NCBI RefSeq assembly: GCF_900454025.1
Contig: NZ_UGQM01000001.1
Location: 4,340,001-4,404,000 of the forward strand
Reading direction: 5' to 3'
Length of the DNA: 64,000 nucleotides
From: Mycolicibacterium gilvum
GTDB lineage: Bacteria > Actinomycetota > Actinomycetes > Mycobacteriales > Mycobacteriaceae
The stretch's first letter is position 1. Each line of letters begins with the position of its first letter. The translations under genes were made by a program, and so were the position numbers. Positions 1-64,000 of this stretch are shown here, one piece after another. The notes under the pieces were generated by a model. It saw only the letters and a program-made list of their open reading frames with translations. It ran no database searches and had not been told where the DNA came from.

Positions 1-809
1 CCTCGTGGCCCGGCGTCACCCGGCCGACCAATCTCGGCGGTCTCGGCTTCTCGATGAAGTGGAACATGGGCTGGATGAACGACACTTTGGAGTTCATCAA
101 GCGCGACCCCATCCACCGCAGCTTCCACCACGGCGAGATCACGTTCTCGATGATCTACGCGTTCAGCGAGAACTTCGTGCTGCCCATCAGCCACGACGAG
201 GTGGTGCACGGCAAGGGCACGCTGTGGGGGCGGATGCCGGGCAACGACCACATGAAGGCCGCCGGGATCCGCAGCCTGCTGGCCTACCAGTGGGCCCACC
301 CCGGCAAGCAGTTGCTGTTCATGGGTCAGGAGTTCGGCCAGCGCGCCGAATGGTCCGAGGAGCGCGGTGTCGACTGGTTCCAGCTCGATGAGCAGGGTTT
401 CTCCGACGGCATTCTGCGCATGCTCTCGGACGCCAACCACATCTACCGCGACCGCCGTGCGCTGTGGTCGCGCGACACCCAGCCCGAAGGCTATTCCTGG
501 ATCGACGCCAACGATTCGGCGAACAACGTACTGAGCTTCCTGCGGTTCGGTGACGACGGTTCGATGATGGCCTGCGTGTTCAACTTCTCCGGCGCAGAAC
601 ACAGCCGATACCGCCTCGGTCTGCCCCACGCGGGCACCTGGCGGGAGGTGCTCAACACCGACTCCGACACCTATCACGGTGCCGGGATCGGCAACTACGG
701 GTCCGTCGAGGCCACCGACGAGCCGTGGCACGGCCGTCCGGCGTCCGCGGTGATGGTGCTTCCGCCGCTGTCGGCGCTGTGGTTCGAACCCGTACCCCCC
801 GAGGCCTGA
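1..809 (+). CDS. glgB: 1,4-alpha-glucan branching enzyme, C-terminal part
   Basis: Partial gene; the reading frame is open from the window edge (frame of base 3) and ends at TGA 807-809. It encodes the end of the GH13 catalytic barrel and the C-terminal beta domain of the glycogen branching enzyme, which makes alpha-1,6 branches in glycogen and capsular glucan. Recognisable stretches are [16 protein letters not shown], the [14 protein letters not shown] stretch and the [18 protein letters not shown] segment typical of GlgB. The protein ends in [11 protein letters not shown], as branching enzymes do. The N-terminus lies outside the window. In M. tuberculosis glgB (Rv1326c) has the same neighbours. 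Confidence 0.96.
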
Positions 810-818
810 GGTCTACGA

Positions 819-881
819 CGCCGAAATTGCATTCCAGCAGGCGTGCACTCGCACAAGCTCTGCTGGAATGCAGTTTCGGCG
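819..881. repeat. Long hairpin between convergent genes
   Basis: Two 22-base arms (819-840 and 860-881) are inverted copies with one mismatch and enclose a 19-base loop. The element fills the 75-base gap between the convergent ends of glgB and the thioredoxin-like gene. It could act as a bidirectional terminator, although no T tract follows either arm. The length and near-perfect symmetry also fit a small intergenic palindromic repeat of the REP/MITE type. The sequence alone does not separate these. Confidence 0.7.
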
Positions 882-884
882 AGG

Positions 885-1781
885 TCAGTACAGCGCGTTG
901 GCGAGGTTGCGCCGGCCCGCGATGACGGCGGGGTCGGCGGGGTCGAACAGGTCGAAGAGTTCGATCAGCCGGGTGCGCACGGTGGTGCGGTCATCGCCGG
1001 CGGTGCGCCTGACCAGAGCGGTCAGCCGGGCGAACGCGGGCTCGATCTGCTGCTGCAGAATCTCGACGTCGGCGGCGGCGAGGGCGGCCGCGATGTCGTC
1101 GGGTGCCGCGTCCGCGATAGCGACCGCGTCCTGCGGGTGCGTCGTGGCCCGCTGCAGGAAGCCGATCTGACGCACGGCGCCCTTGGCCTCGGCGTGGTTG
1201 GGGTCGGCGTCGAGAATCGCCTGGTACGCGTTGCGGGCGGCGTCGAAGTCGCCCTCATCCAGCAGTGCCCGGGCCTGCTCGAGCTGCGGATCCACCTCTT
1301 CGGGCTGACCCTCGTCTCCTGCGCCGCCAAGCTTGCCCGCCACAGCGTTCAGCAGCGAGTCGATCCAGCGACGCAGTTGGTCCGGCGGTTGCATACCCTC
1401 GAAGCTCGACAGCGGCCGCCCGGCCGCGAGCGCGACGACGGTCGGCACCGCCTGCACGCCGAACATCTGCGCCACCCGCGGCGTCGTGTCGACGTTCACG
1501 GTCGCGAACACCCACTTCGCCCCGTCGGTGGCCGACAGCGCACCGAGGGCCTCGCCGAGCTGCACGCTGGCGTCGCTGCGCGGCGACCACAGCAGCACGA
1601 CCACCGGCACCTCGGTGGAGCGGACGAGGACGTCGGCTTCGAGGTTTGTCTCGGTGACCTCGATGCCGCCCGGGGCGCCGGTCGAGGCCGATTCAGCGGA
1701 GGAGGCAGGCCGCTGCTTGAGCACCGACAGGTCGACGGCACCGGCGAGGGCAGACGAGATTCGGGGTCCAGGACGCGTCAC
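885..1781 (-). CDS. Thioredoxin-fold protein with TPR domain (CnoX/YbbN-like)
   Basis: 298 aa, GTG start. The N-terminal third (about residues 50-160) has the thioredoxin pattern, with VVVLLWSPRSDAS in the place of the usual W-C-x-x-C active site, followed by VNVDTTPRVAQMFGVQAVPTVVAL, including the cis-proline. The C-terminal half is Ala/Leu-rich and TPR-like (ARALLDEGDFDAARNAYQAIL). This is the layout of E. coli YbbN/CnoX and of M. tuberculosis Rv1324, which has the same neighbours. Both active-site cysteines are missing, so a redox role is unlikely. A chaperone-holdase role is inferred from the family. Confidence 0.88.
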   Translation of the reverse strand: MTRPGPRISSALAGAVDLSVLKQRPASSAESASTGAPGGIEVTETNLEADVLVRSTEVPVVVLLWSPRSDASVQLGEALGALSATDGAKWVFATVNVDTTPRVAQMFGVQAVPTVVALAAGRPLSSFEGMQPPDQLRRWIDSLLNAVAGKLGGAGDEGQPEEVDPQLEQARALLDEGDFDAARNAYQAILDADPNHAEAKGAVRQIGFLQRATTHPQDAVAIADAAPDDIAAALAAADVEILQQQIEPAFARLTALVRRTAGDDRTTVRTRLIELFDLFDPADPAVIAGRRNLANALY

Positions 1782-1794
1782 GAGACCAAGTCTG

Positions 1795-2169
1795 TCACGT
1801 CGTTTCGGGTACCGACGCGCCTGCCCGACCCCCGGCGACCGCGGCGGAGGCGGACCCCATCCGACCGGTCCTATCAGCCCATATGAGGAAGATCACACTA
1901 CCGAGTGGCACAATGCTGCCCAGCAACGCCAGCAACCACGCGGCGACGTCCCATTTGACCGCGACGCCGACCATCAGCGCGGCGATCAGGAACGCGACGA
2001 AGACGCCGCCGTGGATCGGGCCGAAGATCTTGACACCGATCTCGGTCTGCGGAGTGCCGATGTACTTGAAGTACATGCCCAGCAGCAGACCGACCCAGCT
2101 CACCGCCTCGGCGAAGGCGACCACTCGGAACCGTCCCGCTGCGGTGCGGAGGTCATACACGCTTGTCAT
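1795..2169 (-). CDS. DUF3817 small integral membrane protein
   Basis: 124 aa, ATG start. Three hydrophobic helices are visible: AEAVSWVGLLLGMYFKY, GGVFVAFLIAALMVGVA and AAWLLALLGSIVPLGSVIFLIW. The spacing and the GPIHGGVFVAF motif fit the DUF3817 family of actinobacterial inner-membrane proteins, whose function is unknown. It lies 13 bases from the thioredoxin-like gene on the same strand and is probably cotranscribed with it. The last 25 residues form a polar cytoplasmic tail. Confidence 0.85.
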   Translation of the reverse strand: MTSVYDLRTAAGRFRVVAFAEAVSWVGLLLGMYFKYIGTPQTEIGVKIFGPIHGGVFVAFLIAALMVGVAVKWDVAAWLLALLGSIVPLGSVIFLIWADRTGRMGSASAAVAGGRAGASVPETT

Positions 2170-2245
2170 GGCCCCTATTGTGCCCGAACCCCGAGCCAGC
2201 TACTACAACGCGTCGTTGACGATGCCCGTCACGGCCGATGCAGGA

Positions 2246-3439
2246 TCAGGGCCGGCGCAGAATCAGAGCATCGCCCTGGCCACCGGCGCCGCACAGCGCG
2301 GCCACGGCATAGCCCGATCCCTTACGGGCCAGCTCGAGGGCGGCGTGCAGGGTGATCCGGGCACCGGACATCCCGATCGGGTGACCGATGGCGATGGCCC
2401 CGCCGTTGGTGTTGACCTTCTCGGCAACCGTCGCCTCGTCGAGGCCGAGCTCGCGCGCCGACGCCAGCGCGACGGCGGCGAAGGCCTCGTTGATCTCGAT
2501 GACGCTGAGGTCGTCCACGCCGATCCCCTCTTTGGCGAGCGCCTTCCTGATCGCGTTCGCGGGCTGGCTCTGCAGCGTGGAGTCCGGGCCCGCGGCCACG
2601 CCGTGCGCACCGATCTCACACAGCCACGTCAGGCCGAGTTCCTCGGCCTTCGCCTTGTTCATCACGACCACCGCACACGCACCGTCGGAGATCTGCGACG
2701 CGGACCCGGCGGTGATGGTGCCGTCCTTGCGGAAGGCCGGACGCAGCCCGCCGAGTGACTCGGCGGTGGTGTCGGCGCGAATGCCCTCGTCCTCGGCGAA
2801 CTCGATCGGGTCGCCCTTGCGCTGCGGGATCTTCACCGGCACGACCTCGTCGGCGTAGACGCCGTCCTTCCACGCGCGGGCGGCCTTCTGGTGCGACTCG
2901 GCGGCGTAGGAGTCCTGCTCGGCGCGGGTGAACTTGTCGGCGTCGTTGCGCTGCTCGGTCAGCGCGCCCATCGGCTGATCGGTGAAGACGTCGTGCAGGC
3001 CGTCGTAGGCCATATGGTCGAGCACCGTCACGTCGCCGTACTTGTAGCCCGACCGGCTGTTCATCAACAGGTGCGGAGCCTGGGTCATCGACTCCTGGCC
3101 GCCGGCGACGATCACGTCGAACTCACCGGCCCGGATGAGCTGGTCGGCCAGCGCGATCGCGTCGATGCCCGACAGGCACATCTTGTTGATCGTCAGCGAC
3201 GCGACATCCCACGGGATGCCGGCGGCGACGGCGGCCTGGCGCGCGGGCATCTGCCCGGCGCCCGCCGACAGCACCTGGCCCATGATCACGTACTCGACTG
3301 CCGAGGCGTCGACGTTGGCTTTCTCCAGGGCGCCCTTGATGGCCACGGCACCGAGGTCGCTGCCCGAGAAATCCTTCAGCGAACCCATCAGCTTGCCCAC
3401 AGGCGTACGGGCTCCAGCAACGATCACCGACGTCGTCAT
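2246..3439 (-). CDS. fadA4: Acetyl-CoA acetyltransferase (thiolase)
   Basis: 397 aa. Thiolases join or cleave acyl-CoA units through a covalent acyl-cysteine. The start is set at ATG 3439 because GGAGG lies five bases upstream and [16 protein letters not shown] is the usual thiolase N-terminus; an in-frame ATG 33 bases further upstream would add an untypical extension. Catalytic features are Cys88 in INKMCLSG, the NEAFAAVA segment, [10 protein letters not shown] and the C-terminal CGAGGQGDA. It is the counterpart of Rv1323 and is divergent from the methylmalonyl-CoA epimerase gene, as expected for acetyl/propionyl-CoA metabolism. Confidence 0.95.
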
Positions 3440-3532
3440 CACGACCTCCACACTTGTTTCGAACGGCTGCAAAGAGGCTATACGGGCGCACCGAGCTATT
3501 CGAAACCGATCCTGTTAGGTTACGTTTTCTTT

Positions 3533-4021
3533 ATGACCGCCGAGCAGACTGACGCCCGTCCGGTACTGGCCACCGCGCTTGTGACCGCCATCGACCACGT
3601 CGGCATCGCCGTGCCCGATCTGGATGCCGCGATCAAGTGGTACCACGACCATCTCGGGATGATCGTCTTGCACGAAGAGGTCAACGAAGAGCAGGGCGTG
3701 CGCGAGGCGATGCTGTCGGTGCGCGGCGCGCCGGTGGGCAGCGCACAGATCCAGCTGATGGCGCCGCTGGACGAGACGTCGACGATCGCGAAGTTCCTCG
3801 ACAAGCGCGGACCCGGCCTCCAGCAGCTCGCGTACCGCACCAGCGACATCGACACCCTCAGCGATCGCCTGCGCGAGCAGGGCGTCCGGTTGCTCTACGA
3901 CGCCCCCCGGCGCGGCACCTCGAACTCGCGGATCAACTTCATCCATCCCAAGGACGGCGGGGGCGTGCTGATCGAGCTCGTCGAGCCCGCCCGCGACGGG
4001 TCCGACTCCACGTCGCACTGA
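3533..4021 (+). CDS. mce: Methylmalonyl-CoA epimerase
   Basis: 162 aa, ATG start. It interconverts the R and S forms of methylmalonyl-CoA in propionate metabolism. The vicinal-oxygen-chelate fold is visible: IDHVGIAVPDLDAAIKWYHDHLG carries the first metal histidine, RGPGLQQLAYRT the middle part, and GVLIELVEPA the metal-binding glutamate at the end. Length and order fit the single-domain epimerases (Rv1322A in M. tuberculosis). The 93-base gap to fadA4 must hold divergent promoters. A longer frame reaches back to 2891 but runs antisense through fadA4 and is not used. Confidence 0.93.
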   Translation: MTAEQTDARPVLATALVTAIDHVGIAVPDLDAAIKWYHDHLGMIVLHEEVNEEQGVREAMLSVRGAPVGSAQIQLMAPLDETSTIAKFLDKRGPGLQQLAYRTSDIDTLSDRLREQGVRLLYDAPRRGTSNSRINFIHPKDGGGVLIELVEPARDGSDSTSH

Positions 4022-4027
4022 CGCTGT

Positions 4028-4321
4028 CTACGACCATCGCCGGGTAGGCCCTCGGGTCGCCCGGTGTGTCCAACACGGCGTATGCCAGTGCCGGCGGTCC
4101 TCGCTGTCGCCCGAACTCTGCGCCGGCCACACCACGAGATGGGCGATGTTGGGCCGGATCTCGTGGTCGCATCCCGGGCACCGGTAGAGCTTGACCGCGC
4201 GTGCCGCCGCGACGGGACGCACCTCGTAGTCATAGCCGTCGGGCCCCACCTCGACACGCCGGGGCGCCGGCAGCGGGGCCGGGCCGGGGTTCCTCCTGCG
4301 CGCAGGGCGCCGCCTACCCAT
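4028..4321 (-). CDS. Small zinc-ribbon-like protein coupled to nucS
   Basis: 97 aa. The N-terminus is very basic and proline-rich ([18 protein letters not shown]). It is followed by a treble-clef-like pattern, YRCPGCDHEIRPNIAHLVVWP, and HWHTPCW, giving two Cys plus His/Cys as possible zinc ligands. The start at 4321 is chosen because it shares TGATG with the nucS stop, indicating translational coupling; the longer frame to 4384 overlaps nucS coding sequence. Similar proteins in mycobacteria are often labelled ATP/GTP-binding, but no P-loop is seen here. A nucleic-acid-related role with NucS is inference from position. Confidence 0.8.
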   Translation of the reverse strand: MGRRRPARRRNPGPAPLPAPRRVEVGPDGYDYEVRPVAAARAVKLYRCPGCDHEIRPNIAHLVVWPAQSSGDSEDRRHWHTPCWTHRATRGPTRRWS

Positions 4322-4992
4322 CAGAACAAACGGAACTCGTCGCTGTCCATGCCTCGCATCTTGTCGTAATCCAGTGTCAGGCAACGGATTCCGCGATCAG
4401 TCGCGAGCGTCCGAGCCTGCGGTTTGATCTGCTGGGCAGCGAACACGCCTGCCACCGGCGCCAGCAGCGAATCCCGATTGAGCAGCTCGAGATACCGCGT
4501 CAGCTGCTCGACTCCGTCGATCTCACCGCGCCGCTTGATCTCCACCGCCACCGATCGTCCCTGCTCGTCCCGGCACAGCAGGTCGACCGGCCCGATCGGG
4601 GTCATGTACTCACGGCGCACCAGCGTGTAGCCGGCACCGAGCAGTTCCACGTGCTCGGCCAGCAGCGCCTGCAGGTGCGCTTCGACACCGTCCTTGACCA
4701 GACCGGGATCCACCCCCAGCTCGTGGCTGGAGTCGTGTTCGATCGCCTCCACGGTGATGCGCAGCTGCTCCCCCGCCTTGTTCTCGACCACCCAGACGGC
4801 GGTCTCACCGTCTGTCTGTTCGGCCAGTCGGCAGGGTGGACTCATCCAGTTCAGCGGCTTGTAGGCACGGTCGTCGGCGTGCACGCTCACCGATCCGTCG
4901 GCCTTGAACAGCAGCAGCCGCCGGGCCGAAGGGAGGTGAGCGGTGAGTCTTCCGACGTAGTCGACGGTGCACTGGGCGATGACGAGGCGCAC
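4321..4992 (-). CDS. nucS: Mismatch-specific endonuclease NucS (EndoMS)
   Basis: 223 aa. NucS cuts both strands at mismatches and provides the non-canonical mismatch repair of actinobacteria that lack MutS/MutL. The start is GTG 4992 because [16 protein letters not shown] is the normal NucS N-terminus and the length then fits the family (about 226 aa). The nuclease domain is in the second half: [21 protein letters not shown] carries the D-ExK motif, followed by QLTRYLELL. The gene is divergent from the cyclase gene across only 47 bases and corresponds to Rv1321. Confidence 0.95.
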
Positions 4993-5039
4993 CGAACCAC
5001 CATAGATGCAGCGCGTCGGGTCACTAGGCTGACGCCACA

Positions 5040-6650
5040 ATGAACGCGACCAAGAGCGTGCCGTATCGGTTGGGCCGGGTGCTGGAAAGGGTGACACGAC
5101 AGAGCGGACGCCTCGACACCACCGACTACGGCTCCTGGCTGCTGGGCCGATCCGCCGAGTCCCAGAGCCGGCGTCGCATCCGCATCCAGATCATCCTGAC
5201 CTTCTTCATCCTGTTCACCAATGTCCTGGGCATCGCGGTCTCGCTGCTGCTCAACACCATCGCGATCCCCGTGCCCAGCGTCTTCTCCGACGCCCCGGCG
5301 TGGCTGACGTTCGGTGTCACCCCCGCCTACATGCTGGTGGCGCTGTTCTTCGGTACCGCCTGGATCACGTCACGGACCGTCGGCTCCCTGCGGTGGGCCG
5401 TCGAGGAACGTCAGCCGACGAGCACCGACCAGCGCAACGTGTTCCTCGCCCCGGCCCGAGTGGCGCAGAAGCTGTTGCTGCTGTGGGGAGTCGGCACCGT
5501 GCTGCTGACCGTGCTCTACGGGCTGCAGGACTCCGCGTTCATCCCGCGGTTTCTCTTCGCGGTGGGTTTCCCGGGCATCGTCGTCGCCACCGCGTGCTAC
5601 ATGATCACGGAGTTCGCGCTGCGGCCCATCGCGGCCCAGGCACTGGAGGCCGGGCGGCCCCCGCGTCGACTGGCCCACGGCGTCATGGGACGGACCATGA
5701 CGGTCTGGCTGCTCAGCTCCGGCGTTCCGGTGCTCGGCATCCTGTTGCTGGCCGTCTTCTCGCTGTCGCTGAAGAACCTCACCTCGACCCAGTTCGCGGT
5801 CGCCGTCATGATCATCGCCGCGTTCGCGCTGGTGTTCGGATTGACCCTGATGTGGCTGCTGTCCTGGCTCATCGCGACGCCGGTGCGGGTGGTCCGGACG
5901 GCACTCAAGCAGGTCGAGGACGGCGAGCTCGACTGCAACCTGGTGGTGTTCGACGGCACCGAGCTGGGCGAGCTGCAACGCGGTTTCAACTCGATGGTCA
6001 ACGGCCTGCGCGAACGCGAACGCGTGCGCGATCTGTTCGGGCGCCACGTCGGACGCGAGGTCGCCCTCGCTGCCGAGCAGCAGCAGGTCGAACTCGGCGG
6101 CGAGGAACGCCACGCGGCGGTCATCTTCGTCGACATCATCGGGTCCACGAAGCTGGTGACGAGCAGACCCGCCGTCGAGGTCGTCGAACTGCTCAACCGC
6201 TTCTTCGACGTCGTGGTCGACGAGGTCGACAATCACCACGGCCTGGTGAACAAGTTCGAGGGCGACGCGGTGCTGGCGGTGTTCGGCGCACCGGTCTCGC
6301 TGGACAACGCCGAAGCCGAGGCGCTGGCCGCGGCACGCGTCATGAGCCGCCGGCTGGCTGCTGAGGTTCCCGAGTGCACGGCGGGTATCGGGGTGGCCGC
6401 CGGACAGGTCGTCGCCGGAAACGTCGGCGCCAAGGAGCGGTTCGAGTACACCGTCATCGGAGAACCCGTCAACGAAGCCGCACGCCTGTGCGAGCTGTCG
6501 AAGAAGATCGACGGGCACCTGGTCGCATCGGCGGACGCGGTGGACAACGCCACCGAAAGCGAAAGGCGGCATTGGGAACTGGGCGAGACGGTGACCCTGC
6601 GCGGCCACACCGAACCGACCAGGCTGGCCACCCCCGTCGACCGCGACTGA
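5040..6650 (+). CDS. Membrane class III nucleotide cyclase (six TM, HAMP, catalytic domain)
   Basis: 536 aa, ATG start; counterpart of the Rv1318c-Rv1320c cyclases. About six transmembrane helices fill residues 47-280, a HAMP linker covers about 275-330 and the cyclase homology domain about 355-530. Catalytic residues can be placed: metal Asp365 (FVDIIGST) and Asp409 (NKFEGDA), Lys405 for the base, Thr471 at the second base-specifying position (YTVIGEP), and Asn478 and Arg482 for the transition state (VNEAAR). The complete set predicts an active adenylate cyclase. M. tuberculosis has several paralogues in tandem here; this window shows one. Confidence 0.93.
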
Positions 6651-6757
6651 AGCAGGCATGTCGCAACCGGAAACCCACCGGTGTGCCGATTCGTGATTTA
6701 CAGGCGATCCCGGATCGCCAACCATGGGGGACGGCAAGCCAGGAGAGGCGGTTGACG

Positions 6758-7849
6758 ATGACGATCAGTGTGGCCGAGCGCGCGGAGCTGCGCACCGCGG
6801 TCGGCGAATTGCTCGCCGACAAGTGCACCGAGGACGACGTGCGGCGGGTGAGGGAATCCGACGAGGGTTTCGACCGCGACCTGTGGCGGCGGCTGGCTGA
6901 CCAGGGTGTGCTGGGCATGCTCGTCGACGGCGAGCACGGCGGACTCGGATTCGGCGCCCAGGAGCTCGAAGCGGTCGCCGAGGAGACCGGTGCCGCGCTG
7001 CTGCCCGCGCCGTTCCTCTCCAGCGCTGTGCTGACCGTCGCGCTGATCAACGCGGCGGGCTCTGAGGAGGACAAGCTGCGCCTGCTGCCCGGGCTCGCCG
7101 ACGGCACGGCCATCGGCACCGTGGCGCTGACCGGCCGGGCCGGCACCTGGTCCGAGGACGGCGTCGACGTCCGGGCCGGCGCGGACGGCACCCTCGACGG
7201 CGTCGCGCACTTCGTCACCTGGGGCCAGGTGGCCGATGTCGTGCTGGTCGTCGCCCGCACCGACGACGGGGTCGGCGTGTTCGAGGTGGCCACGGACGCA
7301 ACGGGTTTCGAGCGCACCGCGGCGACGGTCTTCGATCCGACCGTGCGCCTGTCGACCTATACCTTCGCGGGCACCCCCGCCCGCCGCCTCGGCACCGCGG
7401 GGTGGGAGGCCGTCCAAGAAGCGCTGGACTACGCGGTGGTCGCCTCAGCCGGGGAGCAGGTCGGCGGCACCAAGCGGATCTTCGACATCACCATCGCCTA
7501 CCTCAAGACACGGTTCCAGTTCGGCCGGGCGATCGGCAGCTTCCAGGCGCTCAAGCACATGGCCGCCGACCTGCTCCTGGAGGTCGAATCGGCGACGTCG
7601 GCCGCGCAGCACGCCGCCGCCGTGTTCCACGACCCCGAGGCCCGCGACGGGGCCGTGGCGCTGGCCGGTTTCGCGTGCGCCGAGGCCTATGTCAAGACCG
7701 CCATGGCTGCCGTCCAGATGCACGGCGGCATCGGCTTCACCTGGGAACACCCCTGCCACCTGTACGTCTGCCGGGCCCGCTCCGGCCTGCAACTGTTCGG
7801 CGACTCGGGACTGCACCGCGAGCGCTACCTGATCTCGAAAGGCGCCTGA
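6758..7849 (+). CDS. Acyl-CoA dehydrogenase, smaller subunit type
   Basis: 363 aa. Start is ATG 6758 with AGGAGAGG nine bases upstream; the frame is open further back but overlaps the previous gene. The fold is acyl-CoA dehydrogenase: helical N-domain (LADQGVLGMLVDGEHGG), middle beta domain, and a C-terminal bundle ending in MHGGIGFTWEHPCHLYVCRA. It is three bases from a second, larger acyl-CoA dehydrogenase gene, the arrangement of heterotetrameric enzymes such as the mycobacterial steroid-side-chain FadE pairs. The substrate is not evident; the adjacent CoA-transferase suggests an unusual acyl-CoA. Confidence 0.9.
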   Translation: MTISVAERAELRTAVGELLADKCTEDDVRRVRESDEGFDRDLWRRLADQGVLGMLVDGEHGGLGFGAQELEAVAEETGAALLPAPFLSSAVLTVALINAAGSEEDKLRLLPGLADGTAIGTVALTGRAGTWSEDGVDVRAGADGTLDGVAHFVTWGQVADVVLVVARTDDGVGVFEVATDATGFERTAATVFDPTVRLSTYTFAGTPARRLGTAGWEAVQEALDYAVVASAGEQVGGTKRIFDITIAYLKTRFQFGRAIGSFQALKHMAADLLLEVESATSAAQHAAAVFHDPEARDGAVALAGFACAEAYVKTAMAAVQMHGGIGFTWEHPCHLYVCRARSGLQLFGDSGLHRERYLISKGA

Positions 7850-7852
7850 GTC

Positions 7853-9055
7853 ATGAGCGACAACAATCTGCCCAGCGCCGAGGACCTGCGCACCGAGGTC
7901 CGCGAGTGGCTGGCCGAGAACTGGACGGGCGTCACGCTGCCCAAGTCCGATGACCCCTGGGTCAGCTCTCCTGAGCGGATCGGCTGGCTGGAGAAGGTCG
8001 TCGCGGCCGGCTACGGCGCGCCGACCTACCCGACCGAGTGGTACGGCCGGGCCTACCCGAACAAGCTGGCCAAGGTGATCGCCGAGGAGTTCCGCGCGGT
8101 GGGCGCCCCCGGTGCCTGCCAGGACAGGTTCAGCATCCCGGCCAACACCTCGCTGACGTTCGGCACCGAGCAGCTCAAAGCCGACCTGCTGCACGAATTC
8201 CTGACCGAGAAGTCCCGCACCTGCCTGCTCTACAGCGAGCCGGGCGCGGGCTCGGATCTCGCCGGCGTGCGCACCACCGCGGTGCGCGACGGCGACCAGT
8301 GGATCATCAACGGCCAGAAGGTGTGGACCTCCGGCGCCCAGACCTCCCAGTACGCGCTGCTGATCGCGCGCACCGACTGGGATGTGCCCAAGCACAAGGG
8401 CATCACGTTCTTCATCGTGCCGATGAAGCAGCCGGGCATCGAGATCCGGCCGCTGGTGCAGATCACCGGCGACGCGCATTTCAACGAGGTGTTCATCACC
8501 GATGCCACGGTGCCCGACGCCTACGTCGTCGGCGGTGTCGGCAACGGCTGGCGGGTGCTGCAGACCGCGCTGGCCGTCGAGCGCTCCATCATGGGTTCCG
8601 GAACCAGCCTGCACCGCAAGCAGTCCCGCGGGAACAGCCTGGTCGAGATGGCCCGCGCGCACGGCAAGCTGGACGACTCCGCGATTCGCAAGGCACTGGC
8701 CGATGTGCTGGCGCTGCGAGAACTGAACAACCTCAACAACGCCCGCGCCAAGGCCGAGGCCAAGCAGGGCACCGCCAGCCCGGTCATGTCGCTGGGCAAG
8801 CTGGCGACATCGGGCATCCTGCACGCCGAGGCCCGGCTCAAGACCGACATCATCGGCGCCGACGCGCTGCTGGCCGGACCTGAAAACGCCGAGGCCGACG
8901 AGGTGAACTTCCTGACGCTCAACGCGTTCTTCACCTCGATCGGCGGCGGCACCGACCAGATTCAGCGCAACATCATCGGCGAGCGCGTGCTGGGCCTGCC
9001 CAAGGAGCCCGAGGTCGACCGTGAGATCCCGTTCCGCGACATCCGGAAGAACTGA
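7853..9055 (+). CDS. Acyl-CoA dehydrogenase, larger subunit type
   Basis: 400 aa, ATG start three bases after the preceding stop, so cotranscribed. Characteristic FadE segments are YSEPGAGSDLAGVRTTAVRD (flavin and substrate site), GQKVWTSGAQ and GGGTDQIQRNIIGERVLGLP (FAD contacts at the C-terminus). It is followed after four bases by the CoA-transferase gene. With the 363-aa partner it probably forms a mixed alpha/beta dehydrogenase that introduces an alpha-beta double bond into an acyl-CoA. Which partner carries the catalytic base was not resolved. Confidence 0.92.
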   Translation: MSDNNLPSAEDLRTEVREWLAENWTGVTLPKSDDPWVSSPERIGWLEKVVAAGYGAPTYPTEWYGRAYPNKLAKVIAEEFRAVGAPGACQDRFSIPANTSLTFGTEQLKADLLHEFLTEKSRTCLLYSEPGAGSDLAGVRTTAVRDGDQWIINGQKVWTSGAQTSQYALLIARTDWDVPKHKGITFFIVPMKQPGIEIRPLVQITGDAHFNEVFITDATVPDAYVVGGVGNGWRVLQTALAVERSIMGSGTSLHRKQSRGNSLVEMARAHGKLDDSAIRKALADVLALRELNNLNNARAKAEAKQGTASPVMSLGKLATSGILHAEARLKTDIIGADALLAGPENAEADEVNFLTLNAFFTSIGGGTDQIQRNIIGERVLGLPKEPEVDREIPFRDIRKN

Positions 9056-9059
9056 GCAG

Positions 9060-11399
9060 ATGAGCTACGATCCCCCGCTGGCGGGCGTACAGATCCTCGA
9101 CGCCTCCACCGGTCCGATGACCGCGGTCGGGCGCCTGTTCGCCGACCTGGGCGCCGAGGTCACCGTAGTGCGGTTGCAGGGCATCACCGACGACGCGACG
9201 GTGGGCCCGTACGTCGACGACGTAGCGATCGGTACCGCGATCAATCGTCACGGCATGCCCGAGGTCGAGGTCGATCCGTCGAATCCGGAGGGCCGGGCGC
9301 GGTTCACCGAGATGCTCGCGGACGCCGACATCCTCATCGAGAGCACCCGGCCCGGTTCGCAGGCCGAGGCGGTGCTGGCGGTTCGCACGCTGCGCGCCGA
9401 GCACCCCGACCTGGTGATCCTGTCGATCAGCGACTTCGGCCGGGATTCGGAGTTCCGCACGTGGCAGGCGACCGGCCCTGTGCTGCACGCACTTTCGAGT
9501 GAGCTGTCGCGGTCGGGCATCCCCGGTCGCGAACCCCTCGTTCCGCCCGCAGATCTGCCGTACCAGGTCGCCGCCGCGCAGGCCGCCGTGATGACGCTGA
9601 GTGTGTTCCTGGACCGGTTGCGCACCGGCGAGGGCGACCTGATCGACTTCTCCGTCCTCGACGGCGCGATGCAGGCCCTCGATCCGCCGTTCGGATCGGC
9701 GGGCAGCGCGTCGGCCGGTGTGGCGGTCAGCGCCCAGCAGCGCGACTGGAACGCCGAGAAGCAGCGCTACCCGATCATCGCCTGCAAGGACGGGCATGTG
9801 CGCATCTGCATCCTGTCCAAGCGTCAGTGGCACGGGATGTTCGCGTTGATGGGAAGTCCCGAGGAGTTCGCCGATCCGTCCTACGACAAACTCGGCAAGC
9901 GGTTCCACTCGCCACATCTCCTCGAGGCCATCGAGCGCTTCTGCGCCGACAAGACGCGGGCCGACCTAGAGGCCCGGTGCCAGGCACACGGGGTGCCCGC
10001 GGCGGCCGTGCTCACGCTCTCCGAAGCACTCAACGCCGAACACTTCACCACGCGCGGATTCTTCCACGACGCCGAACTGGCGCCCGGTGTGGTGGCGCCG
10101 ATTCCCGCGGGGGTCAGCGAGATCGACGGTCACCGGGCCAGCGCGCAGAACTCGCCGACGACGCGGTCACCACGTCCGGCGGACGCGCCGCTTCTCGCGA
10201 GCCGACCCCGCCGGGGCCAGGGGCTGCCGTTGGAGGGCATCCGTGTCCTGGACCTCGGGGTGATCGTCGTCGGAGCCGACACCGCAAGGCTTTTCGGTGA
10301 CCTCGGCGCCGATGTGGTCAAGATCGAGCACTCCGCGCACATGGACGGGCTGCGGATCGGGCGGCCCACGGCGATGACGCAGCCGTTCGCCGCCGGCCAC
10401 CGCAACAAGCGCTCGATCGGGATCGACCTGCGTGTCGAAGAGGGCCGGGAACTCGCGCACCGTCTGGTCGCGCAGTCCGACGTCGTCCTGACCAACTACA
10501 AGCCCGGCGTCGCCGAGGCGCTCGGGATGGACTACGCGACGTTGCACCGGATCAACCCGGACATCGTCGTGGTCGACAGCTCCGCGTTCGGCCCGACGGG
10601 CCCCTGGGCCAAGCGGCTCGGCTACGGCCCCCTGGTGCGCGCCGCGGTGGGCTTCACCAACCTGTGGACCTACCCGGGCGAGCCGGACACGTTCTGCGAC
10701 ACCGTCACCGTCTACCCCGATCACGTTGCGGCGCGGATCGGGACGCTGTCCGCGCTGGCCCTGCTGCTGCGCCGCGAGCGCACCGGCTCAGGCGGATCGG
10801 CGAGCATCTCCCAGGCGGAGGTCATGCTCAGCCACCTCGCCGCCGACATCGCCGCGGATGCTCTGCAGCGTGGCGGCCACACGAGCACCGCAACCACCCC
10901 GGACGCACCGTGGGGTCTGTATCGCACCGAGGGAGACGACCACTGGGTCGCGATCACGGTGCGCGACGACGCCGACCGCAGCGCCCTGGTCGGTGTGGTG
11001 GGCCATTCCGCGGGGCAGCCGACCGCGCTGGACGACGCGGTCCGCGTCTGGGCGGCTCAACGGTCGCACATGGACGCGATGACCGAGCTGCAGTCCGCCG
11101 GGGTGCCCGCCGGTGCGGTTCTGCACGCCCATGAGATGCCGGGTTGGGGGTACTACGAGCAGCGCCGTACATTCCGGGAGGAACTGCACCCGCACGCGAG
11201 CGAGCCGTTCATGATGGAGAACGTCCAGATCCACTGTGACCATGTGCCGGACCCGCCGCTGGGACAGGCGCCGCTGCTGGGCGAGCAGACCGCCGACATC
11301 GCCGCGGAGCTCCTCGGTCTCGACGCTGCCGACATCGCTTCCCTGCTGGAACGCGGCGTGCTGGAGAACCCCGCGCGGGAGGCGGCCGCCTCGATGTGA
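9060..11399 (+). CDS. Tandem-domain class III (CaiB/BaiF) CoA-transferase
   Basis: 779 aa, about twice the usual length because two CaiB-type domains are fused (about residues 5-345 and 390-770). Domain 1 has LADASTGPMT-type entry and VGRLFADLGAEVTVVR; domain 2 has IRVLDLGVIVVGADTARLFGDLGADVVKIE, NKRSIGIDLR and DVVLTNYKPGVAEALG, all hallmarks of the family. Where formyl-CoA transferase has its catalytic Asp, domain 1 keeps Asp201 (IDFSVLDGAM) and domain 2 has Glu587 (ISQAEVML). Such enzymes move CoA between carboxylic acids. Placed in an operon with two FadE genes, it probably activates the substrate they oxidise. Confidence 0.9.
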   Translation: MSYDPPLAGVQILDASTGPMTAVGRLFADLGAEVTVVRLQGITDDATVGPYVDDVAIGTAINRHGMPEVEVDPSNPEGRARFTEMLADADILIESTRPGSQAEAVLAVRTLRAEHPDLVILSISDFGRDSEFRTWQATGPVLHALSSELSRSGIPGREPLVPPADLPYQVAAAQAAVMTLSVFLDRLRTGEGDLIDFSVLDGAMQALDPPFGSAGSASAGVAVSAQQRDWNAEKQRYPIIACKDGHVRICILSKRQWHGMFALMGSPEEFADPSYDKLGKRFHSPHLLEAIERFCADKTRADLEARCQAHGVPAAAVLTLSEALNAEHFTTRGFFHDAELAPGVVAPIPAGVSEIDGHRASAQNSPTTRSPRPADAPLLASRPRRGQGLPLEGIRVLDLGVIVVGADTARLFGDLGADVVKIEHSAHMDGLRIGRPTAMTQPFAAGHRNKRSIGIDLRVEEGRELAHRLVAQSDVVLTNYKPGVAEALGMDYATLHRINPDIVVVDSSAFGPTGPWAKRLGYGPLVRAAVGFTNLWTYPGEPDTFCDTVTVYPDHVAARIGTLSALALLLRRERTGSGGSASISQAEVMLSHLAADIAADALQRGGHTSTATTPDAPWGLYRTEGDDHWVAITVRDDADRSALVGVVGHSAGQPTALDDAVRVWAAQRSHMDAMTELQSAGVPAGAVLHAHEMPGWGYYEQRRTFREELHPHASEPFMMENVQIHCDHVPDPPLGQAPLLGEQTADIAAELLGLDAADIASLLERGVLENPAREAAASM

Positions 11400-11467
11400 C
11401 CGGGGTCCCGGCACCGATCTCGTAGCATTCGTGGTGGCAGAGGGCAGCACATGCGGATGCGACAGGA

Positions 11468-12400
11468 ATGGACATCGACTTCACCAGGCTCAGGTACTTC
11501 GTCGCTGTCGCAGACGAACTGCACTTCAAGCGCGCCGCCGACAAGCTGCGGATCACTCCTCCTCCGCTGAGCAAGCAGATCAAGCTGCTCGAAAAAGAGC
11601 TCGGCGGCCCGCTTTTCGAACGCGGCTATCACGAGGTGCGGCTCAGCCCGCTCGGTGAGCGTCTGGTGGGGCCGGCGCGCGAGATCCTGCGGCAGGTCGA
11701 GGACTTCAAGGCCGCGGCGACACAGGGGGTGCGGGGGCTCGCCCCCCTGCGGGTCAGCGCGACCGCGTATGCCCCGTCCGACCTGCTCGGCGAACTCGAG
11801 GCGGTGCTCGCAGGCCTACCCGGACCGACCGAGTTCAGCGTGCCCGGCTCGGCCGCCGAGGTGACCGCCAAGCTGATCGCGGGGCAGTCCGAGCTCGGTC
11901 TCATCCATCTGCCCGCGACCGACAAACGACTCCGGCACCGCGTCGTGGCCAGTTACCAGGGCGGGGTCGCCGTCCGCTTCGACGACCCCTTGGCGGCCAA
12001 GGACCTGGTGTCCATCGAGGAGCTGCGCGACCGCGAAGTCGCCATCGACTTCGCACGCCCCAACCCGGTGGTGCTCGCCGGGCTGACCCGACGTCTCAAT
12101 CGCAAAGGCGTGCACCACATCGTGCGCACCACCAACCAGAGAGGCGGCGAGGTCGAGATGGCCACCCAGGTGTTCAACCGACATCTGGTGGCGGTGGTCA
12201 GTTACGCCCCCGAATCGTTCATCGGCAAGATCTTCTCCCCGCCGGAGTTCAAGCTGATCCCCGTGGACGAAAGCACCTGGGCCCCGGCCGAAATCGCGTT
12301 GGCGTGGGTACCCGAACGCGTGCAAGGGCGACTCGCCGAGGTCGAGCTGATGGTCGAGCAGATCGCCGACCGTCTCGGACCCGTACACCGCGGCGCCTGA
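11468..12400 (+). CDS. LysR-family transcriptional regulator
   Basis: 310 aa, ATG start. The N-terminal winged helix-turn-helix is clear: LRYFVAVADELHFKRAADKL, ITPPPLSKQIKLLEKELG and LFERGYHEVRLSPLG. The rest is the periplasmic-binding-protein-like effector domain. It follows the FadE/CoA-transferase operon by 68 bases on the same strand and may control it, although LysR genes more often diverge from their targets. It converges with the glutaminase gene, with only four bases between the two stops. The ligand is unknown. Confidence 0.9.
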   Translation: MDIDFTRLRYFVAVADELHFKRAADKLRITPPPLSKQIKLLEKELGGPLFERGYHEVRLSPLGERLVGPAREILRQVEDFKAAATQGVRGLAPLRVSATAYAPSDLLGELEAVLAGLPGPTEFSVPGSAAEVTAKLIAGQSELGLIHLPATDKRLRHRVVASYQGGVAVRFDDPLAAKDLVSIEELRDREVAIDFARPNPVVLAGLTRRLNRKGVHHIVRTTNQRGGEVEMATQVFNRHLVAVVSYAPESFIGKIFSPPEFKLIPVDESTWAPAEIALAWVPERVQGRLAEVELMVEQIADRLGPVHRGA

Positions 12401-12404
12401 GCGG

Positions 12405-13682
12405 TCACGGGGTCGGGCGCCGCCGCCGGTCCAGGGCGTCGAGCACGTCGTCGACTGTCCGGAACCGGATCTCCGGCGATCCGGCACGCGCCACCACTCC
12501 GTCGGGATCGACGAGGTGCCCCTCCTTGCCGTCGGCCCGCAGTGCGGCCCCCAGCGCCGAGAGCATCTCGCGTGCCGTGTCGTCGATGTCGTCGACCCGG
12601 GAGACGTCCAGGATGGTGACGTCATAGCGGTCGCGTTCGCGTTCGGCGACCCGCAGCACCTCTTCGGCGCCACTGAAGAGCAGGTCACCGTGCGCTTCGT
12701 ACACCCGCACACCGGGACGCGGTTCGTAGACGGCCCGTAGGGTGGCCCGCGCATCGCGACGCACGGTCAGGAAGTGCAGCCCGAGTTGCTCGGAGAGGCT
12801 GCGGCAGGTCAGCACACCCCGGACGCTGTTGCCCTTGTCGTCGAGGCGAGGCGAGTACACGCCGATCCCGAGCTGACCCGGCAGGACCGCGACGATGCCG
12901 CCGCCGACCCCGCTCTTGGCGGGCATGCCCACAGCGCTGACCCAGTCACCGGCGCCGTCGTACATGCCGCAGGTGACCATCACCGACAACGTGCGCCGGA
13001 CCACCGCCGCCGAGGTGACCCGACGACCCGTCACAGGGTTCATACCTCCGCGGGCCAGAGTGGCCCCCATCCGGGCCAGGTCGGTGCACGTGACCCGCAG
13101 CGAGCACTGCCGGTAGTAGACGTCGAGCACCTCGTCGGGATCGTCGTCGAGGGCCCCGAAGCTCTGCAGCATGTACCCGATCGCCCGATTGCGGGCCCCT
13201 GACGCCTTTTCCGACGTGTACACGTCGTGGTCGAGCTCGAGCCGGCGTCCGACGCATGCGGAATAGAAATCGTGGATCAAAGCGAATCGCTCGTCAGGTG
13301 AGCCCGCCGGGATCAGCGACACCGCCGTGATGGCCCCGGCGTTGATCATCGGGTTCTTCGGGTTGTTGGTGACGCGGTCCACGCTGATCTCGTTGAAGGC
13401 CTCGCCGGAGGGTTCGACACCGATCCTGGCGTCGACCGCATCGAGTCCGATGAGGTGGAGGGCCAGCGCGTAGGTGAGCGGCTTGGAGATCGACTGGATG
13501 GTGAATTCCGTTGCCGCCTGCCCGGATTCGTAGATGAAGCCGTCGGAGGTGGACAGCGACAGGCCGAAGCCGTCCGGGTCGACGCCCGCGAGCTCGGGAA
13601 TGTAATCGGCCAGCTCGCCGTCGGCGACCTCTGCGTGTTCGGCCCGGATACGGTCCAGGCGCCGCTGCACCAGTTCGGCCAT
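12405..13682 (-). CDS. glsA: Glutaminase fused to a STAS domain
   Basis: 425 aa. The start is ATG 13682 (MAELVQRRLD); the frame is open upstream but that part is not family-like. The catalytic domain (about residues 1-320) is a serine-dependent glutaminase: QSISKPLTYAL carries the S64-x-x-K67 pair, and NPMINAGAI, CGMYDGAGDW and GMPAKSGVGGGI are family motifs. It hydrolyses glutamine to glutamate and ammonia. The C-terminal 100 residues (YDVTILDVSRVDDIDDTAREML) form a STAS domain like anti-sigma antagonists and sulfate transporters, suggesting nucleotide or protein-partner control. Glutaminase-STAS fusions exist in other actinobacteria. Confidence 0.92.
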   Translation of the reverse strand: MAELVQRRLDRIRAEHAEVADGELADYIPELAGVDPDGFGLSLSTSDGFIYESGQAATEFTIQSISKPLTYALALHLIGLDAVDARIGVEPSGEAFNEISVDRVTNNPKNPMINAGAITAVSLIPAGSPDERFALIHDFYSACVGRRLELDHDVYTSEKASGARNRAIGYMLQSFGALDDDPDEVLDVYYRQCSLRVTCTDLARMGATLARGGMNPVTGRRVTSAAVVRRTLSVMVTCGMYDGAGDWVSAVGMPAKSGVGGGIVAVLPGQLGIGVYSPRLDDKGNSVRGVLTCRSLSEQLGLHFLTVRRDARATLRAVYEPRPGVRVYEAHGDLLFSGAEEVLRVAERERDRYDVTILDVSRVDDIDDTAREMLSALGAALRADGKEGHLVDPDGVVARAGSPEIRFRTVDDVLDALDRRRRPTP

Positions 13683-13731
13683 GGGCTGGAGTGTAGGTGC
13701 CGACAGGGAGACCGCTCTACGTCTTGCCCCC

Positions 13732-14334
13732 CTACGACGGCGGTTCAGGGAGCGGGGCGCTGCCCGCAGGCGGGGCCAGGCGCCACGTGTCGAACGCCAT
13801 CGCCAGCATCGCGTAGGTGCCGACGACGAAGACCAGCTCCATCGCCTGGTGGGTGTCCAGTTCGTCGACCAGGCGATGCCAGCTGTCGGGCTCGGCACGC
13901 CCGTCGCGCAGCAGTTCGTCGGTCACCTCCAGGATCACTCGGTCGACGCCGGAGAACCCCTCGATGTCCCCGGCGAGGCGATTGATGTCGTCCTCGGATA
14001 CACCGCCTTCGAGAGCGACCTTGGCGTGCTCCCCCCAGAAGAACTCGGACCGTCGGGTGACGGCGACACGCAGGATCGCGAGTTCGCGCAGCCTCAACGG
14101 CAATTCGCCGCGCTGCAACAGCCAGCCGTTGAAGGTCAAGAAGCGGCGTGCCATCTTCGGATGCCGCGCGAGGAGTCCGATGATGTCGAACTTCAGCGGA
14201 TCCGCGTCATGCCCCGAACCGGCCCGCGGAACCTTCTCCCCCGGCAGCCCGAGCAACGCGCCGAATGCGGCGTATTCGTCGTCACCCCATTCCTCGGCAG
14301 CCAGTGGCGCCAGGAGCGGTTCGTCGGCTGTCAC
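13732..14334 (-). CDS. Carboxymuconolactone decarboxylase/AhpD-like protein
   Basis: 200 aa, GTG start that overlaps the upstream gene's stop as GTGA. The core RLRELAILRVAVTRRSEFFWGEHAKVALEGGVSEDDI is the all-helical CMD/AhpD fold. The AhpD redox pair CxxC is absent, with W..H in that region, so a peroxidase role is unlikely. A lyase or decarboxylase-type role in ring degradation is more plausible. It is the last gene of the three-gene Rieske operon. Confidence 0.85.
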   Translation of the reverse strand: MTADEPLLAPLAAEEWGDDEYAAFGALLGLPGEKVPRAGSGHDADPLKFDIIGLLARHPKMARRFLTFNGWLLQRGELPLRLRELAILRVAVTRRSEFFWGEHAKVALEGGVSEDDINRLAGDIEGFSGVDRVILEVTDELLRDGRAEPDSWHRLVDELDTHQAMELVFVVGTYAMLAMAFDTWRLAPPAGSAPLPEPPS

Positions 14335-14795
14335 CCGGCCTGCTCGACACCGTCGAAACTGGGCAGCGGCGCGGAGTCCGGCAGCTGCATCTGCAAATAC
14401 ACCGCGATGTAGGTGATCTTCCCGGCCGCATCGAACTCGTAGACCGAGGCACTGTTGACCACGCTGCTGAAATCGCCGATCCGGCTTCGTTCCTCGAGCT
14501 CGAGGAAGACGACGTCGCCTGCCTCGCTGATCCGCTTGAACGAGCAGTCCCAGTCCGAGGACTGCGCCCAGTTGGTCAGGAACTCGGCATACTCGGCCCA
14601 GTTCATCACCTCCTTGAACGGACCGATGCGGACGAAGTCGTCGCCGGCGACGAGCTCGGCCAGAGGCGCCCAGCTGTCTACCGAAAAGCCCGGCTCCTTG
14701 GCACTTTTCACCAGCCCGTGCATGGTGCGGCTGTATTCCAGAACCGCCCTGGCACGGCCCGTGCTCTCGCCGATGACATCGTCGATCGTGGTCAT
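14331..14795 (-). CDS. SnoaL-like (NTF2-fold) protein
   Basis: 154 aa, ATG start overlapping the Rieske oxygenase stop as ATGA. The pattern of an N-terminal helix pair, LVAGDDFVRIGPFKEVMNW, and alternating strands ending in SVYEFDAAGKITYIAVYLQ fits the SnoaL/NTF2 alpha-beta barrel, found both in small hydratases or cyclases and in beta subunits of ring-hydroxylating dioxygenases. Sitting between a Rieske alpha subunit and a CMD protein, it may be a small subunit or a downstream isomerase or hydratase. The exact activity is not readable. Confidence 0.82.
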   Translation of the reverse strand: MTTIDDVIGESTGRARAVLEYSRTMHGLVKSAKEPGFSVDSWAPLAELVAGDDFVRIGPFKEVMNWAEYAEFLTNWAQSSDWDCSFKRISEAGDVVFLELEERSRIGDFSSVVNSASVYEFDAAGKITYIAVYLQMQLPDSAPLPSFDGVEQAG

Positions 14796-16162
14796 GCCTT
14801 CACCTCCGACGCGGCCATGTAGCGGTCCACCACCGAGTGGTAGTGCGCGATCACGACCTCCTCCTTGACCAGCGACATGTGGTCGAGGCGGTCGTTGCGC
14901 AGACCCTTCTGCTGACGCGGCATCTGCTCGTAATCCTGTTGCAGCGCTTCGAAATACTTGTGGCTACCCGGCGTGTCCACCACGATCGACTCGGCCCGCA
15001 CCGCGTCGCGGAACTCCTGCGGCACGTACATGTAGCTGGCCACGTGCCAGATGCAGCGGTTCGGATCACCGCTGGGGTGCGGCCTGGACATGATGACGTG
15101 ACACTCGCCTGCACGCACGGTCATGAAGTAGTTCGGGAAGAGCACCCAGCCCTGGTTGTCGACCATCTGGCTGTCCGTCAGACCGCTGACATCCAGGCCC
15201 ATGCCCGTCAGCACTTCGCGGGTGGCCTGCTGCAGCAGCAGACGGGCGGTCAGGCCGTCCGGGAAGTCCACGGTGCCGTCCTCGTCCTGGTACGGAGCAA
15301 TCAGTTCCTGGAAGCGCGGAATCACCGCGACGGTGCCGGGGAAGGTCTCGGGCAGCGCGAGGATGCCCGCGACCTGATCCTGCACTCCGGCACCCACGAC
15401 CTCGAACGGAGCCATTGCGACACTGTGGCTTTCGAAGAACCGGTACCGCGCGGTCTTCGGGTTGATGTGCAGCACCTGCAGCAACTGCGGGTGGATCCCG
15501 TTGATGTGATAGCCCTCCTCGAAGGCATCCATCACGACTTTCCAGTTGCACTCGATGGCTTCGGTGACATCCATGACCGTGGTGAACTGCTCGATGTTGT
15601 ACGGCTCGAGCAGGCTGACCACCTCCTCGCCGAGGTACTCGCGCAGAGGTGCGGCGTGGGGATCGGGGTTCAGGAAGATGAACCCGGCGAACGTGTCCAC
15701 AGATACCGGCAGCAGTGAGTTCTCGGCTTTGTCGATCGAGCCGGCCAGGTTCTCGCGCAGCAAGCCCTTCAGCGTGCCCTCCAGGTCGTAGGACCAGAGG
15801 TGGTACTGGCAGAGGAATCCGCGCTTGGCGTTTCCGGTGTCGGTGACACACAGCGCGTTTCCGCGGTGCCGGCACGCGTTGACGAAGCCGCGCAGCTGTT
15901 CGTCCTTGCCCCGGACGATGATGAACGACTGGTCGAGGATCTCGTATCTCTTCCAGTCGCCGGGCTTGGGTATGTCCTCGGCTCTGCCTGCGATCTGCCA
16001 GGTGCGTGTCCAGATGGCCCCCCGCTCCCGTGCCGCGTAGTCCGGGCAGGTATAGCGGTCCGTCGGAATCGTCATGTTGAACGTCCCGGGCGCGACGTCG
16101 TCGAGACCCAGGCCGAGACCCGAATCTGCGTCGACCCATTCCCCTGGGCGTGTTGCTGGCAT
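14792..16162 (-). CDS. Rieske non-heme iron oxygenase, alpha subunit
   Basis: 456 aa. Start ATG 16162 is preceded by GAGGAGG; a further upstream frame lacks such a site. The Rieske [2Fe-2S] ligands are Cys97-x-His99 (NACRHRGNA) and Cys118-x2-His121 (LCQYHLWSY). The mononuclear iron site is in the segment CNWKVVMDAFEEGYHINGIHP, with the two histidines of the 2-His-1-carboxylate triad. It hydroxylates or demethylates an aromatic or steroid-like substrate; no ferredoxin or reductase gene is adjacent. It heads an operon with SnoaL-like and CMD genes, divergent from a TetR gene. Confidence 0.93.
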   Translation of the reverse strand: MPATRPGEWVDADSGLGLGLDDVAPGTFNMTIPTDRYTCPDYAARERGAIWTRTWQIAGRAEDIPKPGDWKRYEILDQSFIIVRGKDEQLRGFVNACRHRGNALCVTDTGNAKRGFLCQYHLWSYDLEGTLKGLLRENLAGSIDKAENSLLPVSVDTFAGFIFLNPDPHAAPLREYLGEEVVSLLEPYNIEQFTTVMDVTEAIECNWKVVMDAFEEGYHINGIHPQLLQVLHINPKTARYRFFESHSVAMAPFEVVGAGVQDQVAGILALPETFPGTVAVIPRFQELIAPYQDEDGTVDFPDGLTARLLLQQATREVLTGMGLDVSGLTDSQMVDNQGWVLFPNYFMTVRAGECHVIMSRPHPSGDPNRCIWHVASYMYVPQEFRDAVRAESIVVDTPGSHKYFEALQQDYEQMPRQQKGLRNDRLDHMSLVKEEVVIAHYHSVVDRYMAASEVKA

Positions 16163-16247
16163 CAAGGCAGTCCTCCTCTGTCGGCGGCGATCGCCCGCCA
16201 CTGCGCGACTCCGGATCGACGGCTCCGGATGTGACAGGCTTCACGAT

Positions 16248-16280
16248 ATACACTCATGTATCACTGATACAAGCATGTAT
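16248..16280. promoter_or_regulatory. Two tandem TetR-type palindromes
   Basis: Two 14-base palindromes, ATACActcaTGTAT (16248-16261) and ATACAagcaTGTAT (16267-16280), are spaced 19 bases centre to centre. The inner halves form a third palindrome, TGTATcactgATACA. They lie in the 176-base gap between the divergent Rieske and TetR genes. This is a standard layout for autoregulation with cooperative binding of two TetR dimers, and it most probably controls both transcripts. Confidence 0.78.
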
Positions 16281-16338
16281 TCAGAGGCGGACGGTCGCGG
16301 CGGGGGACGTTCCCCGACCGCGGTGGGAGGATAGGCGT

Positions 16339-16938
16339 GTGGCTGAACGCTGGACCAAGGAACGCCGTACCGAGCACACCCGGCAGATCCTGCTGGATGC
16401 CGCCGAAGAGGTCTTCGCCCGCAAGGGCCTGACGGGCGCCGCACTCGAAGAGATCGCCGACGCTGCAGGATTCACCCGCGGTGCCATCTACTCCCAGTTC
16501 GGAGCCAAGGAGAAACTGTTCCTGGCAGTCGTCGATCGCCAGCGCCAGCGCTTCCTCGACGGCTTCGCGGACGTGATGGACTCCTTCCACCGTCTCAGCG
16601 ATGTCGACATCGACGAGCTCGCGCAGCGGTGGCGCCAGCTGAGCAGTGGAGCCGACCGGGCAGCGCTGGGCTACGAGCTCACCCTCTATCTGCTGCGCAA
16701 TCCCGATGCACGCGCAAGTGTGGCCGCCCAGCGCCGCGAAACCATCCGGGCGCTCGGAGAGTTCATCAGCAAGAACGTCGCGCGCATCGGCGGAACTCTG
16801 ACCATCGAGGCCGAGACGCTCGCCCGAATCGTGTTGGCCGCCAACGACGGCGTCACGTTGGACAGCCACATCGACGGGGAAGACCTGTACCGCCCCTATC
16901 TCCAGCTGGTGATGTCCAGCGTGCAGACTCCGCACTAG
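16339..16938 (+). CDS. TetR-family regulator of the Rieske operon
   Basis: 199 aa from GTG 16339 (VAERWTKERRTEHTRQIL); the frame is open upstream through the operator region, which should be non-coding. The DNA-binding domain is ILLDAAEEVFARKGLTGAALEEIADAAGFTRGAIYSQFGAKEKLF. The C-terminal ligand domain is unremarkable. Because it is divergent from the oxygenase operon with paired palindromes in between, it is very likely the local repressor, released by the oxygenase substrate or its CoA ester. Confidence 0.9.
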   Translation: MAERWTKERRTEHTRQILLDAAEEVFARKGLTGAALEEIADAAGFTRGAIYSQFGAKEKLFLAVVDRQRQRFLDGFADVMDSFHRLSDVDIDELAQRWRQLSSGADRAALGYELTLYLLRNPDARASVAAQRRETIRALGEFISKNVARIGGTLTIEAETLARIVLAANDGVTLDSHIDGEDLYRPYLQLVMSSVQTPH

Positions 16939-17005
16939 GCACCGCGCAGACGACGATGTCGTTTTTCCGCTAGTTCTGGCGGAGCCGGCGTGTCATCGTC
17001 GAGGT

Positions 17006-18517
17006 GTGTACACCGACTTCGACCGCTGCTACCGGGCGGTCCAATCGAAGGACACCCGCTTTGACGGCTGGTTCGTCACGGCGGTGCTGACCACCGCCAT
17101 CTACTGCAGGCCCAGCTGTCCGGTCCGGCCCCCGTACGCGCGCAACATGCGGTTCTACCCGACAGCAGCGGCCGCTCAGCGGGCCGGGTTCCGGGCATGC
17201 AAGCGATGTCGACCGGACGCGTCGCCGGGTTCCCCGGAGTGGAACGTCAGGGGCGACGTCGTCGCCCGCGCGATGCGGCTGATCGCCGACGGTGTCGTCG
17301 ACCGGGACGGTGTCGGCGGCCTCGCGGCACGCCTGGGCTACACCGTCCGTCAGCTCGAGCGCCTCACCCAGACCGAGGTCGGTGCGACCCCGCTGGCTCT
17401 CGCGCGGGCACAGCGCGCGCAGATGGCACGGATTCTGATCGAGACCACCGAGATGCGCTTCGCCGATGCCGCATTCGCGGCCGGCTTCTCCAGCATCCGC
17501 CAGTTCAACGACACCGTGCGGTCGGTGTCCGATCTGACCCCCACCATGCTTCGCCGACGCGCCAGATCCCGCAGGGGTGCTGACGCCGAGGGCGGCACCG
17601 GCGAGCTGTCTCTCCGGCTGGCGGTGCGGACCCCGTTCGCCTTCGAGGGGTTGTTCGGCCACCTGGCCGCCAGTGCGGTACCCGGTGTGGAGGAGGTCAG
17701 CGACGGGACCTACCGCAGAACTCTGCGGCTGCCCCACGGCAAGGGCATCGTGAGCCTGACGCCGCACCCCGACCACGTGGGATGCAGGCTTGTCCTCGAC
17801 GACTTCCGTGATCTGTCCACGGCCATCGCGCGGTGCCGGAGGCTGCTCGATCTCGACGCCGACCCGGAAGCGATCGTCAGCGCGCTCTCCGCCGATGAGA
17901 CGCTCACGGCTCTGGTCGCCAAGGCTCCCGGTCAACGCATCCCACGGACCGTGGATGAGCACGAACTCGCCGTACGGGTGGTGCTCGGGCAGCAGGTGTC
18001 GATGGCCGCGGCGCGCACCCACGCCGCGAGGCTGGTGCAGGCATACGGTCAGCCGGTCGAGCGGGCCGGCGGCACCCTCACGCATGTGTTCCCGGCCGTC
18101 ACAGACCTTTCCGAGATCGACCCGGAGAACCTGGCGTTCCCGAGAGCACGCAGGCGCACCCTCATCGCTCTGGTCGGCGCGCTCGCCGACGGCTCCGTCA
18201 CGCTCGACACAGGGTGCGATCGGGATGCGGCCCGGGCGGACCTTCTCGGCCTGCCCGGGATAGGCCCATGGACGACGGAGATGATCGCGATGCGGGGCCT
18301 GGGCGACCCCGACGCGTTTCCCGGGGGCGATCTGGGAGTGATCGCTGCGGCCACGCAGATCGGTCTGCCGGCGACACCGCGGGGACTTGCCCAGCACAGC
18401 GTCCGTTGGCGACCGTGGCGGTCCTATGCGACGCAGCACCTGTGGACGGCACTCGACCACAGCGTCAACGAATGGCCACCGAAGACGACAGGAGGTGCCC
18501 GGTGCAGTACCGCGTGA
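17006..18517 (+). CDS. alkA: Ada-AlkA fusion: alkylation-damage regulator and DNA glycosylase
   Basis: 503 aa, GTG start. Three modules are seen. The N-terminal Ada zinc domain has Cys34, Cys38, Cys65 and Cys68 (YCRPSCP, CKRC); Cys34 would accept methyl groups from phosphotriesters. An AraC-type helix-turn-helix domain covers about 75-185 (LAARLGYTVRQLERL, ADAAFAAGFSSIRQFN). An AlkA-type HhH glycosylase follows (LLGLPGIGPWTTEMIAMRGLGDPDAF). It senses methylation damage and removes 3-methyladenine-type lesions. The last 16 bases overlap ogt, so the two are coexpressed, as Rv1317c-Rv1316c are in M. tuberculosis. Confidence 0.94.
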   Translation: MYTDFDRCYRAVQSKDTRFDGWFVTAVLTTAIYCRPSCPVRPPYARNMRFYPTAAAAQRAGFRACKRCRPDASPGSPEWNVRGDVVARAMRLIADGVVDRDGVGGLAARLGYTVRQLERLTQTEVGATPLALARAQRAQMARILIETTEMRFADAAFAAGFSSIRQFNDTVRSVSDLTPTMLRRRARSRRGADAEGGTGELSLRLAVRTPFAFEGLFGHLAASAVPGVEEVSDGTYRRTLRLPHGKGIVSLTPHPDHVGCRLVLDDFRDLSTAIARCRRLLDLDADPEAIVSALSADETLTALVAKAPGQRIPRTVDEHELAVRVVLGQQVSMAAARTHAARLVQAYGQPVERAGGTLTHVFPAVTDLSEIDPENLAFPRARRRTLIALVGALADGSVTLDTGCDRDAARADLLGLPGIGPWTTEMIAMRGLGDPDAFPGGDLGVIAAATQIGLPATPRGLAQHSVRWRPWRSYATQHLWTALDHSVNEWPPKTTGGARCSTA

Positions 18518-18996
18518 TGGACAGTCCCGTCGGACCGCTGACGCTGGCCGGCTCACACGGGCGGTTGCAGCATCTCCGGATGGTGGATCAGACATATGAA
18601 CCAGACCGCGCCCATTGGATGCGGGACGACACCGCGTTCGACGCCGCCATCGCCCAGTTGCAGGAGTACTTCGCCGGGGAACGGAAGGACTTCGCCCTGG
18701 ATCTCGAGCTGGTCGGCACTCCGTTTCAGCGGCGGGTCTGGGAAGCGCTGCTCACCATTCCTTACGGCGAAACGCGCTCGTACGGCGAGGTTGCGAGACA
18801 GATCGGTGCACCGGGGGCGTTTCGGGCGGTGGGTTTGGCGAATGGGCGCAATCCGATCGGCATCATCATTCCGTGCCATCGAGTGATAGGCACAAATGGG
18901 AGTCTGACCGGATATGGCGGCGGATTGGAGCGAAAGAAACTGCTCCTCGGAATGGAACGCACCAATTCTGGTGCCATTCCGACGCTATTCGACTGA
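18502..18996 (+). CDS. ogt: Methylated-DNA--protein-cysteine methyltransferase
   Basis: 164 aa. It repairs O6-alkylguanine by transferring the alkyl group to its own cysteine. The start is GTG 18502 with GGAGG six bases upstream, inside the end of the ada-alkA gene. The active site is Cys125 in IIIPCHRVIG, preceded by the HTH segment PYGETRSYGEVARQIG and the arginine-finger region FRAVGLANGRNP. Length is normal for the family. It converges on the rRNA operon, with a strong hairpin terminator 20 bases past the stop. Confidence 0.96.
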   Translation: MQYRVMDSPVGPLTLAGSHGRLQHLRMVDQTYEPDRAHWMRDDTAFDAAIAQLQEYFAGERKDFALDLELVGTPFQRRVWEALLTIPYGETRSYGEVARQIGAPGAFRAVGLANGRNPIGIIIPCHRVIGTNGSLTGYGGGLERKKLLLGMERTNSGAIPTLFD

Positions 18997-19015
18997 CAAT
19001 TCGACAGCACAAATG

Positions 19016-19048
19016 CCTGTGCCCCCCAATAGAATTGGGGGGCACAGG
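19016..19048. terminator. rRNA operon terminator hairpin
   Basis: Perfect 15-base-pair stem with a three-base loop: arms 19016-19030 and 19034-19048, with a C6/G6 run in the middle. It lies just past the 3' end of the 5S gene on the minus strand and just past ogt on the plus strand, so it can serve both. No long T tract follows, as is usual in mycobacteria. Confidence 0.88.
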
Positions 19049-19055
19049 TCAATGT

Positions 19056-19171
19056 GTGTTCGGCGGTGTCCTACTTTTCCACCCGTGTGGGTAGTATCAT
19101 CGGCGCTGGTAGGCTTAGCTTCCGGGTTCGGGATGGGACCGGGCGTTTCCCTGCCGCTATTACCGCCGTAA
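19056..19171 (-). rRNA. rrf: 5S ribosomal RNA
   Basis: About 116 nt. Read on the minus strand it starts TTACGGCGGT, contains CCCATCCCGAACCCGGAAG and ends at ACCGCCGAACAC; the first and last ten bases pair as the terminal helix of 5S rRNA. Ends are placed by that pairing and are accurate to a few bases. It is the third gene of the 16S-23S-5S operon. Confidence 0.95.
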
Positions 19172-19287
19172 CTGTATTCACTCGTTTTTGAGTGATCCCC
19201 TTTTGTGTGGGGAAGTTTATAGCCCCTGTTTTTGGTGGTGGGGTGCAGTCGTGTGACTGTGGAGTGTGGTTGCGAGGTTTTGTTGTT

Positions 19288-24358
<5,071 letters not shown>

Positions 24359-24703
24359 AAACAACCCATCCACAGACAGGTGAATTCACAATCAGAGAAA
24401 TCCGATCATCAAACAAGACACCAAAGACTGGCATCAAAAAAGCCATGCCCCCAAACGGGAAAAGAGGACACAACAAAAAAACAACAAACAAAAACCACCA
24501 AACACACTATTGAGTTCTCAAACAACAGAGCCTGCTTTAAGGCAACCCCGCCAGTCTATAACAGCCCTGGCGGGCGGTCAAGCCGCTGCCCCGGATTTCC
24601 TTCCGGACCCCCGGGGGCTCGCTGCTGATGTCGGTAACACTACGCGGTCTTCGCGCAAGGTTCCAAATCGCCAGCGTAGAAGGGCTTTTCGGACCCATCG
24701 ACG
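24359..24703 (-). other. rRNA operon leader and promoter region
   Basis: 345 bases between murA and the 16S gene without a protein gene. From upstream to downstream on the minus strand it holds a GC-rich stretch, the promoter at 24553-24581, then the conserved mycobacterial leader element TTGTTTGAGAACTCAATAG (24500-24525 region; antitermination/processing signal), then an A/T-rich tract up to the 16S start. The leader is about 190 nt. Confidence 0.8.
24553..24581 (-). promoter_or_regulatory. Strong rRNA promoter
   Basis: Minus-strand -35 TTGACC (24581-24576) and -10 TAGACT (24558-24553; extended TATAGACT) are separated by 17 bases. This matches the housekeeping SigA consensus and the known style of mycobacterial rrn promoters. 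Transcription should start near 24546. Read-through from murA may also contribute. Additional weaker promoters upstream were looked for but none was convincing. Confidence 0.82.
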
Positions 24704-25957
24704 TTACGTGACGCGCTCGATCTCCGCGCCCAGTGCGGCAAGATTTTCCACGAATTTCGGATAACCGCGATCGATGTGAAAGACGTCGTGCACCTCGGTG
24801 TCACCATCGGCCACCAAACCGGCCAGCACGAGGCCGGCGCCGGCGCGGATGTCCGACGACCAGACCGGCGCGCTCGACAGTTGCGGGATTCCCCGCACCA
24901 CCGCGTGGTGGCCGTCGGTTCGCGCGTCTGCGCCGAGCCGGATCATCTCTTCGACGAAACGGAACCGTGCTTCGAAGACGTTCTCGGTGATCATCGACGT
25001 ACCGTCCGCGACGGCGGCCAGTCCGATCGCCATGGGTTGCAGGTCAGTCGGAAAACCGGGGAACGGCAACGTCGCGACGTTCACCGCCTTGGGCCGTTCG
25101 TACTGCACCACCCGAAAGCCGTCATCCGACTGCGTGACCGTTGCACCGGCGTCGTGCAACTTGTGCAACACCAACTGCAGATGAGCCGGGTCGACACCGG
25201 TGACCGAGATGTCGCCGCGCGTCATCGCGGCCGCAATACCCCACGTCGCGGCGACGATCCGGTCACCGATCACGCGGTGTTCGGTCGGATGGAGCCGGTC
25301 GACACCGGTGATGGTCAACGTCGACGAACCGGCGCCGGTCACCTGCGCGCCCATCTGGTTGAGCATCGTGCACAGGTCCACGACGTCGGGTTCCCGCGCA
25401 GCGTTGTGGATGGTCGTCACCCCGTCCGCCAGCACCGCGGCCATCAGGATGTTCTCCGTTGCACCCACCGACGGAAACTCCAGCTGGATCTCCGCGCCGT
25501 GCAGATGGTCGGCCTCGGCGACCACGCAGCCGTGCTCGATGTTGCACCTGGCGCCCAGCTGACGCAGACCTGCCTGGTGCATGTCGAGTGGCCGCGATCC
25601 GATGGCATCGCCGCCCGGTAGCGCGACGCGCGCCTTCTTACATCTGCCGACCAGCGGACCGAGCACACACACCGACGCCCGGAACTGACGAACGGCGGCG
25701 AAATCCGCGTCGTACTTCGGTTCATCGGGCGAGGTGATCCGCACGACGTCGCCCTCAAGCTCGACCGTCGCCCCGAGACCGCGCAGAACCTCGGCCATCA
25801 ACGGCACATCGAGAATGTCCGGACAATTGGTGATCGTGCTGGTGCCCTCGGCGAGCAATGCGGCAGCCATCAGCTTCAACACGCTGTTCTTGGCGCCCCC
25901 GACGGCAACTTCGCCCGATAACCGACAGCCGCCGGTCACCACGAATCGCTCGCTCAC
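24704..25957 (-). CDS. murA: UDP-N-acetylglucosamine 1-carboxyvinyltransferase
   Basis: 417 aa. It catalyses the first committed step of peptidoglycan synthesis, enolpyruvyl transfer to UDP-GlcNAc. The start is GTG 25957 ([17 protein letters not shown]), giving the usual length; a long upstream extension of the frame runs antisense to cobO and is rejected. Family motifs are [16 protein letters not shown] and the active-site loop [11 protein letters not shown]. Residue 117 is Asp in place of the Cys attacked by fosfomycin, as in M. tuberculosis, predicting intrinsic resistance. The gene precedes the rRNA operon and may share transcription with it. Confidence 0.97.
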
Positions 25958-26038
25958 GCCGGTTAGTGTAAGCAGACCGCGAGACCGTGTCAGGCTGCCG
26001 GGCCAGGGGGTCCGGACACATCCCGGTACCGTTTCAGC

Positions 26039-26614
26039 ATGGCAGTTCACCTGACGCGGATATATACCCGGACCGGCGACGACGGCACGACCGGGCTCAG
26101 CGATTTCAGCAGGGTTTCCAAGAACGACACCCGGCTCGCCGCCTACGCCGACTGTGATGAAGTCAACGCCGCTCTCGGTGTCGCGGTGGCGCTGGGAAAC
26201 CCGGACGAACATCTGCTGGAAGTGCTGCGCCAGGTGCAGAACGACCTGTTCGACGCCGGCGCCGACCTGTCGACACCGGTGGTCGCGAACCCCGAGTATC
26301 CGCCGCTGCGCATCACGCAGGAGTACATCGACCGGCTGGAGAAATGGTGCGACGAGTTCAATGAGCCGCTGCCCGCGCTGAACTCCTTCATCCTGCCCGG
26401 CGGCACCACGCTCTCCGCCCTGCTGCACGTCGCACGGACAGTGGCTCGGCGCGCCGAACGGTCGGCGTGGCTGGCAGTCGAGGCCCACGGTGACTCGATC
26501 AGCGTTCTTCCCGCGAAGTATCTGAACAGGCTTTCTGACCTGCTGTTCATTCTGTCTCGCGTCGCCAACCCGGACGGTGACGTGCTGTGGCAGCCGGGTG
26601 GACAAACTCAGTAG
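26039..26614 (+). CDS. PduO-type cob(I)alamin adenosyltransferase
   Basis: 191 aa, ATG start. It makes adenosylcobalamin from ATP and reduced cobalamin, the cofactor of methylmalonyl-CoA mutase. N-terminal [23 protein letters not shown] binds ATP; DECNAALG-like ([10 protein letters not shown]) and [12 protein letters not shown] are the other PduO signatures. It corresponds to Rv1314c. It is divergent from murA (81-base gap), and its stop overlaps the convergent DUF2550 gene by seven bases. Confidence 0.95.
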
Positions 26615-27054
26615 CTGCGACGGCGCGCACGAGGCGACGGCCGGGACTCCATCCACGAGGTGAACGCGGTCAACGCGCCGCGATCGAGAGCGATCTCGTA
26701 GCCCCGACCGCGGTCGGGACCGGTGTCACGCAACTCGAGGACCACGATCTCCTCGGTCATGATGTCGAATTCGTCGCCCCGCGGTGCACGGCGGGAAACC
26801 ACTTCCACACCCCGACGGCTCAACGTTCGATCCGGCCACCACCGGAAACTGGAAAGCCGGTAGAAGCCGGCCTCCCCGCCGCGGTACCGCATGACGCCGT
26901 GACGCCAGCCGTGCCCACCGACAGCAGGCATGTCCCGCAGGATCGCGGCGGTGCCACCGACCTGTCTGAGCTTCCACAGCCGGTAGAACAGCGCGACGAC
27001 GACGAGCAGCAGCACACAGACCAGCGCGACCATGAAAAGCATGGACGCGCTCAT
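26608..27054 (-). CDS. DUF2550 membrane-anchored protein
   Basis: 148 aa. A single N-terminal transmembrane helix ([20 protein letters not shown]) is followed by a basic linker and a soluble beta-rich domain ([20 protein letters not shown] and IVVLELRD). This is DUF2550, found next to the ATP synthase operon in mycobacteria (Rv1312); function unknown. It begins six bases after atpC ends and is the last gene of the atp transcript. A link with ATP synthase is suggested only by conserved position. Confidence 0.9.
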
Positions 27055-27060
27055 CCGCTG

Positions 27061-27426
27061 TCAGTCCAGTTGGCCCAGAGCGCGCAGACGCGCTCGACCC
27101 CATGCTGCGGTCCGCTCGTCGTCGGACTCCGAATCCTGCTTGGCTGCGTCGGCGTTGATCTCCGACTCGAACTCCGCGTTCTCCACGAGGATGCGGACGG
27201 CTTCCTCGGTCACCGACAGAAATCCGCCGTCGACCGCGATCCGGAGATCGTCCTCGCCTTCACGCTCGACGCGCACCATGGCGTCGTCGACGAGCTGAGC
27301 GACCAGCGGGATGTGCCGCGGCAGGATGCCGATCTCCCCGGCGGTGGTCCGGGTGAACACGAACGTAGCGTCACCCGACCACAGCTCGCGCTCCACGGCG
27401 ACGATCTCGACGTGCAAATCCGCCAT
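27061..27426 (-). CDS. atpC: ATP synthase epsilon subunit
   Basis: 121 aa. It belongs to the central stalk of F1 and regulates ATP hydrolysis. The N-terminal beta sandwich is clear ([43 protein letters not shown]). The C-terminal helical part is short, as in mycobacteria where epsilon is about 121 aa. It follows atpD by 57 bases and precedes the DUF2550 gene. Confidence 0.96.
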
Positions 27427-27483
27427 GTCACACCACCTCCCTTTGTGCTCCTCGCGTGCGCAGCCTTCGCGCAGTCAGAGTGA

Positions 27484-29885
<2,402 letters not shown>

Positions 29886-29909
29886 CTAGCTCTCCAGACC
29901 CTTTCGGTC

Positions 29910-31556
29910 TTACTTCTTGGGGGCCGGCTTGCGGACCTTGACCGATTCCTTCTCGACGTCCGCCTCGTCCATGGCCTCGGCGTCGGCCTCGTTCACCACG
30001 ACCGAACTGCCGTCGGACGCCGAGAAGCCCTTCTTGAAGTCGTTGATGACGTTCGTCAACTTCTCCTCGGTGCTCTCCGACAGCTTCTTGGTCTCGCGGA
30101 TCTCCTGGAGGATGTCGTCGTGCGAGGCCTTGACGTGCTCGAGGACTTCCTGCTCGAAGCGCGAGACGTCCTCGACCGGGACGGAGTCCAGGTGGCCCTT
30201 GGTGCCGAGGAAGATCGCGACGACCTGGTCCTCGACCGAGTACGGCGTGTACTGCGGCTGCTTGAGCAGCTCGACCAGGCGGGCGCCGCGGTCCAGCTGC
30301 GCCTTCGACGCCGCATCCAGGTCCGAGGCGAAGGCCGCGAACGACTCCAGCTCGCGATACTGCGACAGCTCCAGACGCAGCGAGCCCGCCACCTCTTTCA
30401 TGGCCTTGATCTGGGCGGCGCCGCCGACTCGGGACACCGACACACCGACGTTGATGGCCGGCCGGACGCCCTGGTTGAACAGGTCGGACTCCAGGAAGCA
30501 CTGGCCGTCGGTGATGGAGATGACGTTGGTCGGGATGAACGCCGAGATGTCGTTGGCCTTCGTCTCGATGATCGGCAGACCCGTCATCGAGCCGCCGCCG
30601 AGCTCATCGGAGAGCTTCGCGCAACGCTCCAGCAGACGCGAGTGCAGGTAGAAGACGTCGCCGGGGAACGCCTCACGGCCCGGCGGGCGACGCAGCAGCA
30701 GTGAGATGGCGCGGTAGGCGTCGGCCTGCTTGGACAGGTCGTCGAACACGATCAGCACGTGCTTGCCGTCGTACATCCAGTGCTGACCGATGGCCGAGCC
30801 GGTGTAAGGAGCCAGCCACTTGAAGCCGGCGGCGTCGGAGGCCGGCGCCGCGACGATGGTGGTGTACTCCATCGCGCCACCCTCTTCGAGGGCGCGCTTC
30901 ACCGACGCGATCGTGGTGCCCTTCTGACCGATGGCGACGTAGACGCAGCGCACCTGCTGCTTGGGGTCACCGGTCTCCCAGGCCTTGCGCTGGTTGAGGA
31001 TCGTGTCGACGGCGACGGCGGTCTTGCCCGTCTTGCGGTCGCCGATGATCAGCTGGCGCTGGCCGCGGCCGATCGGGGTCTGGCTGTCGATGGCCTTGAT
31101 GCCGGTCTGCAGCGGCTCCGAGACGCCCTGCCGCTGAACCACCGACGGCGCCTGCAGTTCGAGGGCGCGACGGGTGTCAGACTCGATGTCGCCCTGGCCG
31201 TCGATCGGCTGACCGAGCGGGTTGATGACACGGCCGAGGAACGCGTCGCCGACGGGCACGGAGAGCACCTCGCCGGTGCGCTTGACCTGCTGGCCTTCTT
31301 CGATCTTCTCGAATTCACCGAGGATCACGGCGCCGACGCTGTGCTCGTCGAGGTTCAGTGCGACACCGAGGACGCCACCGGGGAATTCCAGCAGCTCCTG
31401 GGTCATCACCGAGGGCAGTCCCTCGACGTGGGCGATACCGTCGCCGGCATCGATAACCGTGCCGATCTCTTCACGCTCGGAATCGGCGGTGAAGGAGGAG
31501 ACGTAGTCCTCGATCGCCCCTTCGATGTCAGAAGCGGAGATTGTCAACTCTGCCAT
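29910..31556 (-). CDS. atpA: ATP synthase alpha subunit
   Basis: 548 aa. Regulatory nucleotide-binding subunit of F1, with P-loop GDRKTGKT and the [14 protein letters not shown] segment. About 35 residues at the C-terminus ([19 protein letters not shown] to the end) exceed other bacterial alpha subunits. This is the mycobacterial C-terminal extension known to suppress ATPase activity. It is followed by atpG. Confidence 0.98.
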
Positions 31557-31607
31557 GGCTTTTCGTCTTCCTGCCTTTGTGTTTGTTACTGCTCGAGTCT
31601 GGGCGGG

Positions 31608-32945
31608 TCAGTCCGGCAGCCCGGTACGGGCCGCGGCCAACCGCGATGAGATAGAACCGTCGATGACCTCGTCACCGACCGTGATCAGGAGACCGCCGAG
31701 CACGTCGGGATCCACGTCGAGCTGGACCGACACCGGGGTGCCGTAGATCCGGCTCAGGATCTCGGTCAGGCGGGTGCGCTGCTCCTCCGAGAGATCGGCG
31801 GCGGCCGTGACCTCGGCGACGGCCTCGCCGCGGCGCGCGACGGCGAGTTCGGCGAGGTCGCTGACCGCGGCGTCGGCGGGCTCGCCACGCAGCAGTTCGA
31901 CGGTCTGGGTCAGCAGCGCCGCGACGGTGCCGTTCACCTCACCCGCGCTGTCGACGACCTTCTTCAGCAACTCCACACGCTTGTCGGTCGGCACCGTGGT
32001 GTCGGCGAGCAGCCGGCTGAGCTGCGACTGCGAATCGAGCAGACGGCCGAACCGGAACAGCTGGTCCTCGACCTCTTCACTCTGTCCGTCGCGTTCCGCA
32101 CGGGCCAGCAGCGCCAGGCGTGCGACATGCTCGAGGGCGTCGATCAGGTTGCCTTCACCGGACCAGCGCTGGGCGGTCGCGGTCTTGAGCAGCTCGAGGG
32201 AATTGCTGCCGAGCTTGCCGTCGAACAGCCGCTCGACGAGCCGGGTCTTGGCCGTCGAATCATCGGTGGGCTCGGCGAGGTGCTTGTTGAGCGTCGTCTC
32301 GCTCAGCAGCAGCTTCGCGACACCGGACAGTTCGTCGGCCACCGTGGTCAGGGTGTCCGAGTCGGCGCCGTCGGCGACGGATTCGAACTTCTTGACCAGT
32401 TCGGCCAGCGCCTCGCGGCTGGCGGCCCGCAGGTTGAGCGTCGCACCGGCTTCGAGCACCGCAGGCGAGGGCGCCATCGCGTTCAGTTCTTCGAGGAAGC
32501 GGTCGACGGTCGACGCCTGCGCCGCGGGATCGGAGACATAGTTGCGGACGATCTCTTCGGCCTTCTCCACGGACTCCGCGCCGAGTCCCGACCGCAGCTG
32601 ACGGATCAGCTGCTGGCGCATCAGCTGAACCTGCTGTGCGCCCTGGGATTTGATGCGTTCGGCCTCGGTGTCGGCCTGCTCGGCGAGTTGCGCGGTGATC
32701 CGCTCGGAATCCTGACGCGCTTCGTCGGTGACCTTCTGCCCCTCGGACTTCGCGTCCTCGACGGCTTTGGTGTGCATCGCATCGGCCTCGGCCAGCTTCT
32801 TGCTGGCCTCCGCGCTCTCTTCGAGAGCCGCGCGGATGGCCTCCTGCTGCTTCTGCATCATCGACTTCACCAGCGGGGCAACCCACTTCATGATGATGAA
32901 GACGATGACGGCGAAGCCGATCAGCTGTCCGATGAAAGTCGACAT
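31608..32945 (-). CDS. atpH: ATP synthase fused b-delta subunit
   Basis: 445 aa. The N-terminal part is a b-type subunit: membrane helix [19 protein letters not shown], then a long Ala/Glu/Lys-rich coiled coil to about residue 165. The C-terminal part (about 170-445) is subunit delta, ending [41 protein letters not shown]. This b-delta fusion is characteristic of mycobacteria (Rv1307). Its ATG immediately follows the atpF stop (no gap), so translation is coupled. It forms the peripheral stalk together with AtpF. Confidence 0.97.
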
Positions 32946-33461
32946 CTACTGGCTCCCACGCGTGTTCACGTCCACACCCAGGATCCGGCTCGCGAGCGTC
33001 GCCGACAGCGCGTCCACAGACGACTGAAGCTCCGACTGCGCGGCCGAACCCTGTTGTGTCAACTTCTCATCGGCCGTCTTGACCGTTTCGGCGACCTCGC
33101 CGTTGGCCGTCGCACGCTTCTCGTCGACGACCTGACGGCCCGCCACCCGGGCCTCGTCGCGGATCGAGGACGCCTCACCACGGGCTTCGGCCAAGGTCTT
33201 GTCGTAATCCGCTCGCGCCGCGGCGACCTGTTCGGCCGACTTGCGGTTGTCAGCGGCTGTCTTGGCCAGCATCGCCTCCCGCTCGGCCAGCACCTTGCTG
33301 ATCGGTGGCACAACCCATTTCGCGATCACGCCGAGCACAATCAGGAAGATGAGCAGTACGGCGAAGAAGGTGCCGTTGGGGAGCAGGAAGTTACTGGTCC
33401 CGCCCCCCTCCTCCGCCGCGAGTATGGCGGAGGCGAGGTTCGTCGATGTCAGATCACCCAT
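32946..33461 (-). CDS. atpF: ATP synthase b subunit
   Basis: 171 aa. One N-terminal membrane helix ([25 protein letters not shown]) is followed by a long charged coiled coil ([28 protein letters not shown]). It pairs with the b-delta fusion as the peripheral stalk. It is separated from atpE by nine bases. Confidence 0.96.
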
Positions 33462-33470
33462 GTCGCTGAA

Positions 33471-33719
<249 letters not shown>

Positions 33720-33811
33720 CTATCCTCCTTGATATCTGACAGAGGGTCTCTGTCAGGGGTTTGTGTGGTCCTTACGTGTTACGGCAAATAGTTCTGTGAG
33801 GGTCGGTGCGC

Positions 33812-34591
33812 TCAGTGCTCGTCGTGGTCCAACTCCATCGACTGGCTGAAGTACAGGATCGTCAGCAGCGAGAAGATGAAGGCCTGGATCAGACCGACGA
33901 ACAGGTCGAAGGTCTTCCACACCGCGTTGGGCAGCCACTGGATGTACCAGGGGAACATCGCGATCAGCGCCACCAGGATGCCGCCGGCGAAGATGTTGCC
34001 GAAGAGTCGCAGTGCCAGCGAGATCGGCTTGGCGAGCTCTTCGACGACGTTGATCGGCGCCAGGAAGGCGACGTGGCCCTTGACGACCTTGATCGGGTGG
34101 CCGACGATACCGCGACGCCAGATGCCTGCCGCGTGGTAGCAGATGAACACGAACAGTGCGAGCGCCAGCACGAAGTTGATGTCGGAGGCAGGAGGCTTGT
34201 AGAGCTCACCGGCCGCACCGTCGGAGCCCCCGTACTGCAGCGGGAGCACCGCGAGCCAGTTCGAGACCAGGATGAAGACGAAGATCGCCACGGCCAGCGG
34301 AAGGACGAACGGCGCGACCTTCATGCCGATCGCCTGCTCGATCTGTCCGCGCATCTGGATCGTCAGGGCTTCCCAGAAGAGCTGCACGCCACCGGGGACG
34401 CCGGTCGCGGTCACCTTCGACTTCAGATAGAAAGCGAGTCCGATGACGATGACCGCGGTGATCGCGGTGGCGAGGATCGTGTCCCCGTTGAACGTCATAC
34501 CGAACAGCTCGAACACCATGGTGTGATGCCCGACGTGGATCGGGGCACCGCCTTCCTCAGCGGCGAGGACAGTCTCGAACATCTGCGTCAT
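33812..34591 (-). CDS. atpB: ATP synthase a subunit
   Basis: 259 aa. Integral membrane stator carrying the proton half-channels. Five or six hydrophobic helices are visible; [28 protein letters not shown] contains the essential arginine (LALRLFGN) facing the c-ring. N-terminal [20 protein letters not shown] is typical. It is preceded after ten bases by the AtpI-like gene. Confidence 0.97.
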
Positions 34592-34601
34592 TGGGGTTAG
34601 C

Positions 34602-35048
34602 TCAATCCTTCGCTTCCGTGTCTGCCACGTCGAGTCCCTCGCTGCGGATCTTGCGCAGTACCGGGAGGCTGGTGCTCATCACCAGCAATGCCTGGAAGAT
34701 CGCGAGGCCGAAGAGCACCGCGAGGCCACCGTTGTCTTTGAACAGGAAAGCGACCGTCAGACCGATCGCGGTAATCACGAGGAGTCGCGTCGCCGAGTTC
34801 AGCGCCATCTTCTTCTTAAGCGGATGATCCTCGGCGGTGATGCTCTCGACCGCGCGACGCACCAGCAGCGCATTGGTCAGGCCCAGACCGAGGCCGACGC
34901 CGAAGAACACGCCGTAGAGGATGTTGCCGCCGAAACCGGCGGCGACCATGGCGAGAGCGGTGAGCGCGACGCAGATGACGAGCAGGCGTACCGGCCGGAA
35001 AGCGACGGACGGAAACACCAACGGCGCGTCCTGCGCTGGCGTCGTCAC
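34602..35048 (-). CDS. AtpI-like membrane protein
   Basis: 148 aa, GTG start. Four hydrophobic helices ([69 protein letters not shown]). This is the first gene of the atp operon (Rv1303 in M. tuberculosis). By position it corresponds to AtpI, which helps c-ring assembly in other bacteria, although sequence similarity to classical AtpI is weak. The operon promoter must lie in the 269-base gap upstream (35049-35317); no clear consensus promoter was found there. Confidence 0.88.
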
Positions 35049-35317
35049 GGCTTCACCTCAATCCCGCGGTCATCACACATGGTGGGTCTCGCTCCCGATG
35101 GTCCTGTGCGTGGCGCCCGTAGCGTAACTGAGGGCGACATGCGCACCGGAATCACCCAAGGGGTAGCTCCCTGTTTCGGTCGAAAATGTCGGTCTTCGTT
35201 CCGTTCCTACCGGCGCTCGTGATGGGAAACCGAGCGGCCGATGGCCGGAAACCCGCGAGGTCTTTTCGGGTTCTGCCAAAACCTTAACACATGGTGAGAG
35301 CCCGATAAGAGGGCCTA

Positions 35318-36550
35318 CTACTTTTCGTCGTACACGCTGTCGGCCTCGTCGTTTCCGCGCTTGAGCAGCGGTATCAACGTCACCACGATCGCGACGACGA
35401 TGGCGACCGCCATGACGATCGCGGTGTGCTTAGGGTCGACGAAGATGGTGCTCGCCGCACCGATCGCGACGATGCCGACCCAGAGGTAGATGAGGAGCAC
35501 GACGCGTCGGTGGGAATGGCCGATCTCGAGCAGTCGGTGGTGCAGATGCATCTTGTCCGGGCTGAACGGACTCAGACCCTTGCGGGTGCGCCGGATGATC
35601 GCGAGCAGCATGTCGAGCGCCGGCACGAAGACGACGGCGACGACGAGCAGGAACGGCGACAGCAGCGCGAACACGTCCCGGGCTCCGTAGGCCGTCTGCG
35701 AGATCGGGCCGGCCGCGGTCGTGGCCGCCGCAGCCAGCATCAGTCCGATCAGCATCGACCCCGAATCGCCCATGAAGATCCGCGCTTTGTGGAAGTTGTG
35801 GGGCAGGAAGCCCAGGCATGCACCGGCGAGCACCACCGAGATCACCGCGGGCGGGTAGAACAGCACGTCGCCGCCGTGGTCGTGGAGCAGCCCGACGGAG
35901 AACAAGCAGATGGCCGACGCCGTGATGAGACCCAACCCCGCGGCCAGGCCGTCGAGACCGTCGACGAAGTTCATCGAGTTCACCAGTGCGACCGTGAAGG
36001 CGAGCGTCAGCAGGATGGACGCGACCTGGTCGAGGACGATCGTGCCGACCCCGCCGATGGGTATGTAGAGCACACTCCAGGCCACGCCCATCGTGACGAG
36101 CACGCTGGCCGCGGTGATCTGGCCGGCGAACTTGGTCAGCGCATCGAGGCCCCAACGGTCGTCGATCAGCCCGACGACCATGATGAGACCGCCGGCCACG
36201 ACCACCGCCGGGAGGCCGGAGGAGTAGACGAAGCCTCGGGTCAGCGCGGGCAGTTGCGAGGCCAGCAGCACTGCGGCCACCACCCCGATGTACATGGCGA
36301 GGCCGCCCATGCGCGGGATCGGCTGCAGATGCACGTCGCGTTCACGCGGATAGGCGACCGCACCCCAGCGGGTCGCGAGCACCCTGACCCAGCCGGTCGC
36401 GAGATAGGTGATGATCGCGGCGGTCAGCCCGACGAGGGCGAGTTCGCGCAGAGGTACTCCCGCTCCGCGCTCGTCGAGCGCGAGAAGAGACTCCCCCGCC
36501 CGAGTCGCGGTGATCGTCGCTGAGGCCAGATCCACAGAACTCCAGGTCAC
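35318..36550 (-). CDS. wecA: Decaprenyl-phosphate N-acetylglucosaminyl-1-phosphate transferase
   Basis: 410 aa polytopic membrane enzyme (about 11 helices), also called rfe. It puts GlcNAc-1-phosphate on decaprenyl phosphate, the first step of the arabinogalactan linker. Family motifs are HLQPIPRMGGLAMYIG, the Asp-rich VGLIDDRWGLDALTKFAGQ, NSMNFVDGLDGLAAG and the C-terminal PFSPDKMHLHHRLLEIGHSHRR loop. The start overlaps the sua5 stop by four bases (ATGA), which supports it. It corresponds to Rv1302. Confidence 0.96.
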   Translation of the reverse strand: MTWSSVDLASATITATRAGESLLALDERGAGVPLRELALVGLTAAIITYLATGWVRVLATRWGAVAYPRERDVHLQPIPRMGGLAMYIGVVAAVLLASQLPALTRGFVYSSGLPAVVVAGGLIMVVGLIDDRWGLDALTKFAGQITAASVLVTMGVAWSVLYIPIGGVGTIVLDQVASILLTLAFTVALVNSMNFVDGLDGLAAGLGLITASAICLFSVGLLHDHGGDVLFYPPAVISVVLAGACLGFLPHNFHKARIFMGDSGSMLIGLMLAAAATTAAGPISQTAYGARDVFALLSPFLLVVAVVFVPALDMLLAIIRRTRKGLSPFSPDKMHLHHRLLEIGHSHRRVVLLIYLWVGIVAIGAASTIFVDPKHTAIVMAVAIVVAIVVTLIPLLKRGNDEADSVYDEK

Positions 36551-37212
36551 TCGGTCGGGGCGAGGAGGCTCTGCGCCTCCACGCCCAGCACGTCGGCGAT
36601 CGCCTCGAGCGTCACCGGACCCTGCCGCAGCACCCTCGGGTGCGCACCGGTGAGATCGACGATCGTGGAGGCGGCCTGCTGTTCGGCCGGCCCGCCGTCG
36701 AGGTAGACCTCCACGCGGTCGCCGAGCTGTTCTCGGGCCTGTGCCGCGGTGACGGCCGCCGGGCTACCGGAGATGTTCGCACTCGAGACGGCCATCGGAC
36801 CGACCTCACGCAGGAGTTCGATCGCCACCGGATGCAACGGCATCCGCAGCATCACCGTGCCGTTGGCGTCGCCGAGATCCCACTGCAGGGACGGCGCCTG
36901 ATGCACCACCAGGCTGAGCGCACCCGGCCAGAACGCGCGGATCAGCTCTTTCGCGCTGTTGGGAACCGTGTACACCAAGCCGGAAATGGTGTGCCAGGAC
37001 CCGACCAGCACCGGCACCGGCATGTCGCGTCCGCGTCCTTTGGCGTCGAGCAGTGCGGCCACCGCCTCACCGTCGAACGCGTCGGCGCCGATGCCGTAGA
37101 CGGTGTCGGTCGGCATCACGACGAGGCGGCCCTCCTTGAGGGCGCTGATCGCCGACGCGATACCGGTCGCCCGCTGCGCCGGGTCGGCACAGTCGAACAG
37201 TCCTTGACTCAC
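36547..37212 (-). CDS. sua5: L-threonylcarbamoyladenylate synthase
   Basis: 221 aa, GTG start sharing GTGA with the prmC stop. It makes threonylcarbamoyl-AMP for the tRNA t6A37 modification. The YrdC/Sua5 fold is shown by RLVVMPTDTVYGIGADAF, KGRGRDMPVPVLV, FWPGALSLVV and the PMAVSSANISGSPAAV motif. It corresponds to Rv1301. It is translationally coupled on both sides in the prfA-prmC-sua5-wecA operon. Confidence 0.96.
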   Translation of the reverse strand: MSQGLFDCADPAQRATGIASAISALKEGRLVVMPTDTVYGIGADAFDGEAVAALLDAKGRGRDMPVPVLVGSWHTISGLVYTVPNSAKELIRAFWPGALSLVVHQAPSLQWDLGDANGTVMLRMPLHPVAIELLREVGPMAVSSANISGSPAAVTAAQAREQLGDRVEVYLDGGPAEQQAASTIVDLTGAHPRVLRQGPVTLEAIADVLGVEAQSLLAPTE

Positions 37213-38078
37213 CTCGCCACCCTCTCACCGTTCCGCACTGCGGTCACGAATCGCGGCCGCCCGGTCAGATCGTGTCTCGCCGTCACCTCGGTGAAGCCAC
37301 CGGCGCGCACGAACACCTCGACGGTGGCCTGCGAGGTGGAGTCGTCGTGCTCGACAGCGCAGCGGCCGCCGGGGCGCAACAGCCGGGCCGCCACACCCGC
37401 GAGATGTTCGATGACGGCCATTCCGTCGGCCCCCCCGTACAGCGCATGCGCCGGATCATGCTCAGCCACTTCGGGTTCCAACTCGGCCGCATCCGGAATG
37501 TAGGGCGGGTTGGAGACCAGGAGATCGACGGACCTGTCGAGTTCGGTGAGCAGGCCGGCGTCGGTGACGTCGGCACGCACCACGTGCACGGCGGTGCCCG
37601 CGGTGTTGCGCCGGGTGTAGACCAGCGCATCGTCGGAGTCGTCCACCGCGAATACCGTCGCCCCGGGGAATCCCTGCGCCAGTGCCAGGGCCAGCGCGCC
37701 GGACCCGGTGCACAGGTCGACTATCCGGGCCGATCCTGAAAGCGGTTGCGCGAGCGCCCATTCCAACAGTGATTCGGTTTCGGGGCGCGGAATGAACACG
37801 CCGGGTCCGACGTCGACGACAACGGGTCCGAACGCCGCGGTGCCGGTCAGGTGCTGCAACGGGACCCGTGCGGCGCGCCGGGCGGTGAGGTCCCGATAGC
37901 GAGACAGGAACGCGGCGTCGGGTTCGACGAATGCCACCAGGCCGCGGTCGGTCCCGGCGACGTGGGCGGCGAGCAGCTCGGCGTCGACCCGCGGCGATCC
38001 GACGCCGGCGGCCGCCAGGGTCTCGGCAGCGTCGGCGATCACCTGGCGCATGGTCACCGGCGGGTCGGCCACGGTCAC
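37209..38078 (-). CDS. prmC: Release-factor glutamine methyltransferase
   Basis: 289 aa. It methylates the GGQ glutamine of release factors. The SAM-binding motif is [15 protein letters not shown], and NPPY is present in [20 protein letters not shown]. The start is taken as GTG 38078, which overlaps the prfA stop as GTGA; ATG 38051 ([16 protein letters not shown]) is a possible alternative nine residues later. It directly follows its substrate gene prfA. Confidence 0.94.
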
Positions 38079-39148
38079 GTGTTCTGCAGCCGGGCTTGCC
38101 TGTCCGCGGCCGCGAGGGCGTCCAACAGCGGGTCGAGATCGCCGTCGAGCACCTGGTCGAGGTTGTGCGCCTTGAAGTTGATGCGGTGGTCGGCGATGCG
38201 GTTCTCGGGGAAGTTGTAGGTGCGGATGCGCTCGCTGCGGTCCACGGTGCGGATCTGGCTGGCACGGTCGGCGGACGCATCGGCCGACGCCTGCTCTTCG
38301 GCGAGCGCCTGCAGCCGCGCGGCGAGCACCTGCATCGCGCGTGCCTTGTTCTGCAGCTGTGAGCGTTCGTTCTGGCAGGTGACGACGATGCCGGTGGGCA
38401 GGTGCGTGATGCGTACCGCGGAATCGGTGGTGTTGACGCCCTGGCCGCCCTTGCCGGAGGACCGGTAGACGTCGACGCGCAGGTCCGACTCGTCGATCTG
38501 GACCTGTTCGACCTCGTCGGGTTCGGGGTAGACCAGCACGCCCGCCGCCGACGTGTGCACCCGTCCTTGGGACTCGGTGACCGGAACCCGCTGCACGCGG
38601 TGCACGCCACCCTCGAATTTCAGCCGGGCCCACACCCCGTCGGCCGAATCGCCCTTGCTGGCGATCGACAGCGTGGCGTCTTTGTAACCGCCCAGGTCGG
38701 ACGTCGTCTCCCCCAGCATCGTGACCGTCCAGCCATGCCGTTCGGCGTAGCGGATGTACATCCGGGCGAGGTCTGCGGCGAACAGCGCGGACTCCTCGCC
38801 GCCCTCGCCGGACTTGACCTCGAGCACGATGTCGTCGGCGTCGTGGGGGTCGCGGGGCGCGAGCAGATCGGTCAGCGCCCGGTCGAGGTCACCGATCTGG
38901 TCGGTCAGCTCGTCGACCTCGGCCGCGAATGACGCGTCATCGGCGGCCAGTTCCCGCGCGGCCTCGAGGTCGCCGCGGGCGGCCTCGAGCTTGCGGTAGG
39001 TGGCGACGATCGGCGAGATCTGGGCGAACCGCCTGCCGACCTTGCGGGCGGCGCCGGCGTCGGCGTGCAGATCGGGGTCGGCGAGACGCTGCTCCAGCTC
39101 GCCGTACTCAGCGAGAATCGCCTCGATCGCCGGTGCGGCCTCGGCCAT
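38075..39148 (-). CDS. prfA: Peptide chain release factor 1
   Basis: 357 aa. It terminates translation at UAA and UAG. The GGQ motif is in [20 protein letters not shown], and the region before it carries [20 protein letters not shown], all diagnostic of RF1. Length is normal. It is 95 bases downstream of rpmE, with a hairpin between them. Confidence 0.98.
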
Positions 39149-39192
39149 CTCGCCTCCTCACAGATATCGTCGCCACGGAACTTTGAGCGCGA

Positions 39193-39236
39193 AACGGCGC
39201 CCGGCCTGCGCGAAGTGCGGCAGATCGGGCGCCGTT
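39193..39236 (-). terminator. Hairpin after rpmE
   Basis: Eleven-base perfect arms (39193-39203 and 39226-39236, AACGGCGCCCG and its complement) flank a 22-base loop, seven bases past the rpmE stop on the minus strand. It may end or attenuate the rpmE transcript before prfA. No T tract follows. Confidence 0.6.
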
Positions 39237-39243
39237 GCGGGAG

Positions 39244-39456
39244 CTACTTGCTGCGCTTGCCGTAGCGCTTCTCGAAGCGGGCCACACGGCCGCCGCTGTC
39301 GAGGATCTTCTGCTTGCCGGTGTAGAACGGGTGGCACTGCGAGCAGACCTCGACAGTGATGTTGCCGCTCTTCTTGGTGCTGCGGGTGGTGAAGCTTGCG
39401 CCGCAACCACACAGCACCGTGGTCTCGACATAGTCAGGATGAATGCCTGATTTCAT
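39244..39456 (-). CDS. rpmE: 50S ribosomal protein L31, zinc-binding form
   Basis: 70 aa. [20 protein letters not shown] and the later [15 protein letters not shown] supply Cys16, Cys18, Cys38 and Cys41, so this is the zinc-containing (C+) paralogue used under zinc-replete conditions. A zinc-free copy elsewhere would be expected from mycobacterial biology. It is the first gene of the prfA-prmC-sua5-wecA run. Confidence 0.98.
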
Positions 39457-39618
39457 GGTTTCCTCTTCAATCGTGGGCCCGGGTCGCCCTTCCCAAAGCG
39501 GGAGGCTGCGGCGTGAACCGGAACCGAGGTGACGGCGGTCGCCCGGCCTGAGGCCGGCAGACTGCCACCGATTATGCCAGTTCGACCGCCAGCAGCCTAA
39601 ACGCGCATTCGGCGGCCG

Positions 39619-41196
39619 CTATTCCTCGGCGACCGTGCGGTAGCCACTGCCGTCCCGGGTCCACAGTGTGCGGCCCGCCGGGGTGGTGCCCATCGCGACG
39701 AGTTCGCGTTTGAGCACCTTGTTGGTCGCGGTGCTGGGCAGTTCGTCGGCGATCCAGACGTAGCGCGGCCACGCCTTCGGTGACAGGTCGGGCTGCTCGG
39801 ACAGGAACGTGCCGAACTCCTGCGGGGTCAGCGTCGCCTCGTCCTGCACCACGATCGCGGCCATGACCTGGTCACCGACGAACTCGTCGGGGACCGGATA
39901 CACCGCTGCCATGCTGATGGCGGGCAGCCGGATGAGAATGCGCTCGATCGGTGCCGCCGTCATGTTCTCGCCGTCGACCCGCATCCAGTCCGCGGTGCGA
40001 CCGGCGAGGTAGATCCAGCCGTCGGCGTCGCGGTAGGCGAGATCGCCGGACCAGAACATGCCGTGCCTCATCCGGTCGTCCGTGGCGTCCTGGTCGTTGT
40101 AGTAGCCGGCGAACATACCCGCGCCCTGCGTGTTGACCAGTTCGCCGATCGCGTCGTCGCCGTTGACCAGGGCGCCGTGGGCATCGAACTCCGCCACCGC
40201 GCACTCGGTCAGTGTGTCCGGGTCGTAGATGGCCACCCCGGGGAAGCCCTTTCCGATGGATCCGGGCGGGCAGCCGTCCTCGCGGGTGATGGTCACCGCG
40301 TTCTCCGTGGATCCGAAACCGTCCCAGACCTCGCACCCGAAGCGCCGGGAGAACTCGGCGATGTCGCGGTCGCCGGCCTCGTTGCCGAACGCCACCCGCA
40401 GCGGGTTGTCGATGTCGTCGGGCTTCTCGGGGCTCGCGAGGATGTAGGCCAGCGGCTTGCCGACGTAGTTCATGTAGGTCGCGCCGTAGCGGCGGATGTC
40501 GCCGAGGAAACCAGAGGCGCTGAAGTGCGCGGGCGCCATCGCGGCGCCGGCGTTGAGCGCCACCGACCATCCGGCCAGGACGGCATTGCTGTGGAACAGC
40601 GGCATCGACAGGTAGCAGACATCGCGCGGCGTCAGCTCGTAGCGGCCGGCCAGCGCGGCGCCGGCCAGCAGCACCATCGCGTGCATCATCTTGACGGCCT
40701 TCGGATCGCCGCTGGTGCCCGAGGTGAAGATCAGCATGTAGGTATCGGTTGCGGTGACCTCGCGGTGCGGGGTGAGTTCACCGGCGCGTCCGATCAGTTC
40801 CGACCACTCCGGGGTGCCGACGACGAGCACCCGGACGCCGGGGAGGTCGACGCCGTCGAGAAGACCGCGGTGGGCGTCGTCGGTGATCAGGATCTGGCAG
40901 TCGCCGCGCAGGACGTCTCGGCCGAGCGCGGATCCGCGCCGGGTGGTGTTGATGCCGCACAGCACGTAGCCGCCGAGCCCCGCGGCAGCCATCGCCGTGA
41001 GCATGTCAGGGGTGTTCCCGAGCAGCACGCCGACGTGCAGGGGACGCGACGGGTCCGCGAGGCCGATCAGCGCCGATGCCTGTGCAGCCGCCTCGCCGAG
41101 GTGTTCACGCCAGGTCCACGTCCGGTCCTCGTGCTTCATCGCGATGCCGTCGTCGGTCACCCGCTCCCGCAACAGCTGCTGAACCGTCTCGGCCAC
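39619..41196 (-). CDS. Acyl-CoA synthetase (AMP-forming)
   Basis: 525 aa from GTG 41196 (VAETVQQLLRERVTDDG), preceded by AAGGGTGG; the frame is open further upstream but overlaps the divergent promoter region. ANL-superfamily motifs are LIFTSGTSGDPKAVKMMH (P-loop-like), GFGSTENAV, the FWSGDLAYRDADGWIYLAGRTADWMRVDGEN hinge region and the catalytic lysine in TATNKVLKREL. The closest recognisable group is FadD17/FadD1-like ligases. It activates a carboxylic acid to its CoA ester. It is divergent from a TetR gene and inserted between the otherwise linked rpmE and rho. Confidence 0.92.
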   Translation of the reverse strand: MAETVQQLLRERVTDDGIAMKHEDRTWTWREHLGEAAAQASALIGLADPSRPLHVGVLLGNTPDMLTAMAAAGLGGYVLCGINTTRRGSALGRDVLRGDCQILITDDAHRGLLDGVDLPGVRVLVVGTPEWSELIGRAGELTPHREVTATDTYMLIFTSGTSGDPKAVKMMHAMVLLAGAALAGRYELTPRDVCYLSMPLFHSNAVLAGWSVALNAGAAMAPAHFSASGFLGDIRRYGATYMNYVGKPLAYILASPEKPDDIDNPLRVAFGNEAGDRDIAEFSRRFGCEVWDGFGSTENAVTITREDGCPPGSIGKGFPGVAIYDPDTLTECAVAEFDAHGALVNGDDAIGELVNTQGAGMFAGYYNDQDATDDRMRHGMFWSGDLAYRDADGWIYLAGRTADWMRVDGENMTAAPIERILIRLPAISMAAVYPVPDEFVGDQVMAAIVVQDEATLTPQEFGTFLSEQPDLSPKAWPRYVWIADELPSTATNKVLKRELVAMGTTPAGRTLWTRDGSGYRTVAEE

Positions 41197-41214
41197 ACCG
41201 CCACCCTTCACCCC

Positions 41215-41228
41215 GTGAACAGGTTCAC
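41215..41228. promoter_or_regulatory. Palindromic operator between acyl-CoA ligase and TetR genes
   Basis: GTGAACAGGTTCAC is a perfect 6+6 inverted repeat with a two-base centre in the 100-base divergent gap, 18 bases upstream of the ligase start. A second short palindrome CTTCGtttgCGAAG (41281-41294) lies just before the TetR ATG. Both fit TetR control of the ligase and of the regulator itself. Confidence 0.55.
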
Positions 41229-41296
41229 ACTTCTGTCTACTCCGCCGACCGCGCGCAGCGTACCTCAACCACAACACGGCCTTCGTTTGCGAAGAT

Positions 41297-41974
41297 ATGT
41301 CGATGAGCGTGGGCGCCTTCGCGAATTCAGCACCAGCCGATCAAGTGACGAGTCCGGTCGCGGATCCGCCCGTCGAACCCAAGGCCAGGACCGTCCGGGA
41401 TCGGCTCATCGACGCCGCCGAACAGTGCCTGACGGCCAAGGGAATCCGCGCGACCACGGTGTCGGAGGTCGCCGAGGTCGCGGGTGTGAGCCGGGGCTGG
41501 CTCTACCGCCACTTCCCCGACAAGTCGGAGCTGCTCGGCGCGGCGATCGTGCGACTCAACGACGCGTTCTGGACCGAATCGCGCACCCGCCTCGACTCGG
41601 TGACCGGCCTCGATGAGCAGATCGCAGCCGGCGTCGCCCTTGCGCGCAAGGAATCCGAGACGCCCGGGGCGCTCGTGCTCAAGCTCCGCCAGGAGGAGCC
41701 GGAGGCGTTCACCGCATGTGTGGGACTCGGTGTGCGCGGGCTGATTCCCGAGATCGCGGCGTTCTGGGAGCCCTATATCCAGGCCGCGGTCGACCGGGGC
41801 GAGATCCACGCCGACACCGATCGCGCGGAGGCCGCGGAGTGGATCGCGCGCATCACCATGAGCCTGGCGACGGTGCCCGGAGAGCAGTGCGACGTCGACG
41901 ACCACGAGTCGGTGCTGCGGCATGCGCGTCGCTACATCGTGGCCGCGTTCCGCAGCGATCCGGCGGGTACCTGA
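41297..41974 (+). CDS. TetR-family regulator
   Basis: 225 aa, ATG start (a second ATG two codons later is possible). A 28-residue disordered head precedes the helix-turn-helix: RLIDAAEQCLTAKGIRATTVSEVAEVAGVSRGWLYRHFPDKSELL. The C-terminal domain is helical with no recognisable ligand site. It is divergent from the acyl-CoA synthetase gene and probably represses it. It converges with the DinB-like gene (one base between the stops). Confidence 0.9.
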   Translation: MSMSVGAFANSAPADQVTSPVADPPVEPKARTVRDRLIDAAEQCLTAKGIRATTVSEVAEVAGVSRGWLYRHFPDKSELLGAAIVRLNDAFWTESRTRLDSVTGLDEQIAAGVALARKESETPGALVLKLRQEEPEAFTACVGLGVRGLIPEIAAFWEPYIQAAVDRGEIHADTDRAEAAEWIARITMSLATVPGEQCDVDDHESVLRHARRYIVAAFRSDPAGT

Positions 41975-41975
41975 G

Positions 41976-42581
41976 TCAGCGCGCGTCGGCGACCGCCGCG
42001 GCGCGACCGGTGAGCACCATCAGCAGCTCACGGACCGGGGCCGCGTGCTCTCGCCCCGCGCCGACGGCGAAGTCGGCGTCGGTGGCGACCAGCCTGACGC
42101 CGGCAAGTCGCGTCCGCGCCCGGAAGGGGAAGCCCATCTCCCACACCCGTTCCGCGGCTGCCACCGCGGCATCCACGGGCATCGGCCGGTCGATGCCGAG
42201 CGGCACGCAGATGTCCTGAGCGTGTACCAGGACGTCGATGAGAGGTTCGAACGCGGTCGTGCCCGGCGGATGACGGCGAGACCCGACAGCGGCGCGTAGA
42301 TGCGCCGAGATCTCGGCAGGCGACCGTGGATCGGCCAGCGCCAGCCTGTCGACCATGGCGTCGAAGCGGAAACCACTCCGGATCGCCTCCCACAGCATGC
42401 GTGGCGGGGCCATCGTCGAATGCGTCAGATGGGCCGCGACGTTGCGCACAGACCATCCGGCACACAGCGACGGGGTATCCCAGACGCCCGGCCCCCGGCT
42501 GCCGAGGTCATCGATGAGGTCGGCCAGCGACGTGCGCTGCTCGTCGATGTGCTGCCACACGGTGTCGCGGTTCACGGGCAC
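41976..42581 (-). CDS. Maleylpyruvate-isomerase/DinB-like mycothiol-dependent family protein
   Basis: 201 aa, GTG start (a second GTG two codons later). The N-terminal helix bundle with LCAGWSVRNVAAHLTHSTMAPPRML is the MDMPI/DinB metal-binding pattern, in which a His in the AHLTH-type motif and later histidines (VLVHAQDI) bind metal. The family includes mycothiol-dependent isomerases and S-transferases. The IS1380 element begins 18 bases upstream of the start codon, so its native promoter and operator have been moved 1.7 kb away; expression is now uncertain. Confidence 0.85.
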   Translation of the reverse strand: MPVNRDTVWQHIDEQRTSLADLIDDLGSRGPGVWDTPSLCAGWSVRNVAAHLTHSTMAPPRMLWEAIRSGFRFDAMVDRLALADPRSPAEISAHLRAAVGSRRHPPGTTAFEPLIDVLVHAQDICVPLGIDRPMPVDAAVAAAERVWEMGFPFRARTRLAGVRLVATDADFAVGAGREHAAPVRELLMVLTGRAAAVADAR

Positions 42582-42598
42582 CCCCGAAGATCAATTAG

Positions 42599-44295
42599 CC
42601 CGGATTTTGCGTGGTAATTGGTGTGGGTTCGGTGTGATGCCGAGTTGTGTTGTTGGGTAGTGGTTTTCGTGTGGTGGCGTAGAGGTGCTGTCCCGTGTCG
42701 CCGGGTGGGGCGGGCTTTCCTGGGGCCTGTGGGTCCTTCATCGTTGATGGGTCCGATGGGGTGGGGTGTTATCCGAAGGCGGTGCGGACGCGGTGCCAGG
42801 CGGCGGCGATCGCCGCCGCCCAGCGCCAGGTGGCATCGATGCGTAGCCGCAGTTGGCGGGCGCCGCGGGTGATACGGGCGGCCACGTGCAGGACCCGGTA
42901 GCGGAACGTGGTGATCTCGACGCGGGCCAGAGCGCGATCGCTGGCGAACCCGATGAGGCGGGTCCAGGTGACCAGGTCAGCGGCGGCCAGGACGATTTCG
43001 AGCCAGGCAGCATTGGCCCAGAAGGAGTGGCAGGGCAGGTTACGCAGCCCGGTGGCTTTGAGTTCGCGGATACGGTCCTCGACGCGGGCGTGCTGGCGGT
43101 GCCGTAGTTCCAGACCGGCGACCTGACCGGGTACGACACCCGGTGGTGTGTCGGTGATGAACGCGGTGACCCGCATGCCGTCGGCGTCGGTGAACCGCAA
43201 CTGCGCGCCGGGGTGGGGGCGTTCTTTACGCAGGATCAGCCGGGTCCCTTCGGGCCAGGAGGCCAGGTTGACCAGGTCGGTGGCTTCAGCGACCCACGCG
43301 CCGTCGCGGATCCCGCCGTCGGTGTCGATCGCTGGATACCAGCAATCGCCGAGGTTGAGGGTGTCCACGGCGTCCTGGACGCGGGTATCGACGGGGTACC
43401 CGAAGGAGAACCCGGCCCCGGCGGCCCGGCACGCTGCGGCGAATTTGTGGGTGGATCCGGCGGTATCGCAGCGCACCAACACCTTCGGGGCCTCGGGGTT
43501 GTCGGGATCGTCGGGGTTGGGCCGCCACGCCGCTGGCAGCGATGCCAAAGCCTGGTGCAGGACGATGATGTGGTCGGAGGCGGTGTTGGAGCCGGCGTTA
43601 CCGTTGCGCAGCAACCCGGCCAGGGCTTCGCCGCCGGCGATGTCGGGGCGGTCCAGAAACGCCAGCAGCGGGTGCAGCCCGAACGTTTTCTTCCAGGTCG
43701 GCGCAGCCCCGGCCTTGTTGTCGGAGTGATCGATCACCAGCGTGGCATCGATGTCGATATGCAGCCAGCCGCCGGTGGTGGGGGCGGCTCCGACAGCCCA
43801 GGCCGCTGCCCGCGCCGCGGCTCGGGCTGCGCGCACCCCGGGTAGATGCGCGGCATCGATCCGCTCATCGATCAGCCGCCACATGGTGGTCGTTGAGGCC
43901 TTGGCCCCCAGGACGTGCTCCCGGTCACCGCACAGCTGACCGACCGCGTCGATGCAGTCCGCGCCGTCGGCGACCGCGGCCGCCAGATCAGCGAACACCT
44001 CCCCAGGCGCATACACCCACGGGCCGCGGTAGGTGTCGGCCAACGCGGCCGTGACCTGCGCCGATAAGCCGGTCCGGTCGGCAAGCTCACGCAGCATGCC
44101 CATCCCGGCATGCGACACAACGCCATGGCCGTCGGCGGAAACTTTCACCGGCGATGCCGCCGCGATATTCTTCACCTGCGAAGTGCCTTCCCGTCAGGGT
44201 TTTTGAACCGTAGAGAAGTCCAATTATTCCTTGCAGGACAGGCACTTTCGCTTATCTACACACCCCCACAGTCAACATTCCACGAAAAATCCGGG
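42599..44295 (-). mobile_element. IS1380-family insertion sequence, complete
   Basis: 1,697 bp. The ends are imperfect inverted repeats of 16 bases: left 42599-42614 (CCCGGATTTTGCGTGG) and right 44280-44295, whose complement reads CCCGGATTTTTCGTGG (one mismatch). It encodes one intact transposase on the minus strand. The left non-coding part is 170 bases, the right 120 bases. Intact ends, duplication and reading frame suggest a recent, potentially active insertion. Confidence 0.93.
42769..44175 (-). CDS. IS1380-family transposase (DDE)
   Basis: 468 aa, GTG start (VKNIAAASPVKVSADGHGVV). Family features are the N-terminal ADLAAAVADGADCIDAVGQL segment, IDIDATLVIDHSDNKAGAAPTWKKTFGLHPLLAF with the first catalytic Asp, RCDTAGSTHKFAAACRAAGAGFSFGY with the second, and the C-terminal LPCHSFWANAAWLEIVLAAADLVTW with VEDRIRELKATG preceding it. 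The length is normal and no frameshift is seen. It catalyses cut-and-paste movement of the element. Confidence 0.94.
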   Translation of the reverse strand: MKNIAAASPVKVSADGHGVVSHAGMGMLRELADRTGLSAQVTAALADTYRGPWVYAPGEVFADLAAAVADGADCIDAVGQLCGDREHVLGAKASTTTMWRLIDERIDAAHLPGVRAARAAARAAAWAVGAAPTTGGWLHIDIDATLVIDHSDNKAGAAPTWKKTFGLHPLLAFLDRPDIAGGEALAGLLRNGNAGSNTASDHIIVLHQALASLPAAWRPNPDDPDNPEAPKVLVRCDTAGSTHKFAAACRAAGAGFSFGYPVDTRVQDAVDTLNLGDCWYPAIDTDGGIRDGAWVAEATDLVNLASWPEGTRLILRKERPHPGAQLRFTDADGMRVTAFITDTPPGVVPGQVAGLELRHRQHARVEDRIRELKATGLRNLPCHSFWANAAWLEIVLAAADLVTWTRLIGFASDRALARVEITTFRYRVLHVAARITRGARQLRLRIDATWRWAAAIAAAWHRVRTAFG

Positions 44296-44325
44296 TTAGT
44301 CAGGAATGCTGACTAATTTAGTCAG
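44296..44325. promoter_or_regulatory. MarR-type operator interrupted at its edge by the IS
   Basis: TTAGTCAG (44296-44303) and CTGACTAA (44309-44316) form a perfect 8+8 inverted repeat with centre GAATG. A further direct TTAGTCAG follows at 44318-44325. The IS abuts the first base, and its TTAG duplication copies the first four bases of the operator. On the minus strand TTGACT (44344-44339), an 18-base spacer and TAAATT (44320-44315) form a promoter overlapped by the operator. It once fired toward the DinB-like gene and now points into the IS. Confidence 0.75.
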
Positions 44326-44347
44326 GGCCTCGTACTAAAGTCAACGC

Positions 44348-44767
44348 ATGGACGAGATCCCGGCGACAGCGGTTCTGATGTTCATGGCACACCGGGACGT
44401 GGAGACCCGGGTGATGGCCGCGCTGGGGCAGGCGGGCCACGACGACATCACGATGGCCCAGTCACGCCTGATGCAGCGGCTCGATCCCGGCGGTATGCGG
44501 CTGACCGAGCTTGCCGAACAGGCACGCGTGACCAAGCAGACGGCGGGCGCGCTCATCGATCAGCTCGAGCGCTCCGGATACGTGACGCGACTCCCCGACC
44601 CCACCGACGCACGTGCCCGGCTCGTCACATTGAGCGACCGAGGCGTGGAGATGTGCCGGCGGGCCGGCGCCGAGGTCGGCCGCGTCGAAGCCGAATGGCG
44701 TGAACGACTCGGCGACACGGCTTTCGACGCCATGCGCGACGCGCTCGTCACGCTGGCGTCGGAGTAG
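44348..44767 (+). CDS. MarR-family regulator
   Basis: 139 aa, ATG start close to a TACTAA -10-like hexamer, so the mRNA is nearly leaderless. The winged helix domain is MRLTELAEQARVTKQTAGALIDQLERSGYVTRLPDPTDARARLVTLSDRG, the signature of MarR, including the wing Asp-x-Arg. It probably binds the TTAGTCAG palindrome upstream and autoregulates. Its original divergent partner was the DinB-like gene, suggesting a thiol/electrophile or aromatic-compound response. It converges with rho (five-base gap). Confidence 0.9.
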   Translation: MDEIPATAVLMFMAHRDVETRVMAALGQAGHDDITMAQSRLMQRLDPGGMRLTELAEQARVTKQTAGALIDQLERSGYVTRLPDPTDARARLVTLSDRGVEMCRRAGAEVGRVEAEWRERLGDTAFDAMRDALVTLASE

Positions 44768-44772
44768 CCGAC

Positions 44773-46851
44773 TCAGTCGTGGTCGTTGCCGCCAGGGGTG
44801 TTCTTGGAGACCTGGACCAGGAACTCATAGTTGTTCTTGGTCTTGCGCAACTGGCTCATCAACAAATCGATGGCCTGGTGCGGATCCAGTCCGGACAGCA
44901 CGCGACGCAGCTTGTGCACGACGGCGAACTCGTCTGTCGAGAGCAGCAGCTCGTCCTTGCGGGTGCCTGACGGGTTGACGTCGACGGCCGGGAAGACGCG
45001 CCGCTCGGCGATCTTGCGATCGAGCTTGAGCTCCGCGTTGCCGGTGCCCTTGAACTCCTCGAAGATCACCGTGTCGCCGGTGGACCCGGTCTCGACCATT
45101 GCCGTGGCGATGATCGTCAGCGAGCCGCCCTCTTCGATGTTGCGAGCCGCGCCGAGGAATCGCTTCGGCGGGTAGAGGGCCGTCGAATCGACGCCACCGG
45201 ACAGGATTCGGCCCGACGCCGGGGACGCGTTGTTGTACGCGCGACCCAGACGGGTGATCGAGTCGAGCAGCACCACGACGTCCTTGCCCTGCTCGACGAG
45301 ACGCTTGGCCCGTTCGATGGCGAGCTCAGCAGCCTGGGTGTGGTCAGACGGCGGCCGGTCGAAGGTCGAGGCGATGACCTCGCCCTTGACCGAGCGCTGC
45401 ATGTCGGTGACCTCTTCAGGGCGCTCGTCGACGAGCACGACCATCAGATGGCACTCGGGGTTGTTGCGGGTGATCGCGTTGGCGATGTCCTGCATGATCG
45501 TCGTCTTACCGGCCTTCGGCGGGGACACGATGAGTGCGCGCTGCCCCTTGCCGATCGGCATGATGAGGTCGATCACACGCGTGGTCAGCTTGTCGCTGCT
45601 CGTTTCGAGGCGCAGTCGCTGGTTCGGGTAGAGCGGGGTGAGCTTCGTGAACTCGGGGCGCTTCTTGGCCTCTTCCACGGGCTTGCCGTTGACCGTGTCG
45701 AGCCGCACCAGCGGATTGAACTTCTGCCGGGGGTTCTTGTCGCCACCGCCCTCGTTGTCACGGGGCACGCGGACCGCGCCGGTGACGGCATCGCCGCGGC
45801 GCAGACCGTTCTTCCGGACCATGTTCATGGACACGTACACGTCGTTGGGGCCGGCCAGGTATCCGGAGGTCCGCACGAACGCGTAGTTGTCGAGGACGTC
45901 GAGAATGCCCGCCACAGGCTGGACGACATCGTCCTCGCGAAGCTCGGTGTCGCGCTCACCGCCGCCACCGTCGCCGCCGCGTTCCCGGCGCTTGCGGTCA
46001 CGGAACCGGCGGCCGCGCCGCCCCTGGCGGCCTTCGCCGTCGTCGTCGTTGTCGCCGCCACCGCCGCGGTTGTCGTTCCCACGGTTGTCGTTGCCGCGGT
46101 TGTCGTTCCCACGGTTGCTGTCGCCACGGTTGTCGTTGCCGCGGTTGTCGTTGCCACGGTTGCTGTCGCCGCGGTTGTCGTTGCGGTTGCGGTTCTGGCC
46201 GCCACCCTGCTGATCGCCGCCGTCGCCGCGGTTGCCTCCGTCGGAGTCCGCCTTGGTGGTCTGATCTGCGCCCTTGCTCTCGCGCGCCTCGTCGCGGCCG
46301 CCCTGAGCGTCCTGCTGAGACCGTCGGCGGCGGCCTTCCGTCTCACCGGCGTCATCCTGGGCACCGTCGGCGGTCTCCTGCGGCTGAGCCTGCTCGGCAC
46401 TGCTCGGGCCGCCCTGGTCGCGGGAGGCCCCACGGCGTTCACGCCTGCGCTGCTGCGGCTGCGGCTCGGCGGCCTCGTCCTGACCGGCCTGCGCTGCGGC
46501 GGGAGCCTGCCCGGAGTCGGTGGCCGACCCGGCGGCGGTCTCGGCGGGCGCGCTCGTCGGGGCGTCGCCCTTCTTCGTCTCGGCGGAGCCGTTGGCCTCG
46601 CCACGGCGCTCACGGATGGCGGCGATCAGTTCGCCCTTGCGCATCCCGGAGGCGCCCTCGACGCCGATCTCTTTGGCCATCGCGCGCAGCTCGGGCAGGA
46701 CCATGCTGGTCAGGGAGCCGCCTCGCCGGGCGGGGGCCGCCGCCGGCGCGCTGTCCGCGGGCGCGGACGTCGAAATGTCTGCAGTCACGGTGTTCGGCAT
46801 CTCGCCGCTGTCGGCGTTGCCACCAGCCGTGAAGAGGTCCGTATCGGTCAC
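44773..46851 (-). CDS. rho: Transcription termination factor Rho with RG-rich insertion
   Basis: 692 aa, GTG start, much longer than E. coli Rho (419). The N-terminal helical Rho-N motif (VLPELRAMAKEIGVEGASGMRKGELIAAI) is followed by about 190 low-complexity residues rich in Gln, Asp, Arg, Gly and Asn, including seven RG-x-x-N pentads. Then come the RNA-binding fold (VAGILDVLDNYAFVRTSGYLAGPNDVYV) and the ATPase with P-loop SPPKAGKTT and Walker B VVVLLDSITRLGRAYN. Insertions of this kind are known in actinobacterial Rho and improve RNA binding. It corresponds to Rv1297. Confidence 0.97.
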   Translation of the reverse strand: MTDTDLFTAGGNADSGEMPNTVTADISTSAPADSAPAAAPARRGGSLTSMVLPELRAMAKEIGVEGASGMRKGELIAAIRERRGEANGSAETKKGDAPTSAPAETAAGSATDSGQAPAAAQAGQDEAAEPQPQQRRRERRGASRDQGGPSSAEQAQPQETADGAQDDAGETEGRRRRSQQDAQGGRDEARESKGADQTTKADSDGGNRGDGGDQQGGGQNRNRNDNRGDSNRGNDNRGNDNRGDSNRGNDNRGNDNRGNDNRGGGGDNDDDGEGRQGRRGRRFRDRKRRERGGDGGGGERDTELREDDVVQPVAGILDVLDNYAFVRTSGYLAGPNDVYVSMNMVRKNGLRRGDAVTGAVRVPRDNEGGGDKNPRQKFNPLVRLDTVNGKPVEEAKKRPEFTKLTPLYPNQRLRLETSSDKLTTRVIDLIMPIGKGQRALIVSPPKAGKTTIMQDIANAITRNNPECHLMVVLVDERPEEVTDMQRSVKGEVIASTFDRPPSDHTQAAELAIERAKRLVEQGKDVVVLLDSITRLGRAYNNASPASGRILSGGVDSTALYPPKRFLGAARNIEEGGSLTIIATAMVETGSTGDTVIFEEFKGTGNAELKLDRKIAERRVFPAVDVNPSGTRKDELLLSTDEFAVVHKLRRVLSGLDPHQAIDLLMSQLRKTKNNYEFLVQVSKNTPGGNDHD
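46066..46185 (-). repeat. Eight tandem 15-bp units inside rho
   Basis: Eight consecutive 15-base units, such as GCGGTTGTCGTTGCC and ACGGTTGCTGTCGCC on the plus strand, differ at one to four bases. They encode RGNDN and RGDSN pentapeptides in the Rho insertion. Unit number may vary between strains without changing frame. Confidence 0.88.
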
Positions 46852-47138
46852 GGATTTCCTTTCTTCCCTCGCTGATCAAGTCACGCGGGGGTTCAGTGCG
46901 CTCAGCCGATCCGCTGAACGCCTAGGTCACGCCATTGCCACTGCAACGGTGATCGCAGGGTCTCGCCGGGATACGGCAGACCGTCGGTCCACAAGTTTGA
47001 ACACCTGAAAGAAGAGTCGTCCTAGTGTCGGCGCAGGTGAAGAAGCTGCGATTGCTGGACGAGAGCGAGAATAACGCGCATCCGAGTCGGAAGCAAGAAA
47101 CGCGGTGATTCGCATGGTGCAGATGTTGCGAGTCGTAC
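46852..47138 (-). other. rho upstream region
   Basis: 287 bases between thrB and rho with no credible gene. It must hold the rho promoter and leader. Part is less GC-rich (around 46980-47080). No consensus promoter or riboswitch was identified with confidence. Autoregulation of rho through its own leader is known in other bacteria and possible here. Confidence 0.5.
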
Positions 47139-49169
<2,031 letters not shown>

Positions 49170-49173
<4 letters not shown>

Positions 49174-50486
49174 TCTGTGGTCCCTTCCAGACGCAGCACG
49201 CTGTTGATGCTCTGCACGACATCGAGATCGGCGAGCGCGGCAACGGTTTCCGACAATGCCTCGTCGGTGGCCTCGTGGGTCACGACGACGATGCGGGCGC
49301 CGGAGCGCTGGCCGTCCTCGTCGACCATCCCTTCCTGGCGCACCTCGGCGATACTGACCTCCCGCGCGCTGAACTCGGCGGCGACGGCCGACAGCACGCC
49401 GGGGCGGTCCTTGACGTTCATGTTCACGTAGTACCGGGTGGGGATCACGCCGATCGGCGCCACCGGGAGCTTCGCGTACTTCGATTCCCGCGGGCCGCGT
49501 CCGCCCTGCACGCGGTTGCGTGCAGCCATCACCAGGTCACCCAGAACCGCGGACGCGGTGGGTGCCCCGCCTGCGCCCTGGCCGTAGAACATCAGCCTGC
49601 CGGCCGCCTCGGCTTCGACGACCACCGCGTTGAACGCGCCGTTGACCGAGGCCAGCGGGTGCTCCAGCGGAACGAGCGCCGGGTACACGCGGGCCGAGAC
49701 CTTCTGTTCGCCCTTGGGCGAGGTCAACCGCTCACAGATCGCCAACAGCTTGATCGTGCATCCCAGCGCGCGCGCCGACACGAAGTCCGCCGCCGTCACC
49801 TTGGTGATGCCCTCGCGGTAGACGTCGTCGGCGGTGACGCGGGTGTGGAACGCGATGGAGGCCAGGATCGCGGCCTTCGCCGCGGCGTCATAGCCCTCGA
49901 CGTCCGCGGTCGGGTCGGCTTCGGCGTAGCCGAGCGCACTCGCATCGGCGAGCGCGCTGGCGTAGTCGGCGCCGGTGCTGTCCATCTCGGACAGGATGTA
50001 GTTCGTGGTGCCGTTGACGATTCCGGCCACCCGCAGCACGGTGTCACCGGCCAGCGACTGCGTCAGCGGACGGATGACGGGGATGGCGCCGGCCACCGCG
50101 GCCTCGAAATACAGGTCCACGCGGGCGTTTTCGGCCGCCTCGGCCAGTTTGCCGGCCGACACCGCCATCAGTGCCTTGTTGGCGGTGACGACGGACTTGC
50201 CCTGTTCCAGCGCGGTGAGGATCGCCTTGCGGGCGGGTTCGACCGGACCCATCAGCTCCACGACGATGTCGACGTCGTCACGCGAGACCAGGGCGTCGAT
50301 GTCGTCGGTCAGCAGCTCCGCCGGCACGCCACGGTCACGGCTGACGTCACGGACACCGATGCCGCGCACCACCAGCGGCGCACCGATACGTGCGGTCAGG
50401 TCCGTGGCGCTCTCCTCGATGATGCGCACGACCTGGCTGCCCACGTTGCCCAGCCCCAGTACGGCTACGCCGATCTCGTCACTCAC
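49170..50486 (-). CDS. hom: Homoserine dehydrogenase
   Basis: 438 aa, GTG start, called thrA in M. tuberculosis (Rv1294). It reduces aspartate semialdehyde to homoserine. NAD(P) site [16 protein letters not shown], catalytic region [14 protein letters not shown] and [24 protein letters not shown]; the C-terminal 80 residues are an ACT domain ([26 protein letters not shown]) for threonine feedback. It is four bases from lysA. Confidence 0.97.
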
Positions 50487-50490
50487 TGGC

Positions 50491-51909
50491 CTACCTCACT
50501 TCCAAACTCAACAGATCCTCGACCGTCTCCCGGCGCAGGATCAGGCGGGCCCGCCCGTCGCGCACGGCCACCACGGCCGGCCGGCCGATCAGGTTGTAGC
50601 GGCTCGACATCGAGTAGCAGTATGCGCCGGTGGCGGCGACACCGAGCAGGTCCCCCGGCGTTACGTCCTCGGACAACCACGCGTCGCGCACCACGATGTC
50701 GCCGCTCTCACAGTGCTTGCCGACCACGCGCGACAGCGTCGGGTTGGCGTCGCTGACCCGCGACAACAGTCTGACGTCGTACTCGGCGCCGTAGAGCGAG
50801 GTTCTGATGTTGTCGCTCATACCGCCGTCGACGCTGACGTACCGGCGGTGCGCCGTCGGGCTCACGGCGACGTCCTTGACGGTGCCGACCTCGTACAGCG
50901 TGATGGTGCCGGGTCCGGCGATGGCACGCCCCGGTTCGACCACGAGTTTCGGGGCGGGCAGCCCGACCGCGGCGGACTCACGGGCCACGATCGCCTTCAG
51001 CTTGGCGGCCAGTCCGCTCATCGGAGGCGGGTTGTCGTCGGGCAGATAGGAGATGCCGAGCCCGCCACCGAGATCGACGATGTCCATCTGGGAGGTCTTC
51101 TCGACGCCGAACTCGGCGACCACGTCGCGCAGCAGACCGATCACGCGGTGGGCCGCGATCTCGAACCCGGCGACGTCGAAGATCTGCGATCCGATGTGGC
51201 TGTGCAGGCCGACGAGCCGCAAATTCCCGGCCTCGAAGACGCGACGCACCGCCTCCATCGCCGCGCCGGAGGCCAGCGACAGCCCGAACTTCTGGTCTTC
51301 ATGGGCGGTCGAGATGAACTCGTGGGTGTGCGCCTCGACGCCGACGGTGACACGCACCAGAACGTCCTGCACCAGACCGTTGTCGGCCGCGATGCGGTCG
51401 AGGCGCTCGATCTCGATCATCGAGTCGACGACCACGTGCCCGACGCCGTGCTTGACGGCAGCGGTCAGCTCCGCCACCGATTTGTTGTTGCCGTGCACGG
51501 TGATCCGCTCGGCGGGGAAACCGGCGTGCAGAGCGACGGCGAGTTCTCCCCCGGTGGCGACGTCGAGTGACAGGCCTTCTTCGTCGACCCAGCGCGCGAT
51601 CTCACCGCACAGGAACGCCTTGGCCGCGTAGTGCACGTACTCGCCGCCACCGAAGGCCGACGAGATGTCGCGGCAGCGTGAGCGGAAGTCCGCCTCGTCG
51701 ATGACGAAGACCGGGGTACCGAACTCGGCGGCGATGTCGGCGACCGGCACTCCCGCAATGGACACGGCGCCGTCGTCGCCGCGAACGGTGTTCTGCGGCC
51801 AGACATTCGGGGCCAGCCGGGAGACGTCGGCGGCGGACTGCGGACGCTCGGGGGCGGCGGCGGAGGGCACCTCTTCGGCGTGCCGGGGACCGGCGGGGTG
51901 GGCGATCAC
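50491..51909 (-). CDS. lysA: Diaminopimelate decarboxylase
   Basis: 472 aa. Final step of lysine synthesis, PLP dependent. The start is GTG 51909, overlapping the argS stop as GTGA. The PLP lysine is in [30 protein letters not shown] and [16 protein letters not shown] are family motifs, and [12 protein letters not shown] contains the second-subunit active-site region. An N-terminal extension of about 25 residues precedes the usual start of similarity. Confidence 0.96.
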
Positions 51910-53558
51910 ATCCGCTCCGGAGCGCTGACGCCGAGGATGTCGAGCCCGTTGGCGATCACCTGACGTGTCGCGGCGCACAGCGCAAGACGCGCCGCGTGCA
52001 GGTCACCCGGAGCCTCATCACCCTGCGGCAGCACCCGGCACGCGTCGTAGAACCGGTGGTAATCCCCGGCGAGATCCTCCAGATAGCGCGAGACACGATG
52101 CGGCTCACGCAGTTCGGCGGCTGTCGCCAGGATGCGCGGGAATTCGCCGATGTTGCGGATCAGCACGCCTTCCTTGTCGTGCGTCAGCAGGTCGAGATGT
52201 GCTGTGTCGGGCGCGATCCCGAGCTCTGCGGCGTTGCGGGCGAGGGCCGAGAGCCGCGCGTGGGCGTATTGCACGTAGTAGACCGGGTTCTCGTTGGATG
52301 CCGAGGACCAGAGCTCAAGGTCGATGTCGATCGGGGTGTCGACCGAACTGCGGATCAGCGAGTAGCGGGCGGCGTCCACGCCGATGGCCTCGACGAGGTC
52401 GTCGAGGGTGATGACGGTGCCGGCGCGCTTGCTCATCCGGACCGGCTGGCCGTCGCGGACGAGGTTGACCATCTGGCCGATGAGCACCTCGACGGTGTCG
52501 GGATCGTCGCCGAGGGCGGCCGCCGACGCCTTCAGCCGCGCGATGTACCCGTGGTGGTCGGCACCGAGCATGTAGATGCACAGGTCGAATCCGCGCTTGC
52601 GCTTGTCCAGGAAGTAGGCGAGGTCGCCGGCGATGTAGGCCGGTTTGCCGTCGCTCTTGATCACGACGCGGTCCTTGTCGTCACCGAAGTCGGTGGTGCG
52701 CAACCAGACTGCGCCGTCCTTCTCGTAGGCGAAGCCGGTCTCCCGCAGCTTGTCGATGGCCTGCTCCACGCGGCCGGAGGTGTGCATCGAGTCTTCGTGG
52801 GTGTAGACGTCGAAGTCGGTGCCGAACTCGTGCAGCGATTCCTTGATGTGGTCGAACATCATGTTCACGCCGATGGCCCGGAACGTCTCGCGCATCTGAT
52901 CGTCGGGCTGGTCGAGGACGCCGGGCTCCTTCGCGACCACCTGGCTCGCGATGTCGGCGATGTAGGTGCCGGCATAGCCGTCCTCGGGGGCGGGTTCACC
53001 CTTCGCGGCGGCGATGAGCGAATTGCTGAACCGGTCGATCTGCGCACCGTGATCGTTGAAGTAGTACTCGCGGGTGACTGCGGCGCCCTGCGTGGTCAGC
53101 AATCGACCGAGGGCGTCGCCGACGGCCGCCCAGCGGGTCCCGCCGATGTGGATCGGGCCCGTGGGGTTCGCGGAGACGAACTCGAGGTTGACCTTCTTGC
53201 CGGCGAGCACCGCGGAGTGACCGTAGTCCGCTCCGGCGCTCAGCACATTGCTGACCATGACGTTCTGTGCGGAGGCCTCGATGCGCAGATTGACGAACCC
53301 GGGACCGGCCACGTCGGCCGCGGCGATGCCGTCGGACGCGGCCAGGGCCTCGGCCAGCCAGCCGGCGAGCTCGCGGGGGTTCGCCCCGACCTTCTTGCCG
53401 AGCTGAAGCGCCAGGTTGGTCGCGTAGTCACCGTGCTCGGGGTTGCGGGGACGCTCGACGGTGACGGTGTCGGGCAGTGCGGCGGAGTCGAGGCCGTGCT
53501 CGGCGAGCACCGCGGCGGCGGTGGCCTTGAGCAGTTGGGCCAGATCGGCAGGGGTCAC
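51906..53558 (-). CDS. argS: Arginyl-tRNA synthetase
   Basis: 550 aa class I synthetase. The HIGH motif appears as [26 protein letters not shown] and KMSKS as RMSKRAGT; the C-terminal anticodon-binding domain has [13 protein letters not shown] and [12 protein letters not shown]. It is divergent from tRNA-Arg(CCG) by about 100 bases, and is the first gene of the argS-lysA-hom-thrC-thrB run. Confidence 0.97.
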
Positions 53559-53657
53559 GGGGGTCCATCCTATGGTCTGCGCTGTTCCCGGCCGAATCCG
53601 TTTCCCCCTGCGCGATGCGCTACGCTATCCACGCCCGTTCGGCGCAGCATCTGCAGC

Positions 53658-53730
53658 GCCCCCGTAGCTCAGGGGATAGAGCGTCTGCCTCCGGAGCAGA
53701 AGGCCGCAGGTTCGAATCCTGCCGGGGGCA
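53658..53730 (+). tRNA. tRNA-Arg(CCG)
   Basis: 73 nt. Acceptor arms GCCCCCG and CGGGGGC pair perfectly, with discriminator A. D arm GCTCAGGGGATAGAGC; anticodon stem TCTGC/GCAGA with loop CTCCGGA, anticodon CCG (reads CGG); T arm GCAGGTTCGAATCCTGC. No encoded CCA. Placement next to argS is shared with other mycobacteria. Confidence 0.97.
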
Positions 53731-53767
53731 CTCTCCCACGACGTGGACGACCACGCATCATTCCGGA

Positions 53768-54515
53768 TCACACTTTCCGCGTGGTTCCGTAATACCCCAG
53801 GATCGAATCGGACTGGTCGGTCGCATGCGTGAGCACCGCGTAGGACCTGATGAAGGACTCCCCCACGCAACCGTCGATCTTCACGTTGAAGCCACTGATC
53901 GACACCCACGGGTCGTGACCGGTGAACTCTTTGCGTCCCACGGGGACGGTGTTGATGAGGCCGGGCCGCAGGCCGATCGCGACGCCGCCGACGAACGGCG
54001 TCGACAACACCGGCGCGATGCCGTCGATGAACTCGCCCTCGCCGTCGAGTCCCACCAGGCCCAGTGATGGCGTGACTCCTGCGCTGCCCGTGATGGTGAC
54101 GCCATTGGCCCCCATGTCGATGCCGCACCCGATCTGGTAGCCGACCTCCAACACACCGCGTGGTGGCTCGGAGCCCTCCGGTCCGCGCAGCACACCGTTG
54201 AACACTCCACTGACCTGGTAATTCCGCGACGACACCGCGGTCGTCAGGGGGTTGATGTTCCGGATCACCTCGTCTTTGGCGCCCACGGTCAACGCCCAGC
54301 CGTTGGGCGCCGTGGTCGTCGACGGCGGAGCGGACTGGATGAGGCCGTCCGCGCCGGGCGCACTGACCCCAGCCGCGTGGGCGACACGCCTCGCTGACGG
54401 CTGGGTCGGGCACCGGGGCGATGAGAACGGGTGCGGGGTCGGCGGCCGCGGGGAAAGCGGACGTCGGCGGTAGTACCAAGACGATGCTGAGTGCACCGAG
54501 CCACCTCAGCTTCAC
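53768..54515 (-). pseudogene. MspA-type outer-membrane porin, frameshifted
   Basis: The mature part reads as an MspA-family porin: PNGWALTVGAKDEVIRNINPLTTAVSSR, GVLEVGYQIGCGIDMG, GVTPSLGLVG and the end SYAVLTHATDQSDSILGYYG. In that frame the N-terminus is an arginine/proline string with no signal peptide. A good Sec signal, VKLRWLGALSIVLVLPPTSAFPAAADPAPVLIAPVPDP, starts at GTG 54515 in another frame and would join the porin if one base were removed around 54385-54395. The gene is therefore broken by a one-base insertion, or the read has an error, or frameshifting occurs. MspA porins carry small hydrophilic nutrients across the mycolate membrane. Confidence 0.75.
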
Positions 54516-55122
54516 GGGTGAAAACCTACTACCGGCATCGACTGGAGTGACCTCACCAATATCAACTTGTGATGAGCCGCAAGCATATTGTGATGTGGCG
54601 ACCTCGGGGTGCGGCCATTCGACACCGACCGCATCCATGTCGGTCCCTGTCGGGCAACGGATTTGCCCAGCATCGCAGCACCCCCTGTACGTGCGCGTGC
54701 GTGGCGGTCCGGCCGGCGTCGGATTGGCGAGCCGTAGCGACGGTAGCAGTGCGGTAGATGGCCCCACACCCATCAGCAAATTTCTTTCACGATATGCCCG
54801 ATACCGCGTTCGCCTGCTGTGCGCTGACGCTGCGGCCCCACGTTAGCGAAACGTCATGGTGGCCGCCGCGCGGGACACCCGACGATGAAAACCCTTTGGC
54901 CGCCAAGAATTCCCATCCGATCGCCGAACAGTTAATTAGCTCCATGCAGCAAACTAACTTCGGCATAAATTAACTTGCTGTTCGCGGATTGAAATCTCAC
55001 TGACAGGCAAACCTCATACGGGGCAGGAAAGAGCCGCCTTGGGGGGGGTCGGGCTCCGTCTGCGGGCCGCGCACCACAGGGGTGCGCGGTCATTCCCACC
55101 GCAGAGAACAAGGAGTTCCACA
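54516..55122. other. Intergenic region between divergent porin and secreted-protein genes
   Basis: 607 bases with no convincing gene; the frames present lack family features and RBS. The part at 54930-55000 is AT-rich (AGTTAATTAGC, AAATTAACTTGC) and may hold promoters for one or both genes. MspA porin genes are known for long untranslated leaders, which could explain the length. Confidence 0.6.
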
Positions 55123-55785
55123 ATGTCACGACTCACCAGGCCGCTCATCGTCTTGTTGAGCACCGCGCTGGTCGCGCTCGTCGGTTTCCTCACCGGCAAC
55201 GTCGCCTCAGCGCAGCCACCGCAATCGCCGAGCAGCCAGAAATCCGTGGCGGTCACCGGTACCGACCTCGACACCGGGCAGCAGGTGTTCACGGGAACGT
55301 TCACCGCCAACAGTGCTCAGGCCGACGAGTCTGCTCCGAAGGGCATCGCACTGGTCGGTGAACTCACCGGGCAGTTGATGCCGCCGCAGGCGCAGGGCCC
55401 CAAGCCCGGCCAGGGTCCGGGCGCACCGGGCAACCCGGGCATCGGGAATGTGAAGCAAGAGGTGGCCATGCCCGTCGCCGACATCACCTTCCCGCAGTCG
55501 TCGACGGCGCCGTCGGCATGGTCATCGGACGGACCTCAGGAGCAGGTTCGTTTCGCGAGCCAGCAGGCGAGTTGTTCGGTCCTCAACCTGACCCTCGGGC
55601 CGCTGGACCTGAATCTGCTGGGCCTGCGGGTTCAGCTGAATCAGGTGGACCTGGTCATCACGGCGATCCCGTCGGACGGACTGCTCGGGCAGCTCCTGTG
55701 CGCGCTCGCCGGACCGCAGGGAATCCTGAGCGGCATCCTGCAGAACATCATCAACCTGCTCAACCAGATTCTGGGTCAGCTGTGA
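55123..55785 (+). CDS. Secreted protein of unknown function
   Basis: 220 aa. Start ATG 55123 with AAGGAG seven bases upstream. Signal peptide MSRLTRPLIVLLSTALVALVGFLTGNVASAQ. The mature part has a beta-strand opening (VAVTGTDLDTGQQVFTGTFT), a Pro/Gly-rich linker (GPKPGQGPGAPGNPG) and a C-terminal hydrophobic region (LNLTLGPLDLNLLGLRVQLNQVDLVITAIP, ending in ILQNIINLLNQIL) with two cysteines. Similar secreted proteins with an L-x-L-G-P-L-D-L-N-L-L-G pattern occur in actinobacteria; no activity is assigned. A terminator follows. Confidence 0.85.
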   Translation: MSRLTRPLIVLLSTALVALVGFLTGNVASAQPPQSPSSQKSVAVTGTDLDTGQQVFTGTFTANSAQADESAPKGIALVGELTGQLMPPQAQGPKPGQGPGAPGNPGIGNVKQEVAMPVADITFPQSSTAPSAWSSDGPQEQVRFASQQASCSVLNLTLGPLDLNLLGLRVQLNQVDLVITAIPSDGLLGQLLCALAGPQGILSGILQNIINLLNQILGQL

Positions 55786-55810
55786 GTTTGTCCCGCTGAG
55801 AACCGCGACG

Positions 55811-55842
55811 CACCGCCCGCATCCCAACAGATGCGGGCGGTG
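55811..55842. terminator. Bidirectional hairpin terminator
   Basis: Perfect 12-base arms (CACCGCCCGCAT at 55811-55822 and its complement at 55831-55842) with an eight-base loop sit between the convergent ends of the secreted-protein gene (55785) and the proline-rich protein gene (55879). Confidence 0.8.
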
Positions 55843-55878
55843 TCCGTCTGTGCGCGAAAGGCCCTGTCAGACAACGGG

Positions 55879-56157
55879 TCAGATGCCGGTGCACAGCGCC
55901 ACGAACGGGATCGGCGCGCAGATCCCTATCGAGAAGCCCGGCGTCGGGTCTCCGTTCCACGGTGGCGGCGGTGGCGGGGGCGGTGGAGGCGGAGGTGGTA
56001 GCGGCGCGACGACACAGGTGTCCGTCGATGCGTCGTAGATGGTCCCTGCTCCGCACTCCGCGGCCTGCGCCGTGGGCAGCATTACCACCGAGAGCGCAGC
56101 CAAAGGCGCCAGTGCCGCCGCGGCGACAGCAGTGGAGCGATAAGTCGAGCGCCGCAT
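55879..56157 (-). CDS. Small secreted polyproline protein
   Basis: 92 aa. Signal peptide MRRSTYRSTAVAAAALAPLAALSVVMLPTAQA; mature part about 60 residues: ECGAGTIYDASTDTC, then a run of 13 prolines ending in PWNG, then FSIGICAPIPFVALCTGI. Four cysteines could make two disulfides. Similar short proteins with a Cys-polyPro-Cys layout are seen in mycobacteria, with unknown function. It lies 105 bases downstream of the M50 gene on the same strand and might be part of that transcript. Confidence 0.85.
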   Translation of the reverse strand: MRRSTYRSTAVAAAALAPLAALSVVMLPTAQAAECGAGTIYDASTDTCVVAPLPPPPPPPPPPPPPWNGDPTPGFSIGICAPIPFVALCTGI

Positions 56158-56262
56158 TCCAGGGCCTCCCTCGGCGATATCCCCGACCCGATGGATGCCT
56201 CCATCGTAGGACTGCTCGGGGACCGCCGCCGAAGGTTCAGGGTGTCTGGGAGGTTCAGGGCC

Positions 56263-58776
56263 TCAGGGAGTGGTGCTCCCGCTCCCGGTCGAGTCGTCCG
56301 TCCCCGTGGTGTCGGTGGTGGTGTCGCCGGCGTCTGCCGTCGCGTCGGTGTTCTGTGTCGTCGGTGCGCTCGTCGCCGACGGCGCAGACGTCTCCGCCAC
56401 CGTGACGGCCGTGGTCGGGTCCGCGACCACCGTCGACTGTTCCGTCTGCTCCGCCGTGCCCGACGTCGTCGGCACGGACGAAGTGGTGGGACTCGCGCTG
56501 GTCGTCGGCGGGGCCGACGTCGAGGTCGTCGGCGGGGCTGACGTGGTGGTCGTCGCCGTCGACGTCGTCGCCGCGACCTGCGTGCCGGCCGTCGTCGGTA
56601 TCGCGTCGGGCTGATCCGCACGAACGATGTCGAGGATCTGCGTGGTGTAGCCGTCCAACCGCGCCTCGATCTCCGCAGGTGCGAGCTTGCCTCCCTCGAT
56701 CTCCTTCTCGAAGGTCGCCATGTTGCTCCAGACCGCGTCAAGTCGCCTCATCGCGTCTTCGGAGAGCGGCTCGTCGAGCGTGACGAACAACTGGCGCGCC
56801 AAGGCATAGGTCAGGCAGTTCACGCATTCGTAGTTCAGTGCGCCCGCGAGGTTCTGTGGTGCCACCACGTTGTCATCGGACTCGTCGCTGTCGACGACGA
56901 AGATCACCTGGTAGGCGACGGCCACCGCGGTGCACGAGCTGCAGGCCGCATAGGCCTGGGCTTCGTTGACATTCATCACGTCGGTGTTGTCGGTGACCCA
57001 CACGAGCGCGAACGCCGCCTCGTAGACGGCCGTGCCGTCCCGGGTGTTGATCGCGAGTGCCTGGGTGTCGCCGGGTTCGGGGGCCAGCGGCCGGTTGACC
57101 GGGAACACCCAGCCGTCGTCCGGCGCAGCAGAGGCCAGGGAACTGGCGCCCGCACCGTTTCCGCCTCCGTTCAGTTCGGTGGACTGCGGCACCAGCACCA
57201 TGGCCAGTTTCGGCGCCTGCGCGGTCGGCATCGGTGCCGACGTGTCCCACACCGCCCGCATGACGCCCCGCTGACCGTTGACCAACTTCGGGGCCGCCAC
57301 CGTCCGCCGGTCGGTCTCACCGCGCCCCGCCGCCGGCGCGTTCATCCAATCCGTCTGCAGGGCGTAGGCGATATCGCCGAGCGTGCCGCGCTCCCACGGC
57401 TGGATGGGTCGGTAGTTCGTGTCGTTGGGCCACCACGCAAGGGCCACTCCCCCGGCGACGCCCACCCCGGCGACAACGGCGAGCAGGCGCATCCCGGCGT
57501 TGCCGGCCGTCGCCTTCCACGTCCCCGCGACGGTGCGCCGCACAAGCCTGACCAGCATGTAGAGCACACCGGCCACCGGAATCACGATCGCGATCATGGC
57601 GAGTACGCGCGCGATCATCTGGATGACGTCGCCGTCCGCCCACGCGTTGACGAGCACATCCCTCTGCGTGGTCAATCCGGCCCACGCGCTGCCGAGCAGA
57701 CGCGGCAGCGCCCAGACGGCGATCGCCAGCGTCGCGAGCAGCAGCGGCACCACGGTCATCACCCACACGGTCACGACGATGCGCGCCCAAGGTTTGAGCA
57801 GGCGCGCCTGCGGGTCGCCCCACCGCCACGGGAGGACGCCGAGCAGGGTCGGCTTGATTCGCGAGTAGAGATCGGGAACGCCGGTCAGGTCAGCGAGAAC
57901 GTGGTAGCCGTCGAAACGCACCAGCGGAGCGAGTTGGCGCAGCATCTGCAGGATCTGGGTGGCGACCACCAGCAGCAGCGCGTCGTAGTCCAGCCAGAGC
58001 CAGACGCCGGTGATGGCGATCGCGACCAGCGCGTTGAAATACAGCCCGCCGAGGTCGGTGCGGATCCGTCCCCAGCGGCCCAGCCGATAGGAGTCCGTCA
58101 CGTCGGTGTAGAACGCGGGCCACACCAGGTACACGCCGAATCCCATGACGCCCGGAGTCGAGCCTCCGTACCGGGCCGCGGCGGCGTGACCGAACTCGTG
58201 GAAACCCGCCGACAGGATGGTGACCACGAAGACCAGGATCAACAGGCCGGGACGTTGGAACGCGTCGTATGCGGCTGACGCCAGGCCCTTTTCGAAGAAG
58301 ACCCACCAGCACACGACGCCGAACGCGACCAGTGCCGGCAGCACGACCCAGCCGCGGAACAGCACCCGGAACGGGTCGGTCAGTCGACGGGTGCGCGCAG
58401 GATCGGTGACTGCATAGCGAAAACGCAGACCGAGCAACGGATTCCGCTTCTCGACCTCCGGCTGAGTTCCATCCGCGCGCGTCAACAGACCGAGTGGGCG
58501 CAGCTTCTGCTCGACGAGTACAACGACGTTGTCCTCGTTGACATCTCGGCCCGTCGATGCCGACACCGCGGCTGCGACCTGTTCCGCCGACCGTTTCCCG
58601 TCGATCTCCCGCAGTATCGCGTAGAGAAGGGGCGTCAACTGCACGGTCTGACCGTCGGCCCGGCGGACCAGCGAGGGCGGGTTCCGGTAACCCGAACCCG
58701 CCATCTCGCCGATCAGCTCGACGCCGTCGGCATGCCGCAGTCGCGTCTGCGTCGGCTGCGTGCCCGTGGCTGTCAC
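56263..58776 (-). CDS. PqqD-like/M50 metalloprotease membrane protein with extracytoplasmic domain
   Basis: 837 aa, GTG start with GGAG upstream. Residues 35-100 resemble the PqqD/RiPP-recognition winged helix ([42 protein letters not shown]). Membrane helices begin near 140. The site-2-protease zinc motif is HEFGH 193-197, and the third ligand is likely Asp289 in PLVRFDGYHVLADL, as in 'peptide zinc metalloprotease' proteins. More helices follow to about 450. An outer domain (450-725) has CSSC (612-615) and CVNC (651-654), then a Ser/Thr/Ala tail of about 110 residues. It probably processes a protein in the membrane; the repeat protein encoded 20 bases upstream is the obvious candidate. Confidence 0.85.
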   Translation of the reverse strand: MTATGTQPTQTRLRHADGVELIGEMAGSGYRNPPSLVRRADGQTVQLTPLLYAILREIDGKRSAEQVAAAVSASTGRDVNEDNVVVLVEQKLRPLGLLTRADGTQPEVEKRNPLLGLRFRYAVTDPARTRRLTDPFRVLFRGWVVLPALVAFGVVCWWVFFEKGLASAAYDAFQRPGLLILVFVVTILSAGFHEFGHAAAARYGGSTPGVMGFGVYLVWPAFYTDVTDSYRLGRWGRIRTDLGGLYFNALVAIAITGVWLWLDYDALLLVVATQILQMLRQLAPLVRFDGYHVLADLTGVPDLYSRIKPTLLGVLPWRWGDPQARLLKPWARIVVTVWVMTVVPLLLATLAIAVWALPRLLGSAWAGLTTQRDVLVNAWADGDVIQMIARVLAMIAIVIPVAGVLYMLVRLVRRTVAGTWKATAGNAGMRLLAVVAGVGVAGGVALAWWPNDTNYRPIQPWERGTLGDIAYALQTDWMNAPAAGRGETDRRTVAAPKLVNGQRGVMRAVWDTSAPMPTAQAPKLAMVLVPQSTELNGGGNGAGASSLASAAPDDGWVFPVNRPLAPEPGDTQALAINTRDGTAVYEAAFALVWVTDNTDVMNVNEAQAYAACSSCTAVAVAYQVIFVVDSDESDDNVVAPQNLAGALNYECVNCLTYALARQLFVTLDEPLSEDAMRRLDAVWSNMATFEKEIEGGKLAPAEIEARLDGYTTQILDIVRADQPDAIPTTAGTQVAATTSTATTTTSAPPTTSTSAPPTTSASPTTSSVPTTSGTAEQTEQSTVVADPTTAVTVAETSAPSATSAPTTQNTDATADAGDTTTDTTGTDDSTGSGSTTP

Positions 58777-58796
58777 GACAGCGCTCCGAACTCAGG

Positions 58797-59609
58797 TCAG
58801 CCCGCGGAATCGGTGTCGGAGGAGCCGGAATCCGTCCCGCCGCTCGCCGAGTCGGTCGTGCCGCCGCTGTCGGCCGAGGCCGCGCTGTCGGCCGAACCGC
58901 CGACGGCCGACGCGTCACCATCGCCTTGCGAGATGGTCGAATTCTGGTCGGCTTCCGCGACAGCCTCGCCGATGACGGTCTGCTTGATGATGGCGTCCTG
59001 CTCGGCGACCGAGATCGCGTCGGAGTCGATCGAGCCGATATTGGCGGACACGCCGGCGTTGATCGGCGCGGCGACGTTCGCGTTGGCCGCCACAGCACCG
59101 CTGATCGGCGCGGCCAGATCGGAGTCGAGGTCGACGTTGACGTTGACGTTGAGCAGGTTGCCGTCGAGCAGTGCGCCCGGGCTGGTGTCGACCTCCGCGC
59201 CGGTGCCGTCGTCCGTGCCGTCGCCGGATCCGTCTCCGGTGCCGGGAACGACGCCGGTGCCGTCGGTGGGCACCTCGTCGGCGTCGGTGTCCATACCGCC
59301 CTGATCGATGCCGCTGACCTGGGTGGAAGTGGCGTAGGCGTCGGCGTCGAGCATCTGCTCGATCGACGTGCCCTGATCGACCGTCGCCTGGCTGCCGGAC
59401 CCGTAGGTCAGCACGTTGGCGCCGGCTGCCGCGTCGATGGGCGCGGCGACGTTCAGGTTGGCCGCCGCCGCCAGATCGATGGGCGACGCGGCGTCGATGG
59501 CGACGTCGACGTCGGCGTTCAGGTCGAGGATGGACACGACCTCTTTGTCAGGCAGCGCGATCGCGCTCTCGGCCAGAAGTTCCTCCGGCGTCAGTCCCTG
59601 GGTGCTCAT
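58797..59609 (-). CDS. Cysteine-free Ala/Asp/Asn repeat protein, candidate substrate of the M50 protein
   Basis: 270 aa from ATG 59609 with an AGCGAGG site; the frame is open 25 codons further but without RBS. There is no signal peptide, membrane helix or cysteine. A leader-like start (MSTQGLTPEELLAESAIALP, then DKEVVSILDLN) is followed by two aligned 36-residue repeats (31-66 and 156-191; 20 of 36 identical), each holding two 14-residue units of the form A-A-P-I-x-x-A-x-x-A-N. Between and after them are Asp/Gly/Thr- and Ser/Ala/Gly-rich linkers. The composition is very acidic. I do not recognise an activity. A secreted or surface-assembled product processed by its neighbour is inference. Confidence 0.82.
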   Translation of the reverse strand: MSTQGLTPEELLAESAIALPDKEVVSILDLNADVDVAIDAASPIDLAAAANLNVAAPIDAAAGANVLTYGSGSQATVDQGTSIEQMLDADAYATSTQVSGIDQGGMDTDADEVPTDGTGVVPGTGDGSGDGTDDGTGAEVDTSPGALLDGNLLNVNVNVDLDSDLAAPISGAVAANANVAAPINAGVSANIGSIDSDAISVAEQDAIIKQTVIGEAVAEADQNSTISQGDGDASAVGGSADSAASADSGGTTDSASGGTDSGSSDTDSAG

Positions 59610-59833
59610 GTTCGCCTCGCTTCCCCCCCGAAGTTGCTGTCGGGAGAATCCGTGCTCCACCGTGATGTCGGGGCGGGTACCCACGGCTTTACAAGATCAA
59701 TACACGAATTGCCGAAACAGTTTGCGGCAGGCCAGATAACCCTGACCTAACTTTGAGTCCGTCCGTCGCACATCATCCACACCGGCAACACGGTCACGAG
59801 AGATTTGATTTGCCGAGCTATCTTTCGGTCGGA

Positions 59834-60466
59834 CTAGGACCACTCCGCGAGGACGCGCATCTTGCCGGCCTTCATGGCCGCGTCCCTGCGTCGCCGCTTG
59901 AGCTCGGCGGCGAAGGTGTTGCGGTCGTTGCCCTGAAAGTTCAGCGGTAGATGCAGCGCCTTGAACAGCTTGCCTTCGAGGTACCACGGCTCCGGGTGCA
60001 GCACCCAGGACACCGCGCAGTTCTCGGCCATCCACTCGGTCAGCACCGCCTCACCCCCGGCGAACGTCTGCCGCTTCCCGGAACCGACCCTGCGCAGTTC
60101 GATACCGAGACGCTCACCGAGCAGCACACCGAGGGACTTGCGCAATGTCGATCCGTCCGCGCTGGCGTTGCCTGCGCCGAAGTGGTACCTGATGCGTTTG
60201 CGCAGATCCTGCGGGGTCGACGGCCTGCCGTCCGCCCGGGGCGGACCCGGGCTGACCCCGACGTAGAGCAGGGTCCAGCCGTCTCGTTGTTCACACTCGG
60301 AAGTGTCGATGCCGCCGGGAATCTCGCGGAACCACCACCCGTGCGCGCCGGCCTTCGCGGGTACCGGATCCGCCTCCGAGAACACCTCGTCGCGGGTATA
60401 ACGCTGCGCGGCAAGGAAGTTCGCGACAGTGTCTGCGTTCCGCTTCGCAGAGATCGACTCGGCCAT
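59834..60466 (-). CDS. GIY-YIG domain protein
   Basis: 210 aa, ATG start. The GIY-YIG nuclease core is recognisable in degenerate form: GWTLLYVGVSPG, then the catalytic-arginine region LRKRIRYHFG, the metal glutamate in EPWYLEGKLFKAL, and LPLNFQGNDRNTFAAELKRRR at the end. This arrangement is seen in stand-alone GIY-YIG proteins of actinobacteria. The biological role (repair, restriction or defence) is not evident from neighbours. Confidence 0.8.
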   Translation of the reverse strand: MAESISAKRNADTVANFLAAQRYTRDEVFSEADPVPAKAGAHGWWFREIPGGIDTSECEQRDGWTLLYVGVSPGPPRADGRPSTPQDLRKRIRYHFGAGNASADGSTLRKSLGVLLGERLGIELRRVGSGKRQTFAGGEAVLTEWMAENCAVSWVLHPEPWYLEGKLFKALHLPLNFQGNDRNTFAAELKRRRRDAAMKAGKMRVLAEWS

Positions 60467-60496
60467 GCGGTTCAGCCTAGTCGTCCGCAGATCAGG

Positions 60497-61417
60497 TCAC
60501 TGCGGGTGCTTCTTCACGTAATCCTCCACGGGCACCGGGGACAGGGCTTCGTACCCGGCCGGCAGGACCACGTCGCCCGCGGTCGAGTTGTAGTAGACGT
60601 CCCAGCGGTAGAAGGCGGTGAACGCCGAGGGATGGGCGGCGATGAGGGTGGCGTACTGGTTGATCGCGCGGACGTACTGACGAGAGTTGTTGTAGCGGTA
60701 GATCGCGTGGTCACGATCGCGGGCGAAGCCCTGGGCGGCGAGGAACCGTCCCGCGGCCATGATGCTGTCGTGCGGCGACGCGATGTCGGTTCCCGCTCCG
60801 TACATCGCGAACGTCGACGGCAGGAACTGCATGGGCCCCTGCGCGCCGGCAGTGCTGACTCCCGAGATCCGGCCGAACGCGGTCTCCACGAAGTTGATGG
60901 CCGCCAGATAGTTCCACGCCACGCCCGAAGCCGCCTCGGCCTTGCGGTAGTAGCCGAGGAGTTCGTTCGCGGGCGGGGGTTCGTGAACCCGCCAGGCCGG
61001 CAGCGTCGGCTTACCCCGTCCCATCGCCGCGAGGTGCCTGCGCGCGTCGATGTTGCGGTCGTAGACGTCCAGGAGCGGGCCCGGCACCCGGGGCCGCACG
61101 ACCGGGTCCCACTGCGGGTGCCTGGCCAGCACCCGGTACGCCTTCTGCTGCCGACGCGCCGCGGCGACAAGCGCCGCGTCCGACGTCCCCGACGCCCGCA
61201 GCACCCGCTCGTCGGCGATCAGGTCGTCCACGATCTGTGCGGGCTCGGATCTGAGCACCGGTTGCGCGGTCGCCGGTGCGGGTGGCGCAACGGGTGCGGC
61301 CGACGTCGGGGGTGCGGCAGCACCGGACGTCTCGGGCGCAGTCGGTGCGGTCTGCGACGAACAGCCGACGACAACGGCGGTCAACAGCGCCGCGACGCCA
61401 ACGCGCTTGCAGCTCAA
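60497..61417 (-). CDS. Lytic transglycosylase lipoprotein
   Basis: 306 aa from TTG 61417, chosen because GGAG lies six bases upstream and a lipoprotein signal (LSCKRVGVAALLTAVVVGC, lipobox cysteine 19) follows at once. After a Pro/Ala/Thr-rich linker comes the SLT-type domain: YLAAINFVETAFGRISGVS with the catalytic Glu, then TAGAQGPMQFLPSTFAMYG. It cleaves peptidoglycan glycan strands from the outer face of the membrane. It is divergent from the DUF1460 gene across 70 bases, suggesting joint cell-wall functions. Confidence 0.9.
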   Translation of the reverse strand: MSCKRVGVAALLTAVVVGCSSQTAPTAPETSGAAAPPTSAAPVAPPAPATAQPVLRSEPAQIVDDLIADERVLRASGTSDAALVAAARRQQKAYRVLARHPQWDPVVRPRVPGPLLDVYDRNIDARRHLAAMGRGKPTLPAWRVHEPPPANELLGYYRKAEAASGVAWNYLAAINFVETAFGRISGVSTAGAQGPMQFLPSTFAMYGAGTDIASPHDSIMAAGRFLAAQGFARDRDHAIYRYNNSRQYVRAINQYATLIAAHPSAFTAFYRWDVYYNSTAGDVVLPAGYEALSPVPVEDYVKKHPQ

Positions 61418-61487
61418 TGACTTCTCCAAAGGTGAGCCGGTTGTGCGGTACGCCTCCCAGTGTGCGGGTGCGACGTACAGTGGCCAA

Positions 61488-62282
61488 ATGCCGCGGTACA
61501 ACGTCATGATCGCGTTCGTCGCCACGATGCTGGTCACCGTCGCCGGCCCGAGCATCACCCCTGCACATGCGGCCCCTCCTGTGCGCATCTCGCAGGCCAG
61601 CGCACAGATCCTGGACTCGATGCTGGCCACGACCGGTGATTCGTCGGATGCCGCGTCCATCTCCGCCCAGTTCCTGGGGACCCCCTACGGCGCGAACACG
61701 CTCATCGGCTCGGCCACCGAACCCGAGCAGCTCGTCGTCGACGTCGACAGCGTCGACTGCTTCACCTACGCCGACTACGTCGAGGCGCTCAAGAGGTCGG
61801 ATGATCGCGACGACTTCGTCGAGAACCTCATCGACATCCGCTACAAGAACGGCGAGGTGACCTTCGAGAGCAGGAAGCACTTCTTCACCGACTGGTCCGC
61901 ATCGTCCCCCGCCGTGGCCACCGACATCACCTCGACGCTGAGCTCGGAAGCGGTGGCGTCGCCGAAAAACCTGAACAGCACGGATGCCGGCGGGGTGTAC
62001 CTGCCCGGATTGCCGGTGGTGGCGCGCACGGTCACCTACATCCCGAGCGACGCGGTCGACGCAAGCGTCGTCGACCGGTTGCGTACCGGCGACTACGTCG
62101 GCGCGTACGCCACCGACGGCGGCCTCGACGTAACCCACGTCGGCATCGTCGTCGAGTCCGCCGACGGTCCGGTTCTGCGCAACGCGTCGTCGCTACCCGG
62201 CGACGACAGGGTGGTCGACAGCCCGCTCATCGAATATGTGCAGACCGTCCCCGGCATCGTGGTGCTGCGCCCCGTCCTGTGA
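61488..62282 (+). CDS. DUF1460 (NlpC/P60-like) secreted protein
   Basis: 264 aa, ATG start. Signal peptide MPRYNVMIAFVATMLVTVAGPSITPAHAA. DUF1460 features are the cysteine in VDSVDCFTYADYVEAL, the long middle segment VTFESRKHFFTDW, and the histidine in GGLDVTHVGIVVESADGPVLRNAS, a Cys-His pair as in NlpC/P60 enzymes. Relatives are peptidoglycan amidases; the likely substrate is a muropeptide. Its last codon lies in a 15-bp tandem repeat. Confidence 0.88.
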   Translation: MPRYNVMIAFVATMLVTVAGPSITPAHAAPPVRISQASAQILDSMLATTGDSSDAASISAQFLGTPYGANTLIGSATEPEQLVVDVDSVDCFTYADYVEALKRSDDRDDFVENLIDIRYKNGEVTFESRKHFFTDWSASSPAVATDITSTLSSEAVASPKNLNSTDAGGVYLPGLPVVARTVTYIPSDAVDASVVDRLRTGDYVGAYATDGGLDVTHVGIVVESADGPVLRNASSLPGDDRVVDSPLIEYVQTVPGIVVLRPVL

Positions 62283-62334
62283 GCGTGCCCGCTGTGAGAG
62301 TGCCCGGTGTGAGAGTGCCCGGTGTGAGCGTCCT
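62279..62334. repeat. 15-bp tandem repeat between convergent genes
   Basis: Units TGTGAGCGTGCCCGC (62279-62293), TGTGAGAGTGCCCGG (62294-62308 and 62309-62323) and a partial TGTGAGCGTCC (from 62324). The first unit contains the TGA of the DUF1460 gene, and the array ends at the SDR stop. About 3.7 copies; a likely variable-number locus. Confidence 0.9.
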
Positions 62335-63239
62335 CAGATCGGCAGCGCGGTGCCGGTCTCGCGTTCGGCGAACTCCCACAGCCTGCGCGCATCGGCGTAG
62401 TCGCACGCCACGGGTGCGCGGCCGCTGAGCGTCGGCGGCCCTTTGAAGCCGAAACGTCCGGCGATGCCGACGTAACTGCCCGGCGGAATCGGCTCGGTCA
62501 GGCAGTACAGCGACGGTGCCGCACCCGCGTCCAGGTCGTTGCCGATGACGTTGGCCGCGGCGGTCACCACGGAGTGGACCCGGGTCATCAGACGGGTGTC
62601 CGACACCTTCGCCAGGTTCGATGACACCCATCCCGGGTGCGTCAGATAGGTCGTCACCGGCGATCCCGCGGCCCGCAGCCGGCGGTCGAGCTCGAGGCCC
62701 CACAGCATCACCGCGAGCTTCGAGCGCGCGTACGCCGGAAACGGCGACCACTTGTCGGTGCGCAGGTGCGGATCGTCGAAGTTGATCGACGCCGTCTTGT
62801 GCGCGTCGGAGCCGACGTTGACGATCTTGGACCGCACGCGGCCATACAGCAGATTCGTCAGCGCGAACGGGCCGAGGAAGTTGGTGCCGAGGGTGTTCTC
62901 GAACCCGTCGACGGTGTCGGTGCGATGCTGGGCCACCGCCCCGGCGTTGTTGATCAGCACGTCGACGTCCCCGTCGAACAGGCTCGGAAACGCCCGCACC
63001 GACGACTGGTCGGCGAGGTCGAGTTCGACCACGGAGGTGTCGCCGCCCATCTCCGCGGCCCGCTGTGCCCCCAACTCCAGGTTGCGCACGGCGAGGATCA
63101 CCTGGGCGCCCGCGCGTGCCAGTGCGGTCGCAGTGGCCAGGCCCACCCCGTTCGTCGCGCCGGTGACGATGATCCGCTGCCCACTCATGTCGCCCAGTCG
63201 CGCTGGGGTCCATGTCGCCGCTGTTCGTGTCGATGCCAC
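62334..63239 (-). CDS. Short-chain dehydrogenase/reductase
   Basis: 301 aa, GTG start; MSGQRIIVTGATNGVG at residue 18 could be an alternative start. NAD(P) motif TGATNGVGLATA, LINNAGAV, and catalytic SDAHK...YARSK (Ser, Tyr, Lys). The pattern resembles retinol-dehydrogenase-like SDRs common in mycobacteria. The substrate is unknown. It is divergent from the acyl-CoA dehydrogenase gene. Confidence 0.92.
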   Translation of the reverse strand: MASTRTAATWTPARLGDMSGQRIIVTGATNGVGLATATALARAGAQVILAVRNLELGAQRAAEMGGDTSVVELDLADQSSVRAFPSLFDGDVDVLINNAGAVAQHRTDTVDGFENTLGTNFLGPFALTNLLYGRVRSKIVNVGSDAHKTASINFDDPHLRTDKWSPFPAYARSKLAVMLWGLELDRRLRAAGSPVTTYLTHPGWVSSNLAKVSDTRLMTRVHSVVTAAANVIGNDLDAGAAPSLYCLTEPIPPGSYVGIAGRFGFKGPPTLSGRAPVACDYADARRLWEFAERETGTALPI

Positions 63240-63382
63240 GACCCGAGGTTAACGACTGCTCCACCAGCAGGGCCGGGTGACGCATATGGCCTGTCGGTGA
63301 CATTAGGGCCAGGGGCGTCGAAAGCCGCCCAACCAAACGGTTAGTCTGGCCTTTGGTACGCCGACGAACCAGGAGGCTGTCA

Positions 63383-64000
<618 letters not shown>

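Follow-up and report, generated by a model that had tools for sequence, protein, structure and literature searches.

A leader-bearing repeat protein and an RRE-fused site-2 protease as a candidate substrate and maturation protease in Actinomycetota

The window analyzed here, a 64,000-nucleotide stretch of the Mycolicibacterium gilvum genome (contig NZ_UGQM01000001.1, positions 4,340,001 to 4,404,000), carries two adjacent minus-strand genes, whose features are collected in Table 1. Both open reading frames (ORFs) named in the first-pass annotation of this DNA were recovered, with the 20-base spacing given there. The start of the repeat protein was taken as the ATG at 59609, which is preferred to an alternative longer GTG ORF reaching 59684 because most relatives begin at or near the same ATG. 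When about 8000 candidates were scored for each of the two queries, at least 2602 and at least 5012 proteins were obtained with E < 0.001, so the ORFs are not regarded as chance ones.

Table 1 Features of the gene pair (positions within the window)
Feature	Position	Strand	Basis or remark
Leader-bearing two-unit repeat protein, candidate substrate, 270 aa	58797..59609	minus	ORF calls, alignment
Leader acidic stretch LTPEELLAESAI, residues 6-17	59559..59594	minus	mean majority frequency 0.67 (alignment)
Leader element ALPDKEVVSILDLN, residues 18-31	59517..59558	minus	mean majority frequency 0.93 (alignment)
Repeat unit 1, about residues 32-104	59298..59516	minus	internal local alignment
Repeat unit 2, about residues 149-229	58923..59165	minus	internal local alignment
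Ser/Gly/Asp-rich tail, residues 230-270	58800..58922	minus	missing from many relatives (alignment)
RRE-fused site-2 (M50) protease with outer domain, 837 aa, GTG start	56263..58776	minus	
RRE/PqqD-like winged-helix domain, residues 11-100	58477..58746	minus	predicted structure
Site-2 protease core with transmembrane helices, about residues 118-449	57430..58425	minus	
HEFGH zinc motif, residues 193-197	58186..58200	minus	invariant in 14 aligned sequences
RFDGYH, likely second zinc-ligand region, residues 287-292	57901..57918	minus	Asp 289 invariant in 14 aligned sequences
Outer domain with two CxxC pairs, about residues 450-725	56602..57429	minus	separate protein in other loci
Thr/Pro/Ser-rich tail, about residues 726-837	56266..56601	minus	pLDDT mostly < 50

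The N-terminal domain of the protease is predicted to fold as three strands followed by three helices in a winged-helix arrangement, a fold shared with the lasso peptide B1 RRE structures 6jx3, 5v1u and 5v1v (leader-bound). The PqqD-like winged helix claimed earlier agrees with this RRE/PqqD-like prediction, but its limits had to be moved from residues 35–100 to about 11–100. Both motifs reported for the M50 core, HEFGH and RFDGYH, were found in the sequence, and the combination of HExxH with a second Asp ligand inside a transmembrane core assigns the protein to the site-2 (M50) proteases. Foldseek with the whole protease model (mean pLDDT 64.8) was uninformative, with no match at E < 0.001 and SpoIVFB at rank 4; a subsequent VIA structure comparison resolved two domains. 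By hydropathy, the chain up to residue 449 contains six segments when the overlapping pair at 242–271 is taken as a single one, and the outer domain would then lie inside; the model splits this pair, which makes seven segments and would place the outer domain outside. Residues 610–628, within the outer domain, are flagged by hydropathy as well.

An outer domain of about 275 residues had also been proposed behind the M50 core, and it could be placed there, ahead of the Thr/Pro/Ser-rich tail, with its CxxC pairs at residues 612 and 651. Elsewhere this domain is often encoded on its own, with an N-terminus that looks signal-like by eye. Outer-domain matches occurred in 18 of 118 genomes of the class, all 18 among the 22 genomes with a strong protease match (nominal hypergeometric 9e-18, genomes being treated as unrelated), and none was obtained in four of these 22 (G038, G088, G100 and G111) by a search that scored at most 24 candidates per genome, from which distant copies may escape. 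The name “bindosome BasB,” returned by NCBIfam for one outer-domain protein, was dropped: its E-value of 0.02 is at chance level, and the papers listed for it concern archaeal pili and surface structures.

The repeat protein had been described as bearing a leader and ordered repeats and as lacking Cys and a Sec signal, a description that holds in the main. The local alignment of its two units scores 141, and 300 shuffles reached 71 at most; Cys is absent from the sequence, and no Sec signal is apparent by eye. The leader is present too, but the LTPEELLAESAIALP quoted for it lies mostly in residues 6–17, whereas the best conserved part is residues 18–31; in the alignments, the latter is the counterpart of ELPDRExMSLIN in the array peptides described below. 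Two beta-rich units are predicted at low confidence (pLDDT 56.7), and the best 19-residue hydrophobicity mean of the repeat units, 1.27, is below that of a classical transmembrane substrate. Pfam gave no match to the repeat protein at E up to 0.01 and none to the 68 family members scanned, and the NCBIfam scan assigned the protein to no family. Some relatives carry the source name “peptidoglycan-binding protein,” which is doubted because no domain is recognized in the family. The repeat protein belongs to a very large family of precursor-like peptides of ~70 aa, two units of which are joined in it into one chain, a relation that the first-pass annotation did not notice.

The pairing of the two genes, as claimed at first pass, recurs well outside the window. 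With the repeat protein as anchor, the best 80 of 189 confirmed loci were examined, and the protease gene was neighboring and co-directional in 80/80; they span mycobacteria, Arthrobacter, Nocardioides, Blastococcus, Actinokineospora, Microbacterium, and others. Repeat-profile matches were obtained in 16 of the 118 sampled genomes of the class, and all 16 belong to the 27 genomes with protease matches. Of the conditions that the first-pass annotation named as refuting, rare co-occurrence and a missing winged-helix fold were checked, and both results favor its interpretation. The partnership is patchy across Actinomycetota, with several gene layouts and widely differing cargo, and the linkage of protease and precursor reaches beyond the window's class, within the phylum.

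In array loci, one to four genes stand beside the protease, each consisting of a leader and one repeat unit (about 64–82 aa); at one of these loci (L090), no outer-domain gene adjoins. Other protease loci encode peptides with different cores, in which a leader element like LPx[RK] is retained. By inspection, a leader-bearing ORF lies near 29 of 30 testable protease genes. A strict leader motif, formulated only after the sequences had been viewed, occurred in 24/30 upstream windows against 18/152 control windows and 5/30 antisense. The array-peptide profile, built solely from the L085–L090 peptides, gave 7 matches at E < 1 in 13 further loci, all of them at most 0.9 kb upstream of the protease and in the 6 divergent loci, and the repeat-protein profile gave two weak matches in the precursors of L099. 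No leader ORF was detectable at the strong protease locus L117, and the leader ORF of L124 was recognized by the motif pattern alone. Repeat-protein-profile matches at E 0.073 and 0.28, distant from the protease, were taken as chance, and five loci with weak protease matches (L104–L108), which had no leader-profile match, were treated as other M50 families. Because loci with changed cores keep the leader element, these comparisons give independent support to recruitment by the protease through the leader.

The absence of modifying enzymes and transporters nearby, noted at first pass, was borne out by Pfam for the 11 ORFs examined in the window, among which no radical SAM, YcaO, LanC-like, or ABC-transporter protein was found. 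A search for a third gene around the 80 loci gave further neighbor clusters, the largest of which were present in 19, 18, 16, and 16 loci. According to Pfam matches of one member each, clusters 2–4 are acetate kinase, prolyl oligopeptidase, and phosphotransacetylase, clusters 6–8 are a GAF domain protein, a pyridine-nucleotide oxidoreductase, and a GNAT acetyltransferase, and clusters 9–11 are NlpC/P60, LytR-CpsA-Psr, and acyl-CoA dehydrogenase; the member of cluster 5 had no Pfam match and is perhaps a wrong-frame ORF. Thus, no RiPP-type enzyme or shared transporter was present in the ten largest neighbor clusters (one member each). Note that neighbor ORFs were chosen longest-first with a minimum of 90 aa, so a small third gene could escape. 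The earlier wording “minimal, modification-free” fits these neighborhoods but leaves room for a modifying enzyme encoded elsewhere.

The gene pair, for which adjacency, linkage in the class and beyond it, a leader kept on divergent cores, and RRE- and site-2-protease-like folds were computed, probably encodes a substrate and its dedicated maturation protease (probability roughly 0.7). In the mechanism that we propose, the cytoplasmic RRE domain would bind the leader element of the newly made repeat protein (around ALPDKEVVS) and deliver this protein to the fused site-2-protease core; the active site of the core would lie near the cytoplasmic face. The core would remove the leader at or just after the leader element, the freed repeat region would reach the outside of the membrane, and the outer CxxC domain, fused or separate, would receive, fold, or anchor it, with no further modification required. 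Against this reading stand the lack of a recognized export channel, the limited hydrophobicity of the repeat units, the uncertain topology, the strong protease locus L117 without a detectable leader ORF, and the strong-protease genomes without an outer-domain match.

The most serious alternative, which we nevertheless consider rather unlikely, is a bacteriocin-like role of the peptides, which would carry little or no modification and be matured and exported by the protease. Short, similar precursors in tandem arrays and, at some loci, widely differing cores do resemble peptide natural products, and the M50 intramembrane protease of epipeptides (EpeP/YydH/LiaK) is thought to cleave and export its product (PMC10885120). 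The same report states that some EpeX production persists after EpeP deletion, which speaks against this alternative and leaves the route open even in epipeptides. The window protease scores only 42.5 bits against the EpeP model NF058609 (cut-off 225), no radical SAM gene was recognized among the neighbors scanned, and the RRE fusion and outer domain are further differences. Pearlin TglG and TmoG, M50 proteases that are also bound to the membrane and act on a substrate peptide (PMC10885120), remove a modified residue at the C-terminus rather than a leader. A bacteriocin-like role is further opposed by the lack of a shared transporter in the ten neighbor clusters of the 80 loci (one member each, by which immunity genes are not recognizable) and by core conservation in the window's lineage, where identity is at least 70% for many mycobacterial relatives and ~60% across families. 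The well-conserved repeat units make a repetitive protein at the surface or outside the cell a likelier product in this lineage than an antimicrobial that diversifies fast.

Curli-type fiber subunits, in whose repeats Gln, Asn, and Ala recur at regular intervals, may resemble the repeat protein in this respect. Their secretion route differs, none of 68 relatives has a Pfam match, and the repeat-protein model, with its two beta-rich units, is of low confidence.

Known RRE domains mostly serve peptide-modifying pathways. In lasso peptide systems, a separate soluble RRE works with a different protease and a cyclase. It is conceivable, if unlikely, that the product in the window is a RiPP modified by an enzyme from elsewhere in the genome before the protease acts as the last step; RRE domains are typical of RiPP pathways (PMC10036551, PMC12710340), but no RiPP-type enzyme was found in the 11 window neighbors or the ten largest clusters of the 80 loci (one member each), and the window repeat protein has no Cys. 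The system resembles that of daptides, from which RRE-fused site-2 proteases are already known, a parallel that the first-pass annotation did not see; daptide clusters, 302/483 of which are in Actinomycetota, contain several short precursors each (PMC10036551). Their leader motif given there, ELExMEAP, superficially resembles ELPDREAM of the present peptides (PMC10036551). The window protease matches the daptide protease MpaP model NF041824 at E 4.6e-29 but with 101.7 bits misses the cut-off of 300, as do three array-type proteases (95.2–117.5 bits). Unlike in daptide clusters, no DapB-like protein, DUF-RRE protein, oxidative decarboxylase, aminotransferase, or methyltransferase was recognized among the neighbors scanned (11 window ORFs and one member each of the ten largest clusters of 80 loci); the cores seen here are without the invariant C-terminal Thr, and the window system has the outer CxxC domain and the two-unit repeat protein.

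We also think it improbable that the repeat protein stays uncut and serves the protease as a structural or chaperone partner, the RRE domain doing no more than docking it. The cleavage in the preferred reading is one that we infer, and the repeat units are not strongly transmembrane-like, but the catalytic motifs are invariant in 14 aligned protease sequences, and the leader element is kept although the cores change. Site-2 proteases commonly act in regulated intramembrane proteolysis. A role of the repeat protein as sensor or regulator, cut on a signal sensed by the outer domain, whose CxxC pairs could respond to redox state or metal, is very improbable, as the substrate has no DNA-binding or sigma-factor domain (Pfam), short and nearly identical peptides in arrays are hard to reconcile with it, and RRE-like domains read substrates in the known cases (PMC12710340).

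With the gene pair read as substrate and dedicated protease, the RRE appears to steer a membrane protease to co-encoded cargo, with no modifying enzyme recognized nearby. We take this to be a form of RRE-guided peptide maturation that is both new and widespread; the first-pass interpretation is partly supported, and no description of such a system was found in the open-access literature among the matches listed. The relatives number in the thousands and are without a functional name; if the reading is true, a function would be provided for many “hypothetical” and probably misnamed “peptidoglycan-binding” proteins and for the unnamed outer domain, and leader tags would serve the maturation, perhaps export, of ordinary proteins. 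Being short and defined, the leader suits a simple binding and cleavage assay. A more far-reaching view, which we offer tentatively, is that of a stand-alone Actinomycetota route in which the RRE would read the leader, the site-2 protease would cut and pass unmodified Sec-less cargo, and the CxxC domain would receive it, the leader being an export tag for interchangeable cargo. Such cargo would extend from single units of ~40 residues, encoded in gene arrays, to a surface protein with two units.

The repeat-protein gene and the protease gene, both on the minus strand, are separated by 20 bases, and the window genome holds a single match for each. The repeat protein is acidic (net charge -44) and lacks cysteine. 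Its leader is followed by two repeat units, with a linker rich in Gly, Thr and Asp between them, and the protein ends in a variable tail; aligning one unit to the other gives a score of 141, against a maximum of 71 in 300 shuffles. Conservation across the repeat family (mean majority frequency) is highest at residues 18–31 (0.93), with 0.67 at residues 6–17 and 0.76–0.78 in the units. In the protease, an N-terminal domain precedes the membrane metalloprotease core, which is followed by an outer domain bearing two CxxC pairs; the tail is rich in Thr, Pro and Ser. Over its full length the protease is 100% identical to a protein named for M. gilvum, in line with a Mycolicibacterium-like genome.

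Features of the window and their coordinates
Feature	Location	Strand	Description
Repeat-protein gene	58797-59609	minus	ORF, 270 residues
Protease gene	56263-58776	minus	ORF, 837 residues
Small gene	55879-56157		Immediately downstream of protease gene; signal-like N-terminus, proline run
MspA-family porin gene	53768-54496		Pfam PF09203, 154 bits; near arginyl-tRNA synthetase gene
Low-GC region	20001-24000		GC content down to 0.56 (remaining window 0.64-0.69); GC skew -0.19

A scan of genome contigs for the repeat-protein profile yielded 189 confirmed relatives; in all of the best 80, which were retained, the protease lay downstream on the same strand, with a median of 82 and a maximum of 390 bases from the repeat-gene stop to the start of the aligned protease part. 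Among 118 genomes of the class, protease residues 20–320 (E up to 1e-10) matched 27, of which 22 were strong (E < 1e-50), while the repeat profile matched 16 and the outer domain 18. All 16 repeat-profile genomes fell within the 27 and 15 of them within the 22, the exception (G084) carrying only a 44-residue protease fragment; all 18 outer-domain genomes were among the 22, leaving four strong-protease genomes with no outer-domain match. The nominal hypergeometric probabilities (~6e-13 for repeat/protease, ~9e-18 for outer domain/strong protease) are both too small owing to genome relatedness. In a phylum sample of 198 genomes the protease matched 18, 13 of them outside the class. Three sampled genomes of the window's genus (G003, G066, G082) and two of its family (G031, G107) gave no repeat, protease or outer-domain match. 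On these counts, the system is widespread yet patchy.

The repeat profile also matches small genes in other families. At five protease loci of the class sample (L086–L090) and six outside the class (L112–L116, L118), the protease gene has between one and four genes beside it (divergently in L116) that encode peptides of ~64–82 residues, most of these array peptides resembling LTxEELxxxxGEELPDRExMSLINANLAAPVNAAVAANVLSDxSxAYANAEQxxxIxQ; L112 has the longer two-unit form as well. Each array peptide is a leader plus one unit; by this comparison, the repeat protein of mycobacteria consists of a leader and two such units fused together. When ten array-type peptides were used for a profile search, at least 7999 proteins were returned, and among the 120 matches listed all names given were forms of "hypothetical protein". 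The outer domain is a stand-alone protein with a signal-like N-terminus in L086–L089, L115 and L116, and likewise in L097 and L109, where precursor genes are not on that contig; none was found at array locus L090. In L088 two outer-domain proteins flank the array on opposite strands, at 4513-5319 (+) and 1066-1962 (-), so this domain can be duplicated.

The leader is kept while the core changes. A profile of the array peptides of L085–L090, searched against the ORFs of 13 loci, recovered seven ORFs at E < 1, all of them upstream of the protease, at most 0.9 kb away, in L098–L103, six strong-protease loci with no earlier repeat-profile match; only the two in L099 (2.6e-7, 1.5e-5) are individually convincing. 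The seven have LLPxR in common and differ in their cores. Leader variants outside the class include ELPGRDLL, LLPDRLEM, ELPEREMM, ALPARDLM, DLPDREML and QLPSRRLM. In the L100–L103 branch, each locus has at least two leader-bearing ORFs and no outer domain was detected; several ORFs share LLPERxTLAA(V/I)EI(G/N)RxEF and SPxSN-like motifs.

Of 38 strong protease places in both samples, 32 were retrieved (six, including the window's own, were left out), and two lay at contig edges. In 24 of the 30 tested, a strict leader motif lay on the protease strand no more than 1200 bases upstream, compared with 18/152 control windows and 5/30 antisense windows; this motif was devised after the sequences had been inspected, so the array-peptide profile is the cleaner test. 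Five of the six misses still carry a leader excluded by sequence (L091 LPDKEVI, L094 LPDKEVA, L110 LPAKEVI, L114 LEDREEM) or by divergent orientation (L116), giving a leader-bearing ORF by inspection at 29/30 loci, with L124 relying on the pattern alone; L117 is a true miss, with no leader ORF found upstream of the protease by motif or inspection. A plain ORF count with a similar pattern pointed the same way (52/293 upstream ORFs vs 95/2924 others).

Site-2 proteases cut close to the cytoplasmic face of the membrane. By analogy, the window pair would act like known RRE/site-2 systems, on a protein-sized substrate: the repeat-protein leader would be bound by the RRE, the predicted PqqD-like winged-helix domain of the protease, and cut near LPDKEVVS, and the chain would be passed out and received by the outer domain. 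RRE domains are described as leader-peptide binders (PMC10036551, PMC12710340), and EpeP, the epipeptide membrane protease, is thought to perform both cleavage and export, its deletion, in the same account, not fully stopping peptide production (PMC10885120). We infer that the window protease resembles MpaP, the daptide membrane protease, in mode of working; it misses the daptide equivalog cut-off and no daptide-defining enzymes were recognised among the neighbours scanned, so the system is not placed in that pathway. The repeat units are conserved, which suggests that the repeat protein has a structural or surface role; a low-confidence model with beta-rich units at residues 61–102 and 186–227 is only suggestive. 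To judge from sequence, the window protease belongs to a family of RRE-guided site-2 proteases that has a precursor family and an outer domain of its own. The system is widespread in the phylum, and full-text searches of an open-access library, leader strings included, found it described in none of the papers listed. The proposed mechanism is open to direct test.

A leaderless small gene resembling the core unit lies upstream of the array genes in L113 (1804-2064), L114 (3613-3813), L115 (6828-7055) and L118 (3740-3988), and upstream of the protease in L117 (5763-6020). It carries a pattern resembling NVAGxxNAAVxANVGE, with weak profile matches (best E 1.3e-4), and its product may act as a partner, either cytoplasmic or nucleating.
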